Below are positions 1 to 64,000 of a stretch of DNA of 64,000 bases, one piece after another. The stretch comes from Bradyrhizobium sp. B124 (GTDB taxonomy: Bacteria > Pseudomonadota > Alphaproteobacteria > Rhizobiales > Xanthobacteraceae): contig NZ_CP152413.1 in the NCBI RefSeq assembly GCF_038967635.1, positions 5,460,001-5,524,000 of the forward strand, given 5' to 3'. The translations under genes and the position numbers were made by a program. A model generated the notes under the pieces. The model saw nothing but the letters and a program-made list of their open reading frames with translations. It had not been told where the DNA came from and made no database searches. Position 1 is the first letter of the stretch, and every line of letters begins with the position of its first letter.

Positions 1-1
1 C

Positions 2-607
2 GGGACCGGCAAGAGCACGCTGGTCCGCGCCATCGCTGGCTTGTGGCCCTGGGGCGGCGGCAGCGTCAGCCTGCATGCGGACCGCCGCCTGTTCATGCTG
101 CCGCAGAAGCCCTACGTGCCCTCGGGCACGCTGCGGCGCGCAGTGGCCTATCCTGGCGCGGCGGAGGACTGGAACGTCGATGAGATCGGCGACGCCCTGC
201 ACAAGGTCGGCCTCGACCATCTCAAGGAGAAGATCGAGGACGACGCGCCATGGGACCAGACGCTGTCCGGCGGCGAGAAGCAACGACTCGCCTTTGCCCG
301 CCTGCTGCTGCACAGCCCCGACATCGTCGTGCTCGACGAGGCGACCTCGGCGCTCGACGAAAAGAGCCAGGACAAGATGATGGAAATGGTGACGACGGAA
401 TTGCCAAAGGCGACCATCGTCAGCGTCGCCCATCGCGTCGAGCTCGAAGCATTCCATAGCCGCAAGATCGTGCTGGAGCGCCGCAAGGGTGGTGCGAAGC
501 TGGTCAGCGACGTCGACCTGATCCCGCGCAAGGGCAAGCGAAGGCTACTCGGACGCTTCCTGCGGCAGCGGCGAAGCTCCACCAAGGCGTCGGACAAGGC
601 AGCATAA
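2..607 (+). CDS. ABC transporter ATP-binding domain, 3' part (5' end outside window)
   Basis: C-terminal nucleotide-binding domain of an ABC transporter. The reading frame is open from base 2 and begins inside the Walker A motif (GTGKST), so the membrane domain lies before the window. A Q-loop follows (LPQKPYVPSGT), then the signature LSGGEKQR near fragment residue 88 and Walker B with D-loop (VVLDEATSALDE) near residues 110-121. The sequence LWPWGGG after Walker A and the PYVPSGTLR stretch recall the SbmA/BacA/YddA-like exporters, whose membrane and ATPase domains are fused in one chain. The substrate cannot be told from this part. A basic tail of about 35 residues ends the protein. The ATPase call is secure; the subfamily is an inference. 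Confidence 0.88.
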   Translation, partial: GTGKSTLVRAIAGLWPWGGGSVSLHADRRLFMLPQKPYVPSGTLRRAVAYPGAAEDWNVDEIGDALHKVGLDHLKEKIEDDAPWDQTLSGGEKQRLAFARLLLHSPDIVVLDEATSALDEKSQDKMMEMVTTELPKATIVSVAHRVELEAFHSRKIVLERRKGGAKLVSDVDLIPRKGKRRLLGRFLRQRRSSTKASDKAA

Positions 608-637
608 CGGGCGTTGGCGCTCCGATCAAAACCGGCT

Positions 638-1495
638 ATGCATGCCGCGCTTTCGATGAGGCCATGCGTGATCCCGAGCAACGACATTTCGCCGCCGCCG
701 TTCGGCGCCCTGGCGCCCAATGCGGCGCAGGCCGCCATCATCCGGCTTGCGCATGGCAGCGGATTGAAGCGCGGCGCGTTCCGGCCCTGGCTGTCGCGGC
801 TGGTCAATCTGTTCGGTTCGGGACCGCTTGATGTGACCTATCAGGGCGCATCGTTCCGCTTCTATCATCAGGCGAGCGCGACCGAGCGCGGCGCACTGTT
901 CAATCCCGATTACAATCTGGAAGAGCTCGCCTTCCTGCGCCGGCATGTCGGCGCCGGCGGCACCTTCGTCGATCTCGGCGCCAATGTCGGCACCTATGCG
1001 CTGGCGCTGGCGCGCGACGTCGGGCCCAATGGCAAGGTGATCGCGATCGAGCCGCATCCGATGACGCATGCGCGGCTCAAATTCAACACACAGGCCTCCG
1101 GATACCCGCAGGTGCAGCTGGTTGCAGCCGCCGCAGGTCCGACCGACGGCGAGCTGATGATCGAGACCGACGGCGACAATCTCGGCGCCAGCCACATCGT
1201 CACCGGCACGCCCACGGGCAATGCGTTCAAGGTGCCGTCGCTGCGGCTGCAACGCATCCTCGAAGAGGCCGGCGCGACCAGCGTCGATGCACTGAAGATC
1301 GACGTCGAGGGGTTCGAGGACCGCGTGCTCACCGGCTTCTTCCGCGACGCGCCGGAGCAGCTGTGGCCGCGCGCGGTCGTGATCGAGCATCTGTCAAAGG
1401 ACGAATGGACCGACGACTGCATTGCGGACATGCACACGCGCGGTTATGTCGATCAGGGCCGGACGCGGAGCAACACGCTGCTTGTGCGCGGTTGA
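638..1495 (+). CDS. FkbM family SAM-dependent methyltransferase
   Basis: Probable O-methyltransferase of the FkbM family, often acting on sugars or other small hydroxylated molecules. The SAM-binding core is clear: FVDLGANVGTYALALA (motif I) and VIAIEPHP (acidic end of strand 2). Downstream, ALKIDVEGFEDRVL is the characteristic FkbM IDVEG block. About 285 residues from the ATG at 638. Alternatives are TTG at 614 and ATG at 656, and no convincing Shine-Dalgarno separates them. It begins just after the ABC transporter stop, so co-transcription is likely. The substrate is unknown. Confidence 0.8.
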   Translation: MHAALSMRPCVIPSNDISPPPFGALAPNAAQAAIIRLAHGSGLKRGAFRPWLSRLVNLFGSGPLDVTYQGASFRFYHQASATERGALFNPDYNLEELAFLRRHVGAGGTFVDLGANVGTYALALARDVGPNGKVIAIEPHPMTHARLKFNTQASGYPQVQLVAAAAGPTDGELMIETDGDNLGASHIVTGTPTGNAFKVPSLRLQRILEEAGATSVDALKIDVEGFEDRVLTGFFRDAPEQLWPRAVVIEHLSKDEWTDDCIADMHTRGYVDQGRTRSNTLLVRG

Positions 1496-1569
1496 GGTGT
1501 AACCGCGGCCCAGGTCGGCCGCACCGGACGACGGACTTGCGTTCTCCTTTCCCTGAAAGAAGACGGACC

Positions 1570-1657
1570 GTAGCCCGGATGCAGCGCAGCGAAATCCGGG
1601 ACCAGACCATCCGCGGCTAGAGCAGCCCCGGATTGCACTGCGCTGCATCCGGGCTAC
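1570..1657. repeat. REP-like inverted repeat (GTAGCCCGGATGCAGCGCAG family)
   Basis: Two arms reading GTAGCCCGGATGCAGCGCAG and its inverse (CTGCGCTGCATCCGGGCTAC at the 3' side) enclose about 45 bases. A second copy of the same family lies at 16718-16803. It sits between the methyltransferase and the VOC gene and could fold in RNA as a large hairpin. Confidence 0.8.
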
Positions 1658-1733
1658 ATCTTCATTTCCCCTTTCCAAGGGGAGGTAAAACGAGAGCGCG
1701 GATGCCAATGCGGCACAACGAGGGAAGCTCGCA

Positions 1734-2120
1734 ATGATCGACCCTATCGGCTTTTCGGTCTCCGACTACGAACGCGCGAAGACGTTCTACCAGACGGCGC
1801 TGGCGCCGCTCGGTTACGGCCTGATCATGGAAGTGCCCGCGGAAGTGACCGGCCACGCGCCTGCGGCGGGCTTCGGCGCCAACGGCAAGCCGGACTTCTG
1901 GATCGGCGGCGAAGGCGCGATGAACAAGCCGGTGCATATCGCGATCATAGCCAAGGACCGCGCCACCGTCGACGCCTTCTACAAGGCTGCGATGGCGGCC
2001 GGCGGCCGCGACAACGGCGCGCCCGGCATTCGCGCGCATTATCACCCGAACTATTACGGCGGGTTCGTGCTCGATCCCGACGGCCACAACATCGAGGCGG
2101 TCTGCCACACGCCCGGATAA
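1734..2120 (+). CDS. VOC family protein (glyoxalase/bleomycin-resistance fold)
   Basis: A single-domain 128-residue protein of the vicinal oxygen chelate superfamily. It shows the typical opening IDPIGFSVSDYERAKTFY, a central GANGKPDFWIGG, and the closing FVLDPDGHNIEAVCH. The GHNIEAV block carries the usual C-terminal metal-ligand Glu. Members are small metalloenzymes or binding proteins of diverse function, and no substrate can be assigned. It stands alone after a repeat, starting at the ATG at 1734 directly after GCTCGCA, without a strong ribosome site. Confidence 0.82.
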   Translation: MIDPIGFSVSDYERAKTFYQTALAPLGYGLIMEVPAEVTGHAPAAGFGANGKPDFWIGGEGAMNKPVHIAIIAKDRATVDAFYKAAMAAGGRDNGAPGIRAHYHPNYYGGFVLDPDGHNIEAVCHTPG

Positions 2121-2225
2121 CGCGCACAGGAACGGCGCAGCGCGCGATTCGTTGTCGCTTCGAGATTCGATGGAGCGATCGATGCGCGCGATGCGACCTG
2201 ACATCGGCAACAGGGTCTCGATCTA

Positions 2226-2516
2226 ATGCCGATCGAGCCCCCCGAGATTCCCCCGGCGACGCCGGGCACGCCGAGTGAACCACCGCCTGGAATTCCGCCC
2301 GGCAATCCGCAGCCGGAGGTTCCGCCGCCGGTGCGCGAACCCGGCGAGCCGGCGCGACCGGACGAGCTGCCCGGCAAGACGCCAGACGAATCACCGGTGC
2401 GCGGACCGCCCGGACCAACCGGCCCGCCGCCTGCGACAGATCGCCCGCCGTCCCCTGATTCGCCGTCGCGCCCTGGTTCCAGATCGATTGCGAGTGTGTC
2501 CGAGCGTTTCTTCTGA
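2226..2516 (+). CDS. Small proline-rich hypothetical protein
   Basis: A 96-residue protein dominated by Pro, Glu and Gly (PPEIPPATPGTPSEPPPGIPPGN and similar), with no signal peptide, membrane segment or known domain. I believe similar short proline-rich proteins occur across Bradyrhizobium, but that is recollection. The biased composition also makes opposite-strand reading frames look open here. The + strand frame is preferred because its repeats read as sensible PPxxPP turns. Function unknown. Confidence 0.5.
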   Translation: MPIEPPEIPPATPGTPSEPPPGIPPGNPQPEVPPPVREPGEPARPDELPGKTPDESPVRGPPGPTGPPPATDRPPSPDSPSRPGSRSIASVSERFF

Positions 2517-2691
2517 ACGCGCAGTGAACAAGCGCACACGCAACCCGTTATAATGTCGAAATAAACTTCGCCGATGATTCGGCGCTCGCCACAATCCGGC
2601 CTAACGGCTGGCAATTCATCGTCCTGCCGAATTGTTCGGCTCTGACTTCCTTTCCTTCCTGCCCAGACTTTCCGCCGGGGACTCCAAGATT

Positions 2692-4992
2692 ATGACAAAG
2701 CTTCGTCTCGTGCTGCTTGCCACGACTGCGCTGACGGTGATGCAATTCGCCACCTCAGCGTCGCACGCACAAACTTCGCCGCTGGTCGTCGCACAGGCGC
2801 AGCCAAAGGAAGAGCTCGGACCTGACGGAAAGCCGAAGCCACGGCCCGCGCCGGGCGCGCCCGCGCATCCGGCACCGCCCGCAGCTGCACCGCCCGCCGC
2901 CGCACCGCATCCGCAAGCGCCGCCTCCGGCAGCCGCGCCGCATCCGGCTCCTCCGCCGGCCGCAGCGCCCGCGCGTCCGACACCGCCACCTCCGCCACCA
3001 GCCGCTGCTCCGCCGCACCCGACGCCGCCGGCTCCGCCGGCAGCCGCGCCTGCGCGCCCCGCTCCGCCGGCCGCACCCGCACGGCCCGAACCGCCCGCCG
3101 CGCGCCCGGCTCCGCCTCCGCCGGCAGCCGCGCCTGTACGGCCCGAGCCGCCTGCCGCGAAGCCGGCACCATCGCCAGCACCTGCACGGCCGGAGCCGCC
3201 CGCGGCTGCACCGGCGAAGCCGACCCCGCCACCGCCGGCGGTAGCGCCCGCACATCCCACGCCGACCCCTCCGCCGCCCGCTGCAGCACCGCAGCGGCCG
3301 GGCACGCCACCGCCTGGCGCAGGACCCGCGCACACGCTGCCGACCCCAGCACCGGCTGCCGCGCCGGCAGCGCGCCCAGGCACGCCGCCCGCGGCTGCAA
3401 CGCCGACGCCGGCCGCACCGGCAGCTCCGGGAGCTGCAACGCCGGCGCCGGCCGAGCGCCGGTCTGGTGATCGTCCGGGTGGTGAACGTCCTGGCGGCGC
3501 CAAGCAACCGCCGGGCACGCCGCCCGCGGTGACGCCGCCCGGCGCGACGTCGCCGGCAACGCCTACTCCATCGACAACGACAACGCCTCCCGCAGCAGGC
3601 GGACAGCCGCCCGCACGGCCTGGCACGCCCGGCACCCCACCCGCCGTGACGCCTCCCGGCGCGACGCCGACGCCACCGGCGCCGGGTCAGCAGGGACGTC
3701 CCGCCACACCCGGAACGGCTCCGACCCCGGGAGCAGCAATGGGCGCTCCCGGCGCCGCGACACCGGCTCCGGGTCAGCCGGGACGCCCGGGCACTCCGCC
3801 GGCCGCTGGTGCTGCGCCCGCAGTGCCGTCGGCCCAAGGAGCGGCCATGGGCGCCCCCACGCGTCCGGCCGGCCCCTCGGCGCCGGGTGTCGTGCCCGGC
3901 TCGGCGGCCGCAACGCCCCCGCCCGGCAACGCGCAATATGCCCCACCGACGGTTTCCTCGGCTTTCCGGACCGCGCCGACCGTCGCCGCGCCGCTTCCGC
4001 CGGCTCCGCGGCATGACAACGTCTCGCCGCTCGCGATCGGTGCCGCCGTCGGCGTCGGCGTGGTGGCCGGTGCGATCATCGGCGGGACCATCGCCGACCT
4101 GCACAACCAGCGGCAGGAAGTCGTCGAAGACGGCCGCACCATCTACACCGAGCCGGACCGCATCATCATCCGCGATCCGGGTGGACAGGCCTATGTGCGC
4201 GGCGACGACGTCTATCGCTTCCGCTATGGCGCGCGCGACATTCGCACCGAGACGATCGGCGGCGAGACTCGCACCATCGTGGTTCGTCCCGACGGCAGCG
4301 AGATCATCACCGTGGTCGGTCCCGATGGCCAGATGCTGCGCCGGATCCGCAGGGATCCCGGTGGCCGCGAGCTCGTCATCATCGACAACAGCTATCGCGA
4401 TCCGGGCGCGGTCGGCGGCTTCTATGTCGACCTGCCTCCGCCGGTGGTCCGCATCCCCTATGATCGCTACATCGTCGAGTCCGACAGCGCGGCGCCGGAC
4501 GTGATCTACGACACCATGGAGGCCCCGCCGGTGGATCGGATCGCGCGACGCTATTCGCTCGACGAAATCCGCTACAGCCCGAACGTCCGCATGCTGATGC
4601 CGTCGATCGACGTCAACAGCATCAACTTCGACTCCGGCTCCTGGCAGATCCCGCCGGATCAGGCGGCGAAGCTGCAGGCGATCGCCGACGGCCTCAACCG
4701 GGCCATCCAGCGCAATCCGCGCGAGGTGTTCCTGATCGAAGGCCACACGGATGCGACCGGCAACGACACCGACAATCTGTCGCTGTCCGACCGCCGTGCG
4801 CAGTCCGCCGCCGAGCTGCTGACGCAGCAATTCGGCGTGCCGGCGGAAAACCTGACCTCGCAGGGTTACGGCTCGCAATATCTGAAGGAGCAGACCGACG
4901 GACCGAGCCGTATCAACCGGCGCGTCACCGTCCGCCGCATCACCCCGCTGCTCAACGGCGGCACCGCCTCCGCCGCGCCGCCGCCGCGCTGA
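2692..4992 (+). CDS. OmpA family protein with long proline/alanine-rich segment
   Basis: Envelope protein of 766 residues from the ATG at 2692, chosen because MTKLRLVLLATTALTVMQFA...SHA is a good signal peptide. An in-frame start at 2632 would bury it. Residues about 30-420 are Pro/Ala repeats likely to be extended, for example to span periplasm or wall. A Gly/Val-rich hydrophobic stretch (AIGAAVGVGVVAGAIIGGTI) follows. The C-terminal 120 residues are an OmpA peptidoglycan-binding domain: INFDSGSWQI, LIEGHTDATG, LSLSDRRAQSAAELL and RINRRVTVRR, with the Asp and Arg used to bind diaminopimelate. It probably tethers the outer membrane or a surface structure to peptidoglycan. A strong terminator follows. 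Confidence 0.85.
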   Translation: MTKLRLVLLATTALTVMQFATSASHAQTSPLVVAQAQPKEELGPDGKPKPRPAPGAPAHPAPPAAAPPAAAPHPQAPPPAAAPHPAPPPAAAPARPTPPPPPPAAAPPHPTPPAPPAAAPARPAPPAAPARPEPPAARPAPPPPAAAPVRPEPPAAKPAPSPAPARPEPPAAAPAKPTPPPPAVAPAHPTPTPPPPAAAPQRPGTPPPGAGPAHTLPTPAPAAAPAARPGTPPAAATPTPAAPAAPGAATPAPAERRSGDRPGGERPGGAKQPPGTPPAVTPPGATSPATPTPSTTTTPPAAGGQPPARPGTPGTPPAVTPPGATPTPPAPGQQGRPATPGTAPTPGAAMGAPGAATPAPGQPGRPGTPPAAGAAPAVPSAQGAAMGAPTRPAGPSAPGVVPGSAAATPPPGNAQYAPPTVSSAFRTAPTVAAPLPPAPRHDNVSPLAIGAAVGVGVVAGAIIGGTIADLHNQRQEVVEDGRTIYTEPDRIIIRDPGGQAYVRGDDVYRFRYGARDIRTETIGGETRTIVVRPDGSEIITVVGPDGQMLRRIRRDPGGRELVIIDNSYRDPGAVGGFYVDLPPPVVRIPYDRYIVESDSAAPDVIYDTMEAPPVDRIARRYSLDEIRYSPNVRMLMPSIDVNSINFDSGSWQIPPDQAAKLQAIADGLNRAIQRNPREVFLIEGHTDATGNDTDNLSLSDRRAQSAAELLTQQFGVPAENLTSQGYGSQYLKEQTDGPSRINRRVTVRRITPLLNGGTASAAPPPR

Positions 4993-5014
4993 GCCGGCGC
5001 GACATCGCGATACG

Positions 5015-5045
5015 AAATGGCCGGGAGCGACCCCGGCCATTTTTT
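5015..5045 (+). terminator. Rho-independent terminator of the OmpA-family gene
   Basis: AAATGGCCGGG and CCCGGCCATTT form an 11-bp stem around a 6-base loop, ending in a run of T. It lies 23 bases after the stop codon at 4992. Confidence 0.88.
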
Positions 5046-5052
5046 GTTTCTT

Positions 5053-5187
5053 CTCCTTCCCCTGAAAGGGGAGAGGTCGGGATGGGGGTCAGCCACAGGC
5101 GACGCTGCGCATGGAGAGAGCAGATCCCCACCCGCTTTGCTCCAACGAGCAAAGCAACCTCCCCTTTTCAAGGGGAGGTTGAAGCTG
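5053..5187. repeat. Intergenic repeat, CCCCTTTTCAAGGGGAGG family
   Basis: About 135 bases with GGGATGGGGGTCAGCC, GATCCCCACCCGCTTTGCTC and CCCCTTTTCAAGGGGAGG. The same blocks occur inverted at 16811-16942. Both ends carry short complementary arms (CCCCTGAAAGGGGAGAGG and CCTCCCCTTTTCAAGGGG). No reading frame is credible inside it. Confidence 0.75.
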
Positions 5188-5221
5188 CGTAGCGCGGATG
5201 AAGCGCACCTCCAATACGTTG

Positions 5222-5587
5222 TCAGCGCGCCATCTGCTGCGGGTCGTAGAAGAAGCGCTCCTCGACCAGTTCCTCGCCGCGCCAGGTCTGCCAGGCGACC
5301 TCCTCCATGCGGCGGACCTTGCCGTCCTTGCCGGTGAATTCGAAGCGCCAGCAGATCGCCGAATGATCGCCGTCGAGCAACAGCGGTCCGAGCCGCGTGG
5401 TCTTCACACTGGTGACCGCGGCCAGCACCGCTGCCTCGCGCGCCGCCAGCGCCTCGCGGCCGACGCGCCATTCGCCGTCGTTCTCCTGGGTGCGGGCATC
5501 GGCGGTATAGAAATTCCTGATCGCGCCGACATGGTCGTTGGATTCGACCGTGTCGGCGAAGGCTTGCAGCGTCTCGAGCGAGGGCAT
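5222..5587 (-). CDS. NTF2/SnoaL-like nuclear transport factor 2 family protein
   Basis: A 121-residue single-domain protein of the NTF2-like (SnoaL/ketosteroid isomerase) fold. It starts LETLQAFADTVESNDHVGAIRNFYTADART and ends GEELVEERFFYDPQQM. Family members bind small hydrophobic ligands or catalyse isomerisation or dehydration; nothing here fixes a substrate. The gene is divergent from a TetR regulator at 5685, and two palindromes lie 15-56 bases before its start codon. It is therefore the likely regulated target, induced when the TetR protein binds its ligand. Confidence 0.8.
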   Translation of the reverse strand: MPSLETLQAFADTVESNDHVGAIRNFYTADARTQENDGEWRVGREALAAREAAVLAAVTSVKTTRLGPLLLDGDHSAICWRFEFTGKDGKVRRMEEVAWQTWRGEELVEERFFYDPQQMAR

Positions 5588-5601
5588 CGGGTAATCTCCA
5601 T

Positions 5602-5643
5602 TTACCGACTGATAGTCGGTATTTATCGACTGAGAGTCGGTAA
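5602..5643. promoter_or_regulatory. Two tandem TetR-type operator palindromes
   Basis: TACCGACTGATAGTCGGTA (5603-5621) is a perfect palindrome with 8-base arms. TTATCGACTGAGAGTCGGTAA (5623-5643) is the same site with one mismatch. The centres are 21 bases apart, two helical turns. They lie between the divergent NTF2-like gene and the TetR gene, so one dimer pair could repress both promoters. Confidence 0.8.
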
Positions 5644-5684
5644 GTCAACTGGCGCCGACCCGGAACCTGGGCTAGACATTCGCT

Positions 5685-6272
5685 ATGGCAACCCAGGCCG
5701 AACGGCGCGAGAAGACCAGAGCCGCGATCGTCAAGGCGGCGCGGCGCATTTTTGGCGAGCGCGGCTTTGCGGCGGCGACGATGGATGACATCGCCAGCGG
5801 GGCGCGCGTCGCCAAGGGCGCGGTCTATCATCACTTCGCGACCAAGGAGGCGGTGTTCGAGGCGGTGTTCGACCAGGTCTCGATGGACCTCGTCGCCGAT
5901 CTCGACCGCATCTCGCGCGCCGAGAACGATCCGCTCGCGGCGATGGCGGCGGGAACGCAGGGCTATTTCGCGGCATGTTCAAAAGGCCCGACCGGCCAGA
6001 TCATCTTGCGCGATGGCCCGGCCGTGCTCGGCTGGGAACGCTGGCGCGAGATCGACGCCAAGCATTTCGGCGGCAAATTTCCGCGCGCGTTGACCGCCGC
6101 GATGGATGCCGGCGTGATCGCCAAGCAGCCGGTCGAGCCCCTGGCGCGGCTGCTGCTCGGCGCGGTGACGGAAGCCGCGGTCGCGGTCTCCGCGGGGCCC
6201 GACACCGGCAAGACCGGCACGGATTACGCGCGCGCGTTCCGTTCGCTGCTCGATGCGCTCAGGGCGAAATGA
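5685..6272 (+). CDS. TetR/AcrR family transcriptional regulator
   Basis: A 195-residue repressor-type regulator. The N-terminal helix-turn-helix is classical: REKTRAAIVKAARRIFGERGFAAATMDDIASGARVAKGAVYHHFATKEAVFEAVF. The C-terminal ligand-binding and dimer domain is more variable (PLARLLLGAVTEAAVAVSAG). It is divergent from the NTF2-like gene, with two matching palindromes in the 97-base gap, which points to autoregulation and control of that gene. The inducer is unknown. A repeat, now split by an insertion sequence, follows its stop codon. Confidence 0.9.
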   Translation: MATQAERREKTRAAIVKAARRIFGERGFAAATMDDIASGARVAKGAVYHHFATKEAVFEAVFDQVSMDLVADLDRISRAENDPLAAMAAGTQGYFAACSKGPTGQIILRDGPAVLGWERWREIDAKHFGGKFPRALTAAMDAGVIAKQPVEPLARLLLGAVTEAAVAVSAGPDTGKTGTDYARAFRSLLDALRAK

Positions 6273-6308
6273 AATTGTACAGCAGCTTGCGCTACAAGCT
6301 CATAGTCC

Positions 6309-6404
6309 CGTCATCCTGAGGCGCGAGCTCTTGCGAGCCTCGAAGGATGAATCGGCCACCAGCCGGGCCGCGCATCCTTCGAGGCTCGCTCCGCTCGCAC
6401 CTCA
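6309..6404. repeat. REP-like repeat (CGTCATCCTGAGG family) interrupted by an insertion sequence
   Basis: The left arm CGTCATCCTGAGGCGCGAGC...CCTCGAAGGATG (6309-6349) and the right arm starting CATCCTTCGAGGCTCG (6373) are inverse copies. The right arm stops at 6404 and resumes at 7343 with GGATGACGG, on the far side of the IS element. A complete relative lies at 9689-9789. Confidence 0.85.
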
Positions 6405-7339
6405 GAGCCTGACTGATAAATGGGGGTGAGTGATCCCAGCGAGGTGTGATTCCATCGGATTTGCAAAGATTCGAAGGAGATCACGATGCCCTGGACTGAA
6501 ATCACTCGAAAGCAATATCGGCGGGACGACCTGCGTTATGCAAGCGATATGACAGATGCGGAATGGAGGCTGATCAGGCGCCTTCTGCCGCGAGCACACC
6601 GGCGTGGCCGACCGCGCCGAACCGATCTTCGTAGTGTTGTGGAGGCGGTTCTCTACATTCTATCGACAGGATGCCAGTGGCGGGCACTGCCGCAGGAGTT
6701 CCCACCCTATTCGACGGTGCAGGGTTATTTTTACGCGTGGCGAGATACGGGTCGATGGCAGAAGATCGCCAGCGTTCTTGTTCAGCGGGCGCGAAAAAAG
6801 CTGGGACGTGCTTCAAAGCCGACAGCTGCCGTGATCGACAGCCAAAGTGCGCCGACCACGCAGGCCGGCGGGCCTCGTGGCTACGACGCGGGGAAGCGCA
6901 TCTACGGCCGCAAGCGGCACATTGTGACCGACACCAATGGCCTGCTCCTCGGAGTTCATGTGCATCCGGCCAACGTCCAGGACTGCCATGGTGCGGTACC
7001 GTTGCTGAAGATGGTACGGACGCAATTCCCTCGGCTGGGACACGTTTTTGCCGATCGGATCTATCGTGGGAAGCAGCTTCTCGACGCCCTCTCGGACTGC
7101 GGTCCATGGACCATCGAGATCGTCGAGCGGCCTCAAGGCGTCAAAGGCTTCCAGCTGCTGCCGCGACGATGGGTTGTTGAACGGACATTCGCTTGGTTCG
7201 GCAGATGTCGACGTCTCGCCAAGGACTTCGAGGCCGCCACAGCCACCGAAGTCGCATGGTTACTCCTCGCCCACATCAGGCTCCTGACCCGCAGACTTGC
7301 CGCCGCTCATAGCGATTGACGGCATTATGAGTCAGACTC
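6405..7339 (+). mobile_element. Complete IS5-family insertion sequence, 935 bp
   Basis: Terminal inverted repeats are GAGCCTGACTGATAA (6405-6419) and, inverted, GAGTCTGACTCATAA (7325-7339), matching at 13 of 15 positions. A 3-base target duplication TCA flanks it (6402-6404 and 7340-7342), which fits the TNA targets of the IS1031/IS427-type groups. One intact transposase gene fills the element. The ends could shift by two bases, giving CTCAG as the duplication, because the flank and terminus share bases. Confidence 0.88.
6486..7319 (+). CDS. IS5 family transposase (single frame, intact)
   Basis: A 277-residue DDE transposase. The N-terminal domain has the IS5-type block SDMTDAEWRLIRRLLP...GRPRRTDLRSVVEAVLYILSTGCQWRALP. 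The catalytic residues are visible as Asp in AVIDSQSAPTT, Asp in HVFADRIYRG, and Glu in RRWVVERTFAWFGRCRRLAKDFE, which is the Y/W-R-E-K-like signature of the family. GAAGGAGA precedes the ATG at 6486. No frameshift or stop is seen, so the element may be active. Confidence 0.93.
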   Translation: MPWTEITRKQYRRDDLRYASDMTDAEWRLIRRLLPRAHRRGRPRRTDLRSVVEAVLYILSTGCQWRALPQEFPPYSTVQGYFYAWRDTGRWQKIASVLVQRARKKLGRASKPTAAVIDSQSAPTTQAGGPRGYDAGKRIYGRKRHIVTDTNGLLLGVHVHPANVQDCHGAVPLLKMVRTQFPRLGHVFADRIYRGKQLLDALSDCGPWTIEIVERPQGVKGFQLLPRRWVVERTFAWFGRCRRLAKDFEAATATEVAWLLLAHIRLLTRRLAAAHSD

Positions 7340-7441
7340 TCAGGATGACGGAGATGGATTGCCTCTTTGTCGAGTTGCGAACGAACTCGCCGAGGGCGGA
7401 CCCGTTCGCCTGCCCGGGACGACACCGAGTTTTTGGCGACC

Positions 7442-8827
<1,386 letters not shown>

Positions 8828-8858
8828 TCAAATTTCGGAAGGCGGAGCACGCCTTTAA

Positions 8859-9641
8859 TCAGGCTTCCGTACCGCCGGGCTCGGCCTTGCCGTCCCGGCG
8901 CCAGCGCTGCATCAGGCGGTAACCGGGCATTGCCAGCCGTGTCAGCGCGGCATCGACCTGGGCGTCGGTCAGCCGGGTCGCGGCCCAGCGGTAGATCAGC
9001 GCATAGAACAGCCAGACGGTGAAGAACGACACCAGGCCCGCAATCGCCACATCGGTGAAGAAGTGCCCGCCAAAGGCCATTCGAAGCCCGCTGGTGACGA
9101 TGCCAAACACGGTTGCCCCGGCAAAGGCCAGCGGCCGCCAGGCGGGCGGCGTCAGCGCCGCCGGCGCATAGGTCCAGAATGCGGTGGCGCCCTCGCCGGA
9201 GAAGAACGAGCAGTTGCGCGGGCAGCCGCCGCGCGGGTCCCACCACGGCATGAATTGCAAATCGCCGCCGAACTGCGTCACGAACACCGGCCGCGGCCGG
9301 CCCCAATAATTCTTGAAGGTGAGGTTGGTGAGCACGCCGGCCGAGAGCAGCATCGTGGTGAGCAGGAACACCGCGGCGCGGCCGGACATCAGCATCGGCC
9401 GATCCGGCCGGATGAATTTCCAGACGATGGTCACGATCGCCGGCAGCACCAGCGCCCAGGCGATCCACATCGCCGCGTCGCGCGCGAATGACGCCACCGC
9501 GTCGAGCTTCAGCGGGAAGGTGTTCTGCGCGGCATCGTAGAACAGCGCCGCCAGCTTCAGGTCAAGCTCGGGATAGATCCCGAACACGAGGCCAATGATG
9601 AGCGCGAGCGCCAGCGCGATGAAAAGTCCGGTCCGGTTCAT
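8859..9641 (-). CDS. Phosphatase PAP2 family membrane protein
   Basis: A polytopic inner-membrane protein of 260 residues with PAP2 (lipid or isoprenoid phosphate phosphatase) motifs. LTFKNYWGRPRP is motif 1. CSFFSGEGATAFW sits where PSGH normally stands, with Glu in place of His. GLRMAFGGHFFTDVAIAG is motif 3, carrying the nucleophilic His and supporting Asp. The Glu variant is, from memory, a recognised subgroup, so activity is plausible. The likely substrate is a phospholipid, lipid A or undecaprenyl pyrophosphate. The first hydrophobic segment (FIALALALIIGLVFGIYP) is a signal anchor. Confidence 0.82.
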   Translation of the reverse strand: MNRTGLFIALALALIIGLVFGIYPELDLKLAALFYDAAQNTFPLKLDAVASFARDAAMWIAWALVLPAIVTIVWKFIRPDRPMLMSGRAAVFLLTTMLLSAGVLTNLTFKNYWGRPRPVFVTQFGGDLQFMPWWDPRGGCPRNCSFFSGEGATAFWTYAPAALTPPAWRPLAFAGATVFGIVTSGLRMAFGGHFFTDVAIAGLVSFFTVWLFYALIYRWAATRLTDAQVDAALTRLAMPGYRLMQRWRRDGKAEPGGTEA

Positions 9642-9688
9642 GGCGCGCGGTTTAGCCGAGGCGATGGGGCATGGGAAGTGTGGGTTAT

Positions 9689-9789
9689 CGTCGTCCTGAG
9701 GTGCGAGCTCTTGCGAGCCTCGAAGGACGTGATCTTGCTGCGGCCCATCCTTCGAGACGCCGTGCTGCGCACGGCTCCTCAGGATGACG
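9689..9789. repeat. REP-like repeat (CGTCATCCTGAGG family), complete copy
   Basis: Left arm CGTCGTCCTGAGGTGCGAGC...CTCGAAGGACG and right arm CATCCTTCGAGACGCCG...CCTCAGGATGACGG. Its right edge overlaps the end of the next gene and supplies that gene's stop codon (TGA in TCCTGAGG on the minus strand). Confidence 0.85.
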
Positions 9790-10279
9790 GCGGTGTTTGC
9801 GGCCGCGATTGCGACGGCAAGGGCGGGGGCGGTGGCAAGCGGCGCGGCGGCTCGCGCCAGGCGCCGGCGCTGCGGCCGGCGATCAGCCAGTAGACCAGGC
9901 CGGCGACGATGCCGGCGCCGGTCATGATCTCCATGTGACGGCGCACGATGCCGTGGAACTGCATCATGTCAGGATCGAACGGAACGAGGCCGAGATAGCA
10001 GGCCGCGCCGACGATGGCGCCGCCGACGGCGTAGGCCAATACGCTCCTGATGAAAAGGGCCTCGGTGATCAGCACCACGATCAGCGCGGGCAAGAATGCA
10101 AAGCCTGATATGAAGATGAAGCCGAAGCCGAGCACGACGTTGACAGCGCTCTGGTCGATCTGCCCGCCGAAATCGCTGATCTCGGGATACAGCACCGCAA
10201 CGACCACGATGATCCCGGCCACGAAGCAGGCCATCAGGAAGCCGAAGGCGACGACGAACAGGCGGCCGATCAGGGCCAT
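9779..10279 (-). CDS. Hypothetical inner-membrane protein, four predicted helices
   Basis: A 166-residue protein with about four hydrophobic segments (LFVVAFGFLMACFVAGIIVVV, FGFIFISGFAFLPALIVVLI, SVLAYAVGGAIVGAACYLGL, MTGAGIVAGLVYWLIAG) and a proline-rich cytoplasmic tail (PPRRLPPPPPLP). No catalytic motif is seen. The last residues and the stop codon lie within a REP-like repeat, so the natural C-terminus may have been reset by repeat insertion. I do not recognise a named family. Confidence 0.75.
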   Translation of the reverse strand: MALIGRLFVVAFGFLMACFVAGIIVVVAVLYPEISDFGGQIDQSAVNVVLGFGFIFISGFAFLPALIVVLITEALFIRSVLAYAVGGAIVGAACYLGLVPFDPDMMQFHGIVRRHMEIMTGAGIVAGLVYWLIAGRSAGAWREPPRRLPPPPPLPSQSRPQTPPSS

Positions 10280-10292
10280 GCTATAGACTCCC

Positions 10293-10377
10293 CGTCATTG
10301 CGAGGAGCGAAGCGACGAAGCAATCCATCCTTCAGCAAGCTCGGACATGGGTTGCTTCGCTTCGCTCGCAATGACGA
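10293..10377. repeat. REP-like repeat (CGTCATTGCGAGGAGCGAAG family)
   Basis: Arms CGTCATTGCGAGGAGCGAAG...AAGCAATCC and, inverted, GGTTGCTTCGCTTCGCTCGCAATGACG. A different family from the CCTGAGG repeats nearby. It occupies most of the 125 bases between rlmN and the membrane gene. Confidence 0.85.
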
Positions 10378-10404
10378 CGTGGAGAGCGTTGTCGATCACA
10401 GCAC

Positions 10405-11619
10405 TCAATCCGTCATCGCCATCGCGCGCAGCGCCTGGCGCTCGCGGGCGGAGAGCTTTTCGGTCTCCGATTTGAGCTGACCGCAGGCGGCGAGGATGTC
10501 GCGGCCGCGCGGCGTGCGCACCGGCGAGGAATAGCCGGCGTTGAAGATGTATTCGGAGAACTTTTCGATCTGCTCCCAGTCCGAGCATTCGTAGGCGGTG
10601 CCCGGCCACGGATTGAACGGGATCAGGTTGATCTTGGCCGGAATGCCCTTGAGCAGCTTCACCAGGAGCTTGGCGTCGTCGAGCGAATCGTTGACGCCCT
10701 TGAGCATCACATATTCGAAGGTGATGCGCCGCGCGTTCGACGCGCCGGGATAGTCGCGGCAGGCCTGCAGCAATTCCTTGATCGGATATTTGCGGTTCAG
10801 CGGCACCAGCTCGTTGCGCAGCTCGTCGCGCACCGCATGCAGCGAGATCGCGAGCATCACGCCGATCTCGTCACCGGTGCGCTGGATGTTCGGCACCACG
10901 CCCGAGGTCGACAGCGTGATACGGCGACGGGAAATGCCGATGCCTTCATTGTCGCCGACGATCAACAGCGCATCGCGCACCGCGTCGAAATTATAGAGCG
11001 GCTCGCCCATCCCCATCATCACGATGTTGGTGACGCGCCGCGTGCCGTCCTCGCGGTCGGCCCAGTCGTTGAGCCGGTCGCGCGCCACCATCACCTGGCC
11101 GACGATCTCGCCGGCGGTGAGGTTGCGCACCAGCCGCTGCGTGCCAGTGTGGCAGAACGAGCAGTTCAGCGTGCAGCCGACCTGCGAGGAAACGCACAGC
11201 GTGCCGCGGTCGGTCTCGGGGATGTAGACGCACTCGACCTCGTGCGGCCGCTCGACCTTGTCGCCGCTCGGCAGCCGCAGCAGCCATTTGCGCGTGCCGT
11301 CGTTGGAGATCTGCTCGGCGACCACCTCGGGACGGTCGACGGTAAAATGCTTCTCGAGCTCGGCGCGCATGTCCTTCGAGACGTTGGTCATCTCGCCGAA
11401 GTTCTTGGCGCCGCGGAAATACATCCAGTTCCAGAGCTGCTGGGTGCGCATCTTGCGCTGCGCGGGCGCCACCCCGATTTCGCCGAGGCGATCGGCGATC
11501 TCGGCGCGCGACAGCCCGATCAGCGACGGCTTGGCCGGCGGGACATAGGTCTCGAGCGGAACCTTTTCGACCAGCGCGCTGGCGCCGGACACGGCATGGG
11601 TGGTCACGGTGTCGGTCAT
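10405..11619 (-). CDS. rlmN: 23S rRNA (adenine2503-C2)-methyltransferase RlmN
   Basis: A radical SAM enzyme that methylates C2 of A2503 in 23S rRNA, and of A37 in some tRNAs. The [4Fe-4S] triad [11 protein letters not shown] (CxxxCxxC) is preceded by CVSSQVG. Other conserved blocks are [39 protein letters not shown] and [11 protein letters not shown]. The late Cys in AACGQL matches the methyl-carrying cysteine. At 404 residues it is about family length, with a non-conserved 35-residue N-terminus. It stands alone, with the IalB gene 74 bases upstream in the same direction. Confidence 0.95.
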
Positions 11620-11693
11620 GAAACCTCAAATAGGCCTTCCAGCCGGTGCTGGAAAGCCGCCAAATACCTCAATTTTGTCCCTCAGAGCCGGTC

Positions 11694-12293
11694 TTAACGC
11701 CGGCAGTCCTGCCCCAGCCGGTCGAGCGCCTGCGCCAGGCCCTTCAGCGAGAAGCTGTCGATCGTCTCGGTGCCCTTCGCCGAGACAGCTTTTACCGTCA
11801 GATCGGCCGATTTGCGCATGGCTTCCACCATCCGCTCCTCCTCGGCCGCATTCTTGATCCAGAGGCCGTCGCCCTGGGTGTACATCGCATAGGTCCCGCC
11901 GCCGACCTGGAGCGTCGATTCCGAGCCCGGCTTCACGGTGTAGCCGATCATGATCGAGACTTCGTTGACGACCTTCTCGGCCGGGCGGGTCGAGATGAAG
12001 GCATAGGCCGGATCGCGCGGCCGGTTCGGCGGGTTGGTCTTCGACGACGACGGCTTGGCGAGCGCAAAGCACACCTTCTTGCCGTTGGGCGATGCGGTGT
12101 AGGCGCCCCAGGTGCCGAATTGGCCGATCAGCGTCGGCTCCGCGCCGCCGGCGGCAGCCGCGGCGGCCGAAGGCGCCGGCTTGGCCGCTTCTTTCGCCGC
12201 ATCTTTCTTGGGCGCAGCCTGCGCCGGCGCGAGGGAGACGATCCCGCACACGACACAAACAGCCAGTGATGTCAGAATCTGCCGCACGGCCAA
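11694..12293 (-). CDS. Invasion-associated locus B (IalB) family secreted protein
   Basis: A periplasmic protein of 199 residues. A signal peptide (ILTSLAVCVVCGIVSLAPAQA) is followed by a Lys/Ala-rich linker and an IalB domain: GQFGTWGAYTASPNGKKVCFALAKPSS, AYAFISTRPAEKVVNEVSIMIGY and GLWIKNAAEEERMVEAM. The family is named from a Bartonella invasion locus but is widespread in non-pathogenic alphaproteobacteria, and its biochemical role is unsettled. It may be transcribed with rlmN downstream. The family call is firm; function is unknown. Confidence 0.85.
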   Translation of the reverse strand: MAVRQILTSLAVCVVCGIVSLAPAQAAPKKDAAKEAAKPAPSAAAAAAGGAEPTLIGQFGTWGAYTASPNGKKVCFALAKPSSSKTNPPNRPRDPAYAFISTRPAEKVVNEVSIMIGYTVKPGSESTLQVGGGTYAMYTQGDGLWIKNAAEEERMVEAMRKSADLTVKAVSAKGTETIDSFSLKGLAQALDRLGQDCRR

Positions 12294-12490
12294 CTGGTTC
12301 CCCCATCATTGTGACTGGAAGATGGCCCGGCGATTCCCCTCCGCCGGCTCGGATGGATAACCGGGAAACGCTTTCTTGGGAAGGCAGTTGGGCCCGGACA
12401 CGCGCGCCGGCCCAGCCTCGCGCGCGTCCGTTGATTCTCAATTCTTGCTCAGCGCTTGTTGTCGCGCATCAGCGCTTGATCAGCTCTTGG

Positions 12491-13330
12491 TCACCCCTTG
12501 GCGCGCGCCGCGCGCTGGCTCTCCCACTGCGCATCGGTCCATTGCAGCAGGTCCTCGGCACCGGAACTGCGCAAATGGGCGCCGCCGTCCTGCACCACCA
12601 TCTCGCCATTGATGTAGCCGGCCTGATCCGAGATCAGGAAGGCCGCGAGATTGGCAAGCTCGGAATGCTCGCCGGCGCGGCCGAGCGGATTGCGCTGCGA
12701 CCAGGTCTCGCCGCGCGCTTCGGGACGCAACTGCCCGGTCGCGCCTGGCGTCGGGAACGCGCCGGGCGCGATCGCCACGGTGCGGATGCCTTTCGGGCCC
12801 CACTCGACGGCAAGGCTCTTGGTCATCGCCAGCACCGCGGTCTTGGCCATCGACGACGGCACTGTGAAGGCACGGCCGGTGATTGTGGAGGTCGAGAGGA
12901 TCGAAAGCACCACGCCCTTATGCTTGCCTTCGATCCAGCGCCGGCCGGCGGCGAGCGTGCAGTACATCGTGCCATGCAGCGTCGGCGCGAGGATTGCGTC
13001 CGCGGCACGGAATGACAAATGTTCGCTCTGCGCAATAAAGGTTGCGGCAGCATTGTTGACGAGAACGTCGATCGGCGCGTCCTGCCAGACCTGATCCATC
13101 ATCGCCTCGACCGCGGCGCCGTCGCGGATGTCGCAGCGCGCGGTCGAGACCTTGGCGCCGAGTTCGCTGCGGAATTTGCCTGCGGTTTCCTCCAGCAGCC
13201 CCTCGCGCCGCCCGCAGATGATCAGTTCGGCACCGAGTTCGGCAAAGCGAGCGCCCATCGCCGCGCCAAGACCGGAGCCGCCGCCGGTGATCAGGATGCG
13301 CTCTTTCGCTAGCAGGCCTTTTTCAAACAT
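12491..13330 (-). CDS. SDR family oxidoreductase, 2,4-dienoyl-CoA reductase-like
   Basis: A 279-residue short-chain dehydrogenase. The NAD(P) site is ITGGGSGLGAAMGARFAELG and the NNAAA motif reads VLVNNAAATF. The usual catalytic Tyr of YxxxK is absent: the site reads PSSMAKTAV, with Ser where Tyr would be and Lys kept. That pattern fits the 2,4-dienoyl-CoA / trans-2-enoyl-CoA reductase branch of SDRs. A role in unsaturated fatty-acid beta-oxidation is the best inference. The start at 13330 is supported by GGAGGGAT before the ATG. It is divergent from the quinone oxidoreductase gene at 13436. Confidence 0.85.
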   Translation of the reverse strand: MFEKGLLAKERILITGGGSGLGAAMGARFAELGAELIICGRREGLLEETAGKFRSELGAKVSTARCDIRDGAAVEAMMDQVWQDAPIDVLVNNAAATFIAQSEHLSFRAADAILAPTLHGTMYCTLAAGRRWIEGKHKGVVLSILSTSTITGRAFTVPSSMAKTAVLAMTKSLAVEWGPKGIRTVAIAPGAFPTPGATGQLRPEARGETWSQRNPLGRAGEHSELANLAAFLISDQAGYINGEMVVQDGGAHLRSSGAEDLLQWTDAQWESQRAARAKG

Positions 13331-13435
13331 AGTTTGATCCCTCCGCACTGTATTGTCGCTCCGCCGCAAATCCGGCATGAAGCTTGTAGTCCAAGATCTT
13401 GCAGCTCTTTCTGCGTCCGAAACTCAGGTGTGTCC

Positions 13436-14416
13436 ATGAAAGCCATCCTCTGCTCGCAATACTGTCAACCCGACGATCTCGTGCTGGCTGACGTGCCCGA
13501 TCCGGTTGCGGGTCCCGGCGAAGCCGTGATCGCGATCAAGGCGGCGGCGCTGAATTTCTTCGACATCCTGATGATCCAGGGCAAGTACCAGATCAAGCCG
13601 CCGTTCCCGTTCTCGCCGGCCGCCGAAGTCGCCGGCGTGATCGAGAGCGTCGGCGCGGGCGTCACTGACCTGAAGATCGGCGACCGCGTCGTTGCGTCAT
13701 GTGGCCACAACGGCGCGCGCGACAAGATCGCGCTGCCGGCGAATACGATCGTGAAGATTCCCGACAATCTCGATTACGACCGCGCCGCCGGCATCATCAT
13801 CATCTACGGCACCGCGCTGCACGCACTCGAAGATCGCGCGAGCCCGAAGCCGGGCGAAACGCTCGCGGTGCTGGGCGCCGCCGGTGGCACCGGCCTTGCC
13901 GCGTGCGAGCTCGGCAGGTTGATGGGTCTGAAGGTGATTGCCTGCGCATCGTCGGACGAGAAGCTCGCATTCGCCAAGCAGCACGGCGCCGAGCTGACGC
14001 TGAACTACGCCAAGGAAGATCTGAAAGAAGGCCTGCGCAAGCTGACCAACGGCAAGGGCGCCGACATCGTGTTCGATCCGGTCGGCGGCTCCTATGCCGA
14101 GGCCGCATTGCGCTCGACCGCATGGGAAGGCCGCTTCCTGGTGATCGGCTTTGCCGCCGGCGACATCCCGAAGATTCCGCTCAACCTCGCGCTGCTCAAG
14201 GGCTGCGACATCCGCGGCGTGTTCTGGGGCGCGTGGGCGCGGCTGAATCCGGAGAAGAACCGCAAGAACCTCGAGAAGCTCGTGCAGTGGACCGCGGAAG
14301 GCAAGATCTCCTCGCATGTCGACCGCACCTTCCCGCTGTCGCAGACCGCGGAAGCCTTGAAGGTGCTCGCCGGCCGCAAGGCGATGGGCAAGGTGATCCT
14401 GCATCCGGGAAGCTGA
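13436..14416 (+). CDS. NADPH:quinone oxidoreductase family protein (MDR superfamily)
   Basis: A 326-residue medium-chain reductase without the catalytic and structural zinc ligands, i.e. quinone oxidoreductase/enoyl reductase type. Visible blocks are the GroES-like start (EAVIAIKAAALNFFDILMIQGKYQ), PAAEVAGVIESVGAGVTDLKIGDRV, the NADPH fold LAVLGAAGGTGLAACELGRLMG, and DIVFDPVGGSYAEAALR. ATG at 13436 is preferred because the upstream extension is unrelated and runs into the promoter region. It is divergent from the dienoyl-CoA reductase-like gene, suggesting a shared lipid or acyl-CoA context. Confidence 0.88.
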   Translation: MKAILCSQYCQPDDLVLADVPDPVAGPGEAVIAIKAAALNFFDILMIQGKYQIKPPFPFSPAAEVAGVIESVGAGVTDLKIGDRVVASCGHNGARDKIALPANTIVKIPDNLDYDRAAGIIIIYGTALHALEDRASPKPGETLAVLGAAGGTGLAACELGRLMGLKVIACASSDEKLAFAKQHGAELTLNYAKEDLKEGLRKLTNGKGADIVFDPVGGSYAEAALRSTAWEGRFLVIGFAAGDIPKIPLNLALLKGCDIRGVFWGAWARLNPEKNRKNLEKLVQWTAEGKISSHVDRTFPLSQTAEALKVLAGRKAMGKVILHPGS

Positions 14417-14697
14417 CGACAGACGGCCGCGCACTCTCACCGTCACCCCGCCGCAACGGCTTGCCGTTGCGCCGCGCGCGCAATCGTGAGCAAACCCTGT
14501 GAACTTTCTCCGAATTTGCGCGCGTTGCCGCAATCAAACCCAAATTTCTCCCGATTCGCAGCGACCGGGGCCGCTTTTTGGGCCCAATCGCAAGGCGATT
14601 AAGAGTTCGTAACGGGCGCTCAGGGACCCCAACAAAAACAACAACCAGACACCAGAGATGCCCGATTGTTGCGTCATAGTATCGGGGAAGCATCATC

Positions 14698-15516
14698 ATG
14701 GTGGGGAATCTAACACGCGTTCAGGGCAGCGATCCGCCACGCGACGCGATCAACGCGCATATCAACGATCCCGAATTTGCACCTTATCGCTACCGGCGAC
14801 CACATCGGGCAGCGATCGACATCGGCGCGGACGAACCCGCTCCGCTTTTTCTTTCAAGCCAAATCGATGACGCGGATTGGCACGGGCGCGCCACGATTCC
14901 ACGTTCGCGCCTTCGCACCGGCCTGCTGACAATTTCGGCCGGCGCACTTGTCGCGGCTGCGGTGGTCGGGCTGTGGTCCATCGGCAGCGTGCGCGACGCG
15001 GTCCTGAGCGCGAAGGCCGCGCTGGTCGGCGTCTCGCCGATCGAGGCCCGCGCAGAAATCGCGGACGCGGTTCGCGCCGTGGCCACCGAGGTGTCGCCCG
15101 CCACTACAACCCTGCCGTCACGCGCGCAGATCGCAGCCGCCTATCAGGAAGCGATCAAGAGCGAAGTCGTTGCCCGCGAAACTCCCGCGGCAGCGCCGAT
15201 CGAGCCACCACCACCGGCGGCGCCACCGGCAAGACGCCTCGATCCGGATGACGTCGCAGGCCTCCTGAAGCGCGCCAACAGCCTGCTTGCGATCGGCGAC
15301 ATCGTATCGGCGCGGCTCTTGCTCGAGCGGGCCGCGGATGCGCAGGACGCGGACGCGGCGCTGTTGCTGGCTCGCACCTACGATCCCGACGTGCTGGGGA
15401 CCTTGGACAAGCGGAGCATCACGCCCGATCCGGAGACCGCGCGCCTCTGGTATCGCAAGGCCGCCGAACTCGGCTCGCAGCCCGCACAGCAACGCCTCGC
15501 GCAATTGCAAAACTAG
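14698..15516 (+). CDS. Membrane-anchored protein with C-terminal Sel1-like repeat
   Basis: A 272-residue protein with a polar N-terminus of about 80 residues, one transmembrane segment (LLTISAGALVAAAVVGLWSIG), a Pro/Ala linker, and a C-terminal helical region. That region has SEL1/TPR-like features: LLKRANSLLAIGDIVSARLLLERAADAQDADAALLLARTYD and ETARLWYRKAAELGSQPAQQRLAQL. Such repeats bind protein partners in the periplasm. It ends 18 bases before the TAXI-type binding protein gene, so the pair is probably one operon. Confidence 0.8.
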   Translation: MVGNLTRVQGSDPPRDAINAHINDPEFAPYRYRRPHRAAIDIGADEPAPLFLSSQIDDADWHGRATIPRSRLRTGLLTISAGALVAAAVVGLWSIGSVRDAVLSAKAALVGVSPIEARAEIADAVRAVATEVSPATTTLPSRAQIAAAYQEAIKSEVVARETPAAAPIEPPPPAAPPARRLDPDDVAGLLKRANSLLAIGDIVSARLLLERAADAQDADAALLLARTYDPDVLGTLDKRSITPDPETARLWYRKAAELGSQPAQQRLAQLQN

Positions 15517-15534
15517 GCTCATCTCGAGGGACAC

Positions 15535-16707
15535 ATGCGACGCTTGTTTGGATTGGTACTTTTCGCAGGCATGATGATTTGGGGCCCGGCGGCACGGGCC
15601 GAGCAGACCGAATTCGACCCGGCCAAGGTCAGCGACAGCCTGAAGGCGATCTTTCAGTTCGGCTCGGTAGGCACCAAGCAGAGCCTCAACGCCAACACGG
15701 TCACGCTGATCTCCGGCACGATCGGCGGCACCTATGTTCAGTTCGGCGCCGATCTCGCCTCCGTGCTCGACGATGGCAATAAGTTGCGCATTCTGCCGAT
15801 CGTCGGGCGCGGCTCGGTGCAGAGCGTCGCCGACATCCTGTTTCTGCAGGGTGTCGATCTCGGCATCGTTCGATCTGACACGCTCGACTATCTCGAGCGG
15901 AAGGGCATCGCGAAAGATATCAAGAAGCAATTCACCTACGTGACCAAGCTCTACAACGAAGAGATGCATGTGATCGCGTCGAAATCGATCGGCAATCTCA
16001 GGGACCTTGAGGGCAAGACTGTCAGCGTCGACCTTCCCAATGGCGGCACCTTTGTGACCGCGCTGACCGTGTTCGAGCGGCTCGGAATGAAGCCGAAGGT
16101 TGTCTATGTCGAGCAGCGCATCGCGCTGGAGAAACTGAAGGCCGGCGAAATCGACGCCGTGATCGTGTGTGGCGGCAAGCCTTACAAGTCCGTGAGCGGC
16201 TTCAAGGACGATCGGTTCCACCTGGTGACGGTCAACTACGAGAAGCCGTTGCAGGGCGACTATCTGCCCGCGAGCCTGTCGGCCAAGGACTATCCCAACC
16301 TGATTTCGGGCGAGGAGCGCGTCGACACGATCGCCGTTCCTGCCGTGCTTGCGGCCTACAACTGGGCACCGAAGACGGAGCGCTACAACAAGCTGGCCAA
16401 TTTCGTGGATGCGTTCTTCACAAAATTTCCGACGTTCCAGAATCCGCCGTTCCATCCGAAGTGGCGGGAGGTCTCGCTGTCGGCGCCACTGCCGGGTTGG
16501 CAACGCCTGCCGGTAGCCCAGCAATGGCTCGACCGCCATGGCGTCGAAGCCGTCTCGCGCAGCCGTTTCGATGAATTCCTGAAGCAGAGCCCAGCGGCCG
16601 CACGTCTGCAGAGCGATGCGGATAAGGAGGCGCTGTTCAAGCAGTTCCAGGCGTGGGACGCGGAAAAAAATACGCGTTCTCAGCTGCGCACCGGCGAGAA
16701 ACGGTAG
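15535..16707 (+). CDS. TAXI family TRAP-type solute-binding protein
   Basis: A periplasmic binding protein of 390 residues. The signal peptide is MRRLFGLVLFAGMMIWGPAARA. The TAXI domain shows the SGTIGGTYVQFGADLASVL start, a glutamate- or small-acid-binding type site (GSVQSVADILFLQGVDLGIVRSD), and the strand KTVSVDLPNGGTFVTALTVFERLG. No TRAP membrane subunits (DctQM) are adjacent; the partner is instead the Sel1-like anchored protein directly upstream. It may therefore act as a sensor or binding subunit rather than a transporter component, which is inference. Confidence 0.82.
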   Translation: MRRLFGLVLFAGMMIWGPAARAEQTEFDPAKVSDSLKAIFQFGSVGTKQSLNANTVTLISGTIGGTYVQFGADLASVLDDGNKLRILPIVGRGSVQSVADILFLQGVDLGIVRSDTLDYLERKGIAKDIKKQFTYVTKLYNEEMHVIASKSIGNLRDLEGKTVSVDLPNGGTFVTALTVFERLGMKPKVVYVEQRIALEKLKAGEIDAVIVCGGKPYKSVSGFKDDRFHLVTVNYEKPLQGDYLPASLSAKDYPNLISGEERVDTIAVPAVLAAYNWAPKTERYNKLANFVDAFFTKFPTFQNPPFHPKWREVSLSAPLPGWQRLPVAQQWLDRHGVEAVSRSRFDEFLKQSPAAARLQSDADKEALFKQFQAWDAEKNTRSQLRTGEKR

Positions 16708-16717
16708 CCCCCCCGAA

Positions 16718-16803
16718 CCCGGATGGAGCGCAGCCTGACCCGGGGGCCTCGTGCGTGAGCTGACGCTCTCACCCCGGATTACGCTGCGCTCCATCCGGGC
16801 TAC
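16718..16803. repeat. REP-like inverted repeat (GTAGCCCGGATG family), second copy
   Basis: CCCGGATGGAGCGCAGCCTGA at the left and, inverted, CTGCGCTCCATCCGGGCTAC at the right. Related to the repeat at 1570-1657. Confidence 0.78.
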
Positions 16804-16810
16804 GCCTCCA

Positions 16811-16942
16811 ACCTCCGCTTGAAAAGGGGAGGTCGCTTTGCTCGCAGAGCAAAGCGGGTGGGGATCTGCTCTCTCCGCAGATACAGCGTCGCCTGCGGCT
16901 GACCCCCATCCCGACCTTCCTCCTGTCAGGGGGAAGGAGAAG
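16811..16942. repeat. Intergenic repeat, inverted copy of the 5053-5187 element
   Basis: AACCTCCGCTTGAAAAGGGGAGG, GCTTTGCTCGCAGAGCAAAGC, GGGGATCTGCTCTCTCCGC and CTGACCCCCATCCCGACC are the reverse complement of the element near 5.1 kb. Together with the neighbouring repeat it fills the 252-base gap between the TAXI gene and the DUF1232 gene. Confidence 0.75.
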
Positions 16943-16959
16943 AGAGAGCGAAAGTCACT

Positions 16960-17349
16960 CTACGCCTGCGGTGCTGCCTCTTCCGGCACTCCGCGCTTCA
17001 GCGCGGCGCGCGCGGCTTCACGATGCTCCGGGGTGATGTGGCTTGCCACCATGCGGATCGCGGTTGCGAGCACGGCGGCATCGTCGGTGAAACCGAGCAC
17101 CGGCAGCATGTCCGGGATGAAGTCGAACGGCAGGATGAAATAGGCGATCGCGCCGAGCAGCGCGGCCTGGACATGGCGCGGCGTCTGCCGGTCGAAGGCG
17201 CAGTAATAGGCGGCCAGCAGATCCTCGGCGAACGGCAGCCGCGCCACCACTTTCTTGAACTTGATCCAGAAGCGGCGGCGCACGCTTTCCGGGTCCTGCG
17301 CCAGCCGGTCGGCAGGCCCGAATCCCGCGCCGGTATCGGTCGATGGCAT
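16960..17349 (-). CDS. DUF1232 (YkvA-like) membrane protein
   Basis: A 129-residue protein with a central DUF1232 segment: AALLGAIAYFILPFDFIPDMLPVLGFTDDAAVLATAIRMV. This hydrophobic hairpin with the FDxIPDxLP...GFxDD signature is diagnostic. The role of the family is not established. The start at 17349 (MPSTDTGAGFG) is chosen because the frame upstream shadows the neighbouring gene. The pterin dehydratase gene lies 95 bases upstream on the same strand. Confidence 0.85.
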   Translation of the reverse strand: MPSTDTGAGFGPADRLAQDPESVRRRFWIKFKKVVARLPFAEDLLAAYYCAFDRQTPRHVQAALLGAIAYFILPFDFIPDMLPVLGFTDDAAVLATAIRMVASHITPEHREAARAALKRGVPEEAAPQA

Positions 17350-17444
17350 CGCGAGGTTCCCTTTGGCGCCGCGCGACGGATCGGCGGCGGACGATGCGAA
17401 TCTGGGGATGTCAGCCAACCGGCGCAAGGTTGCGCGCAGCCGGG

Positions 17445-17750
17445 TCAATTGACCCCGAACTGCCTCGCGATCGCGTTCATGGCCTTGGCGAGGTCGATAT
17501 CGCGCTTGGTCACCCCGCCGACATCGTGGGTCGCCAGCACGACCTCGACCGTCTTGTAGACGTTCTTCCATTCGGGGTGATGGTCGCTCTTCTCGGCGAC
17601 CAAAGCGGCGCGCGCCATGAAGCCGAAGGCCTCGTTGAAGTCCTTGAACACGAAGGTCTTTGCGATCGCCTCCCGTCCGGCCAGCTCCGACCAGCCGGCC
17701 AGTTCCCAAAGCGCGGCCTTCCTTGCTTCCGCTGACAGCCTTTCGACCAT
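17445..17750 (-). CDS. phhB: 4a-hydroxytetrahydrobiopterin dehydratase (pterin-4-alpha-carbinolamine dehydratase)
   Basis: A 101-residue enzyme that dehydrates 4a-hydroxytetrahydropterin to regenerate the cofactor of aromatic hydroxylases. The family core is [47 protein letters not shown], including the conserved HHPEW motif with the active-site histidines and the TH..GG.T block. The length is typical. No phenylalanine hydroxylase gene is adjacent, so it may act in a general pterin or Moco-related role as in other bacteria. The start at 17750 ([14 protein letters not shown]) gives normal length. Confidence 0.92.
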
Positions 17751-17961
17751 GGCAACCCTCCCGTTTGACGCCGACCTTAGCCTAACAACCGGCCTCCGGG
17801 TGGGATCCATGCCGAAAATAAGGCCGAAATAGCGTCCTATCGCCGCTGGTAACCATGACGCAGATGTAACATCTGTAGCCCCAGGAATTTGCTACAAATG
17901 CCTTATCTGTGCGCGTTGGTAGTTTTGCGAGATTGAGCCCCGACGATTGTTTGCGAGATCG

Positions 17962-19368
17962 ATGACAGACGGCTCCGCCAGCATATCGCCAAAGCCGCTG
18001 CGCTCTGCAAAGCGACGGCTGATGTTCGTCTTGATCGCGGGCGCTCTCGCCATCACCGGCGCGACGATCGCCGGTTATTATTTCGCGGTGCGTCCGGTGA
18101 CGCTGCGGATCGCGGTCGGCCCCGCAAGCAGCGATGACCTCAGGGTCGTGCAGGCGCTGGCGCAGGCCTTCAACAACCAGCAGCACACCCAGGTCAAACT
18201 GAGACCGGTGCAGACCGACGGCGCCAGCGCCAGCGCGCAGACGCTGGCCGACGGCAAGGCCGACCTCGCCATCATCCGCGGCGACCTCGAGGTGCCGAAG
18301 AATGCGCAGGCGGTCGCGGTCCTGCGCAAGAATGTCGTCGTGATGTGGGTGCCGCCCGCAGCCAAGGGCAAGGGCCGCAAGGCCGCAAAGATCACCAAGA
18401 TCGCGCAGCTTGGCGGCCGCAAGATCGGCGTCGTCGGCCGCACGCCTGCCAACGTCAATCTGCTGAAGCTGATCCTGCAGCAATACGGCGTCGACCCGAT
18501 GAAGGTCGAGATCGTGCAATTCCCGGCCAATGAAGCGGTCGAGGCCATCAAGAATCTGAAGGCCGACGCCTATCTTGCCGTCGGTCCGGCCAACAGCAAG
18601 CTCACGATCGATGCGATCACGGCGTCGACCAAAGACGGCGGCGAGCCCACCTTCCTGCCGATCGATGCGTCCGAGGCGATCGCGCAGAACCATCCGGCCT
18701 ATGAGGCCGCGGAAATTCCCGCCGGCTCGCTCGGCTCGGCCGACCGGCCCGACGACGAGGTGAAGACGATCAGCTTCTCGCACCATATCGTCGCGCGAAA
18801 GGGCCTGTCGGACGCGACGGTCGCGGCCTTCACCCGGCAATTGTTTGCGATCCGGCAGTCGCTCAAGAACGATTTCCCGCTCGCCGCCAAGATCGAGACG
18901 CCCGACACCGACAAGGACGCCACCATTCCGGTGCATCCCGGCGCGGCCGCCTTCGTCGACGGCGAGGAAAAGACCTTCCTCGACCGCTACAGCGATTACA
19001 TCTGGTGGAGCCTGATGGCGTTCTCGGCGATGGGCTCGGCCGGTGCATGGTTCGCCGGCTATCTCAAGCAGGACGAGCGCAACACCAACACCTCGCAGCG
19101 CGAGCGCCTGCTGGAGATGCTGAAGGCCGCGCGGCAGAGCGATTCGACCGATGAGCTCGACCAACTGCAGGCGGAGGCCGACGACATCCTGCGCCACACG
19201 CTCGACTGTTTCGAGCATGGCGCCATCGAGGAGGGCACGCTCACCGCGTTCAACATCGCGCTCGAGCAGTTCCACAACGCGGTGGCCGACCGCAAGGCGC
19301 TGCTGCTCAGCATGCCGCAGAATTTGCAGCGGACTGCGAGCCAGTTCAGGGCCGCGGGCACGGCGTAG
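17962..19368 (+). CDS. Membrane-anchored TAXI family solute-binding protein with C-terminal extension
   Basis: A 468-residue protein. An N-terminal signal anchor (LMFVLIAGALAITGATIAGYYF) precedes a TAXI/periplasmic-binding domain (RIAVGPASSDDLRVVQALAQAF, KADLAIIRGDLEVPKNAQAVAVLR, GRKIGVVGRTPANVNLLKLIL). A second hydrophobic segment (YIWWSLMAFSAMGSAGAWFAGYL) follows, then a C-terminal soluble helical region of about 110 residues (ERLLEMLKAARQ, TLDCFEHGAIEEGTLTAFNIALEQFHNAV). Both termini would be cytoplasmic with the binding domain outside, which is a receptor-like layout. No TRAP permease is nearby. The ATG at 17962 is preferred over an upstream TTG. Confidence 0.8.
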   Translation: MTDGSASISPKPLRSAKRRLMFVLIAGALAITGATIAGYYFAVRPVTLRIAVGPASSDDLRVVQALAQAFNNQQHTQVKLRPVQTDGASASAQTLADGKADLAIIRGDLEVPKNAQAVAVLRKNVVVMWVPPAAKGKGRKAAKITKIAQLGGRKIGVVGRTPANVNLLKLILQQYGVDPMKVEIVQFPANEAVEAIKNLKADAYLAVGPANSKLTIDAITASTKDGGEPTFLPIDASEAIAQNHPAYEAAEIPAGSLGSADRPDDEVKTISFSHHIVARKGLSDATVAAFTRQLFAIRQSLKNDFPLAAKIETPDTDKDATIPVHPGAAAFVDGEEKTFLDRYSDYIWWSLMAFSAMGSAGAWFAGYLKQDERNTNTSQRERLLEMLKAARQSDSTDELDQLQAEADDILRHTLDCFEHGAIEEGTLTAFNIALEQFHNAVADRKALLLSMPQNLQRTASQFRAAGTA

Positions 19369-19401
19369 AGCCGCCACCACTCTATCCGCGAACTCTCTTC
19401 G

Positions 19402-19516
19402 CCTCTCCCGCTTGCGGGGGAGTCCGACGCGCGCAGCGCGGCGGGTGGGGGCTCTCCCCGCGATACGACTCGTGGAGAGAGCCCCCACCCCGCCCTCCCG
19501 CGCAAGCGGGAGAGGG
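19402..19516. repeat. Intergenic repeat with CCTCTCCCGCTTGCGGGGGA arms
   Basis: Left CCTCTCCCGCTTGCGGGGGA and right TCCCGCGCAAGCGGGAGAGG are inverted. Inner blocks GGTGGGGGCTCTCC and GGAGAGAGCCCCCACC pair as well, giving a long imperfect hairpin between the TAXI gene and phoD. Confidence 0.8.
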
Positions 19517-19659
19517 AGCTTGGGGCAGGTGCTCCCCTCACGATCTCTGCTGCTCAGACATTCCCGCCCTCCATCCCCCTGTAATCTCTCCGTCATGGAA
19601 TTTTTCTAGGTCTGTGCTGGCCCGCGGCGCATTGTCGCTGTGACCTGAGGAGGCTCCCC

Positions 19660-21222
19660 ATGACGATCCGGTTCTCGCGAAATCTGACCCGCCGACGCTT
19701 TCTCTCCACGGCTGCTGCGGCCGGCGCCGGCGTGATCGCGATGCCTTATCTGTCGCGCGCGGCCGATCGCCCCGTGATCACCCATGGCGTGCAGTCCGGC
19801 GATGTCGGCGTCGACGGCGGCGTGGTGTGGGCGCGCGCTGACCGTCCCTCGCAGATGATGGTCGAGGTCGCGACGTCAGACTCGTTCAAGAATGCCCGTG
19901 CGCTGCCGCCGATCACGGCGCTGCCGGAAAGCGACTTCACCGCCAAGATGCTGCTGGAGAACCTGCCGTCCGGCCAGGACATCTTCTACCGCGTCCGCTT
20001 CCGCGACCTCGCCCATATCGACGTTGTCGGCGAGCCCGTGGTCGGCCGCTTCCGCACCGCGCCGAATGACCGCCGCGACGTCTCCTTCGTGTGGGGCGGC
20101 GACGTCGCCGGCCAGGGCTGGGGCATCAATCCCGACGACGGCGGCATGATCACCTTCGCCGCGATGAAGAAGCATGCCCCGGACTTCTTCCTGCATTCCG
20201 GCGACACCATCTATGCCGACGGCGTCATCACCGCCGAGCAGAAGCAGCCCGACGGCAAGATCTGGAAGAACATCACGATCCCGGAGAAGGCCAAGGTCGC
20301 CGAGACGCTCGACGAATACCGCGCCGCGCACAAGTACAATTTCCTCGACACCAATCTGCGCGCCTTCAATGCCGAGGTGCCGATCTTCGTGCAGTGGGAC
20401 GATCACGAGGTGACCAACAACTGGTCGCTGTCGAAGCAGCTGCCGGCCGCCTACAAGGAGCGCGACATCAACGTGCTCGCGGCGCGCGCGGCAAAAGCCT
20501 TCCACGAGATGTATCCGATGCGCGAAAGCATCGTCGAGCCGGGCCGGGTCTATCGCACGCTGAGCTACGGCCCGCATCTCGACGTGTTCATGCTCGACGA
20601 GCGCAGCTATCGCGGCCCCAACGGTCCGAACCTGCAGGAGACCTACGGCCCCGATGCCTATTTCATCGGGCCGGACCAGATGGCCTGGCTGAAGCGCGCG
20701 CTGCTCAACTCGCGCGCCACCTGGAAGGTGATCGCCTCCGACATGCCGCTGTCGCTGATCGTCTATGACGATGCCGCCAACAAGAAGGGCTCGGAAGCCT
20801 TCGCGCAGGGCGACGGACCGGCGCGCGGCCGCGAGCTCGAGATCGCCGACATCCTGCGCTTCATCAAGACGGCCGGCATCGCCAACACGGTGTGGCTGAC
20901 TGCCGACGTGCACTATGCGGCTGCGCACTACTACAACCCGAACAAGGCCCAGTTCCAGGAGTTCGATCCGTTCTGGGAATTCGTCTCCGGCCCGCTGCAC
21001 GCTGGCACGTTCGGTCCGAACGAGCTCGACAACACGTTTGGCCCCGAGGTGAAGTTCGTCAAGGCGCCGGGCGAAGCCAACCAGAACCTGCCGCCGTCGG
21101 CCGGCATGCAGTTCTTCGGCCACGTCAAGATCGACGGCAGGAGCGGACAGATGACGGTCAGCCTGCGCGACCGCGTCGACGCCGAGCTGTGGGCCATCAC
21201 GCTCGATCCAAAGCCGGTGTAA
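19660..21222 (+). CDS. phoD: PhoD-type alkaline phosphatase/phosphodiesterase, Tat-exported
   Basis: A 520-residue secreted phosphatase. The Tat signal contains the twin Arg (NLTRRRFLSTAAAAGAGVIAMP). The PhoD N-terminal domain (ITHGVQSGDVGVDGGVVWARADRPS) is followed by the catalytic metallophosphatase domain: FVWGGDVAGQG, FFLHSGDTIYADG, PIFVQWDDHEVTNNW, TVWLTADVHYAAAHYYNP and FWEFVSGPLHAG. These carry the Asp, Asn and His ligands expected for the Fe/Ca centre. It would release phosphate from mono- or diesters in the periplasm. GAGGAGGC at 19648 is a good ribosome site. No pho box was identified by eye. Confidence 0.92.
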   Translation: MTIRFSRNLTRRRFLSTAAAAGAGVIAMPYLSRAADRPVITHGVQSGDVGVDGGVVWARADRPSQMMVEVATSDSFKNARALPPITALPESDFTAKMLLENLPSGQDIFYRVRFRDLAHIDVVGEPVVGRFRTAPNDRRDVSFVWGGDVAGQGWGINPDDGGMITFAAMKKHAPDFFLHSGDTIYADGVITAEQKQPDGKIWKNITIPEKAKVAETLDEYRAAHKYNFLDTNLRAFNAEVPIFVQWDDHEVTNNWSLSKQLPAAYKERDINVLAARAAKAFHEMYPMRESIVEPGRVYRTLSYGPHLDVFMLDERSYRGPNGPNLQETYGPDAYFIGPDQMAWLKRALLNSRATWKVIASDMPLSLIVYDDAANKKGSEAFAQGDGPARGRELEIADILRFIKTAGIANTVWLTADVHYAAAHYYNPNKAQFQEFDPFWEFVSGPLHAGTFGPNELDNTFGPEVKFVKAPGEANQNLPPSAGMQFFGHVKIDGRSGQMTVSLRDRVDAELWAITLDPKPV

Positions 21223-21372
21223 TCAGGTCGCAGCCGCGACGGAACCGGCCTCTCTGTGCTGAACGCCCTTGCCTCAAGGCAGGGGCGTCGCGATTGACGG
21301 GGGATGGACCTCGCCGGCCTCTTCCGGTACCGATATCAGAGCCGTTATGCTGGGGGCCCGGAGGGGCGGAGC

Positions 21373-22371
21373 ATGAGGCGCTGCGAATTGATTCGCGTGC
21401 TCGGTGGCATCGTCGTGGGGCTTCGGCCGCACCGCTTGCTTGTCGTCGCGATCGCTATGTTCGCGCTGCTGCCGATTGAAGTCAGCGATGCCGGCTGGCT
21501 GCCTGATCTCTTCAAGAGCTCATCGAAGCACCCCAAAGCGCCAAAGCGCGCGAAATCGGCAAAGCCGGCCAGATTGGCAAGGCACCACGCGCCGTCAAAG
21601 CCACGCGCCACGCGGCTTGCCGCCCTTGGGCCGGTCGCCCTGCCGCCTTCCGTTCCCAAGTCGGCCGCAGCGAAATGCGATCCCTCGACATTGCGGATCG
21701 TGCTCGATGTCGGACATACCGCTGAATCGGAAGGCGCGATCAGCGCGCGCAATGTCGCCGAGTTCACCTTCAACCTGCGCCTTGCGCGGCTGATCGAGGA
21801 GAAGCTGAAGGCCGACGGCTTTGCCGAAACCAGGCTGCTGCTGACCGAAGGCAAAGCGAGACCCAGCCTGTTCAGGCGGGTCGCCGCCGCCAACAATCTG
21901 CACGCGGATCTCCTGCTGTCGATCCATCATGATTCCGTACCCAACAAGCTGCTCGAGGACTGGGAGTTCGAGGGAAAGAAGCGCCATTTCAGCGATCGCT
22001 TCAGCGGCTACTCGGTGTTCGTCTCCCGCAACAATCCGGACTTCAAGACCAGCCTGCTGTTCGCCGAGCTGGTCGCCAGGGAAATGAAGGCCGAGGGGCT
22101 GCAATATGCCGAGCAATACAGCCAGCCCGTCATGGGCCACGACCAGCATCCCCTGCTGAACAAGGACACCGGCGTCTACAGTTACGATAAGCTCATCGTG
22201 CTGCGCAGGACCGCGATGCCCGCCGTCCTGCTGGAGGCGGGCTCGATCATCAACCGGGATGAGGAACTCAAGATGGACTCGCCCGAGCGCCGCAACGCGA
22301 TCAGCAGCGGCGTCGCGTCTGCCGTCAAGGAATTCTGCGAGCCGCGATGGGCGCTCCTCGGCCCGCTCTGA
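21373..22371 (+). CDS. N-acetylmuramoyl-L-alanine amidase (Amidase_3), secreted
   Basis: A 332-residue cell-wall hydrolase that cleaves the bond between MurNAc and L-Ala. A hydrophobic N-terminal segment (LLVVAIAMFALLPIEVSDA) and a basic linker rich in KAPKRAKSAKPARL precede the Amidase_3 domain. That domain has zinc and catalytic positions in IVLDVGHTAESEGAISARNVAEFTFNL, LLLSIHHDSV and AVLLEAGSIINRDEE. The start at 21373 follows GAGGGGCGGAGC; an in-frame start at 21304 is possible. It is convergent with the lysozyme-like hypothetical gene at 22398. Confidence 0.88.
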   Translation: MRRCELIRVLGGIVVGLRPHRLLVVAIAMFALLPIEVSDAGWLPDLFKSSSKHPKAPKRAKSAKPARLARHHAPSKPRATRLAALGPVALPPSVPKSAAAKCDPSTLRIVLDVGHTAESEGAISARNVAEFTFNLRLARLIEEKLKADGFAETRLLLTEGKARPSLFRRVAAANNLHADLLLSIHHDSVPNKLLEDWEFEGKKRHFSDRFSGYSVFVSRNNPDFKTSLLFAELVAREMKAEGLQYAEQYSQPVMGHDQHPLLNKDTGVYSYDKLIVLRRTAMPAVLLEAGSIINRDEELKMDSPERRNAISSGVASAVKEFCEPRWALLGPL

Positions 22372-22397
22372 CCGCCGAGCGATCAGCTCCTCCCGGC

Positions 22398-23558
22398 TCA
22401 GCCTGGTTTGCCGGCCTTGATCTCCGCGAATTTGGCCAGCGCCTGTTCGAACTTGGGGCTGAAGAGCCACATCGCGTCGAGGATTTCGCGGAAGCTCGCG
22501 GATGTCCTTGCCCTGTCGGCTCGACCGAAAGCGAAGACACTGTTGTTTCGCAGATATCCCATGATCCTGGGCTCGGAAATTCTGTAATTGACGAGGTCCC
22601 CTGACTTCAGCGCGGACCTGGTTGGGCTGGGAATGATCTGGATGAGCTCGAAGAGCTTCATCTGATCGATCGAATTGGGCAGCGCCTTTGCGATCGCCGG
22701 GACCTGCGGGAAGATATCCGCGTGCTCGTTCATGAGCGCATCGCGCACCGCGGTCCAGTGATTGAACCGGTGATCGAGATTGCCGACGCGCGCTTCTTCC
22801 ATGTCGTCGCGACGGCTGAGCGCAGGATCGAGGGCCGCGATCGATTGCTTGATGGCGGCCCACTTCTTTCGACCGTTGCGATCTTCGGACGGGCCGGTCT
22901 GCAGGCTACCCTTGTAGGTGTTCGACCGCGCATTTCCGGCATTTTGCTTGCCGCTTGTCTCGGCAAAGAACAGGCCGAGACTGATGCGACCGGCGACCGC
23001 GGCGCCAGCGGCATCCAGACCCCTGGCGCGCGCGATCACCGTCGCCAGCTCGACCACGTCCTTGAACGGCGTCTCGGAGCTTTGCGCGTTCGCGGGCGGC
23101 GCCTCCATCACATCGAAGAGCTTCCTGTACTCATCGAGCAGCGGCTCATTGTCGGCGTCGAAATAGGCCGGAGGGATCCCGAATCTGTTGGGTCGTCCAA
23201 TCCTGGACGGAAGCGCATCGGTGAGATCCTTGTATGCGCTCATCATCTCGACACGGGCAAGGTAGATGGCCTGGCCCGGCAAGTCGGGCAGCGGCTGATG
23301 GGAATCGATCTGCGCCCGTCGCTGGCGCAGGATCGAGACGAAGTTCTTCAGGGCATCGTCGTAGGCCTTGAGCGCGGCCGATTGCTCGCTCGTGAGCGCG
23401 GCTGGCTCGGCGATGGCTGGAGACACGAAACCGATGGCGACAGCCGAGGCCACCGACGACGGCACCGCACCAGCCATCGGATGCGTTGCAACCGGCGCGA
23501 GGAGCAGCCCGAGAGAGAGCGCCGCTGCGGGCGCAGCGGCAGATGTCCTGATCGCCAT
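22398..23558 (-). CDS. Secreted hypothetical protein, possible lysozyme/transglycosylase-like fold
   Basis: A 386-residue exported protein with a long Ala-rich signal region ending near ASAVAIGFVSPAIA (residue 50). I do not recognise the family. Residues 197-221 read FFAETSGKQNAGNARSNT then YKGSLQTG, which resembles the catalytic block of lytic transglycosylases (Glu-Ser/Thr followed by S...G..Q). E200 would be the acid. The helix-rich remainder would fit such a fold. It is convergent with a peptidoglycan amidase 26 bases away, which mildly supports a cell-wall role. Function remains a guess. Confidence 0.7.
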   Translation of the reverse strand: MAIRTSAAAPAAALSLGLLLAPVATHPMAGAVPSSVASAVAIGFVSPAIAEPAALTSEQSAALKAYDDALKNFVSILRQRRAQIDSHQPLPDLPGQAIYLARVEMMSAYKDLTDALPSRIGRPNRFGIPPAYFDADNEPLLDEYRKLFDVMEAPPANAQSSETPFKDVVELATVIARARGLDAAGAAVAGRISLGLFFAETSGKQNAGNARSNTYKGSLQTGPSEDRNGRKKWAAIKQSIAALDPALSRRDDMEEARVGNLDHRFNHWTAVRDALMNEHADIFPQVPAIAKALPNSIDQMKLFELIQIIPSPTRSALKSGDLVNYRISEPRIMGYLRNNSVFAFGRADRARTSASFREILDAMWLFSPKFEQALAKFAEIKAGKPG

Positions 23559-23652
23559 GACGGCTTTCCCGATGCCTGTGCGTCGCCGAATCCGACAGGT
23601 CGGATGGTAGACGACAGACGCACCGACGGCGAGGCCGAAGCCCGGCGATCGG

Positions 23653-24027
23653 TCAGTGTCCGTTTTTCAGCGCGGCTTCCAGCGCTTCGCTCGAACACGG
23701 CTTGGTCAACCGCGGCTTGCCGGCGAGCGATTCCGGCAGCCTGATATCAGCGCCATAGCCGGTGACGAATGCGAAGGGCACTTTCAGCGCATCCAGCCGC
23801 TCGGCAACCGCGAAGGTCTTCTCGCCCCTGACGAGGCCGACATCGAGCAGCGCGAAATCCGGTGCGCGCTCGGCGATCAATTCGAGCGCGCGGGCGACGT
23901 TCGCAGCGGTGCGCACCGTCCGGGCGCCGAAGCCCAGGATGGCGTCCTCGAAATAGAGCGAGATGATCGGATCGTCCTCGACCACGAGAACGTCACCGGG
24001 CATGCCGGCATTGGGGGCGGATTCCAT
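23653..24027 (-). CDS. Single-domain response regulator
   Basis: A 124-residue receiver domain without an output domain. The acidic pair (VLVVEDDPIISLYFEDAIL), the phosphoacceptor Asp in DFALLDVGL, the Thr in FAFVTGYGAD and the Lys in RLTKPCSSEALEAAL are all present. It resembles the stand-alone receivers common in Bradyrhizobium that relay or buffer phosphate from sensor kinases. No kinase gene is adjacent. It is divergent from the Crp/Fnr regulator at 24228. Confidence 0.9.
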   Translation of the reverse strand: MESAPNAGMPGDVLVVEDDPIISLYFEDAILGFGARTVRTAANVARALELIAERAPDFALLDVGLVRGEKTFAVAERLDALKVPFAFVTGYGADIRLPESLAGKPRLTKPCSSEALEAALKNGH

Positions 24028-24182
24028 AGCTCGGTGTCCATTGCTTCGATGATGGATGAGAGGACCGGATCAGTCCGGCCGGATGGCCCGCGACCGGCGC
24101 CCGAAGGCACGCCGGCTGTTCCCGAAATGAAACCCATCACATCGTAAGCTGCGGCGTCTGTTCACTAGTGCACATAAACCCG

Positions 24183-24208
24183 GGAACTTTTTCAGTATGG
24201 TCGGCGTT
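24183..24208 (+). promoter_or_regulatory. EcfG-type general stress sigma promoter
   Basis: GGAAC (24183-24187), 17 bases, then CGTT (24205-24208). This matches the GGAAC-N16/17-CGTT consensus of alphaproteobacterial EcfG sigma factors. Transcription would start near 24214, leaving a short leader with GCAGGA before the ATG at 24228. That argues against an earlier start codon at 24168. Confidence 0.7.
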
Positions 24209-24227
24209 GGATTTGCAGGATTTCCCG

Positions 24228-24992
24228 ATGATTGCGAAACGGACCGATTTGGCCGGGACGAATGACCGGCCGTTCAACAACCTGTTGCGCCGGCTCAACG
24301 CCGCCGACTACGAACTGATCGCGCCGCATCTTTCGGTGGTCGAGGCGGCGGCCGGCGATCTGCTCTACAATCCCGGCGATGACGTTCAGATCGTCCATTT
24401 CCCATGCGGACCGAGCCTTGCGTCCTATCTGGTGGCCAACGAGGACGGCCGCGACGTCGAGACCATCCTGGTCGGCCGCGAGGGCGCCGTCGGCGGCATC
24501 GTCAGCCAGGGATTTCTGCCGGCCTTTACCCGCATCACCGTCAAGTTCGGCGGGCCGTTCGTGCGGCTGCCGATCAGCAAGCTCGACGCCGCGAAGCTGA
24601 CGTCGATCTCGGTGCGCAACATCTTCGCGCGCTATGCCGACTGCATGCTGGCGCAGATCTTCCAGTCGACCGCCTGCAACGCGATCCACTCGATCGAGCA
24701 GCGCGCCGCGAAATGGATCATCTCGGCGATCGAGCGCACCAATGGCGATGGCGTGGTGCCGCTGACGCATGAGCAGCTCTCGACCCTGCTCGGCGTCGGC
24801 CGCAGCTACACCAGCCGCGTGATCCAGAACTTCAAGGCGGAGGGCGTGCTGGACACGCGCCGCGGCGCGATCGTGATCCGCGACCCCGACAAGCTCAAGC
24901 TGCGCTCGTGCCTGTGCAACGACGCAGTGAAGGATCACTTCGAGGAAGTGCTACGCGGGGTGTATCCGAGCGAGGACAACCCGACGAACTAG
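24228..24992 (+). CDS. Crp/Fnr family transcriptional regulator
   Basis: A 254-residue regulator with an N-terminal cyclic-nucleotide-binding-like beta barrel (APHLSVVEAAAGDLLYNPGDDVQIVHFPCGPSLAS). This is followed by a long dimer helix (ARYADCMLAQIFQSTACNAIHSIEQRAAKWI) and a winged-helix DNA-binding domain (PLTHEQLSTLLGVGRSYTSRVIQNFKAEGVL). No FNR-type cysteine cluster is seen at the N-terminus. The Bradyrhizobium genus carries many such regulators; the ligand and targets are unknown. The upstream EcfG-like promoter suggests induction in stationary phase or stress. Confidence 0.88.
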   Translation: MIAKRTDLAGTNDRPFNNLLRRLNAADYELIAPHLSVVEAAAGDLLYNPGDDVQIVHFPCGPSLASYLVANEDGRDVETILVGREGAVGGIVSQGFLPAFTRITVKFGGPFVRLPISKLDAAKLTSISVRNIFARYADCMLAQIFQSTACNAIHSIEQRAAKWIISAIERTNGDGVVPLTHEQLSTLLGVGRSYTSRVIQNFKAEGVLDTRRGAIVIRDPDKLKLRSCLCNDAVKDHFEEVLRGVYPSEDNPTN

Positions 24993-25004
24993 GCTGGCAC
25001 ACGG

Positions 25005-25150
25005 CTCACCTCGCCCCGCTTGCGGGGAGAGGTCGGATCGCGCGAGCGATCCGGGTGAGGGGCGAGGCACACGACTCAACAAGCCGCGAGGTGCTCGCCG
25101 GATGGAAGCCCCTCACCCCAACCCTCTCCCCGTAAGAACGGGGAGAGGGA
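25005..25150. repeat. Intergenic repeat (CTCACC...CTCTCCCCGC family)
   Basis: CTCACCTCGCCCCGCTTGCGGGGAGAGG, GATCCGGGTGAGGGG and CCCCTCACCCCAACCCTCTCCCCG form an imperfect large palindrome. Related copies lie at 36567-36730 and 62399-62602. Confidence 0.82.
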
Positions 25151-25193
25151 GAACCTATATCGCCCAACGCGAAAATCACGCTACACTCGCCCC

Positions 25194-25913
25194 ATGAGTG
25201 GGGCTGAACTTCACGCCGTCTTCGACGTCGCAGCATGGTGCGCGGCCGCCGTCGCGATGTGGTGGCTGTCGCGGGTGCGGGGGCTGCAATTCCCGCGGCA
25301 ATCCTTCGAGCTGCCCTACATCGCCGCGCTGGTGTTCGGCGCCGGCATCGGCGCCTACATCTTCGGCACGCTGAACCTGTGGTTCTCGGGCGTGCCCGGC
25401 ATCGCCCGCTCGGTCGAGGGCGCGCTGGCCGGCGGCATCGTTGCGATCGAGCTCTACAAATGGCTGCATGGCATTTCGCTACGCACCGGGGCGCGGTTCG
25501 CGCTGCCGCTTGCGATCGGCGTCGCGGTCGGCCGGCTCGGCTGCTATTTCGCGGGGCTCGAGGATTTCACCTATGGCACGCCGACCACGCTGCCCTGGGG
25601 CCATGATTTCGGCGACGGCGTCCTGCGCCATCCGGTGCAGCTCTATGAAAGCCTGGCGATGGCGGCGTTCGCGGCCTTCTATGTCTGGGCCGCGTTGAAC
25701 CGCAACGCCGCATTCATCACCAATGGATTCTACCTCGTGCTGTTCTACTACGGCCTGCAGCGCTTCGTGTGGGAGTTCATCAAGCCGTATGGCGCGCTGA
25801 TCGGTCCATTCTCGCTGTTCCACCTGCTGTCGCTATTTGTCATGGTTTATGCCGCCGTCATGCTGGCGACGGCCCCGAATTTGAGCTTGAAGCATGAACG
25901 CGCCGCTGCGTAA
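25194..25913 (+). CDS. Divergent prolipoprotein diacylglyceryl transferase (Lgt)-like membrane protein
   Basis: A 239-residue polytopic membrane protein with about seven hydrophobic segments and recognisable Lgt landmarks. GRLGCYFAGLEDFTYG (113-128) stands at the GRIGNFINGELWGR signature. RHPVQLYES (145-153) and GLQRFVWEFIKP (187-198) match other conserved blocks. The HGG loop is replaced by EGALAGG (75-81), and the signature Asn is Cys117, so it is not the housekeeping Lgt. True Lgt moves diacylglycerol from phosphatidylglycerol to a lipoprotein Cys; this paralogue may handle a related lipid. It overlaps the radical SAM gene by 20 bases, indicating tight coupling. Confidence 0.82.
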   Translation: MSGAELHAVFDVAAWCAAAVAMWWLSRVRGLQFPRQSFELPYIAALVFGAGIGAYIFGTLNLWFSGVPGIARSVEGALAGGIVAIELYKWLHGISLRTGARFALPLAIGVAVGRLGCYFAGLEDFTYGTPTTLPWGHDFGDGVLRHPVQLYESLAMAAFAAFYVWAALNRNAAFITNGFYLVLFYYGLQRFVWEFIKPYGALIGPFSLFHLLSLFVMVYAAVMLATAPNLSLKHERAAA

Positions 25914-27342
25914 GTCCCGCCCTTACATCTTCTGGGGCCAGACCCAATCGCTTTGCGAGACCTGCCTGACCCCGGTGCCGACCAAGATCCAGATATCAGG
26001 CAACGAGGTCTGGTACGAGAAGCGCTGCAAGCAACACGGCGTGCAGTCGACCTTGGTCTCGACCGATGCGGCCTATTGGCGGCTGTGCAAGGATTTCATC
26101 AAGCCCGGCGACCGGCCGCTGGCCTTCCAGCGCCACACCGAATTCGGCTGTCCCTATGATTGCGGGCTGTGCCCGGACCACGAGCAGCACTCCTGCCTGG
26201 CGCTGATCGAGATCACCGAGCACTGCAACCTGACCTGCCCGGTGTGCTTTGCGGAGTCCTCGCCGGCGCGCACCAGCTTCACGCCGCTGGCGAAGATCGA
26301 GAAAATGCTCGATGCGCTGGTGGCGAGCGAGGGCGAGCCCGACCTGGTGCAGATCTCCGGCGGCGAGCCGACGCTGCATCCGGATTTCTTCGCCATTCTG
26401 GACGCGGTGCGCGCCCGCCCGATCCGTCACGTCATGATCAACACCAACGGCCTCAGAATCGCGCGCGAGCCGGACTTCGTGGCCAAGCTCGCCGAGAACA
26501 AGCGCGGGCTGGAAGTCTATCTGCAGTTCGATTCGCTGAAGCGCGAGGCGCTGGTCAATCTGCGCGGCGCGGACTTACGCAAGATCCGCCAGCAGGCGCT
26601 GGAGAATCTCGAGCGCGAGGGCGTCTCGACCACGCTGGTCGCGACCATCAAGCGCGGCGTCAACGACGCCGAGATCGGCGATATCGTCCGCCACGCGCTG
26701 ACCTGGACATGCGTCCGCGGCATCACGCTGCAACCGGTGCAGGACGCCGGCCGCAACGAGGATTTCAACAAGGACGCCGACCGCATCATGCTGTCGGAGA
26801 TCCGCCAGCACGTGATCGAGACCGGGGTGTTCGGCGACAAGGATATGATCCCGCTGCCGTGCAACCCCGAGAGCATCTCGATCGGCTACGGCCTGCGCAA
26901 CGGCGACAAGGTGCTGCCGCTGACCTCGCTGATCCCGCAGGAACAGCTCGTCGCCGTGATGCCCAACACGATCAGCCCGGAGAAATATCCGGTGTTGCGC
27001 GAGAAGTTCGTCGACCTGTTCTCGCTGTCGTCGGGGCCGCTGAACACCAGCGAGCGGGTCTGCGAATTGCTGTGCTGCCTGCCGAGCTTCGAAGTGCCGG
27101 ACGGCCTCACCTACGAGAACGTGTTCCGCGTCACCATCGTGCAGTTTCTCGATCGCTTCAACTTCTGCGTCGGCAACGTCAAGCGCAGCTGCATCCACTT
27201 CGTCACCGAGAGCGGCGCGATCGTCCCGTTCGACACCTACAATCTGTTCTATCGCGACGGAAAGATCGACGGCATCCGCGCGAGCCTGGCCGGGCAGACC
27301 TACCGCGAGGCGCGGCCGACGGAGGCGGAGGTGCCAAGGTGA
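25894..27342 (+). CDS. Radical SAM protein with multiple Fe-S motifs, tetraether lipid synthase (Tes/MJ0619)-like
   Basis: A 482-residue enzyme. The N-terminal region has C21xxC24 and C45xxH48, like a rubredoxin or zinc-ribbon site. Then come C86xxxC90xxC93 (GCPYDCGLCPDH) and the radical SAM triad C111xxxC115xxC118 (EHCNLTCPVCFAES), followed by QISGGEP at 153-159. Late cysteines (C323, C390, C394, C395, C425, C433) could hold a third cluster. This layout recalls archaeal Tes/MJ0619, which couples lipid acyl or isoprenoid chain ends; the resemblance is from memory. Its start overlaps the Lgt-like gene and its stop overlaps the next small gene (GTGA), so the three are translationally coupled. 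A membrane-lipid substrate is inferred. Confidence 0.85.
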   Translation: MNAPLRKSRPYIFWGQTQSLCETCLTPVPTKIQISGNEVWYEKRCKQHGVQSTLVSTDAAYWRLCKDFIKPGDRPLAFQRHTEFGCPYDCGLCPDHEQHSCLALIEITEHCNLTCPVCFAESSPARTSFTPLAKIEKMLDALVASEGEPDLVQISGGEPTLHPDFFAILDAVRARPIRHVMINTNGLRIAREPDFVAKLAENKRGLEVYLQFDSLKREALVNLRGADLRKIRQQALENLEREGVSTTLVATIKRGVNDAEIGDIVRHALTWTCVRGITLQPVQDAGRNEDFNKDADRIMLSEIRQHVIETGVFGDKDMIPLPCNPESISIGYGLRNGDKVLPLTSLIPQEQLVAVMPNTISPEKYPVLREKFVDLFSLSSGPLNTSERVCELLCCLPSFEVPDGLTYENVFRVTIVQFLDRFNFCVGNVKRSCIHFVTESGAIVPFDTYNLFYRDGKIDGIRASLAGQTYREARPTEAEVPR

Positions 27343-27587
27343 GCGATACCGGCGCGCGCCCCTCGCCTCCGTCACGTCCTCCGGAGCAGCGCAGCGGCTG
27401 CGTGACGGCGCTGATGATCGTCGCTGGCGTCATTCTGTTGCTGCCCGGCCTCTGCGCGCTGCTCTTCGTATTTGCCGGCATCGCCAAGACAGCATCTGAT
27501 GATCTTCAGTTCGTTGCCGCCTGCCTGCTTGTGGCGTGCTTCGGCGTGGCCCTGATCTGGTGGGCCATCCGCAGACCTGGCTCCTAG
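27339..27587 (+). CDS. Small membrane protein with SGC motif, paralogue 1 of 3
   Basis: An 82-residue protein starting at GTG 27339, which overlaps the radical SAM stop by four bases; GGAGGCGGAGG lies just upstream. A Pro/Arg-rich polar head (about 18 residues) leads to RSGCVTALMIVAGVILLLPG, then CALLF and a second hydrophobic segment (FVAACLLVACFGVALIWW). The SGC-x-T...LLLPG motif is shared with the next two genes. No known domain. Its place in the operon suggests a substrate or partner of the lipid-type enzymes. Confidence 0.78.
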   Translation: MSDTGARPSPPSRPPEQRSGCVTALMIVAGVILLLPGLCALLFVFAGIAKTASDDLQFVAACLLVACFGVALIWWAIRRPGS

Positions 27588-27627
27588 AGACGGCTCGCAT
27601 CACGAACCCACTGGTGGACCAACAGCC

Positions 27628-27891
27628 ATGAGCGAGACCAATCCCCCTCCCGTGCCGCCTGCACCAGCGCAGCCGCCCGCGCTGCCCCCGCCACGCAGCG
27701 GCTGCGCGACCGCGTTCATGGTGGTGTTCGGGCTGGTCCTGCTGCTGCCCGGGCTGTGCGCCCTCCTGTTCGGGATCGGTTCGCTGACCAACTCGAGCCT
27801 GGAGCCCGGCCTGCTGTTCCTGATCCTGCTCGGCCTTCTGGTCGGGTTCGCCGGCATCATGCTGATCCGGGCTGCGATCAAGGGGCGGTAG
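27628..27891 (+). CDS. Small membrane protein with SGC motif, paralogue 2 of 3
   Basis: An 87-residue protein: Pro-rich head (PPPVPPAPAQPPALPPP), then RSGCATAFMVVFGLVLLLPG, CALLFGIGSL and a second helix (LLFLILLGLLVGFAGIMLI) with a basic tail. It is closely similar to paralogue 1 around the Cys and first helix, but differs in the loop. It starts 40 bases after paralogue 1 ends. Function unknown. Confidence 0.8.
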   Translation: MSETNPPPVPPAPAQPPALPPPRSGCATAFMVVFGLVLLLPGLCALLFGIGSLTNSSLEPGLLFLILLGLLVGFAGIMLIRAAIKGR

Positions 27892-27912
27892 CCGTAGGAG
27901 GCGCGACGAATC

Positions 27913-28146
27913 ATGAGCAGCCTGGACCAACCGCCGCCGAACAGCCGTTGGCAACCGCGCCAAAGCAGCGGCTGTCTGACCTCGTTCATGCTGTTTCTGG
28001 GCGTCATCCTGCTGCTGCCCGGCGTGCTGTGTGCAGTCCTGATCGTCACCTCGGTCGAACCGGGCAGGGACCCATTCACGCCGGTGGTGATGTTGATCGC
28101 GCTTGGCGGCGTCGTATTGATCGTTTTGGCCCGTTCCCGGAAATGA
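27913..28146 (+). CDS. Small membrane protein with SGC motif, paralogue 3 of 3
   Basis: A 77-residue protein: polar head, SSGCLTSFMLFLGVILLLPG followed by VLCAVLIVTS, and a second helix (VVMLIALGGVVLIVLA) ending in RSRK. One extra residue separates PG from Cys relative to its paralogues. GTAGGAGGCGCGACG lies before the ATG at 27913. It is the last gene of the cluster; a promoter for another transcript begins about 80 bases later. Confidence 0.8.
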   Translation: MSSLDQPPPNSRWQPRQSSGCLTSFMLFLGVILLLPGVLCAVLIVTSVEPGRDPFTPVVMLIALGGVVLIVLARSRK

Positions 28147-28224
28147 CGCCGGATTCGACCCGCAAATGCCCCCCAAAACAGGGTTCTGGCGCGAAAATCA
28201 GGCACTTAAACCGCCAATAAACCG

Positions 28225-28252
28225 TTGTTTTTTGGCGTTTTCTGACTATATT
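28225..28252 (+). promoter_or_regulatory. Sigma-70-like promoter upstream of typA
   Basis: TTGTTT (28225-28230), a 16-base spacer and TATATT (28247-28252), in an AT-richer stretch of an otherwise GC-rich gap. The predicted start near 28259 lies about 13 bases before a strong terminator hairpin. Confidence 0.6.
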
Positions 28253-28271
28253 GCGCCGCAACGCGCAAGGT

Positions 28272-28300
28272 GCCCGGTCCTCTGACCGGGCTTCCTTTTT
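28272..28300 (+). terminator. Strong intrinsic terminator/attenuator in the leader before typA
   Basis: GCCCGGTC, loop CTCT, GACCGGGC (a perfect 8-bp GC-rich stem), followed by TTCCTTTTT. It could end the upstream small-protein operon. Because a promoter-like pair lies only about 20 bases before it, it could also attenuate typA or produce a 40-nt RNA. Confidence 0.82.
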
Positions 28301-28435
28301 GGGGTGATGCGTCCCCGTCAAATTTCTTGGGTATGAGCGTGATCCGGGCCCCGATTGGGCCACGTGAGCGAGCGGCCGGCCAAACTGGTCCGGCGAGATC
28401 GCGCATCTGACCATTGCACGACCAGAAGAAGAGCC

Positions 28436-30262
<1,827 letters not shown>

Positions 30263-30270
30263 GCCCGTCT

Positions 30271-30379
30271 GTCATGCCCCGGCTCGACCGGGGCACCCAG
30301 TACGCCGCGGCCCATCGGCTCTATCATCGCCGTCTCTGGAATACTGGATCACCCGCATACGCATGCGCGGGTGATGACA
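30271..30379. repeat. Intergenic repeat (GTCATGCCCCGG ... GGGTGATGAC family)
   Basis: The element starts GTCATGCCCCGGCTCGACCGGGG and ends GCGGGTGATGACAG. It contains an internal CCCGCATACGCATGCGCGGG hairpin and CTGGAATACTGGATCACCCG. Similar elements are common downstream of genes in Bradyrhizobium (recollection). It fills the gap between typA and the amine oxidase. Confidence 0.7.
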
Positions 30380-30431
30380 GTTATGCGCGTGGTGGCTTCA
30401 GGCGTCTTTCCAGACGTGCTAGAGCCGGGAC

Positions 30432-31682
30432 ATGAGTTCGCTTCCCTCCACGGTCGATGTTGCCGTCATCGGCGCCGGCGCTGCGGGCCTCGGCGCCGCG
30501 CATGCGCTGAAGGGCACCGGCCTCTCCGCCATCGTCCTGGAAGGCCGCGACCGTCTCGGCGGCCGCGCGCATACGATCCAGGCCGCGCCTGAGGTGGTGT
30601 TCGACGTCGGCTGCGGCTGGCTGCATTCGGCCGACCAGAACAGCTTTGTCGGCATCGCCGAACAACTCGGCTTCGAGCTCAACAAGGACCTGCCGCCGTG
30701 GCGCGAGCGCGCCTATGGCAAGGCGTTCCCGCAGGCCGATCGCGACGCATTCATGCTTGCGCTCGACCAGTTCTACGATCGCATCGAGCAGGCCGCGCGC
30801 GGCGACAAGGACGCATCCGCCGATCGTTATCTCGAGCCCGGCAACCGCTGGAACCCGATGATCAATGCGATCTCGACCTATGTGAATGGCTGCGAGCTCG
30901 ACCAGCTCTCGATCCTCGACTTCGACGCCTATGAGGACAGCAACGTCAACTGGCGCGTCAGGCGCGGCTATGGCGCGCTGGTCGCGGCCTATGGCGAGCA
31001 AGTAGCGGTCGCGCTGAACTGCGAGGTCCGGCTGATCGACCACGCCGGCAAGCGCCTGCGCATCGAGACATCGCGCGGCGTGATTGAGGCGGACAAGGTG
31101 ATCGTCACCGTGCCCACCAATCTGATCGCCGACGAGGCGATCCGCTTTTCGCCTGCGCTGCCGGGCAAGCTCGATGCCGCGCGCAGCCTGCCGCTCGGCC
31201 TCGCCGACAAGGTGACGCTGGCGCTCGCCGAGCCCGAGGCGCTGCCCAAGGAAGGCAATCTGCGCGGCGCCACCATGCGCACAGAGATGGGCACCTATCA
31301 CATCCGCCCGTTCGGCCAGCCCTGCATCGAGGGCTTCTTCGGCGGCCGTTTTGCGCGAGAGCTCGAGGACGCTGGCGACGGCGCCATCGCCGCCCACAGC
31401 ATCGACGAGATCGTCTCCTTCCTCGGCAATGATTTCCGCCGCAAGCTGAAGCCGCTCAGCGAATCCCGCTGGGCGCACGACCCGTTCGCCCGCGGCTCCT
31501 ACTCGCACGCGCTGCCCGGTCACGCCGACAAGCGCGCCGTGCTGGCCGCACCGGTTGACGGCCGGCTGTTCTTCGCCGGAGAAGCCACCTCGCCGCATTT
31601 CTTCTCGACCGCGCATGGCGCGCGGGACAGCGGAGAGAGGGCAGCGAGGGAAGTGATGGCTCTAACTAACCAACGAAAATAA
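30432..31682 (+). CDS. FAD-dependent amine oxidase family protein
   Basis: A 416-residue flavoprotein of the monoamine/polyamine oxidase type. The N-terminal FAD site is DVAVIGAGAAGLGAAHALKG...VLEGRDRLGGRAHTI. VIVTVPTNLIADEAIRFSP is the internal NAD(P)/FAD-like strand. The C-terminal flavin-contact block is GRLFFAGEATSPHFFSTAHGARDSGERAA. RWAHDPFARGSYSHALPG also fits the family. It would oxidise an amine to an imine with O2; the substrate is unknown. No signal peptide, so cytoplasmic. It is convergent with the HNH gene. Confidence 0.88.
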   Translation: MSSLPSTVDVAVIGAGAAGLGAAHALKGTGLSAIVLEGRDRLGGRAHTIQAAPEVVFDVGCGWLHSADQNSFVGIAEQLGFELNKDLPPWRERAYGKAFPQADRDAFMLALDQFYDRIEQAARGDKDASADRYLEPGNRWNPMINAISTYVNGCELDQLSILDFDAYEDSNVNWRVRRGYGALVAAYGEQVAVALNCEVRLIDHAGKRLRIETSRGVIEADKVIVTVPTNLIADEAIRFSPALPGKLDAARSLPLGLADKVTLALAEPEALPKEGNLRGATMRTEMGTYHIRPFGQPCIEGFFGGRFARELEDAGDGAIAAHSIDEIVSFLGNDFRRKLKPLSESRWAHDPFARGSYSHALPGHADKRAVLAAPVDGRLFFAGEATSPHFFSTAHGARDSGERAAREVMALTNQRK

Positions 31683-31730
31683 TCCCCCGACACCCGTCTC
31701 ACTTCTTGAAAACGACGTCTCTGTGAAACT

Positions 31731-32603
31731 TTAGATAGTGCGGGTTTGGATAGAGGGTTTGATCTTCGGGAGGTTTATCAGTCCGCTTTGATTAAGAAGC
31801 CTAACGGCGTCTTCGGGAACGTGGTTCTTAGAAACTAGTATCTTGTAATCATCGCCAATCGAAATCAGCCCTCGATCAAACATCCAGTGCACCGTTCCGG
31901 ACAACGCCAGCCCATTCCGAACAGAGTCAGGTCCGTTTGATGCCACTGGCTGAATGTGTGCCGCCTGCACTTCAGGGCGGCCTCCACCGTTGATCAATCG
32001 CAAGCCCGTGATGGCACATCTATTGGAGTACGCCGCTCGCACGCTGTGCATAAAGGATTTCTCTCGAAACGGCCGAGAGATAACCATTTCGACAATTGGT
32101 CGTTCAAATGGCGTGGGCGGTTCTGAGTATCCGGGCGGCGACGGCACCTGCAGCGAAGGAACCTCGCTAAGAATCGGAGCAAAGCCAGCTCGCAAGATTC
32201 GGTCAAATTCGCTATCCGGGATCAGACGCACAGCCCGACCAAAAGCACCTTTGTTGGTGCTGCCGTCTTCTTTCTCGAGTGCGCTCTCGTAGTACTCGCC
32301 TTGCTCTTGAAACGGGACGACCGTATCGAAGTCCAGATACGTGGCGCTATCGATGATTGCAAAGTAGTGATCGGGTAATTCGACATCCTCGATCACCGAA
32401 TTGACGCGAGCTACACCGAAATAGGACTGGCGACCTCCCCTACTCGATAGCTCGGCGCTTGACCTTCGTGGTTCGTAGTAGACGATGTAGTCACCGACGG
32501 TCTGCTGAACATAGTTAAGATATGTGCGCGGAAAGTGGTACCTCTCCTCAGGCAGGTCCTTATAGCTCGGAGTAACCTTGGACGTGAAAACTGCCTTGGT
32601 CAT
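31731..32603 (-). CDS. HNH endonuclease, probable modification-dependent restriction type
   Basis: A 290-residue protein. The C-terminal half holds an HNH nuclease: RAAYSNRCAITGL, VQAAHIQPVASNGPDSVRNGLALSGTVHWMFDRGLISI, with the AAHI His, the NGLAL Asn and the VHWMFD His visible. The N-terminal half (HFPRTYLNYVQQTVGDYIVYYEPRR, YFGVARVNSVIE, HYFAIID, TVVPF) looks like a PUA/EVE-type modified-base reader as found in type IV restriction enzymes. That is inference from pattern. The base composition is clearly lower in GC than its neighbours, suggesting transfer. It is a solitary gene with no methylase nearby. Confidence 0.82.
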   Translation of the reverse strand: MTKAVFTSKVTPSYKDLPEERYHFPRTYLNYVQQTVGDYIVYYEPRRSSAELSSRGGRQSYFGVARVNSVIEDVELPDHYFAIIDSATYLDFDTVVPFQEQGEYYESALEKEDGSTNKGAFGRAVRLIPDSEFDRILRAGFAPILSEVPSLQVPSPPGYSEPPTPFERPIVEMVISRPFREKSFMHSVRAAYSNRCAITGLRLINGGGRPEVQAAHIQPVASNGPDSVRNGLALSGTVHWMFDRGLISIGDDYKILVSKNHVPEDAVRLLNQSGLINLPKIKPSIQTRTI

Positions 32604-32691
32604 AAAACAAAACCTTCGCGCCTAACTATCTCAGCCTCCTTCAATCTAAAGTGGCTCTCGCTATTTGGATAGCCGCCGACGCTTCGGGCCT

Positions 32692-33099
32692 CTACTCCAA
32701 CACCCGCGCCCGCATGTCCGCATCCGGCACAAAGCACGTCTCGTACTTCCCGAAGATCTTGTAACGGTTGCGGGCGATGAGGCTGTAGACCGCATCGCGC
32801 AGCGGTTTGGGCACCGCGAACAGCTCGCGGGTCCAGCGCCAGCCCGGGAGATGGCTCAGCACCGTCAGTGCTGCGTCCGACTTCATCCGGGCGATGCCGC
32901 CATGGACCACGGCGTTGGTGTCGGGGTCATCAGGGTCGATACCAAAAGTCTTTGCCAGCCGCGTGCCGTAGTCGGACTGGATCGGCGTGAAGCGGAAGCG
33001 GCGCGTTGTGTCGCGGGCGATGACGAAGCGAACCCAGCGTGAGCAGAAGATGCAGACGCCGTCGTAGAGGATCACGTCGTCATCCGGCCACTTGCTCAT
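32692..33099 (-). CDS. DCC family thiol-disulfide oxidoreductase-like protein (DUF393)
   Basis: A 135-residue protein of the DCC family, named for the motif seen here as LYDGVCIFCSRWVRFVIARD (DGxCxxC). FTPIQSDYGTRLAKTFGID and the tail YRFLIARNRYKIFGK-type block (SLIARNRYKIFGKYETC) also match. The exact role is unknown; a redox function is proposed for the family. The start at 33099 (MSKWPDDD) is chosen because the longer frame begins inside a known intergenic repeat. It is the last gene of a probable three-gene operon with the SDR/DoxX and DUF2269 genes. Confidence 0.85.
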   Translation of the reverse strand: MSKWPDDDVILYDGVCIFCSRWVRFVIARDTTRRFRFTPIQSDYGTRLAKTFGIDPDDPDTNAVVHGGIARMKSDAALTVLSHLPGWRWTRELFAVPKPLRDAVYSLIARNRYKIFGKYETCFVPDADMRARVLE

Positions 33100-33111
33100 C
33101 TTGATTTCCTT

Positions 33112-33160
33112 CGACGCGTTTTCTTCACGCGAACCGGTTCCCACTTCGCTCGAAAACGCT
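33112..33160. repeat. Short interspersed repeat (GACGCGTTTTCTTCACGCGAACCGGT)
   Basis: The core GACGCGTTTTCTTCACGC-GAACCGGT recurs inverted at 53882-53909 and direct at 63615-63660. Here it separates the SDR/DoxX and DCC genes and touches the former's stop codon. Confidence 0.8.
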
Positions 33161-34487
33161 ACCGGTTATCCAACATCAGCAGCGCGACCAGCATCAGCAC
33201 GATTGCAGGCCCGGTCTTCACCAGCGCGCCGAGCGGCTCGATCCACAGATCGGGCGTCAGGATCGCCGATCCCGCCATATAGCCGAGCGAAGCGATGATG
33301 CCTGCAACAAGACCGAACGCCGCGCTGCGACGGAAGGCGATCAGCACGCCGATGCTCATGTCCATCAGGCTGGTCCAGACCGTCACCGGTCCGACCAGGG
33401 CAGGCGGGAAATGGTGCGCGCTCAGGATGCCGGCTGCGGCGTCGTAGGAGATGACCAGCGCGATGAAACCGGACGCGACCCAGAACAGCACGAGGCTTGC
33501 GAAGATCAGCGCCTTGATCAGGAACAGCCGGGCAAACCATTTGTCCTGGATGGTCGCCGGGCGGCCGCCGACGACTTGCGCGATGGTCTTCGGCACGATG
33601 CCGGTCGCGGTCATCCAGGCTGTGGGATCGCCAGTGACGCCACGGCGCAGCTCGGCGATCGCATTGGAACGCAGCGGCGGCATCCAGCCGAGGCGGCTTG
33701 TCAGATCGCCGAGGCGGGCGCCGAGATCGATCAGGAACGGCGGCGTCGGAAGACGGACATATTTCGTCGTGCCGAACGACCAGCGGAACTGAGCGATGAC
33801 GCCGCCAAGCGAGATCGGCTGCGGCTGCATCAGATCCCATGTCACCGATCGCACCGCTTCATCGGTGACGTCGCGCGCCGCGAGCCAGGCGATGGTGGCG
33901 GCGATATCCTCGACCGCAACCGGCTGGAACGGCGTCGCCGCCTCATCGGCCGGCAAATCGACCGGCAGCGCCGCCAGCGCGCGCAGCATGGCGCTGCCGC
34001 CATAGGCCGACGGCGCGATGACAAAGCCCGGGCGCAGGATGGCATACGCGATCCCCGACGCCGCGATCAGCCGTTCGGCCTCGCGCTTGGTGGTGCTGAA
34101 GGCCGTGCGATCCTCACTATCCGTGCCCGGAATCGAGATGTGCACGAGACGGATGGCGCGGTGGCTGTCGCTGACAGCCTGCAACAGCCGCGCCACGAAG
34201 TCGCGATGCACCGCGCTTGTGTCGCTGCCCAGACCATCCTGCAAAACGCCGACGCAATTGACGACAATGTCCGCCTCGTGGGTGCGAAGCAGCTGCGTCA
34301 GCGCAGCGGCATCCATCGACATCACGGGCAGCTCGAGGTCGGCCGCGCTCATCTTTTGTGCAGGCGTGAAATGCCGTGCGACCCCGACCGCGTGAAAACC
34401 GCGCGCCCTCAGATCGTCGGTGATGGTGCGCCCGATCAGGCCCGACGCGCCGAGCACGAGGATGTTGTGAGATACGTCGTCACTCAT
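33159..34487 (-). CDS. NAD(P)-binding SDR-type protein fused to DoxX-like membrane domain
   Basis: A 442-residue protein with two parts. Residues 1-300 are an atypical/extended SDR (NILVLGASGLIGRTITDDLRARG, VNCVGVLQDG, AFSTTKREAERLIAASGIAYAILRPGFV). The C-terminal part has four hydrophobic segments typical of DoxX-like domains (LIKALIFASLVLFWVASGFIALV, FGLVAGIIASLGYMAGSAIL, GPAIVLMLVALLML). The fusion is known in proteobacteria; its substrate is not. It lies 17 bases after the DUF2269 gene and before the DCC gene in one operon. Confidence 0.85.
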   Translation of the reverse strand: MSDDVSHNILVLGASGLIGRTITDDLRARGFHAVGVARHFTPAQKMSAADLELPVMSMDAAALTQLLRTHEADIVVNCVGVLQDGLGSDTSAVHRDFVARLLQAVSDSHRAIRLVHISIPGTDSEDRTAFSTTKREAERLIAASGIAYAILRPGFVIAPSAYGGSAMLRALAALPVDLPADEAATPFQPVAVEDIAATIAWLAARDVTDEAVRSVTWDLMQPQPISLGGVIAQFRWSFGTTKYVRLPTPPFLIDLGARLGDLTSRLGWMPPLRSNAIAELRRGVTGDPTAWMTATGIVPKTIAQVVGGRPATIQDKWFARLFLIKALIFASLVLFWVASGFIALVISYDAAAGILSAHHFPPALVGPVTVWTSLMDMSIGVLIAFRRSAAFGLVAGIIASLGYMAGSAILTPDLWIEPLGALVKTGPAIVLMLVALLMLDNR

Positions 34488-34504
34488 GGGAATAGGATCA
34501 TGCG

Positions 34505-34972
34505 TCAAAATGGCTTCGCGATCATCAGCCACAGGATGATCATCACCGATCCGAAACCGGGAATCCCGAACAGGAACCAGCGGCGAAACAGCGCAAAGTA
34601 GCGCGGCGGCAGCGGCAGACCTTTTTCGGCGGCCGCCCGCGCGAGGTCGCGCATCTCCATCTGCATGAAGATGACGGGAACCCAGAACGCGCCGGCCAGC
34701 GCGTAGAGCGCCAGCGAAACCAGCAGCCAGCGCTCGGTCAGGCTTGTGGCCGACAGCATCATGAGCAGTCCACCGCTCACCGGCTGCAGCAGCACGGCGC
34801 TCAGCGTGAAGATCATGTCCGCGATCACGACGGTCGCCGCCGTGCGCGCGATGAAAGCCGCATCACGCGTGCGATGCGCCGCCAACATGAAGAAGGCGAT
34901 GCCGGTCCCGGTGCCGAGGATCACGATGGCGCCGAGCAAATGCAGATATTTGATCAGGAAGTAGAGCGTCAT
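34505..34972 (-). CDS. DUF2269 family integral membrane protein
   Basis: A 155-residue protein with four hydrophobic helices. It starts MTLYFLIKYLHLLGAIVILGTGTGIAFFML, with the conserved H, G and AH residues (YLHLLGA, AAHRTRD) characteristic of DUF2269. It ends RRWFLFGIPGFGSVMIILWLMIAKP. The His residues within helices raise the possibility of a haem or redox cofactor, which would fit its DCC- and DoxX-type neighbours; this is speculation. First gene of the operon, start at 34972. Confidence 0.85.
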   Translation of the reverse strand: MTLYFLIKYLHLLGAIVILGTGTGIAFFMLAAHRTRDAAFIARTAATVVIADMIFTLSAVLLQPVSGGLLMMLSATSLTERWLLVSLALYALAGAFWVPVIFMQMEMRDLARAAAEKGLPLPPRYFALFRRWFLFGIPGFGSVMIILWLMIAKPF

Positions 34973-35345
34973 CGCAGTCCGCTCGTGATCAGGCCGGTCC
35001 CGGCGCGCAACAATACCGCCGCTGCCATAGGCCGGGTACGCGCGGAAATCCACTGCGGCGGCGCGGAAGCAGAACGCGCGATGCACCCGCGTTGCGCCTG
35101 GATTCGCTCGCAAAATTCCTGCGACGAATCAGCGCCGAACGGCCTATTTCCGAGCTGCGGCATTGTCATACAGCGCTCGCGATCCACGCTTTGCACAGGC
35201 CGGGATCGGCGATCGGTCCCGCGAACCCGGCGAGTGTCCTCTTTCGGTACAAGTTTTCATGACACTGATGCAAAAAATCCACACGTTAACCGATAATTAA
35301 CGATGGACCTTGAAGGCGGCCCTCCGACTTGCTTTGATTACAAGC

Positions 35346-35855
35346 ATGAGCACAACGCTAATCGAGGTCCGGCCGGCCAAAGCTGCAGACGCAGCCTCGG
35401 TGGCGTCTACCCATGACGAAGCCTGGCGCTCGGCGTATCAGGGAATCATCCCCGGCGCCGAACTTGAAAAGCTGATCAATCGCCGTGGCCCGCAGTGGTG
35501 GGACAGCGCCATCCGCAAGGGCAGCCGCGTCAGCGTGCTGGTGTTCGGCGACCGGATCGCGGGCTACGCCAATTACGGCCGCAACCGCGCCCGCAGCCTG
35601 CATTTCGAAGGCGAGATCTACGAGCTTTACCTGCGGCCGGAATTCCAGGGTCTCGGCTTCGGCCGGCGCCTGTTCGCCGCCGCCCGCCGCGACCTCCTGC
35701 AGAGCGGCCTGAAGACCATGGTGATCTGGGCGCTCTCCGACAACGAGCCGGCGACCGAGTTTTACCGGGCGCTGGGCGGCCGCATGGTGGCGCGCTCCTC
35801 GGAGCGGTTCGGGCCGAAGTCGCTCGACAAGGTCGCTTTCGCCTGGTCCAACTGA
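35346..35855 (+). CDS. GNAT family N-acetyltransferase
   Basis: A 169-residue acetyl-CoA-dependent acyltransferase. The N-terminal motif is IEVRPAKAADAASVASTHDEAWRSAYQGIIPG. The acetyl-CoA loop is YELYLRPEFQGLGFGRRLFAAARRDLL (QGLGFG = Q/RxxGxG/A). WALSDNEPATEFYRALGGRMVARSSE is the C-terminal block. The acceptor substrate is unknown. The start at 35346 is preferred to an earlier in-frame ATG because the GNAT domain begins immediately. Confidence 0.9.
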   Translation: MSTTLIEVRPAKAADAASVASTHDEAWRSAYQGIIPGAELEKLINRRGPQWWDSAIRKGSRVSVLVFGDRIAGYANYGRNRARSLHFEGEIYELYLRPEFQGLGFGRRLFAAARRDLLQSGLKTMVIWALSDNEPATEFYRALGGRMVARSSERFGPKSLDKVAFAWSN

Positions 35856-36020
35856 AAATCCTGCTTCTCTCGCAGCTGCAGCAAGGCTAAACAGCCTGAG
35901 CGTTTGCGCGTGACGGTCAGCCCGGCTCCCAAGGCCAGGCTTGAAGCTGTTTCGCGGCCTGGCGGCGCCAAGCAAAAAATCACATCCTTCTCAACTTCCA
36001 AAGGCCACGCGGAGCAATCC

Positions 36021-36551
36021 ATGCGTATCGACGCCATATCGATCGGAAAAAATCCGCCCCACGACGTCAACGTCATCATCGAGGTTGCCGTCGGCGGCGA
36101 GCCCATCAAGTACGAAATGGACAAGGAGGCCGGCACACTGGTGGTGGACCGCTTCCTCTACACGCCGATGCGCTATCCCGGCAATTACGGCTTCATCCCG
36201 CACACGCTGTCGGGCGACGGCGATCCCTGCGACGTGCTGATCGTCAACACCCGCGCGATCGTGCCGGGTGCCGTGATGAGCGTCCGCGTGGTCGGCGTGC
36301 TGCTGATGGAGGACGAGGCCGGCGGTGACGAGAAGATCATCGCGGTGCCGTCGTCGAAGCTGACCCAGCGCTACGACAAGGTGCAGAACTACGACGATCT
36401 GCCCGACATCACGCTGCAGCAGATCCAGCACTTCTTCGAGCACTACAAGGATCTCGAGAAGGGCAAGTGGGTCAAGGTGCTGCGCTGGGGCGACGCCGAG
36501 GAAGCCCGCAAGCTGATCCTGGAAGGCATCGAGCGCGCGAAGAAGAAGTAG
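36021..36551 (+). CDS. ppa: Inorganic pyrophosphatase (family I)
   Basis: A 176-residue cytoplasmic enzyme that hydrolyses pyrophosphate to two phosphates and so drives biosynthetic reactions. The metal-binding signature is [10 protein letters not shown], preceded by [41 protein letters not shown] and [21 protein letters not shown] complete the family pattern. The start at 36021 ([22 protein letters not shown]) is the usual one; an earlier in-frame start would add 39 residues not found in the family. Confidence 0.95.
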
Positions 36552-36566
36552 GCACGCTGCCTAGAC

Positions 36567-36730
36567 TCCCTCGCCCCGCTCTTGCGGGGTCGAGACGAGC
36601 GAAGCTCGCTCTTAAAGGGCTGGGGTGAGGGGCCGCCTCCGCGAGTTGCGAACGTCGGGAGACCTGTACCCCCTCACCCGGATTGCATCTGGCGATGCGA
36701 TCCGACCTCTCCCCGCAAGCGGGGCGAGGT
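36567..36730. repeat. Intergenic repeat (CTCACC...CTCTCCCCGC family)
   Basis: CCCTCGCCCCGCTCTTGCGGGG, GGGGTGAGGGGCCGCC and CCCCTCACCCGGATTGC...CTCTCCCCGCAAGCGGGGCGAGG form an imperfect inverted repeat filling the gap between ppa and folD. Related to 25005-25150 and 62399-62602. Confidence 0.82.
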
Positions 36731-36736
36731 AAGAAC

Positions 36737-37621
36737 TCACACCGCAGGCGCCGGCAGGCCGGCAATCGCGCAGGCGGCGCGCAGCGTGTTGACCAGGAGG
36801 CACGCCACCGTCATCTGGCCGACGCCGCCAGGCACCGGCGTGATCGCGCCGGCGACGCCGAGCGCTTCCTGGAATGCGACGTCGCCGACCAGCTTCGGCT
36901 TGCCGCCGGGGACCGGAATGCGGTTGATGCCGACATCGATCACGGTCGCGCCCGGCTTCAGCCAGTCGCCACGCACCATCTCCGGACGGCCTACCGCCGC
37001 ATAGACCAGATCGGCCTGGGCGCAGAGCTTTGGCAGATCGCGCGAGCGCGAATGCGCGATCGTCACCGTCGCGTTCTCGTTCAGCAGCAATTGCACCAGC
37101 GGACGGCCGACCAGATTGGAGCGGCCGATCACGATCGCGTTCATGCCCTCGAGCGAGGGGTGCACGCTCTTGGTCAGGATGATGCAGCCGAGCGGCGTGC
37201 AGGGGGACAGCGCGGCAAGGCCGCCGGCGAGCCGGCCGGCATTGTTCGGGTGCAGGCCATCGACGTCCTTGGCCGGGTCGATCGCGTTGATGATGGTCTC
37301 GGTGTGCAGCGATTTCGGTAGCGGCAGCTGCACCAGGATGCCGTGCACCTTCGGATCGCGGTTGAGCTGTGCGATCAGCGCCAAGAGATCGGGCTGCGAC
37401 ACATCCTCCGGCAGCTTGTGCTCGAACGAGGCCATCCCTGCGGCCTGGGTCTGGGTGTGCTTGCTGCGGACATAGACCTCGCTCGCCGGATCATGGCCGA
37501 CCAGCACGACGGCGAGCCCCGGCGTGAGCGCATGGTCGCGCTTGACGCGGGCGACCTCGTCGGCGACGCGGGCGCGAAGCTCGGCGGCGATGGCTTTTCC
37601 GTCGATGATGCGGGCAGTCAT
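36737..37621 (-). CDS. folD: Methylenetetrahydrofolate dehydrogenase/cyclohydrolase FolD
   Basis: A 294-residue bifunctional enzyme converting 5,10-methylene-THF to 10-formyl-THF for purine and formyl-Met synthesis. The catalytic region is [26 protein letters not shown], with the Tyr and Lys in place. [38 protein letters not shown] and PCTPLGCI are further conserved blocks. The NADP fold is [19 protein letters not shown]...VTIAHSRS, and the C-terminal motif is [20 protein letters not shown]. It begins one base after the DUF167 stop, so the two are cotranscribed. Confidence 0.96.
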
Positions 37622-37622
37622 G

Positions 37623-37946
37623 TCAGTCCCTTGTTTCCTGCTGGGTCAGCTTCCTCAACATTTCGCCAAGCCCTTTCGGGTCGCCGTCCACCGCCACCTG
37701 CTTCAGCCGCGAGGTGGCGCCGGACAACAGCTTCACCCTGGCCTTGGGCACGCCGAGCGCCTTGGCCAGCAGCTCGGTCACCGCACGGTTGGCCTCGCCG
37801 CCTTCCGCAATGGCGCGGACCCGCACCTTCACCACCGAGCGGCCATTGGCCAGCGTTTCGATCCCGTCGATGTCGTCGCGGCCGCCACGCGGCGTCACGC
37901 GCAAGGCGATACTGATGCCCCCGGTGGAATAGCGCCAAGGATCCAT
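37623..37946 (-). CDS. DUF167 (YggU) family protein
   Basis: A 107-residue protein of the YggU/DUF167 family: [72 protein letters not shown]. The GGEANRA and SGxxSRxK blocks are the family signature. The molecular role is unknown. It sits between yggT-like and folD genes on the same strand; yggT-yggU adjacency is common in proteobacteria. Confidence 0.9.
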
Positions 37947-37982
37947 CGCCAGGGCTCCATCAGCAAGCGTCGATCGCGAGGA

Positions 37983-38273
37983 TCAGATCACGTTGGGATA
38001 GATGTAATAGGCGATCACCCGCTGGATGAACATGATGATGAGGATCACGATGATCGGCGAGATATCGAGACCGCCCAGATTCGGCATCACGTTGCGAATC
38101 GGCCGCAGCACCGGCTCGGTGATCCGGTACAAGAACTCGGCCACCGCGGAGACGAACTGGTTGCGCGTGTTGACCACATTGAAGGCGATCAGCCAGGACA
38201 GGATGGCGGAGGCGATCAAGAGCCAGACATAGAGGTCGAGGACGATGATGACGATGTCGAGAACAGCGCGCAT
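37983..38273 (-). CDS. YggT family membrane protein
   Basis: A 96-residue protein with two hydrophobic segments (VLDIVIIVLDLYVWLLIASAILSWLI and ISPIIVILIIMFIQRVIAYYIYP) around the conserved loop EFLYRITEPVLRPIRNVMPNLGGLDISPI. That loop is the YggT signature. Homologues are linked to cell-division or osmotic functions in some bacteria, not established here. First gene of the probable yggT-yggU-folD operon. The start at 38273 (MRAVLDIV) gives the family length. Confidence 0.9.
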   Translation of the reverse strand: MRAVLDIVIIVLDLYVWLLIASAILSWLIAFNVVNTRNQFVSAVAEFLYRITEPVLRPIRNVMPNLGGLDISPIIVILIIMFIQRVIAYYIYPNVI

Positions 38274-38350
38274 ATGATGGGGGCTCGCGGGTGGGACGAC
38301 CAGGTGAAGCGCAACGAGACCGGACTGAACCGCCAGCGCGCTTCTCGTTT

Positions 38351-38415
38351 GAGCAGGATCTTTTCGGAAAGCCGCCATTTTCGCTGGCGCGGCCCGCCGG
38401 GTCCGGATCATGCTC
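38351..38415. repeat. Short interspersed repeat (GAGCATGATC...GGATCATGCTC family)
   Basis: GAGCAGGATCTTTTCGGAAA at the left and GTCCGGATCATGCTC at the right. Variants lie at 42176-42224, 43743-43794 and 61203-61256. The 292-base gap between the yggT-like gene and tRNA-Ala otherwise holds only the tRNA promoter. Confidence 0.75.
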
Positions 38416-38490
38416 TAAATATCGGTTCATCCCCCCGCAAACAAGGGAAGTTCCCGGCGGGACGGGCCGAAAACCGTTGTTTCACCGTTC

Positions 38491-38518
38491 TTGACTTGAC
38501 CTTGGGCGGGACTGTAAA
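38491..38518 (+). promoter_or_regulatory. Probable promoter of tRNA-Ala
   Basis: TTGACT (38491-38496), 16 bases, TGTAAA (38513-38518). A start near 38525 would give a 40-base leader containing a GGCCGGG/CCCGGCC hairpin before the tRNA. Confidence 0.55.
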
Positions 38519-38565
38519 TGGCGCCCGACTGACGGCCGGGATACTCAGCAACACCCGGCCGCAAT

Positions 38566-38638
<73 letters not shown>

Positions 38639-38641
<3 letters not shown>

Positions 38642-38700
38642 CGCTTCGCCCTTCGGGCTACGCGTGGCGCAGCCGCGCAGACCCGAAGGGTGAAGCGTGG
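38639..38700. repeat. Inverted repeat abutting the tRNA-Ala 3' end
   Basis: CCACGCTTCGCCCTTCGGG and CCCGAAGGGTGAAGCGTGG are inverted arms about 24 bases apart. The left arm overlaps the tRNA CCA. In RNA this would form a long hairpin that could end the transcript or guide 3' processing; there is no T-run. Confidence 0.8.
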
Positions 38701-38753
38701 TGTCCGGCGAAGCCCAAAGGGCAAAGACGGACCTTATCGTCGCCAATCCCCTC

Positions 38754-39563
38754 TCACGTCCCCGTAAACCGCGGCGGGCGCTTCTCCACAAAACTCGCGA
38801 CGCCCTCCCTGAAATCATTGCCCTTGAGCGCGATCTGCATTTCGCGGTTGGCATCGATGGTGGCTTCGGCGAGCGTCTGGAACGGCACGTCGTAGACCTG
38901 GCGCTTGATCACCGCGATCGCGCTCGGCGAGACGAAATCGGCGAGATCGCGGGCATAGGCATAGGTTTCCTCGCGCAACTTCTCCGGTGCAGAGAGCCGG
39001 TTGACGAGGCCGATGCGCAGCGCCTCCGCGGCCGACACGCGCCGCGCCGACATCAACAGATCGAGCGCGTTGGCGTGGCCGACGATGCGCGGCAGCATCC
39101 AGCTGATGCCGTGCTCGGCGATCAGGCCGCGCCGCGCGAAGGCGGTGGTGAACACCGCGCTGTCGGCCGCGAAGCGCAGGTCGCAATACAGCGCATGGAC
39201 CAGGCCGATGCCGGCCGTGGCGCCGTTGAGCATCGCGATCACGGGTTTCTTGATGGCGGGGTAGTAGGCGTAGCGCGTCTGCCAGTCGGCGCGGCGGTTC
39301 ATGTCGAACGGGATGTTCTCGCCGCGCCGGACCTCGTTGGGGTCGATCCCCTTCAGCGCTTCCATGTCGGCGCCGGCGCAGAAGCCGCGGCCCGCGCCGG
39401 TCAGCACGATGACGCGAACATTGTCGTCATTGGCCGCCGCCTCCATCGCGTGGCGCACGTCGCGCTCCATGATCGCGGTCCACGCATTCATGCGGTCGGG
39501 GCGGTTCAGCGTGATGGTCGCGATCCTGTCGCTGACCTCATAGAGGATGTGTTCGTAGCTCAC
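38754..39563 (-). CDS. Enoyl-CoA hydratase/isomerase family protein
   Basis: A 269-residue crotonase-fold enzyme. RIATITLNRPDRMNAWTAIM opens the fold. The first oxyanion-hole strand is VRVIVLTGAGRGFCAGADMEAL, and the second region is PVIAMLNGATAGIGLVHALYCDLRFAADSAVFTTAFARRGLIAEHGISWMLPRIVG. The later catalytic Glu (AEHG) is present, while the first Glu position is not obvious. It may thus act as a hydratase or isomerase on an unknown acyl-CoA. C-terminal SPSAIAVIKRQVYD is usual. Confidence 0.88.
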   Translation of the reverse strand: MSYEHILYEVSDRIATITLNRPDRMNAWTAIMERDVRHAMEAAANDDNVRVIVLTGAGRGFCAGADMEALKGIDPNEVRRGENIPFDMNRRADWQTRYAYYPAIKKPVIAMLNGATAGIGLVHALYCDLRFAADSAVFTTAFARRGLIAEHGISWMLPRIVGHANALDLLMSARRVSAAEALRIGLVNRLSAPEKLREETYAYARDLADFVSPSAIAVIKRQVYDVPFQTLAEATIDANREMQIALKGNDFREGVASFVEKRPPRFTGT

Positions 39564-39702
39564 GACGATCTCCCTGTGCTGTGTTTGTCTTGTTGTTCTG
39601 AGTTCGCGCGACCATGCGGCGCCGCGCGCAGCCGTTGCGAGACTAGCACAGAAGCGAAAATGAAAAGCCGTGTTGTGTGACGCGCGAAATTCCGCGCGGC
39701 GG

Positions 39703-40506
39703 CTATTCCGCAGCCTGCAGCATGACCGGCCGCGGCACGCGCGTGATCCAGCCGTCGATGAAATGCTTCAGCCATGCGCGCTCGGCGGCATCGTGCACGG
39801 CGCGCTCGGCGAAGTGCAGATGACCCGGCTGCGCGCCCGGCGAATCCATCCGCGCGCAACCGCGCGTGGTCCAGCGATGCATCATCGCGTAGGTCACGTC
39901 GGGATGGAATTGCAGGCCGAAGGCGTTGCCGAGCTGGAACGCCTGCACCGGGAAATCATCGCCCGCTGCGAGCAGGTCCGCACCCGTGGGCAATTGAAAG
40001 CCCTCGCCATGCCAGTGATAGACCCGCGCCGGCCAGTCCTGGCACAACGCGCGGCCAGCCTCCGTCGGCCGGACCGGGTAATAACCGACCTCGACGCGGC
40101 CTTGCGGATGCGCCGCGACCTTGGCGCCGAGTTGCCGCGCCAGCATCTGCGCACCGAGGCAGATGCCGAGGAACGGGCGCTGCTCGCGCAGCGGCACTGA
40201 AATCCAGTCGATCTCGCGTCGCACATAGTCGTCGGGATCGTTGGCGCTCATCGGCCCGCCGAAGATCACCGCGCCGGCATGCGCCTCGAGCGTGTCGGGC
40301 AGCGCGTCACCGAAGCGCGGGCGACGGATGTCGAGCGGGTAGCCTAGGGCGCGCAGGGCGTTGCCGATCCGGCCGGGCGTCGATGTCTCCTGATGCAGGA
40401 CGACCAGCACCGGCCGCAGCGACGCCTGGTCTGCCGGCGTGACCGCGGCCTGCCTTCGGCTCGCGAAGGGCACCACGACACGGCTTTGGTCAGACCGGAA
40501 CGACAT
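39703..40506 (-). CDS. Class I glutamine amidotransferase family protein
   Basis: A 267-residue stand-alone GATase-type protein. The nucleophile elbow is FLGICLGAQMLARQLGAKV, with Cys in ICLGAQ. AVIFGGPMSANDPDDY is the oxyanion region. VYHWHGEGFQLP and FGLQFHPDVT give the His, but Asp replaces the usual Glu of HPE. Such proteins resemble GMP-synthase amidotransferase domains and may hydrolyse gamma-glutamyl compounds. The start at 40506 carries about 30 non-conserved residues, so a later start is possible. No synthase partner is adjacent. Confidence 0.83.
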   Translation of the reverse strand: MSFRSDQSRVVVPFASRRQAAVTPADQASLRPVLVVLHQETSTPGRIGNALRALGYPLDIRRPRFGDALPDTLEAHAGAVIFGGPMSANDPDDYVRREIDWISVPLREQRPFLGICLGAQMLARQLGAKVAAHPQGRVEVGYYPVRPTEAGRALCQDWPARVYHWHGEGFQLPTGADLLAAGDDFPVQAFQLGNAFGLQFHPDVTYAMMHRWTTRGCARMDSPGAQPGHLHFAERAVHDAAERAWLKHFIDGWITRVPRPVMLQAAE

Positions 40507-40650
40507 AGCCTCTGCTTAAAGTTTCGGCACGTAAGGCACGATCATAGCTAAGTGGTCGTTAACATCGTGTGAGTTTGCGCACACCCGTGCGAAGCAAATC
40601 GCGGGCCAGAAATAAGCTTAACGGCGATGAACGGGCTTTTTCGGGTGAGG

Positions 40651-41430
40651 CTAGCGCTTGCGCAGCTGAAATCCGCCGACCGCGGTCAGGATGAAGGAGC
40701 GCGGAAACAGCCGGAGCAGGAACGGCACCATCTTGATGAAGGCGCCGGGCAGCACGGCGCGCTTGTTGGCCATCAGGCCGCGATAGGCCTGGCGGGCGAC
40801 CTCCGCCGGCGGGACGTTGAGGATGGCGGAATCGAATCCGGGGGCGAAGCCGGCGCGGTCCTGGAATTCGGACGGCACGGGACCCGGGCAAACCACGGTG
40901 ACGCGCACGCCCTTCGGCGCCAGCTCACAGCGCAACGCCTCGGAAAACGACAGCACATAGGCCTTGCTGGCGTAGTACACGGCCATGCCGGGGCCCGGCA
41001 GGAATCCGGCGATCGAGCCGAGATTGAGGATGCCGCCGCGGTTGCGGATCAGCTGATCGGCAAAGCGCAGCGTCAGGTCGGTCAGCGCGCGGATATTGAC
41101 GTTGATAATGTCGAGCTGTTCGGCACGGTCGCGCTCCACGGCGAGGCCGAACAGGCCGAAGCCGGCATTATTGACGAGATATTCGACCTCGACGCCGGCC
41201 TCGGTCAGGGCCTGCGCGATCCTGTCGCCGGCATCGGTCTGCTGGAGATCGCAGGCAATCACGATCGGCGCCGCGCCGCCCTTGGCCCCGAGCTCGTCGG
41301 CAAGCGTCTTCAGGCGATCGGCGCGCCGCGCCACCAGCGCCACGCGGTGACCATTCGATGCAAACACGCGCGCCAGTTCGGTGCCTATGCCCGCCGATGC
41401 CCCGGTTATCAGCGTCACACGCTCAGTCAC
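40651..41430 (-). CDS. SDR family oxidoreductase
   Basis: A 259-residue classical short-chain dehydrogenase. It shows LITGASAGIGTELARVFASNG (cofactor loop), VACDLQQTDAG, YLVNNAGFGLFG (NNAG), the catalytic Ser in ILNLGSIAGFLPGPG, and YYASKAYVLSFSEALRCELAPKG (YxxxK). The basic pair after strand 2 (VARRADRLKTLADEL) suggests NADP. The substrate is unknown; it resembles DltE/YqjQ-like SDRs of lipid metabolism. Monocistronic by spacing. Confidence 0.9.
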   Translation of the reverse strand: MTERVTLITGASAGIGTELARVFASNGHRVALVARRADRLKTLADELGAKGGAAPIVIACDLQQTDAGDRIAQALTEAGVEVEYLVNNAGFGLFGLAVERDRAEQLDIINVNIRALTDLTLRFADQLIRNRGGILNLGSIAGFLPGPGMAVYYASKAYVLSFSEALRCELAPKGVRVTVVCPGPVPSEFQDRAGFAPGFDSAILNVPPAEVARQAYRGLMANKRAVLPGAFIKMVPFLLRLFPRSFILTAVGGFQLRKR

Positions 41431-41657
41431 GTTTCAAACTCTTACTGCAAATTCTAGTGAGGTCCCCAACGGGGCGACGAGAGCATAGGGATGCGGTGTG
41501 ACGCAAGCCGCGTATGGGCTTGTGGATAGCGGCGGGGCCGCTGGTTTCGTGATGAAACGACCGATTTTCAGTCGGATCGCCCACAATCGCGGCGGACATT
41601 AAAATTTCGTCATCCGCGACGCCGGCAGGGGGGCGTCCGCCTGCGCAGGCAGCCGTG

Positions 41658-42161
41658 TCAGATTGCCGCGTCTGCCGTGCCCCAGGGGCCCTTTGGCAGC
41701 TCCGCCTGCTTCTCGGCGACCCGGTGCTTGAGATCGATGCGGTCGCGCGAGGAAATGCCGAGCAGATCGGCAGCACGCCAGACCACATTGTCCTCGAACT
41801 CGCTGACCTGGCCGTCGGCATAGACGAGCTCCCACATCATCTCGACGATGCGCAGCCGTCCCTCCTCATTCACCGAGCGCATGATCACACTGGTAAAGTG
41901 ATAGAGATCCACGGCCTCGCCCTCCACGCGCATGGCGGAGGCGATCAACTTGTCGGCGGTGCCGGGATCGAGCTGGAAACGGCTCTCGATCAGGCTGTGC
42001 AGCTTGCGCGTTTCGGCCGGCGTCGGCTCACCATCCAGTGAGACGACATGCACCAATAGCGCGGTCGCCGCCAGGCGGTAGTCGCCGTCATCGAAGGCGC
42101 GGTCAGCCTGGGCATCGGGGGAGACGATATCGGCAATGAATTGGCGGAGTCCGTCGAGCAT
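41658..42161 (-). CDS. TerB-like domain protein
   Basis: A 167-residue all-helical protein of the TerB family: RLAATALLVHVVSLDGEPTPAETRKLHSLIESRF and VEMMWELVYADGQVSEFEDNVVWRAADLLGIS. The paired DG(E/Q)xxxxE motifs are acidic sites that may bind metal. TerB proteins are named for tellurite resistance but mostly have unknown roles. No other ter genes are nearby. Confidence 0.88.
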   Translation of the reverse strand: MLDGLRQFIADIVSPDAQADRAFDDGDYRLAATALLVHVVSLDGEPTPAETRKLHSLIESRFQLDPGTADKLIASAMRVEGEAVDLYHFTSVIMRSVNEEGRLRIVEMMWELVYADGQVSEFEDNVVWRAADLLGISSRDRIDLKHRVAEKQAELPKGPWGTADAAI

Positions 42162-42175
42162 CGCTCTCTCTGTGG

Positions 42176-42224
42176 GATGAAGCTGTCCGGAAAACCGCTA
42201 CGCACCTTTCCGGATCATGCGCTG
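42176..42224. repeat. Short interspersed repeat (GGATCATGC family)
   Basis: GATGAAGCTGTCCGGAAAACCG and CTTTCCGGATCATGCTGT, a variant of the element at 38351-38415, placed just upstream of the TerB gene. Confidence 0.65.
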
Positions 42225-42321
42225 TTGAAATCTATATGGCGTGGAAACAGAACCGACGCAATCCGCGCGGGTTCCCGCGGCGGGATTACGTTTCAGCAAG
42301 CATTACGTGTCGGCAATGTGA

Positions 42322-43731
42322 CTACGGTATCTCGTACACCACGAGCTTGTCGGCAATGCCGCGCAGCGCCGCTTCCTTCTGGATCGGCTTGATCGCCGCG
42401 CGATCGAGGATGCCCGCGACCTCCGCCGCTTCCATCACCGGCTGGGTCAAATGGATTTCCTGCGACGTCGACAGGCTCTGCACCCGTGCGGCGATATTCA
42501 CGGTCTGCCCGAAATAATCCTGCCGTTCGTTCAGCGTCACGGCGAGGCACGGCCCCTCATGGATGCCGATCTTGACGATCAGATCTTCCTTGCCGCGCTC
42601 GGTGTTGAGCTGCTTCATCGCGGCCCGCATGCGCAGGCCCGCCGACAATGCGTGCTCGGGCCGGATGAAGGTCGCCATCACGGCATCGCCGATCGTCTTC
42701 ACGACTGCGCCGTGTTCGGAGGCGATGATCTCGAGCAGCGCGTGGAAATGCGCGCGCACCAGATCGAATGCGGCGAGATCGCCGACCCGCTCATAGAGCG
42801 CGGTCGAACCCTTCAGATCGGTGAACAGGAAGGTCAGCGCGGTGATCTTCAACCGCTGGTCGACGGTGAGGTTGTCGGCCTTGAACACGTCGCGGAAGGT
42901 CTGGTTCGACAGCATCCGCTTCGCAGTGAGGATCGGCTTGCGCTTGCCGAGCAATTTGTGCAGCGGATCGCCCGCGATCCAAACCGAAGGCAGCACGCGG
43001 ACGTCGGCGTGATTCTCCAGCGAGAGCCGCAGTGGCCCCGGCCGCATCGTCGAGGTGCCGGTCGGCGCATGAGACTTGTTGAACGCGATCGAGAATTGCT
43101 GGCGCTCGGTGGTCGGCTCGCCCTCGACAGCAAAGAAGTGCGCCGAATGCGTCACCGGCTCGAACACGATGACGAACTGATTGGGCAGATTGAGCGACAG
43201 GATCGCCTTTTCGCCGGGCGGCAGCTCGAGCCCCTCCAGCGTCACCTCGTTGATCAGGGTCGACACCGCGCTCTCATCGAACTCGATCCCGGAGCTCCAG
43301 AATATCTGCCGGAAATATTCCCAGATCGGCAGCGTGTTGGGCTCGTGCGCGGCGATGTGACGGACCCGTGGGCTGACCGTGAAGGCAACCTCGACCAGCT
43401 CGTCGACGGAGGCCTCGTAGCCGGCTGCGCACAGCGCGCAATTGTAGTCGTCATGGCGCAGCGACTTCAGCGTGGTGTGGGCGTCGAGCACGCCGCCACA
43501 CCCCGGACACAGCACGTTCCAGCTCATGTCGAACAGCCCGAGCCGCGAAGCATGCAGGAAGCCGGAGATCACCTTCTCCTGGTCGAGCCCGGTGCGGCTG
43601 GAGAAATCCAGAACGTTGATACGATTGAGCTCGCGGTCATGGCCGTCCGCGATCAGCTGCTGCATGGCATCGACGACGGCCGGATCGGTCGTCTGCCTGA
43701 GGACTGCGAAGTGGGCTTGCGTATCGCTCAT
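42322..43731 (-). CDS. Class III adenylate/guanylate cyclase with N-terminal DUF5939-type region
   Basis: A 469-residue cytoplasmic protein. The N-terminal 280 residues include a zinc-ribbon-like pair (LCPGCGGVLD and NCALCAAGYE) and a long ligand-type domain. The C-terminal cyclase domain has both metal Asps (FLFTDLKGSTALYERVGD and TIGDAVMATF), the base-selecting Lys (VVKTIGDA), and the transition-state Asn/Arg (TVNIAARVQSL). All catalytic positions appear intact, so cAMP synthesis is likely. The input sensed by the N-terminal part is unknown. A Crp/Fnr-type output is present in the window but not linked. Confidence 0.9.
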   Translation of the reverse strand: MSDTQAHFAVLRQTTDPAVVDAMQQLIADGHDRELNRINVLDFSSRTGLDQEKVISGFLHASRLGLFDMSWNVLCPGCGGVLDAHTTLKSLRHDDYNCALCAAGYEASVDELVEVAFTVSPRVRHIAAHEPNTLPIWEYFRQIFWSSGIEFDESAVSTLINEVTLEGLELPPGEKAILSLNLPNQFVIVFEPVTHSAHFFAVEGEPTTERQQFSIAFNKSHAPTGTSTMRPGPLRLSLENHADVRVLPSVWIAGDPLHKLLGKRKPILTAKRMLSNQTFRDVFKADNLTVDQRLKITALTFLFTDLKGSTALYERVGDLAAFDLVRAHFHALLEIIASEHGAVVKTIGDAVMATFIRPEHALSAGLRMRAAMKQLNTERGKEDLIVKIGIHEGPCLAVTLNERQDYFGQTVNIAARVQSLSTSQEIHLTQPVMEAAEVAGILDRAAIKPIQKEAALRGIADKLVVYEIP

Positions 43732-43742
43732 GGTGAGCCCCT

Positions 43743-43794
43743 AGAGCACGATCCGGAAAAGTGTGTAGCGGTCTTCCGCAAAGATCATGCTCAA
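43743..43794. repeat. Short interspersed repeat (GAGCACGATC...GATCATGCTC)
   Basis: GAGCACGATCCGGAAAAGTG and, at the right, AAAGATCATGCTC; an inverted element of the same family as 38351-38415, located between the cyclase and P450 genes. Confidence 0.72.
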
Positions 43795-43874
43795 AACAAA
43801 GAGATAGAGCGGGATGACGATTCGACGAAGAGTCAACCCGCTGTAGATGAGCATTGGGACACCGCCGCGCAAGG

Positions 43875-45260
43875 TCAGCGCGGCTTGATCGTGAACACCG
43901 GGGAGCGGTTCGGCTGTGTCGTCACCACGCCGATCGGAAGCACCGGCTCCTTGTCCACCAGCGCAACGCGGAACGTGCCGATGATCCGCGCCAGCGCAAG
44001 CGTCGCCTCGACCAGCGCGAAATGCGCGCCGATACAGACGCGCGCGCCGACGCCGAACGGCAGATAGGCGAACCGATCGGGCGGCGTCTCCGTCATGAAA
44101 CGCTGCGGCACGAACGCGTTCGGCTCGCGCCACAGCTTTTCATGCCGGTGCAACAGCCACGGCGCAATCAGGATTACGTCATGCTTCCTGACCGGACGGC
44201 CGGCGATCGTATCGGGACCGGCAGCCGCACGCGCGATCAGGAACGCCGGCGGATAAAGCCGCATGGTTTCGTCGATCACCGCGCGGGTGAATTTCAGCCG
44301 CTCGATGTCGAGCGCGCCCGACGTCGTCACGCTCCTGACTTCTGCTGCCAATTGTTCCTGGGTATCGGGATCGAGCGCCAGCAGATAGAGCGCCCAGAAC
44401 AGCGCGGTCGCGGTCGTCTCATGGCCGGCCAGGATCATGGTCGCGACCTGGTCACCGAGCTGGGCATCGGTGAAGGCCTCGCCGGTTTCAGGATCGCGCG
44501 CGGCGCCCATCAGGTCGAACAGGTCGCGCCCCGGTGCGTTGTCATCCTTGCCGGCGGCGCGACGCTCGGCCATCAGCTGGCCGACAAACGCGGTCCAGCG
44601 CTTGCGGAAACGGGCGCGCCGGAAATCCTGCGGGGTGGGCCAGTTCAAGGGCAGCACCAGGTCGAGCATATGCGGCCGCGCCAGCGTGTCGCCATACTCC
44701 ATCACGAAGGCGCGCAGCGCGGCGCCGTGGCGATCCATGCCGAACGAGAACATGGTGCGGCCGGCGATCTCCAGCGTCATGCGCTGCATCACCTCGCGCA
44801 GATCGACCGGGTCGCCGCTTGCGGCCTTCAGCTTGGCGATGGTCTCGTCGACCGCCGCGATCATGTACGGCACCAGCGTCGTCACCGCGCGCGGCGTGAA
44901 CGCCGGAGCCAGCGTGCGACGCTGATGCTTCCATGCGCGGCCCTCGGCGATCAGCAGTCCCTCGCCCAGCATCGGACGCAGCACGCGAAGGCCGGCGGGC
45001 GTGCGGGTGTAGTTCTCGTAATTGTCGACCAGCACATGGCGGATCGCATCCGGGGTATTGAGGATGAAGCTCGAGTGGTTGAGGAAGCGGCCCTGGACGA
45101 TGTCGTCCTCATAGGCGCGCTGGCCCCAGGTCTCGATCGGCGAGTTGCGCATCACCCGCATCCGCTGGAACGCACCCATGTCGTCCGGCGCGCGCGGCGG
45201 CGCGGGCGGGACCAGGGGACGCCGCGTGACCGTGATGTCGTAGACTTCCGCTATGCTCAT
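43875..45260 (-). CDS. Cytochrome P450
   Basis: A 461-residue haem-thiolate monooxygenase. The I-helix oxygen site is LAGHETTATALFWALYLLA. ExxR is ETMRLYPPAFLIAR. The haem loop is YLPFGVGARVCIGAHFALVEATLALA, with the axial Cys in RVCIG. No membrane anchor, so soluble. The substrate is unknown. The closest architecture is that of bacterial P450s resembling CYP102/CYP4-type fatty-acid hydroxylases. The start at 45260 (MSIAEVYDI) follows GAAGCGAGGACC. The secreted hydrolase gene lies 83 bases upstream in the same direction. Confidence 0.93.
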   Translation of the reverse strand: MSIAEVYDITVTRRPLVPPAPPRAPDDMGAFQRMRVMRNSPIETWGQRAYEDDIVQGRFLNHSSFILNTPDAIRHVLVDNYENYTRTPAGLRVLRPMLGEGLLIAEGRAWKHQRRTLAPAFTPRAVTTLVPYMIAAVDETIAKLKAASGDPVDLREVMQRMTLEIAGRTMFSFGMDRHGAALRAFVMEYGDTLARPHMLDLVLPLNWPTPQDFRRARFRKRWTAFVGQLMAERRAAGKDDNAPGRDLFDLMGAARDPETGEAFTDAQLGDQVATMILAGHETTATALFWALYLLALDPDTQEQLAAEVRSVTTSGALDIERLKFTRAVIDETMRLYPPAFLIARAAAGPDTIAGRPVRKHDVILIAPWLLHRHEKLWREPNAFVPQRFMTETPPDRFAYLPFGVGARVCIGAHFALVEATLALARIIGTFRVALVDKEPVLPIGVVTTQPNRSPVFTIKPR

Positions 45261-45343
45261 GGTCCTCGCTTCCTGCCTCACGCAACGGCCGATCCGGCTA
45301 TGCGATCCCGGCGCCATGAAGGCGCGCGGACCCTGCACCAGAC

Positions 45344-46735
45344 CTAATAAGTCAGCTCGGCGACTGCAATCCGATTCTCCGACGCCGGCCAGGCCCGCGC
45401 CACGATGCGCTCCCCATTGAAGATCGCCGCCACCGGACGGCCGACATCGGCCGCGGCGAGCCGCAACGTCGTCACCGCATCCGTCGGCACGCCGGATTTG
45501 ACATCGGCCGGTTCCTTGCCATCGAACAGCACGATATCGCGCGGTAGCCCGAAATAGCCGCGCGGCCGTGACATCAGCACGATGGCGCCCGCACCGGCGT
45601 CGGCGGGCAGCAGCGGTCGTGCCGCGCGCAGATGCACGATCTCGGACGAGCGCGGAAACGGCGAGCGATAGATATGCGTCGTCACCGCATCAGGCGAGGT
45701 CAGCACGAACTCGAGCGGCCAGGATGGATCGACCTGCGCCGGCCCCCAGCGGCCGTCGGCGCCGGTCTGCGAGCTGTGCAGTGGGCCGCCGATGCGCTCG
45801 CCGGTCTCCGCCGACACGCGATAGATGTCGACCGTGGCACCCGGCACCGGCCGGTTGGTCGGCACGCCGCCGGGCGTGCCCGTGACGAGGCCGCTCAGCC
45901 TCACCGCCGTCTCCGGCACGATCTCGATCCGCGACGGCTCGTGCCCCGCGATGAATTTGTAGATCTCGCGAAAGGCGCGCGGATGATACGCGGTCTCGCG
46001 ATGATCTACGGCGCCAAGCATCAGATTGGTCGCGCCTTTCAGTGCCGGACCTTCGGCCGTGACGTTGGTCGGCGTGCCCGGCTTGCCGATGAAACGGCCG
46101 TCGGCTTGCGCATATTTGTCGAGGCCATCGCTGCGCAAGGTCAGGAATGCGGTGCCGGCAGTCACTTCGCTGTCGCCGTCGTTCAGCCCGCGCAGGAACG
46201 GACCGCGCCCGTTGAACTCGTTGCCGAGCCCGTCGTCCGAGGCATACACACCATGATTGGGCGTGCCGCACAGCACCGCGTGGCTGATGTCGCCGCCGCC
46301 ACCATTCTTGATGGTGTTGCGGATCGCATTGCCGCCGCGCGAATTTCCGACCAGCGCGATGCGTGCCGCGCCGCTCTTCTGCTTCAGCTCCCTGACCGCC
46401 TCGGCGAGCTCGCGGCGCTGGTCCTCGGTCGAGGAGCGGCCCGCCTGCTCGATCTTGTCGTCGGTGCGCGCCAAGGGATCGGTGAAGTTGATCGCGGCCA
46501 TGCGCTCGCGCGGCACGCCGTTGGATTCCATCCGCCAGAGCGTCGTCAACCAGAGCGCGGCGTGATCGCCATTGCCATGCACGAACAGGATCGGCGGGAT
46601 GTCACCGGCGGGCGCCGGCTGCGCCAGGGCCGACTGAACCAAGGCCGCCTGCGCCAGGCCCGGGACGGCAAGACGGCCGGCCAACAGGGACAGCGCGCCG
46701 GCCCCTTGCAAAATTGTTCGCCGCGACAGCGCCAT
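45344..46735 (-). CDS. Tat-exported alpha/beta hydrolase, lipase/esterase type
   Basis: A 463-residue secreted hydrolase. The Tat signal is LSRRTILQGAGALSLLAGRLAVPG. PPILFVHGNGDHAALW is the oxyanion strand, and the nucleophile elbow is IALVGNSRGGNAIRNT (GNSRG). CGTPNHGVYASDDG and the MLGAVDHRETAYH region probably hold the acid and His. The C-terminal third looks like carbohydrate-binding or beta-sandwich sequence (GLVTGTPGGVPTNRPVPGATVDIYRV). It may act on esters outside the cytoplasm. Possible operon with the P450 downstream. Confidence 0.83.
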   Translation of the reverse strand: MALSRRTILQGAGALSLLAGRLAVPGLAQAALVQSALAQPAPAGDIPPILFVHGNGDHAALWLTTLWRMESNGVPRERMAAINFTDPLARTDDKIEQAGRSSTEDQRRELAEAVRELKQKSGAARIALVGNSRGGNAIRNTIKNGGGGDISHAVLCGTPNHGVYASDDGLGNEFNGRGPFLRGLNDGDSEVTAGTAFLTLRSDGLDKYAQADGRFIGKPGTPTNVTAEGPALKGATNLMLGAVDHRETAYHPRAFREIYKFIAGHEPSRIEIVPETAVRLSGLVTGTPGGVPTNRPVPGATVDIYRVSAETGERIGGPLHSSQTGADGRWGPAQVDPSWPLEFVLTSPDAVTTHIYRSPFPRSSEIVHLRAARPLLPADAGAGAIVLMSRPRGYFGLPRDIVLFDGKEPADVKSGVPTDAVTTLRLAAADVGRPVAAIFNGERIVARAWPASENRIAVAELTY

Positions 46736-46886
46736 CGGTCCCCTTCCTCAGGTCTTTCAGTGCTTTAGCTGTGTCCTACAGCCCGTAAGGATACCGTAAA
46801 CGCTGGACAGGACACGCGTTTCGCGGGCATCAGTTGATGCAGCCGGAATCATTCAACAAGCCATAGCAGGCCAACCGGAACCGGAT

Positions 46887-48566
46887 ATGACCGCACCGCC
46901 TGATCGACCCGACAGTATCACCGCGCCGTTGCGGCACTCAATCTTCAGGCGAATCTGGCTTGCCAGCCTGCTCTCCAATCTCGGCATCCTGATCCAGGGC
47001 GTCGGCGCCGCCTGGGCGATGACCCAGATGACCGCGGAGGCCGACAAGGTCGCGCTGGTGCAGACCGCGCTGATGCTGCCGGTGATGCTGATCGCGATGC
47101 CGGCCGGCGCCATCGCCGACATGCATGACCGCCGCATCGTCGCACTGGTGTCGCTGGCGATCGCGCTCTCCGGCGCCACCACGCTGACGGTGCTGGCCTG
47201 GTTCAACCTGGTGACGCCGAACATCCTGCTCGCGCTGTGCTTCGTCGTCGGCAGCGGCATGGCGCTGTTCGGCCCGGCCTGGCAATCCTCGGTCAGCGAG
47301 CAGGTGCCGTCGGAGACGCTGCCCGCCGCGGTCGCGCTGAACGGCATCAGCTACAACATCGCGCGCAGCTTCGGCCCGGCGATCGGCGGCATCGTGGTCG
47401 CCTCCGCAGGCGCCGTGGCGGCATTCGCCGCCAACGCCGTGCTGTATCTGCCGCTGCTCGCCGTGCTGTTCCTGTGGAATCGCGTCAGCGAGCCGTCGCG
47501 GCTGCCGCGCGAGCGACTGAACCGCGCCATCGTCTCCGGCGTGCGCTACATCACCAATTCGCCGTCGATCAGGATCGTGCTGACCCGCACCATGGTGACC
47601 GGCATCATCGGCGGATCGGTCTCGGCGCTGATGCCACTGGTGGCGCGCGACCTGCTGCATGGCGGCGCGCAGACCTACGGAATCATGCTCGGCGCCTTCG
47701 GCATGGGCGCGGTGATCGGCGCGCTCAACATCAGCGAGATCCGCAGCCGGCTCAGCGGCGAAGCCGCGATCCGCGTCTGTGCATTGACGATGGGCGCGGC
47801 GATCGCCGCGGTTGCCGTGAGCAGGCAGCCGGTGATCACCGCCGCCGCGCTGGTGGTTGCCGGCGCGGTGTGGATGCTTGCGATCGCGCTGTTCAATATC
47901 GGCGTGCAGCTGTCGGCGCCGCGCTGGGTCGCAGGGCGTTCGCTTGCGGCCTTCCAGGCCTCGATCGCCGGCGGCATCGCAATCGGAAGCTGGTGCTGGG
48001 GCCGCATCACGGACCTCGGGGGCGTCGAGATGGCGCTGTTGATCTCCGCCGGGCTGATGCTGCTGTCGCCGGTGCTCGGCTTCTGGCTCAGGATGCCGCC
48101 GATCGGCGCGCGCAACGAGGACGCGACCGATATGCTGGCCGATCCCGAGGTGCGGCTGCAACTGACCGGGCGCAGCGGCCCGCTGGTGGTCGAGATCGAA
48201 TACCGGGTGGCGCAGGACAATGCCCGCGCCTTCCACAATGTGATGCAGGACGTGCAGCTCAGCCGCCAGCGCAACGGCGCCTATGGCTGGTCGATCGCGC
48301 GCGACATCGCCGATCCCGAATTGTGGACCGAGCGCTATCATTGCCCGACCTGGCTCGATTTCCTGCGCCAGCGCAACCGCGCCACCCAGATCGAGCGCGA
48401 GCTGCATCAGAAGGCGGCCGACTTCCACATCGGCGCCGATCCAATCCGCGTGCGCCGGATGCTGGAGCGTCCATTCGGCTCGGTGCGCTGGAAGGACGAG
48501 ACCCCGGACCGCGCCGCCAAGGAAGTGATCCCGGTGGTCGCGACCGCGGCGGGCAGCAGCACGTAG
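46887..48566 (+). CDS. MFS transporter (MFS_3/EntS-like) with soluble C-terminal domain
   Basis: A 559-residue exporter-type permease. About 11-12 hydrophobic helices span residues 25-410 (LASLLSNLGILIQGVGAAWAM, LPVMLIAMPAGAIADMHDRRIVAL with the DRR motif, ALNGISYNIARSFGPAIGGIVVA). The remaining 140 residues (LVVEIEYRVAQDNARAFHNVMQDVQ, YGWSIARDIADPELWTERYHC, HQKAADFHIG) look like a ferredoxin-like antibiotic-monooxygenase (ABM) domain. From memory this extended layout is usual for the MFS_3 group. The substrate is unknown, perhaps a siderophore or drug. Confidence 0.88.
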   Translation: MTAPPDRPDSITAPLRHSIFRRIWLASLLSNLGILIQGVGAAWAMTQMTAEADKVALVQTALMLPVMLIAMPAGAIADMHDRRIVALVSLAIALSGATTLTVLAWFNLVTPNILLALCFVVGSGMALFGPAWQSSVSEQVPSETLPAAVALNGISYNIARSFGPAIGGIVVASAGAVAAFAANAVLYLPLLAVLFLWNRVSEPSRLPRERLNRAIVSGVRYITNSPSIRIVLTRTMVTGIIGGSVSALMPLVARDLLHGGAQTYGIMLGAFGMGAVIGALNISEIRSRLSGEAAIRVCALTMGAAIAAVAVSRQPVITAAALVVAGAVWMLAIALFNIGVQLSAPRWVAGRSLAAFQASIAGGIAIGSWCWGRITDLGGVEMALLISAGLMLLSPVLGFWLRMPPIGARNEDATDMLADPEVRLQLTGRSGPLVVEIEYRVAQDNARAFHNVMQDVQLSRQRNGAYGWSIARDIADPELWTERYHCPTWLDFLRQRNRATQIERELHQKAADFHIGADPIRVRRMLERPFGSVRWKDETPDRAAKEVIPVVATAAGSST

Positions 48567-48580
48567 CGTTGATGCTGTCG

Positions 48581-48654
48581 TTCCGGGATGCGCGGGGCGC
48601 AGACCCGGAACCTCGAGATTCCGGGTTCGCTTCGCGCCCCGGAATGACGATGGC
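48581..48654. repeat. Intergenic repeat (TTCCGGGATGCGCGG...CCCCGGAAT)
   Basis: GTTCCGGGATGCGCGGGGCGC and, inverted, GCGCCCCGGAATGACG, with a nested CCGGAACCTCGAGATTCCGG hairpin. Placed between convergent genes, where it may help terminate both. Confidence 0.75.
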
Positions 48655-48661
48655 TAAAAAC

Positions 48662-48877
48662 TCACTGCCCGTTGTCGATGAGCGTCTGCTGGCAGGCCTT
48701 GCTGAGGCGGCTGCGATGCTCCTTCAGGCAGGCCAGCACGACCTGATCGCCCTCGCTGAGATGGGCGCGGCAGAACCGCGAGGCGTCGCGCGAGCAGGCA
48801 TCACGCCCCTGCTGCTGTGCCGAGGCGGCCGACGTCAACAGAACCAGTGGAACGACGGCGAACAGAAATCGGGTCAT
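48662..48877 (-). CDS. Small secreted Cys-rich protein, paralogue A
   Basis: A 71-residue protein: signal peptide (MTRFLFAVVPLVLLTSAASA) then about 50 residues with four cysteines (DACSRDASRFCRAHL, VLACLKEHRSRLSKACQQTL). The C-x6-C ... C-x11-C spacing matches the cysteine-rich repeat found in Golgi GLG1-type proteins and in many small alphaproteobacterial periplasmic proteins. Disulfide-stabilised; role unknown. Similar to the gene at 49039. Confidence 0.8.
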   Translation of the reverse strand: MTRFLFAVVPLVLLTSAASAQQQGRDACSRDASRFCRAHLSEGDQVVLACLKEHRSRLSKACQQTLIDNGQ

Positions 48878-49038
48878 CTTCAAAGCCTCTAAGGAATGCA
48901 ACGCCGGTTCTATAGCGTTTCAGGGCCGCGAAGAAGCTTGAAACCGGGGGCGAAACGGCAGGTTCCGCCCCGGGATGACTATCCGGAGCGGCCTGCGTCT
49001 CGTCGCCGCTGGTTTGCCCCATCAGATGCCGCGCAAAA

Positions 49039-49329
49039 TCACTCCGCGGCGGCCCTGCGCTGGGCGGCGAGATCGCGATCCAGCACCACGCGGCAGCCGC
49101 TGCTCAGCTGGGAGCGATTCTTGACCATGCAGGCAGTGATCCTGGGGATGTTCGGGATCTCCGCGCTGCACAGCCGGAACGCATCGCCCGAACACATCTG
49201 CTGCGCCTCGGCGCTGAACGCAAAGCTCGCGGTCGACGACAGCACGGACACGGCGGCCGCAAGAGCCAGCGCGACACCGGCGCTGCGAGCGGCACGTTCC
49301 AGAACCCGGCTCTTCAAGATGGTGGTCAT
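49039..49329 (-). CDS. Small secreted Cys-rich protein, paralogue B
   Basis: A 96-residue protein: signal peptide (GVALALAAAVSVLSSTASFAFSA), then QQMCSGDAFRLCSAEIPNIPRITACMVKNRSQLSSGCRVVLDRD and a basic tail. The four cysteines have the same spacing as paralogue A 160 bases away, with FC/LC and the R-S-x-LS-x-x-C end shared. Secreted, likely two disulfides; function unknown. Confidence 0.82.
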   Translation of the reverse strand: MTTILKSRVLERAARSAGVALALAAAVSVLSSTASFAFSAEAQQMCSGDAFRLCSAEIPNIPRITACMVKNRSQLSSGCRVVLDRDLAAQRRAAAE

Positions 49330-49547
49330 GATCGGCTCCCATCAGCACCGCAAATGGCGGGGCCCGTTGTTTGATGGGTCCGATCCTGCACGGCAGCGAG
49401 CTGACCGACTGTGACGGTCATCACGCAAGCGTAAGCCGCACTTTTTCTTGTCCTTCCGGCGCCCTGTTGGGATCGCGTTAAGACCTTGTTGGCATTAATC
49501 GGTCGTTACGGGTGTGGCGTATCCTTGAGTTCCGAGAGAGTGTAGCG

Positions 49548-50603
49548 ATGCGTAGTGCGTTGGGCCTGATGCTGGCCAGTGTTGTAGCGGCGATCGTGAT
49601 CGCCGGCGTGTGGTTCTGGACCTCCTCGCCGCGTGCCGACGCGGCTCCTCCGCAGACAACTGCCGCAGCCAAGGCCGAGCCGCTTCCTGCGGCGGCGGCA
49701 AAGCAGGCTGCCAGGGACGATGTCGAGACGACCGCCGCGCTGTCGAAGCGCGCCGATGCCACCCAGGCGGCGGCCCCGGCCGCAGCCCCCGCCCCGGCGC
49801 CAGCCCCGGTTGCCGCCGCACCCAGATGCGCCAATCCCGATGCGCTCGGCATCAGCCGGACCGTCGTGGTCGACACCACTGGCGGCCCGGGTTTCGGCTT
49901 CCTGCAGTACAAGCAATATGACTTCCTGACCGACAAGGAGGTCGTGCTGACCTTCGACGACGGTCCGTGGCCGACCACGCCCGCCGTGCTCAAGGCGCTG
50001 GCGGACGAGTGCACCAAGGCGGTGTTCTTCCCGATCGGCCTGCACACCACCTATCACCCGGACATCCTCCGCCAGGTCGCCGCCGCCGGCCACACCATCG
50101 GCGCCCACACCTGGTCGCATGCGCATCTGGCGAGCAAGAAGCTCACCGAGCAGCAGGCCAAGGACGAGATCGAGAAGGGTTTTAGCGCGGTGAAGCTGGC
50201 GCTGGGTGCGAACCCCGCCCCGTTCTTCCGCTTCCCCGCACTGGCGCACACCCCAGCGACAACAGCCTATCTCGGCACCCGCAACATCGCGATGTTCTCG
50301 GTCGACGTCGACTCCAACGACTTCAAGTCCAAGAGCTCGGACGAGGTCATCAACAACGTGATGACCAAGCTCGACAAGGAGCACAAGGGCATCATCCTGA
50401 TGCATGACTTGCAGAAGCACACCGCGCAGGCGCTGCCGACGCTGCTGCGCAAACTGAAGGCAGGCGGCTACAAGGTGGTCTGGATGAAGGCCAAGACCCA
50501 GATCGAGACGCTGCCCGAATACGACGCGATGATGGCGAAGACCGAGAAGCCGATCGCAACCGGCCGGCCGATCGGCAACGTCGTGCAGACGGTCGCCGAC
50601 TAG
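49548..50603 (+). CDS. Polysaccharide deacetylase family protein, membrane-anchored
   Basis: A 351-residue enzyme with an N-terminal membrane anchor (LGLMLASVVAAIVIAGVWFW), an Ala/Pro linker of about 70 residues, and a NodB-homology domain. That domain has VVLTFDDGPWPTTPAVLKAL (catalytic base and metal Asp), IGAHTWSHAHL (metal His pair), FFRFPAL and GIILMHDLQKH. It would remove acetyl groups from peptidoglycan or another polymer in the periplasm. The start at 49548 gives a correct anchor. A strong terminator follows its stop codon. Confidence 0.9.
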   Translation: MRSALGLMLASVVAAIVIAGVWFWTSSPRADAAPPQTTAAAKAEPLPAAAAKQAARDDVETTAALSKRADATQAAAPAAAPAPAPAPVAAAPRCANPDALGISRTVVVDTTGGPGFGFLQYKQYDFLTDKEVVLTFDDGPWPTTPAVLKALADECTKAVFFPIGLHTTYHPDILRQVAAAGHTIGAHTWSHAHLASKKLTEQQAKDEIEKGFSAVKLALGANPAPFFRFPALAHTPATTAYLGTRNIAMFSVDVDSNDFKSKSSDEVINNVMTKLDKEHKGIILMHDLQKHTAQALPTLLRKLKAGGYKVVWMKAKTQIETLPEYDAMMAKTEKPIATGRPIGNVVQTVAD

Positions 50604-50633
50604 CACAGCCCACGCATTGAATTCGCCAAACGC

Positions 50634-50666
50634 AAAGCGCCCCTGGATCCGATCCGGGGGCGCTTT
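50634..50666 (+). terminator. Terminator of the polysaccharide deacetylase gene
   Basis: AAAGCGCCCC and GGGGCGCTTT form a 10-bp stem with an inner GGATCCGATCC loop, 31 bases after the stop. The tail TCGCTTTC is only weakly U-rich. Confidence 0.75.
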
Positions 50667-50838
50667 CGCTTTCTGATCGCAGCCACCTTCTGCTGGTCCG
50701 ACACGGCCAAACGACCTTGAAGGCCTATGCGCCTTCGAGAGTGGCGCCATCGCGCCCGGTAGCTGCGGCTCCGACCAAAATATCGAAAACAACCCCATGC
50801 AAAGTAGCTGGCGGGTGCCGGCGCTCGGCAAGGCGTGG

Positions 50839-51273
50839 CTACCAGTAAATCCCGTGGCGATGCAGCTCGCCGATGATGCGGCCCTCGGTCCAGCGCCGGG
50901 CGTGGCGGCGATGGCTCGACCTGTACCAAGTCGTCCGCTGCTCCGGCGCCGGCCTTGCGTCCGGTGCCGCTGACGGCTGGACATTCGCTTGCTGCTGTAC
51001 GGGCGTCTGCTGCACGGACGGCTGGGCTTGCGGCTGCGGAGCGGGAGCCGCAACCGGCGCTGCCCGCTCGACATATTTTGGCGCTTCCGGCGGCATTGGC
51101 GGCGGCGCGACGGCGGGCGCCGCCGGCGCATCGGCAACCTTGTCCGCCGTATTGACCGAATTCGACGCGGCGGCCGGTAGCGAGCCTGCCCCGCCCAACG
51201 ACAGGCTTCGTTCGCCGGCCTGCGCGGAAGCGGAAGCCAAAACCACCGCCGTGATCAGGATGAGTTTGCGCAT
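50839..51273 (-). CDS. Secreted Pro/Ala-rich hypothetical protein
   Basis: A 144-residue exported protein: signal peptide (MRKLILITAVVLASASAQA), a Pro/Ala/Gln-rich middle (PAVAPPPMPPEAP, QPQAQPSVQQTPVQQQANVQ), and a basic, aromatic C-terminus (TTWYRSSHRRHARRWTEGRIIGELHRHGIYW). The C-terminal block looks like the conserved part and may bind anionic polymer or DNA. No known family recognised. A GTGA-N6-TCAC site lies 53 bases before its start. Confidence 0.72.
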   Translation of the reverse strand: MRKLILITAVVLASASAQAGERSLSLGGAGSLPAAASNSVNTADKVADAPAAPAVAPPPMPPEAPKYVERAAPVAAPAPQPQAQPSVQQTPVQQQANVQPSAAPDARPAPEQRTTWYRSSHRRHARRWTEGRIIGELHRHGIYW

Positions 51274-51325
51274 TGTTGTTCTCCCGTTGGTGGCGGGAGA
51301 CTAGCCACGTCGTCCGAGCCACTAT

Positions 51326-51339
51326 GTGAGCCGCTTCAC
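51326..51339. promoter_or_regulatory. CRP/FNR-superfamily-like palindrome, copy 1
   Basis: GTGAGCCGCTTCAC: perfect GTGA-N6-TCAC half-sites. The surrounding bases (GACTAGCCACGTCG ... CACGC) resemble those around copy 2 at 52507, indicating a duplicated regulatory module. It could act on the divergent gene at 51273 or on the carbonic anhydrase. Confidence 0.55.
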
Positions 51340-51451
51340 GCAGCCGTCGCGTGCCGCATTCATCTCCCTGTGATCGTCAGCCCCAACAACGCTGACACCT
51401 CGGCGGCGTCCTGGAGAGGGTCATCTCCGCCATCCCCGCCTTGCAGCAGCC

Positions 51452-51465
51452 TTGATCTGGATCAA
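51452..51465 (+). promoter_or_regulatory. FixK/FNR box upstream of the carbonic anhydrase gene
   Basis: TTGATCTGGATCAA is a perfect TTGAT-N4-ATCAA palindrome, the FixK2/FNR consensus of rhizobia. Its centre lies 105 bases before the ATG at 51564. An activator at -41.5 would put the transcript start near 51500. Confidence 0.78.
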
Positions 51466-51563
51466 CGGCGGCTTTCCATTGGGTCGTTCAATGGGATTGC
51501 AGGTTCGGTTCGTTGTGCACGTCGCATTTGCTTGCCTGAATATCCCAGCGCAGCGCGGCTTCT

Positions 51564-52427
51564 ATGAAGACCTTCGATATCACGTATCGCTATAGCAGCG
51601 ACGATGTCTCGATCAGGCCAACCCCGCCGGACAGTCATACGGCTTTGCTGCGTCTGGAGCAGGGCAACAAGAGCTTCGCCACGCTCCTTGACTGCGACGA
51701 GGGGGCGAGCGTGGTACAGCAGATCATCCCGGTCGATCTGCGTGACCTGGGCCTGCCGGCCGACAGCGCCGTACCGAAGCAAAGACCGTTCGCCGCAGTG
51801 CTCGGCTGCTCCGACGCCCGCGTGCCAGTTGAACTCATTTTCAATGAAGGGCCCAATGATCTCTTCGTGGTCCGCGTCGCGGGCAACGGGCTCGGAATAG
51901 AGGTGCTTGGAAGCCTCAAATACGCCGTCGAGAACCTTGGCGGGAGCCTCAAGCTCATCGTCGTGCTCGGCCACAGCGGATGCGGCGCGCTCACGACAGC
52001 CGTCGATGTATTCCTGAATCCGCGTGAATACTTGCCGCTCGCGACCAAGCGTTCGCTCCGCAGCATTCTCGACGGTGCGCTGGTCGTGGTGCAGACTTCC
52101 GAGAGAAAGCTGGTCGCCGCGTTCGGGCCAGCGGTGGTACGCGAGCCCGGATATCGAAAAGCCTTGATCGAGACATCGATTGCCACCAACGCCGCGCTGG
52201 CGGCTTACTCAATACAAGAAGAATTGAGGAGCAACGACTACACCGGGATCGAAGCGGTTTACGGCGTCTATCTTCTGGAGAGCCGCGCGATATGGGCTCC
52301 CCGTTCCAGTGATGCCGATGGGATTGGGCTGGCGGCGGCACCTCGAGACCTTGCAGCGTTTGTGGAACTCGGCAACGCCATCGTGCGCTCGCGGCGTATT
52401 GAATCGCTTGTGAACGCGAAAGATTGA
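51564..52427 (+). CDS. Beta-class carbonic anhydrase
   Basis: A 287-residue zinc enzyme interconverting CO2 and bicarbonate. The zinc ligands and dyad are visible: [29 protein letters not shown] (C-x-D-x-R) and [16 protein letters not shown] (H-x2-C). It is longer than usual (about 220), with extra N-terminal and mid-domain sequence. No signal peptide. A perfect FixK box and a GTGA-N6-TCAC palindrome lie upstream, suggesting low-oxygen control. The membrane protein gene downstream has its own copy of the second element. Confidence 0.9.
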
Positions 52428-52769
52428 TCGGAGCCGTCTCCCCTTCCCTATCCGAACGGAGACCATGCCCTTGCCGGGAGACCAGCCGCGTCGGGCCCAG
52501 GATCCCGTGAGCTGCATCACGCCAGGAGAATGGTAGCTGCCAACAGGCTGGCATGGTTCAGCCGGATTGTTGAAACTTGGTCCTATCGGTCGGCTCGCAT
52601 CCGCGTACGGTTGTGCACCTTGAGACATGGTCTCGGCGCAACGTCGTTTGCCTGCGCACGCCAGCGCCCACAGCACTGACTTGTGTGCCGCCCCTCAGGT
52701 GGAGAGCCGGGAATAGATTCGTCGGTTTGGGTTTCTCCTTCGCACGACGCCCGAACTCTGGAGAACTCA
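52428..52769. other. 342-base gap without a credible gene
   Basis: It holds the second GTGA-N6-TCAC palindrome (52507) and its flanking similarity to 51299-51341. No reading frame inside has a ribosome site or plausible composition. GGAG at 52760 serves the GTG start at 52770. Confidence 0.65.
52507..52520. promoter_or_regulatory. CRP/FNR-superfamily-like palindrome, copy 2
   Basis: GTGAGCTGCATCAC: perfect GTGA-N6-TCAC, preceded by GACCAGCCGCGTCG as copy 1 is preceded by GACTAGCCACGTCG. It is 250 bases upstream of the membrane protein gene. Confidence 0.5.
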
Positions 52770-53837
52770 GTGAGTGCATTTGAACAAGGTCGCGTACGGT
52801 CCGGCGACGGCGGCTTGGCGAATGCGGCCGCCGAAAAGCTCCGTTCGATGATCCCGGTCGCCGGCGCGATCGCCTATCCGTTCCTGCTCGATGGATTTCA
52901 TCTCGCGGTCTCTCCTGCGAGCGGCCAGCCCTCGCCTGGCCGGATGGTTCTGGCGGCGCTGCTTCTGCTGGCCGCGACGGCCGCGCCCTTGCTGGGTCTG
53001 GCCTGCGCCTATTGGCTGACCAAGCCAGCGCCTTCGTCGTTCGAGCTGCGCGCCCGGCGGCTCGCCTATCTCAGCATCGGTGCGCCGCCGCTGTTCGTGC
53101 TGACCGGCGTCGGTCTTGGATTGCTGCACATCCATGTCAGCGACGAGCTCGTCTGGGTCGCGGGTTGGCTCGCCACGTGTCTCTATGTGCTGCTCGGCGG
53201 CGAGCAAGAGCGGCCGGCAACATCGGCCGCGGCTCCTCCGTCCATTGCCGGATGGCGTGTCACGCATGGCATCGCCGCGGCGGTCATCCTTCTCTATGTC
53301 GCGTTTCACTTCACCAATCATCTGCTCGGCCTGCTCGGACCCGAGGTTCATGCCGCCGTGATGAAGCTCGGCCGCACGGTCTATCGATCGTCCGTGGTCG
53401 AGCCGGTGCTTGTCGCTTTGATGCTGTTCCAGGTCGCGGTCGGAGTGCGGCTCGCCTGGCGCTGGAGTTCACGGCCGGCGGACGGATTCCGCGTGTTTCA
53501 GATCGGCTCCGGCGTCTACCTCGCGGCGTTCATCGTCACCCATCTGAATTCCGCGTTCGTCTCGGCGCGAGCCGTGCACCACATCGACACCAATTGGGAC
53601 TGGGCGTCGGGCGCACCGACCGGCCTGATCCCCGACGCCTGGAGCATCCGCCTGGTGCCGCACTACGCCCTCGGCGTCTTCTTCGTCCTCGCGCATCTCG
53701 CTTCAGGATTGCGCGGCGTCCTGATCGCGCACGGCATGGCGACGGCGGTCGCCAACCGGATCTGGGCAACCGGGCTCGCAGCCGGCGCGCTGATCGCAAT
53801 TGCGATCATGAGCGGACTGTGTGGCGCGCGGATCTAG
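52770..53837 (+). CDS. Multi-His polytopic membrane protein, cytochrome-b-like
   Basis: A 355-residue protein from the GTG at 52770 (GGAG 7 bases upstream). It has about eight hydrophobic segments in two halves. The second half has intramembrane histidines: VTHGIAAAVILLYVAFHFTNHLLG, FIVTHLNSAFVSARAVHH and VPHYALGVFFVLAHLASGLRGVLIAHG. The pattern recalls the haem-b anchor subunits of succinate dehydrogenase/fumarate reductase. No partner flavoprotein gene is nearby. A decayed copy of its 3' half lies at 56657-57000, beyond the glycosyltransferase-like gene. The haem role is an inference. Confidence 0.75.
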   Translation: MSAFEQGRVRSGDGGLANAAAEKLRSMIPVAGAIAYPFLLDGFHLAVSPASGQPSPGRMVLAALLLLAATAAPLLGLACAYWLTKPAPSSFELRARRLAYLSIGAPPLFVLTGVGLGLLHIHVSDELVWVAGWLATCLYVLLGGEQERPATSAAAPPSIAGWRVTHGIAAAVILLYVAFHFTNHLLGLLGPEVHAAVMKLGRTVYRSSVVEPVLVALMLFQVAVGVRLAWRWSSRPADGFRVFQIGSGVYLAAFIVTHLNSAFVSARAVHHIDTNWDWASGAPTGLIPDAWSIRLVPHYALGVFFVLAHLASGLRGVLIAHGMATAVANRIWATGLAAGALIAIAIMSGLCGARI

Positions 53838-53963
53838 AGCGTTTTGGAGCGAGGCCTGTCCCGCACTTGATGCGGGATGGACACCGGTTCGCGTGAAGAA
53901 AACGCGTCAAAGCAAGAATCTAGAGCTTCGGTTCTGATTCAATCAGAACCGAAAATGCTCTAG
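53838..53963. repeat. Intergenic repeat cluster between convergent genes
   Basis: It includes CACCGGTTCGCGTGAAGAAAACGCGTC (53882-53909, the inverse of the 33112 and 63615 element) and the hairpin CTAGAGCTTCGGTTCTGATT...AATCAGAACCGAAAATGCTCTAG. Both flanking genes end within TCTAG sequence at its edges, so the repeat supplies or abuts both stop codons. Confidence 0.8.
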
Positions 53964-56587
53964 GCGGCGCAAATCGTTCGATAAGCGGCCAGTTGGAGCG
54001 CGACGACGCGCTGCGCGGAATGACACTTCTCAAACCACAGACGCGCGGCATCGCCGCGGCCATTGCCGTCCAGCGGATCAGCAAGAACCTCGAGAATCCG
54101 GGCCGCGCACGACTCGACGCTGTCGGCGACCAGGCAGGGCGGCGCCGCTCCAAAGAACTCCGCTGATTGGGTTTCATCAAGGTTGGTTATAACGCGGCGT
54201 CCGAGCGCCATTGCCTCAAAGGTAACGCCGCCGATCGCTGGTATCCTGAACTGATCGACGACGACGTCGCTCGCGCAGTACCGCTGTCGAAGCTCCGCCT
54301 TGTTCAACGACGGTATCCACGAAACTATGTCTTCAATTCGAAGTTCCTGAATGAGTTCCTTGCTTCGGTAAACGTCAACACCCCACTCGACCAGGATGAT
54401 GCGAAAATCGCGATCCGCTTGCGCAACCTGCGCTGCCGCCCTCAAGAACAGATCATTGCCCTTCTGCATCGAAACAGGTGCAGCGTGCCAATGATGGCGT
54501 GTCGGGCTAAAGAATGTGGTGACCTTGGGGTCCCGCTTCGGAATCTTGAGGCCTGCTCGAAAGCTTGAAATCTTTTCATCGTCGAAGGCATGCGGAAGAT
54601 AAACGGTCCGCTCTCTCTTCAACTTCAGCCGTGCCACAGACGGCAGCACGTCCGAGTTGGTCACGAAGGAGAAAGCCGCATTCTTGTACGACGCCGAACA
54701 AAGAATGCCATTATAGGTTTTCTCAAAAGGCATTTCGCGCAACGTGCCATGCTCGTAACATGTGTAATTCTTGAGTCCGTTGATGAACGGAATGAACCCG
54801 TCGATCGAATAGCCCTGAATGATGTCATAGTGCTCCAATACGTCAGCGAATTCATTGGCAATGCTGGATGCGAAGGCTTCGACCAAGACCAGGGCTTCTG
54901 CCGGATAATCCGTGAACTGTCGCAGCAGGTCACCAAGACGTGCCGCACGTTGCGAAGCGTTTCGATCCTCGCCCTTGCCGTACTTTTCGAAGTAGCGAAA
55001 CTCCGGGCGGTCGACGATGTCCGGTTGGGTCACCACGGCAATGCCTGACGAACCGACGTCAGCGGCCGCGCCGTTGCTTGCGGCCGGCGTCACGATGTCA
55101 AGATTTGGGATCGTCAAGACATCGCTTTCGCTTGCAACCGGCCTCGCGGCGTCAGGATCCGGTATCGTGAAGGCATCAGCAGGAAACTCGAAACCATAAC
55201 GCGGCAGGCCGCGGCTGCGTCTCTGACTTCGCCAGATTGCGACCGCGAAACTTGGCCTGGCGACAGCGCCGGTTTCCGCCTCACGCCGCAAATGAGCAAA
55301 TACATATTTCGTCAGCAGGGAGCGATAGATCGATGTAAGGCGGCTAGGTCCTTGGGGATTTGGTGACCGCGGATCGCGAGACGTCCCATCTTCATTGCTT
55401 TCGCCTGCAGCCGGCGTCGCGGTGTCAGGATTCGGGGTCGTGAAGGCATCGGCAGGAAACTCGAAGCCAAAGCGCGGCAGGCCGCGGCTGCGTCTCTGGT
55501 TTCGCCAGATTGCGACCGCCAAGCTCGACCCGTCGACAACGCCGGTTTCCGCCTCACGCCGCAAATGAGCAAATACGTACTTCGTTAGCAGGGAACGATA
55601 GATTGATACGAGGCGGCTTGGTCCTTTGGGACTTGATGACCGCGAGCCGCGGAACGTCCGATATTGATTGCCTTCGCTTGCAGCCGGCGGCGCGGTGTCA
55701 GGATTCGGCATCGTGAAGACATCAGCGGAAAACTCGAAGCCAAAACGCGGCAAGCCGCGGCTGTGTCTCTGGCTTCGCCAGATTGCGACCGCCAGACTCG
55801 CCCCGGCGACAACGCCGGTTTCCGCCTCACGCCGCAGATGAACAAAGACGTACTTCGCCAGTAAGGAACGATAGGTTGAGACGAGGCGGCCTGGTCCTTC
55901 GGGATTTGGATATTCGTTGGCGAGAGATCGGCTTTGCCCAGGCCGCGGATCTGGCGAGGCCAACTTTGATGAGGCCGACGAAATCGGGGAGTGTGCAGAC
56001 TCAGGCCCTATGGTCGCCCCTGGCAGGACGATGGTCGGTTGATCGGGCGGCTGCGGGATTGCCTTGCTTGACTGGAAGTCCTGAAACTCACGCGCAATTG
56101 AAATTGTGTCTGCCAGATGCTCCGGCATCGGTGGACGGACCCGGCTCTCTGCGGCAGCGATGCCATCAAGCATCTCCCAATACCTTGCCTGCAGCAGCGT
56201 CCAGAAAAATGCTGCGGCTTCGCCGTCACCGGCGTTCTTCGCACGAAGGTACGAGAGGCAATCGAGAACGGGACCTTGCGCAAACCAATCCGGTCGTCGC
56301 CAACCGCCCAACTCGGTGGCCCACCAATCCGGGAACATGTTGTCGACGTTGCCATCGAAGCTTGCGGCCTCCCATTCCGGGCAACCCATGACGTGATAAT
56401 AGTTATAGCAAATGACATCCGCTTCGATTCCAAAGCGCCGCTGAATCAAAGCATTGTTGTAGGCGTTGTTCGCGATATTGCCGATATGCAGGACGCGCAG
56501 CGGGCGATTGTGGGCGCGTTGGAACTCCCTCAGGAAGGCAAGCTGTAGTTGAAATTCGCTATCACGATCCTTCTGCACCAACGTCAT
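53960..56587 (-). CDS. Glycosyltransferase-like protein (GT-B) with three tandem 91-residue repeats
   Basis: An 875-residue protein. Residues 1-180 look like the N-terminal Rossmann half of a GT-B glycosyltransferase (LRVLHIGNIANNAYNNALIQRRFGIEADVICYNYY). Residues 228-489 are three near-identical repeats, each with SLLxKYVFxHLRREAETG, AVAIWRxQRRSRGLPRFGFEF and PADAFTxPNPD. Residues about 520-875 resume a GT-B fold: DIIQGYSIDGFIPFI, TTFFSPTRHHW, KGNDLFLRAAAQV, RYCASDVVVDQF and GGVTFEAMALGRRVITN (donor-binding end). The repeats thus interrupt the N-terminal domain. GC content is below that of the neighbouring housekeeping genes. The role may be a surface polysaccharide; the acceptor is unknown. 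Confidence 0.82.
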   Translation of the reverse strand: MTLVQKDRDSEFQLQLAFLREFQRAHNRPLRVLHIGNIANNAYNNALIQRRFGIEADVICYNYYHVMGCPEWEAASFDGNVDNMFPDWWATELGGWRRPDWFAQGPVLDCLSYLRAKNAGDGEAAAFFWTLLQARYWEMLDGIAAAESRVRPPMPEHLADTISIAREFQDFQSSKAIPQPPDQPTIVLPGATIGPESAHSPISSASSKLASPDPRPGQSRSLANEYPNPEGPGRLVSTYRSLLAKYVFVHLRREAETGVVAGASLAVAIWRSQRHSRGLPRFGFEFSADVFTMPNPDTAPPAASEGNQYRTFRGSRSSSPKGPSRLVSIYRSLLTKYVFAHLRREAETGVVDGSSLAVAIWRNQRRSRGLPRFGFEFPADAFTTPNPDTATPAAGESNEDGTSRDPRSPNPQGPSRLTSIYRSLLTKYVFAHLRREAETGAVARPSFAVAIWRSQRRSRGLPRYGFEFPADAFTIPDPDAARPVASESDVLTIPNLDIVTPAASNGAAADVGSSGIAVVTQPDIVDRPEFRYFEKYGKGEDRNASQRAARLGDLLRQFTDYPAEALVLVEAFASSIANEFADVLEHYDIIQGYSIDGFIPFINGLKNYTCYEHGTLREMPFEKTYNGILCSASYKNAAFSFVTNSDVLPSVARLKLKRERTVYLPHAFDDEKISSFRAGLKIPKRDPKVTTFFSPTRHHWHAAPVSMQKGNDLFLRAAAQVAQADRDFRIILVEWGVDVYRSKELIQELRIEDIVSWIPSLNKAELRQRYCASDVVVDQFRIPAIGGVTFEAMALGRRVITNLDETQSAEFFGAAPPCLVADSVESCAARILEVLADPLDGNGRGDAARLWFEKCHSAQRVVALQLAAYRTICAA
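55121..55906 (-). repeat. Three in-frame tandem repeats, 273-bp period
   Basis: Units at 55634-55906, 55361-55633 and 55121-55360 (last one shorter) code for 91, 91 and about 80 residues. The marker GCGGCAGGCCGCGGCTG (with one change in one copy) recurs at 55201, 55474 and 55747, exactly 273 bases apart. Units 2 and 3 are the most alike in their first 60 codons; the linkers vary more. Confidence 0.93.
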
Positions 56588-56656
56588 TCCCCAGCAATCG
56601 TAGTTCAGGTATTAGGCTTCCGCGCGAGAACGCACAATCTACGAACACCGATTCCG

Positions 56657-57000
56657 CAGCGCTTATTCTGCTCCATGTCGCGTCTCATCTCACCAATCAT
56701 TTAGTCGGCTTGCGCATTTGGTGCGGTTGGCGTTGCGCTGGAGTTCGCGACCGGAGGATGTGTTCCGCGTGTTGCAGATCGGCTCGGGCGTTTATCTCGC
56801 CAGGTTCACGTCACCCATCTGAATACCGCGTTCGTCTCGGCGCGGGCCACGCATTCGGCGTTTTCTTCGTGTTTTCGCATCTCGCGCCGGGGTTGTGCCA
56901 TGTCCTGACGCACCGCGGGGCCGCCACGGTCGCCAACCGGGCAGCCGGCGGACCGGTCGCGATTGCGATCATATGCAGATTGTGCCGTGCGAGAATCCAG
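56657..57000 (+). pseudogene. Decayed partial copy of the cytochrome-b-like membrane protein gene
   Basis: Three blocks align in order with 53285-53830. CTCCATGTCGCGTCTCATCTCACCAATCAT matches CTCTATGTCGCGTTTCACTTCACCAATCAT. GAGTTCGCGACCGGAGGATG...CAGATCGGCTCGGGCGT and ACCCATCTGAATACCGCGTTCGTCTCGGCGCG match 53465-53570. The last block, encoding FGVFFVFSHLAPGL and AIAIICRLCRARI, matches the C-terminus. Two internal deletions of roughly 90-110 bases and several frameshifts have destroyed it. Both copies read on the + strand, on either side of the glycosyltransferase-like gene. Confidence 0.85.
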
Positions 57001-57048
57001 GCGAGTAAATCTCGCCTGCGCATCGAGACGGGGGATGTTCCTGAGGAG

Positions 57049-57124
57049 TGGTGCCGCAAGAGGGACTCGAACCCCCGACCCCGTCATTACGAATGACGTG
57101 CTCTACCAACTGAGCTATTGCGGC
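57049..57124 (-). tRNA. tRNA-Thr, anticodon CGT
   Basis: A 76-base cloverleaf with encoded CCA on the minus strand. Acceptor GCCGCAA pairs with TTGCGGC; D arm GCTC...GAGC; anticodon arm CGTCA-TTCGTAA-TGACG (anticodon CGT, reading ACG); T arm GGGGG-TTCGAGT-CCCTC. Its 3' end faces the accessory region at 51-57 kb. Confidence 0.95.
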
Positions 57125-57231
57125 GAACCGTTCGGCAACGGCCTGACAGCGCGCCACCTGATATCGGGCATGACCCCGATTGGCAAGGAAAACGCGGCTA
57201 TTGGACCACACACCGGCTATCTAACCGCGAA

Positions 57232-58989
57232 TTAGCTTCCCAAACGTGACAGAAATCCGCGCCAACCGCCGATCTGGGCCTTGGCCGGGCCGATTTGTTC
57301 CGCAAATTCGTCCACGGCGCCGTCCTCGTCGACCCCGGGGTCGTCGGGGGCCCGGACGATGGGGATTACGGCCGGAATGGGCGCGGGCGCCGCCTTCGGC
57401 AGGTCGGTCCGGGAACGGAACAGCGGGGCGGGGGCCGGGGGAGCCGATTCGGCGGCCGGCGGCGGCTCCGGCTCCGGCTCCGGGGCGGGCGGATCGGCCT
57501 GAATTGGGGCCGGGTCGGCCTCGATCGCCGCCGGCACCGGGGCGTTGTCCTGCACAGGCGGCGTGGCCGGTTCGAGTGGCTTGGCCTCGACCGGCTCAAC
57601 CGGCTTCGGCGGGGGCAGCTCGCTGGCGACTTCCTTTGGCGGCTCGACCCGGCGCGGCGCCAACATCGCCTCCTCGAACGGCGAGGGCTCGATCGCATTG
57701 CCCTTGTCGGACGGCAGCGCCGCCACCGGCGTCTGCCACTGGAAGGCATCGAGACGACCGGTAACCGGCGACACCGGACGCCAGCGGTCGGAGACATAGC
57801 CGTCCGCGGTCCACACCGGATCATGCAGCGCGCGCACCGCACGCAAGGTCCAGGCTCGCGCGCGGCCGCCGTCGCCATGTTCGGTGCGCTCGAGCTCCGC
57901 CATCAGCAGCGCGACCCGCTGCGTCGGCGCCGCCGTGAACGGCTCCAGCGCCGCACGCGCCTTGGCGAATTCGGTCGCATCGATCGCGGCGCGCGCGATT
58001 GCCAGCGCGCCTTCGATATGCCCCGGCGTTTTCGCCGCCAGCGTCTCGACGCGCACCAGGCGCTGGCGCGCGGCATCACCGAGCCGCACATGCGAATAGG
58101 CGTCGGCGAGATCGGGATGCGGCTGTGCCAGCCACGCGGTCTCGACGATACGCATCGCGCGGCGCACCTGATGCGCCTCGCTCTCGAATTTGGCGGCAAG
58201 CACCGCGGCCGGGATCAGCGTCGGCGCCAGCTTGAGCGCCTCCATCGCGCTCGCGCGCGACAAATCGCGATCGACGGTCTCGAACTCGAGCGCACGCGCC
58301 GCGAGCAGCACGCCGCGTTGCCGCCGATAGGTCGCCTTGTCGATCAACCCGGCGGCCTGGTTGTTGTCGATGATCGACAGCGCGCCGGCCCAATCGCCCT
58401 TGGCGCAGCAGAAGCCGAGCACCGCATGCGAGGCCCAAGACGAGGACGGCGACATTTTCAGCGCTTCCTCGGCAATCATCACGGCCGCAACCGGATCGTC
58501 GGCGCGCTGCGCCTCGATGAACAGGCCGCGCAGGCCGAGCAGCCGCGTGTCCGCGCGCTCGGCCATGGCGCGGAAGGCGCGCTGCGCGCCGTCGCGATCG
58601 CCGTCGAGCTGCGCCGATTGCGCGTGCAGCAACAGCGCCAGCGGATCGCCTCCGGCGTGGCGCCGTGCCACTTCGGCATGCGCGCGCGCCGCCGACGAAT
58701 CGCCATGCCCGATCGCGAGCAGGCCTTGCGTGACGGCGTGACGGCCGCGCGCGTGGCGCCGCTCGCGCCTGCCGCGGCGGACATGGCCCGGGATCTTCCA
58801 CAGCCCGCGCAGGATCACGCCGGCGACCATCGCGACGACGATGACGAGGCCGAGCAGATACATCGGCTGCTTGGACGTGAAGCGCAACCCGCCCCAGTTC
58901 AGCACGAGATCGCCGGGCTGATCGGCCAACCAGGCCGCACCCGCTGCAGCGAGCGCGATCAGCAGCAGGAACAGAATGATCCGGATCAT
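57232..58989 (-). CDS. hemY: HemY-like inner-membrane TPR protein
   Basis: A 585-residue protein of the HemY_N/TPR family, not protoporphyrinogen oxidase. Two N-terminal membrane segments (IILFLLLIALAAAGAAWLA and YLLGLVIVVAMVAGVILRGLW) enclose the HemY_N motif DLVLNWGGLRFTSKQP. A TPR-rich middle follows (ARAHAEVARRHAG, AAVMIAEEALKMSPSSSWA, AVLGFCCAKGDWAGAL). The C-terminal 150 residues are Pro/Glu-rich and probably disordered. It is thought to aid haem biosynthesis or envelope assembly. Last of the hemD - COG4223 - hemY operon (gap 20 bases). Confidence 0.9.
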   Translation of the reverse strand: MIRIILFLLLIALAAAGAAWLADQPGDLVLNWGGLRFTSKQPMYLLGLVIVVAMVAGVILRGLWKIPGHVRRGRRERRHARGRHAVTQGLLAIGHGDSSAARAHAEVARRHAGGDPLALLLHAQSAQLDGDRDGAQRAFRAMAERADTRLLGLRGLFIEAQRADDPVAAVMIAEEALKMSPSSSWASHAVLGFCCAKGDWAGALSIIDNNQAAGLIDKATYRRQRGVLLAARALEFETVDRDLSRASAMEALKLAPTLIPAAVLAAKFESEAHQVRRAMRIVETAWLAQPHPDLADAYSHVRLGDAARQRLVRVETLAAKTPGHIEGALAIARAAIDATEFAKARAALEPFTAAPTQRVALLMAELERTEHGDGGRARAWTLRAVRALHDPVWTADGYVSDRWRPVSPVTGRLDAFQWQTPVAALPSDKGNAIEPSPFEEAMLAPRRVEPPKEVASELPPPKPVEPVEAKPLEPATPPVQDNAPVPAAIEADPAPIQADPPAPEPEPEPPPAAESAPPAPAPLFRSRTDLPKAAPAPIPAVIPIVRAPDDPGVDEDGAVDEFAEQIGPAKAQIGGWRGFLSRLGS

Positions 58990-59009
58990 CGAGAACCTAT
59001 TGCAAGGAT

Positions 59010-60269
59010 TTACTGGTTGACCGTGGCGAGCGCCGCCATGGCGTTGTCGGCAAATTTCCGCGACGCGTCGAGCGCGGCGCGGCGCGCGTCCACCTTGGCG
59101 AGCCAGGCTTGCGCCGCGGTGCGATCGGCCGGCGGCAACGACTTCAATTCGCGCTCGGTCAATGCGAGATCATTATGCACGGCGGCCGATGTCACGCGCG
59201 CGACGATGCTGCCGCGGTCGGTCCCGGTGCCGTCGGTCCGCTCGATCTGGATCAGGGTGGAGGCGCCGGCCTTCAAACGATCGACCAGCCCGGCGCTGGC
59301 TGCCGCAGCGTCCGGCGGCGGCGGCGCGAGTTGCGGCACGATCTCGATCAGATCGCGGCACAGCTTGTTCGGACTAGGCACGCCTGACGCGGCGAAGACG
59401 TCAAGCGGCTTCAGCACGTCAGGATTGTCGGAGATTGATTTCGCGGCCTCGAGCGCCGAGGCATAGGGATCGCCGTGACGAACCGCGACGTCGAGCAGCG
59501 ATGCCGCGACCACGCGGCGCAGCGGCACGTCGTCCGCCTTCGCCTCGGCCTTGGTGTCGGCGATCTTGCTATCCTGCTTGGCGATCGCGGCACCCTGCGC
59601 CTTCACCGCGCCCTCGACCTTGTCGATGCGTGCCGTGATGCCGGAGATGTCGGGCGCAGCCGCGCCATCGCGCGGCGCGGCCTTCACCTCATTGACCGCC
59701 GCCGCAAGCTTGTCGGATTGCGCGCGCGTTGCGGCGAGCTCGGTGCGCAACGCGGCGATCGATTTGTCGAGCGCCTCCAGCCGCGCGGTTGCCGCGGGAT
59801 CGGCGGCCGTAGCGACCGGCCTGCCGGCTTTCGATTCAAGCGCGGTCAGGCGCGTGCCGAGTTCGTCGACCGTTGCGGCACTGGGCTGCGGCGTCGACGC
59901 CGGCGGCACCGCCGGCCAGCCGAGCAACCAGCCGACCCCGATCACCAGCGCTGCCGCGACCGCGCCCGATACCGGCGCCACCACCCAGGGTGACACCGGC
60001 CGCGACGGCTCGGCCACGGACGCCGCGGCGGCGGGCTCGGCCTGCGGCTCGGCGTGGGGAGCAGGATCGGGATGAGGCTCCGCCTCAGGCGCAGCCGCCT
60101 CCGCTGCCTTGTCGGTATCCTTGTCAGTATCCTTGGCGCCTTCCTCGCCTCCCTCGGCCGTTGGCGGCTCGCTGGAGATCTCGGTCGCCTGAAGATCGAT
60201 GGTCGGCGGCGCGCGCTTGGGCCGGGAATCCGGCGAAGGTCCTGGGTCGTCGGGCCTATCTTCAGCCAT
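59010..60269 (-). CDS. COG4223/mitofilin-like inner-membrane protein
   Basis: A 419-residue protein: acidic, Pro-rich cytoplasmic head (about 115 residues), one membrane segment (VAPVSGAVAAALVIGVGWLLGWPAV), a coiled-coil region (ATVDELGTRLTALESKAG, LDKSIAALRTELAATRAQSDKLAAAV), and a helical C-terminal domain (LRRVVAASLLDVAVRHGDPYASALEAAKS). This is the architecture of alphaproteobacterial mitofilin-type proteins encoded next to hemD and hemY. They are relatives of mitochondrial Mic60 that shape inner membranes or bridge to the outer membrane. The start at 60269 (MAEDRPDDPG) is preferred. Confidence 0.88.
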   Translation of the reverse strand: MAEDRPDDPGPSPDSRPKRAPPTIDLQATEISSEPPTAEGGEEGAKDTDKDTDKAAEAAAPEAEPHPDPAPHAEPQAEPAAAASVAEPSRPVSPWVVAPVSGAVAAALVIGVGWLLGWPAVPPASTPQPSAATVDELGTRLTALESKAGRPVATAADPAATARLEALDKSIAALRTELAATRAQSDKLAAAVNEVKAAPRDGAAAPDISGITARIDKVEGAVKAQGAAIAKQDSKIADTKAEAKADDVPLRRVVAASLLDVAVRHGDPYASALEAAKSISDNPDVLKPLDVFAASGVPSPNKLCRDLIEIVPQLAPPPPDAAAASAGLVDRLKAGASTLIQIERTDGTGTDRGSIVARVTSAAVHNDLALTERELKSLPPADRTAAQAWLAKVDARRAALDASRKFADNAMAALATVNQ

Positions 60270-60389
60270 CGCGAGGGTCCTCAAAACTACTGGCCGCACA
60301 TTGTAGCAGAATCGGCCGACGTTCTTAGAGCACGATCCTAAAAACGGAGCATTGCCTAACATCATGGTCAGACGAAAGAATTATTCCGC

Positions 60390-61118
60390 TCACGGCCGCA
60401 GGGTGCGCACCAGCGCCTCCAGCAGGGCGTTTTCGTCCGGGCGCGCCGCCACCACCACCTTGGTCGCGCCGGCGTCATGGAGCACCGCGGCGACCGCAGC
60501 CGAGATGCAGCATTGCGGCAGTGCGAGCGCCGAAATCTCGATTCCGTCGGCCCGTATGGTGTCCAGGAACGCCTGCGCGCTGCGGCGGGAATAGTGCAGC
60601 ACCGCGGTGATCCGGCTGGCCAGGAAGGCGTCACTGACCTCCGTCGGGAAGCCGGCCACCGACGCCATCCGGTAGGTGGTGTGGGTGACGACCGTCAGGC
60701 CGGTTTCGCTGAGTTCGCCCGCCAGATTGCGCGACAGGTCGGCGCCGGCGAGATAGAGCAGCGTGGCTGAAGCCGCCAGTTCGCCGGCCTTGACCCGCGC
60801 GAGCACGAGATCGCGCAAGCTCACCGCATCGCCCTTGGCCACCATCACCTTGTCGAAGCCCGCGGCGCGCGCGGCGTCGGCGGTGTGTGCGCCCACCGCG
60901 AACAGCGGCAGCCGCAACAGCCGGCTGCCGGCGAGATCAATCGCGCGCGGGGCGTTGGCGCTGGTCAGGATGACCGCGTCATAATCCGCATCATCGTCAT
61001 TGAACGGTAACGGCTCGAAGCGCAGCACCGGTGCCGCGAGGGCCTCAAAGCCGCGTTGGCGCAGCGTCGCCACCGTCGCGTCATTGTCCGGATGCGGTCG
61101 TGTGACAAGGATGGTCAC
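60390..61118 (-). CDS. hemD: Uroporphyrinogen-III synthase
   Basis: A 242-residue cytoplasmic enzyme that cyclises hydroxymethylbilane to uroporphyrinogen III, the branch point to haem and cobalamin. Sequence identity in this family is low, but [65 protein letters not shown] and [15 protein letters not shown] are characteristic. It heads the operon with COG4223 and hemY. tsaD is divergent from it. The usual neighbour hemC is not in the window. Confidence 0.9.
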
Positions 61119-61202
61119 GGATCAGGTCTCCCGCCCTGCGAATTGGACCTTGCCGACCGATTGCACTTCAAGACCTCGCAATGCTACCCCGGAGGGGACA
61201 AT

Positions 61203-61256
61203 TTGATGAACATGATCTTGCCGGAAACCGGTTCCGGCCTGTCCGGATCATGCTGG
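61203..61256. repeat. Short interspersed repeat (ATGATC...GGATCATGCT family)
   Basis: GATGAACATGATCTTGCCGGAAACC and GGCCTGTCCGGATCATGCTGG, between hemD and tsaD. It covers a potential upstream tsaD start (ATG at 61250), which argues for the start at 61292. Confidence 0.7.
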
Positions 61257-61291
61257 TAGCACAAGGGCCGAAATTGGGACACGAACCACCG

Positions 61292-62365
61292 ATGCTGGTG
61301 CTGGGGATCGAGACCACCTGCGATGAAACCGCAGCCGCCGTGGTCGAGCGCCAGGCTGACGGGCAGGCAAGGATCCTCTCCAACGTCGTGCGCTCGCAGA
61401 TCGACGAGCACGCCCGCTTCGGCGGCGTGGTGCCGGAGATCGCGGCGCGCGCCCATGTCGACCTGCTCGACGGTATCGTCGCCTCCGCCATGAAGGAGGC
61501 CGGTGTCGGCTACGGACAATTGTCGGCGGTCGCCGCAGCCGCCGGCCCCGGCCTGATCGGCGGGGTGATCGTCGGTCTCACCACCGCGAAGGCAATCGCG
61601 ATGGTGCACGACACGCCGCTGATCGCGGTGAACCATCTCGAGGCGCACGCGCTGACGCCGCGGCTGACCTGCGCGCTTGCGTTTCCCTATTGCCTGTTCC
61701 TGGCCTCGGGCGGCCACACCCAGATCGTCGCCGTGGTCGGCGTCGGCGAATATGTGCGGCTCGGCACCACCGTCGACGACGCGATGGGCGAGGCGTTCGA
61801 CAAGGTGGCGAAGATGCTGTCGCTGCCCTATCCCGGCGGGCCGCAAGTCGAGCGCGCGGCGGCCGGCGGCGACCCGACGCGGTTTGCGTTTCCGCGCCCG
61901 ATGCTCGGCCGTCCCGATGCGAATTTCTCGCTGTCGGGATTGAAGACGGCGGTGCGCAACGAAGCTAGCCGGCTGGAGCCATTGGAGCCGCAGGACATCA
62001 GCGACCTCTGCGCAAGCTTCCAGGCCGCGGTGCTGGAATCGACCGCGGATCGGCTGACCGTCGGCTTGAGGTTGTTCCAGGAGCGGTTCGGCACGCCGCG
62101 CGCGCTGGTCGCGGCCGGCGGCGTTGCCGCCAACCATGCCATTCGCAGCGCGCTACAGGATGTCGCGGCGAAAGCGCAGACCACGCTGATCATCCCGCCG
62201 CCGGCGCTCTGCACCGACAATGGCGCAATGATCGCCTGGGCCGGTGCCGAGCGAATGGCGCTCGGCCTCACCGACACGATGGAAGCGCCGCCGCGGGCAC
62301 GCTGGCTGCTCGACGCCAACGCCAAGGCGCCGGCCGGCTACGCCAACAGCCGCGCCGGATATTGA
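61292..62365 (+). CDS. tsaD: tRNA N6-adenosine threonylcarbamoyltransferase TsaD
   Basis: A 357-residue catalytic subunit of the bacterial t6A complex (TsaB, D, E). It transfers threonylcarbamoyl to A37 of ANN-reading tRNAs. The ASKHA start is [17 protein letters not shown]. The metal His pair is in [14 protein letters not shown]. Further blocks are [54 protein letters not shown]-type [25 protein letters not shown] and [13 protein letters not shown] (metal Asp). The start at 61292 gives normal length. It is followed by a repeat and gpsA. Confidence 0.95.
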
Positions 62366-62398
62366 GACATGTTTGACGGAGTTCGCCGCAGACACCAC

Positions 62399-62602
62399 TT
62401 CACCTCGCCCCGCCTGCGGGGAGAGGCACAGGCCGCCTTCGGCGGCCGTCTTGAAGAACGCCGAAACGAAGTTTCGGCTGTGTCGCATGTAGCGCAGCGA
62501 AATGCGATCCGGGTGAGGGGGTACAGGTTCCAACGCTCGGCGCACTCGCGGATAGAGCCCCTCACCCCAACCCTCTCCCCGCAAGAGCGGGGCGAGGGAG
62601 CA
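62399..62602. repeat. Intergenic repeat (CTCACC...CTCTCCCCGC family), longest copy
   Basis: CACCTCGCCCCGCCTGCGGGGAGAGG, GATCCGGGTGAGGGGGTACAGG and CCCCTCACCCCAACCCTCTCCCCGCAAGAGCGGGGCGAGG. It carries an insert (GCCGCCTTCGGCGGCCGTC) not seen in the copies at 25005 and 36567. It fills most of the gap between tsaD and gpsA. Confidence 0.82.
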
Positions 62603-62621
62603 CACCTGAGCTAGGGATCCG

Positions 62622-63602
62622 ATGCCCGCGCATATGTCAGTCAGCGTGATCGGTGCCGGCGCCTGGGGCACCGCATTGGCCGAGGTCGCGGCACGCGCCG
62701 GACGCAAGGTGACGCTGTATGCGCGCAATGCCGAGCATGCCGCGCAGATCCAGGCGACGCGGGTCAATCCGCGGCTGGCTGGCGTCCAGCTTCATCCCGA
62801 CATCGCGGTGACATCGGATATCGCCGCTGCCGCGCGCGCGGACATCATTCTCGCGGTCACTCCGGCACAGCATCTGCGCGCCGCGGTCAGTCATCTCGCG
62901 CCGCATCTTGCGCCCGATACACCTGTCATCGCCTGCGCGAAGGGCATCGAGCACGGCACGCACAAGTTCATGACCGAGGTGATTGCGGAAGCAGCACCGC
63001 GCGCGGTGCCCGCGATCCTGTCGGGACCGAGCTTTGCCGACGACGTCGCGCGCGGATTGCCGACGGCCGTAACGTTGGCCACCAGGGACGAGGCGCTGGC
63101 ACGCGCGCTCGTGCAGGCGCTCGGCTCGGCAACCTTCCGGCCCTATCACACGTCAGACGTGCGCGGCGTCGAGATCGGCGGCGCGGCCAAGAACGTGCTG
63201 GCGATCGCCGCCGGCATCGTCGTTGGCAGGAATCTCGGTGCTTCCGCGCTCGCCGCGCTGACCACGCGCGGCTTCAGCGAGCTCGCGCGATTGGGTCGCG
63301 CTTGCGGGGCACGCACCGAAACACTCTCCGGCCTGTCTGGATTGGGCGATCTCCTGCTCAGCTGCTCGACCGCGCAATCGCGCAATTTCGCGCTCGGCCT
63401 CGCGCTCGGTCGCGGTGAAGCGGCGCCGGTCGGCAAGCTCGCCGAAGGCGCATTCACCGCGCCGGTGCTGTGCGAGCTCGCCGCTGCGCAGAAGGTCGAT
63501 ATGCCGGTGTCAAACGCGGTCGCCGCGATCCTGAGCGACCGGCTGACGATCGATGACGCGATCGAAGGCCTGCTGACGCGGCCATTCAAGGCGGAAGGTT
63601 AG
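62622..63602 (+). CDS. gpsA: Glycerol-3-phosphate dehydrogenase [NAD(P)+]
   Basis: A 326-residue cytoplasmic enzyme reducing dihydroxyacetone phosphate to sn-glycerol-3-phosphate, the backbone of phospholipids. The cofactor loop is [80 protein letters not shown] (with the catalytic Lys) and [12 protein letters not shown] are the family blocks. ATG 62622 and 62634 are both possible starts. The tsaD-gpsA order is common in alphaproteobacteria, often with a YCII gene next, which is not seen here. Confidence 0.95.
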
Positions 63603-63614
63603 CGCTTGTCGCGG

Positions 63615-63660
63615 TGACGCGTTTTCTTCACGCCAACCGGTCTCCGCTTGGTTCGAAGAC
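63615..63660. repeat. Short interspersed repeat (GACGCGTTTTCTTCACGC-CAACCGGT)
   Basis: GTGACGCGTTTTCTTCACGCCAACCGGTCTCCGCTTGGTTCGAA; third copy of the element at 33112 and (inverted) 53882. Lies between the convergent gpsA and dehalogenase genes. Confidence 0.78.
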
Positions 63661-63667
63661 GCCCCGA

Positions 63668-64000
63668 TCACCGCGCCGTCGCGAAGGCGACGAGGTCGTG
63701 CAGTCCGGGCCCCGCTCCGTCGGGTGTCACGCCGAGTTCCTCGGCTGACGCGTTGGTGCGGTTGACCCAAAAGGTCGGATAACCGAACCATTTTGCACCG
63801 GCCACGTCCCACCCGGCGAATGCCGCAAAGACGATCTCCTCCTTCTTCAGTCCGAACGCGTCGACACCCATTTGATAGGCGCGTGCATCCGGCTTGAAGG
63901 CTGCGACCTTGTCGGTGCTGAGGTGATCCTCGAACAGACCCTCGAGCCCGGAATTCTTGATCGCCGCGTCCAGCATCGGTGCGGTGAAGTTGGAGAGAAA
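63668..64000 (-). CDS. Haloacid dehalogenase, type II (HAD superfamily), 3' part
   Basis: The C-terminal 110 residues of an (S)-2-haloacid dehalogenase-like protein; the 5' end lies beyond the window. The visible part begins FLSNFTAPMLDAAI (motif II with Ser/Asn), then EDHLSTDKVAAFKPDARAYQMGVD, where KP is the motif III Lys. IVFAAFAGWDVAGAKWFGYPTFWVNRTN (motif IV region) and an end HDLVAF follow. FAAFAGWD stands where L-haloacid dehalogenases usually have FVSSNAWD, so the Ser/Asn of that motif differ. Activity on haloacids is therefore uncertain. Confidence 0.85.
   Translation of the reverse strand, partial: FLSNFTAPMLDAAIKNSGLEGLFEDHLSTDKVAAFKPDARAYQMGVDAFGLKKEEIVFAAFAGWDVAGAKWFGYPTFWVNRTNASAEELGVTPDGAGPGLHDLVAFATAR

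Follow-up and report, generated by a model that had tools for sequence, protein, structure and literature searches.

Five genes lying on the same strand were identified as a compact cluster within the window, this being the whole 64,000 nt stretch of Bradyrhizobium sp. B124 DNA that was analysed (Table 1). They encode an Lgt-like membrane protein, a radical SAM protein and three small membrane proteins, here termed microproteins. Neighbouring genes overlap by 20 nt at the first junction and by 4 nt at the second, and are separated by 40 and 21 nt at the remaining two, with the outer coordinates, overlaps and gaps all matching those of a preliminary description of this DNA.

Table 1. Coordinates of the cassette genes, the Lgt-like signature and the flanking genes in the window
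Feature	Position	Strand	Remarks
Left flank, Crp-like regulator	24168..24992	+	Outside the cassette; named from sequence reading
Predicted Lgt-fold membrane protein, divergent Lgt paralog	25194..25913	+	239 aa; PF01790, 67.5 bits
GRLGC signature, residues 113-117	25530..25544	+	Cys117 at the place of essential Asn146
Radical SAM protein, Tes/TrsS-like	25894..27342	+	482 aa; matches to PF04055 and PF23545
Microprotein 1, membrane protein	27339..27587	+	82 aa; GTG start
Microprotein 2, paralog of microprotein 1	27628..27891	+	87 aa; SGC, PGLC
Microprotein 3, paralog of microprotein 1	27913..28146	+	77 aa; SGC, PGVLC
Right flank, TypA/BipA-like GTPase	28436..30262	+	Outside the cassette; named from sequence reading

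The combination of an Lgt-like gene, a radical SAM gene and one to three microprotein genes (counting G-x-C copies only, as the four-match locus L045 includes Cys-less matches) was found to recur in Pseudomonadota, Bacteroidota and Actinomycetota. Using co-occurrence profiles built partly from the same genomes that were counted, both enzymes were found in the identical 14 of 60 relatives and in the identical 12 of 398 Pseudomonadota genomes. In the latter set the cassette Lgt-like proteins scored 257-283 bits and the next Lgt match 120 bits. Of 198 Bacteroidota genomes, 17 have the Lgt-like gene, and these include all 16 that have the radical SAM gene. In the genus itself, the enzyme pair and the small genes occurred in the same 13 of 36 genomes (own genome included), with all 23 microprotein copies situated at the locus and confined to these 13 genomes. 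The whole unit was gained or lost as a block here, as each of the 12 genomes inspected among the 23 without the pair had an empty site at which the Crp-like gene adjoined typA.

Among 80 Bacteroidota loci, the Lgt-like gene preceded the radical SAM gene in the same orientation in 78, with the other two starting at or near a contig end; the two genes overlapped in 63 cases, were 0-100 nt apart in five and 183-3909 nt apart in ten. Microproteins were present at 79 of these loci (the miss being at a contig end), giving 103 matches, all on the same strand, and the same scanner applied to other ORFs as a control returned 0/255 and 1/347 matches. The trees of the two enzymes were found to correlate (r 0.736, 0/2000 permutations), and one Pseudomonadota locus (L132) grouped with Bacteroidota in both, suggesting joint transfer of the two enzymes. 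Deviations from the usual arrangement consisted of a genome with the two enzyme genes on different contigs and no microprotein seen (G494), a genome with the Lgt-like gene alone (G477) and two loci at which the Lgt-like gene reads as two pieces (L054, L085). Ten plasmid records with a radical SAM relative were also considered (eight inspected, L172 and L173 assessed by annotation only), and the Lgt-like gene is present in four of them (Persicobacter, Nonomuraea, M. avium and M. branderi); the plasmid relatives of M. vanbaalenii and three haloarchaea have no Lgt-like gene nearby and a methyltransferase instead. A chance neighbourhood was ruled out by the co-occurrence, the empty sites and the microprotein scan control, and it is near certain that the five genes function as a single unit made up of three kinds of component. 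The conserved adjacency on which the preliminary description had made its interpretation depend was thus found, both in related genomes and in other phyla.

The score of the Lgt-like protein against PF01790 lies above the gathering cut-off of 24.9 bits, placing it in this family, and the profile of Lgt-like proteins matched Lgt structure 5azb (9.8e-19). None of the NCBIfam Lgt models reached its cut-off (best 51.1 against 334; TIGR00544 27.1 against 118.9). An AF2 model (pLDDT 81.2, pTM 0.72) gave nothing in Foldseek at E <= 0.001, with no Lgt among the best 50 of 84 matches. Shared with Lgt (PF01790; E. coli 5azb/5azc) are Pfam family membership and a retained RHPxxLYE stretch, besides the residues given below. 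The two differ in setting, the paralog adjoining the radical SAM gene while the canonical Lgt is encoded by a separate gene elsewhere in the genome (G000:C1:7008064-7008819).

Profile alignments to canonical Lgt (E. coli numbering) place His at Y26, Glu75 at H103 and Cys117 at N146, and show R143, G154, Y235, R239 and E243 to be kept, which bears out the altered signature that had been described for this protein. For E. coli Lgt, none of the residues Y26, H103, N146, R143, G154 and R239 is reported to be dispensable (PMC13251419), and every substitution tried at H103 is described as failing to complement (PMC4728403). The paralog thus differs at three of six required positions while keeping the PG-binding arginines, and with Y26, H103 and N146 replaced it may not be a transferase. 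This pattern is shared among 21 diverse Lgt-like proteins: R114, G128 and R190 of the window protein (R143, G154 and R239 of E. coli Lgt) are invariant, position 26 is His in 18, Tyr in two and Gln in one, none has His at position 103, and all 21 have Cys at position 146. For 20 of these 21 Cys-bearing proteins a radical SAM gene was found in the same genome or record. The same Y26H and N146C changes are borne by MSMEG_5408 of M. smegmatis, described as a second Lgt homologue with presumed low Lgt activity in a paper whose main text does not contain the term 'radical SAM' (PMC13251419).

The radical SAM protein possesses cysteine sites at C21/C24/C45/H48, C86/C90/C93 and C111/C115/C118 (the RS motif), together with C323, C394, C395 and C433, so that the layout noted beforehand, of CxxC...CxxH, a pair of CxxxCxxC motifs and further cysteines late in the sequence, is present. 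It is homologous over nearly its full length to Tes (GDGT-MAS; MJ0619, 7tol; 3.6e-58, and 4.1e-91 with a profile). The first three Tes metal sites, following the motifs given in PMC9433317, are kept: a rubredoxin-type CX2C...CX2H site, an N-terminal cluster CX3CX2C with His, and the RS CX3CX2C. The C-terminal [4Fe-4S] site, for which PMC9433317 names a labile Met439, is for the most part replaced, Ile, Val, Ser and Asp standing at C438, M439, C455 and C470 (own count on alignments). Of the MJ0619 cysteines near Met439, which we infer to be ligands of the C-terminal cluster, only C456 is matched (by C433), and other cysteines are conserved instead, with C323 and C433 present in 31/31 partner enzymes and C394/C395 in 26/31. 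C323, C394 and C433 are also common to the methyltransferase-linked relatives L016, L019, L172 and L173. The site C86/C90/C93 was found in 28/31 partner enzymes, being missing from the three Actinomycetota members.

The likeness to Tes drawn in the preliminary description stands as regards relationship and fails as regards membership, the Tes model NF045702 scoring 257.5 bits against a cut-off of 450 and the C-terminal residues being mostly replaced; Tes identity was ruled out on both grounds. The highest NCBIfam score was that of the TrsS model NF045646 (301 bits against a cut-off of 490; a Persicobacter member reached 327.6 bits). TrsS is linked to the methyltransferase TrsM. TrsS identity was likewise ruled out, by the score below cut-off and by the neighbourhood: no methyltransferase is encoded among the five genes of the window, where the partners are the Lgt-like protein and the microproteins, whereas L016, L019, L172 and L173 have an adjacent one. 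Considered jointly, the residue changes of the Lgt-like protein and the missing C-terminal Tes sites suggest that the enzymes of this unit are neither Lgt nor Tes. A structure model of the radical SAM protein was too poor (pLDDT 54) and was left out of the analysis.

The relationship to Tes bears on what the radical SAM protein acts upon. Hydrophobic pockets of Tes are described as holding lipid tails, with formation of an intermediate in which a tail carbon is joined through sulfur to the cluster (PMC9433317). The C-terminal part not resembling that of Tes, and the Actinomycetota members without the N-terminal cluster, indicate that the substrate here may not be a lipid. A lipid-only pathway, in which the product of both enzymes is a free phospholipid with joined chains or some other C-H modification, and the microproteins serve as scaffold or regulatory subunits with a structural Cys, would agree with the relationship to Tes, with the PG-binding arginines kept in the Lgt paralog and with the proposal that bacterial Tes homologues take part in brGDGT synthesis (PMC8941075). 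This is unlikely, however, as a single Cys kept amid divergence, along with duplication, is unexpected of a purely structural subunit, and no other lipid genes were noticed beside the unit in the loci read, which was done non-systematically.

The three microproteins of the window each contain an SGC motif and a second Cys, the latter in microprotein 3 being in PGVLC (G-x-x-C). TM1 of microprotein 1 has SGC at its inner end and PGLC at its outer end, the Cys codons being 27399-27401 and 27453-27455, respectively. The SGC motif to which attention had been drawn earlier is therefore present in all three copies, but the Cys shared between lineages is the second, periplasmic one. Microproteins diverge between lineages, having in common this Cys, which is predicted to lie at the outer end of a TM helix and is mostly part of a G-x-C motif. 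Gly occupies position -2 in 107/123 sequences, with mostly I/V/L at -1 and G/A at +1; one microprotein alignment was made from sequences pre-selected for G-x-C, and the motif is not strict, S-x-C being found in L121 and L123 besides the window's third copy.

In the topology count, 439 Lys/Arg precede the Cys helix and 11 follow it. By the charge rule only, the Cys was placed at the periplasmic end of an in-to-out helix in 94/99 Bacteroidota copies (three ties), the count leaving out four of the 103 matches that have no Cys at the TM end, one of which looks spurious. The corresponding figure was 18/24 for hand-picked copies outside Bacteroidota (four ties, with the wrong Cys picked in some), the microprotein at divergent loci having been chosen by eye from a list of ORFs with a TM segment and a Cys. 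No Pfam family reached its cut-off for 11 microproteins; a holin identity, for which weak PF07332 matches occurred in some, was rejected as these were far below cut-off. The canonical lipobox is [LVI][ASTVI][GAS]C. The microproteins do not conform to it, mostly having G-x-C instead, but their Cys occupies the position that a lipobox Cys takes up for Lgt. The small genes are part of the unit, and their products resemble substrates, one of the roles that had been suggested for them.

Small proteins that occur in tandem next to a radical SAM enzyme, and that diverge fast around an unchanging Cys, also resemble RiPP precursors, and the 4 nt overlap of the first microprotein gene with the radical SAM gene is found in 41/80 Bacteroidota loci as well as in the window. 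The microprotein may accordingly be what the radical SAM enzyme modifies, in a RiPP-like system of the membrane (for example with a C-S cross-link of the Cys), and the Lgt paralog would then be a partner in the membrane, holding the product or completing it. This is rather unlikely, given that the Cys is predicted to be periplasmic yet the radical SAM protein of the window has no membrane-spanning hydrophobic stretch (no 19-residue stretch above 1.6 in hydropathy), and that no SPASM or leader-binding domain was found in Pfam at E <= 1.

The cassette has the look of a system, so far undescribed, that equips membrane proteins with a special lipid. In the reading tentatively preferred, at somewhat less than even confidence, a phospholipid whose tail has been modified by the radical SAM enzyme would be attached by the Lgt paralog to the Cys of the microprotein. 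From the cytosol, the radical SAM enzyme would activate an unreactive C-H of the tail, as Tes does, yielding an unusual PG-like lipid that may be branched, thiolated or tail-joined; tail-to-tail coupling by this enzyme is possible. The Lgt paralog would take the modified lipid into its PG cavity and move it onto the microprotein Cys on the periplasmic side, Cys117 perhaps taking part in the transfer. The end product would be a membrane microprotein bearing a special, possibly membrane-spanning, lipid. A thiol-redox module, in which Cys117 and the microprotein Cys would form a disulfide relay in the membrane, either to serve the clusters of the radical SAM protein or to sense oxidants, is improbable. 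Both proteins do have a conserved Cys close to the periplasmic face, and the relative L016, lacking the Lgt-like gene, adjoins CcdA and a disulfide oxidoreductase, but the kept PG-binding arginines would be left unexplained.

What appears to be new is the three-part system, the enzymes themselves being from known superfamilies. The combination of Lgt-like protein, radical SAM protein and microproteins was not described in the titles and abstract openings of the papers listed from the open-access literature, to which the search was confined. With the cassette, two orphan enzyme groups, the N146C Lgt paralogs (such as MSMEG_5408) and bacterial Tes homologues, acquire partners and a candidate substrate. 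The fuller proposal of a separate bacterial protein-lipidation system, in which a dedicated Lgt paralog with a catalytic Cys would couple a C-H-modified (possibly tail-coupled and membrane-spanning) phospholipid, made by the radical SAM enzyme, to the G-x-C box of transmembrane microproteins without signal-peptide cleavage, is more doubtful. If it holds, many of the bacterial genes that currently pass for 'Tes homologues' or for 'second lgt copies' would belong to the cassette system. Environmental surveys count bacterial Tes homologues as possible makers of the brGDGT palaeo-temperature lipids (PMC8941075, PMC11868695); such counts mislead if these proteins serve protein lipidation, while should chain-joined lipids indeed be their product, the cassette points to a destination for those lipids. 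Beyond the three kinds of part, two divergent loci carry an extra ICMT-family methyltransferase and DUF4395, the ICMT type being seen in L124 and L127, the loci scanned for it.

The positions and same-strand arrangement of the five genes reported in the preliminary description were reproduced exactly by ORF reading of the window, which spans 5460001-5524000 of the single 9.17 Mb contig making up its genome. For genes 3 to 5, encoding microproteins, no match was found at Pfam or NCBIfam cut-off. Gene 1 was identified as a second, divergent Lgt copy (the Lgt paralog), since a canonical Lgt (FHGG, with Asn in the signature) is encoded at another site of this genome. The paralog, the radical SAM gene (gene 2) and one to three microproteins are termed the cassette, and the two enzyme genes the pair; it is close to certain that they form a real gene unit.

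Location and content of features in the window and in loci extracted from other genomes
Feature	Location	Content
Five-gene cluster	window 25194..28146 (+)	
Gene 1		PF01790 protein (Pfam)
Gene 2		PF04055 and PF23545 zinc ribbon (Pfam)
Genus microproteins	window 27339-28146	further Cys (SGC) at cytosolic edge of TM1, 8/8 aligned copies
Palindromic repeat-like DNA (by eye)	window 24993-25193	between Crp-like gene and cassette
Solitary Lgt paralog (G477)	L128:3156-3998	signature GRVGC
Extended unit (G581)	L124:2486-6088	Bacteroidota sample
Extended unit (G616)	L127:2436-5942	Bacteroidota sample

Co-occurrence of the pair across genomes, raised in the same description, was borne out: using profiles built in part from members of the searched genome sets, both enzymes were found in the same 14 of 60 relatives, a set that counts the own genome (13 of the 36 from the genus, plus genome G057), and in the same 12 of 398 Pseudomonadota. 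In the latter search Lgt scores dropped from 257 to 120 bits after the twelfth genome, and the four next matches inspected below the drop were canonical (GRxGN). Among 198 Bacteroidota genomes, 17 were found to have the Lgt paralog and 16 the radical SAM gene, every one of the latter being among the former; in the one genome with the paralog alone (G477), a radical SAM partner was not found at the threshold used. Gene order was compared in the best 80 of at least 529 radical SAM relatives in named genomes, all 80 being Bacteroidota. The Lgt paralog was on the same strand and upstream of the radical SAM gene in 78 of these loci, both misses (L037, L086) starting at or near a contig end. The two genes overlapped in 63 loci, 41 of which share an 11-nt overlap, with non-overlapping pairs 0-100 nt apart in five and 183-3909 nt apart in ten; in L054 and L085 the paralog was split into two pieces. 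Both genes were also identified on M. avium and M. branderi plasmids and in a Nonomuraea record.

In the same 80 of at least 529 relatives, a small protein (about 56-80 aa) ending in G-x-C-G or similar was found 3’ of the radical SAM gene in 79 loci, the single miss (L039) being a contig end. The 103 microprotein matches were all on the same strand, 102 of them within 800 nt, with one G-x-C copy in 63 loci, two in 14 and three in two. Unrelated-looking small membrane proteins of other lineages carry the same feature, as PGLC in the genus, as SAGYCTG and TAGICTG between the two enzyme genes in M. avium, and as SAGICTG upstream of the Lgt paralog in Nonomuraea, among others. A microprotein was picked by eye from a list of ORFs with TM and Cys in 14 of 14 further loci with both genes; none was seen by eye in G494, a genome with the two genes on different contigs. 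A fixed scanner for a frame with a TM-end G-x-C within 450 nt downstream of a gene was positive for 78 of 78 Bacteroidota radical SAM genes with enough downstream sequence and for 12 of 13 genus loci, the miss at L013 (frame at 332 nt) having been lost, we think, to the length filter. Control ORFs gave 0 of 255 (at least 300 aa, 400 kb of own genome) and 1 of 347 (at least 250 aa, Bacteroidota loci).

All 23 copies matched by the genus microprotein profile lay at the cassette locus, in the 13 pair-bearing genomes and no others; in eight Bacteroidota genomes nine of ten microprotein matches were at the locus. The Bacteroidota profile matched seven of the 198 genomes, all with the pair, and most of the other nine pair genomes were found by eye to possess divergent microproteins. 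No microprotein matched at cut-off (11 scanned with Pfam, eight with NCBIfam). The second copy of genus locus L009 carries SGW instead of SGC. On M. avium plasmid pS2b (L018) and M. branderi plasmid pJCM12687 (L171) two small genes lie between the pair, with a G-x-C box in each M. avium product; of the two M. branderi products, the second has this box and the first is 151 aa long. A 66-67 aa membrane protein without this box lies between the pair in L058, L065, L079 and L083.

Tetraether synthase (Tes, 7tol) was by far the top solved-structure match of the radical SAM protein (3.6e-58; runner-up 1.5e-6), improving to 4.1e-91 with a six-row profile. The rubredoxin-type site, N-terminal cluster motif and RS motif described for this enzyme (PMC9433317) are all kept, whereas MJ0619 Met439 and all but one of the four Cys close to it have given way to other residues (manual count, two alignments). 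The Cys retained there, C433 of the cassette protein, occurs in all 31 partner enzymes, as does C323, with C394/C395 in 26; C323, C394 and C433 are common to four relatives from loci without Lgt. The N-terminal cluster is absent from all three Actinomycetota members. With NCBIfam scores under the cut-offs of both TrsS (301 against 490 bits) and Tes (257 against 450), neither identity was accepted, and the protein is a member of the Tes/TrsS group belonging to neither named family. Hydropathy gave no hydrophobic stretch of membrane-spanning length. Near the methyltransferase-linked relatives L016, L019, L172 and L173 (Mycolicibacterium, haloarchaea) no Lgt paralog was seen; genes for CcdA and a disulfide oxidoreductase adjoin L016.

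Residues of the paralog were surveyed in 21 diverse Lgt-like proteins, 20 from genomes or records that also contain a radical SAM gene and one (L128) without such a partner. For the E. coli enzyme, Y26, H103, R143, N146, G154 and R239 are described as absolutely required, N146 is said to change to Cys in remoter members of the family, and M. smegmatis MSMEG_5408 is given as Y26H, N146C (PMC13251419); the term ‘radical SAM’ is absent from the main text of that paper. R114 (R143 of E. coli), C117 (N146), G128 (G154) and R190 (R239) were invariant in 21 of 21, as were H146, P147, Y151 and Y186 (Y235). At the Y26 position 18 proteins have His, L124 and L127 have Tyr and L128 has Gln; none has His at the H103 position. 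In a larger Lgt set (duplicates included) the signature Cys was present in 106 of 107; only the canonical Lgt encoded in the Bradyrhizobium genome lacked it. Foldseek with the AlphaFold model of the paralog (pLDDT 81.2) did not retrieve Lgt, and the fold assignment therefore rests on sequence profiles.

Around the Cys-bearing helix of 99 microprotein copies, 439 Lys/Arg were counted before and 11 after, a charge distribution that puts the Cys, by prediction, at the periplasmic face. The lipobox Cys likewise lies at this face; the G-x-C box differs from the canonical lipobox. The Lgt active site faces the periplasm (PMC4728403). Because the radical SAM enzyme is Tes kin and its partner PG-binding, it may act on a lipid tail, and the Lgt paralog would transfer a lipid onto the microprotein Cys, given the position and topology of this residue in microproteins otherwise diverging and often duplicated. 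This lipid-on-Cys mechanism is tentative, and we judge it somewhat likelier to be wrong than right. Previously, 456 bacterial Tes homologues were reported with brGDGT synthesis proposed (PMC8941075), and homologues in 281 bacterial MAGs with activity called unconfirmed (PMC11868695); the available portions of both papers do not mention Lgt, and ‘Lgt’ is absent from the available main text of PMC11186832. No description of the cassette was found in open-access literature among the matches listed.

The extended unit of L124 and L127 consists of radical SAM, ICMT-family methyltransferase (PF04140), DUF4395 (PF14340), Lgt paralog and microprotein genes, the paralog carrying GRFGCFFRGCCYG/GRVGCFFAGCCYG. 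The methyltransferase and DUF4395 hint at lipidated-Cys chemistry and prove nothing.

In 12 of 12 inspected genus genomes without the pair (of 23), the Crp-like gene adjoins typA with no cassette DNA between them. The two enzyme trees correlate (r 0.736, 31 loci, 0/2000 permutations), a figure inflated by shared ancestry, and in both trees, with arbitrary rooting, the Pseudomonadota locus L132 groups with Bacteroidota. From the empty typA sites, the correlated trees and this placement, the cassette seems to move and to be lost as a block.
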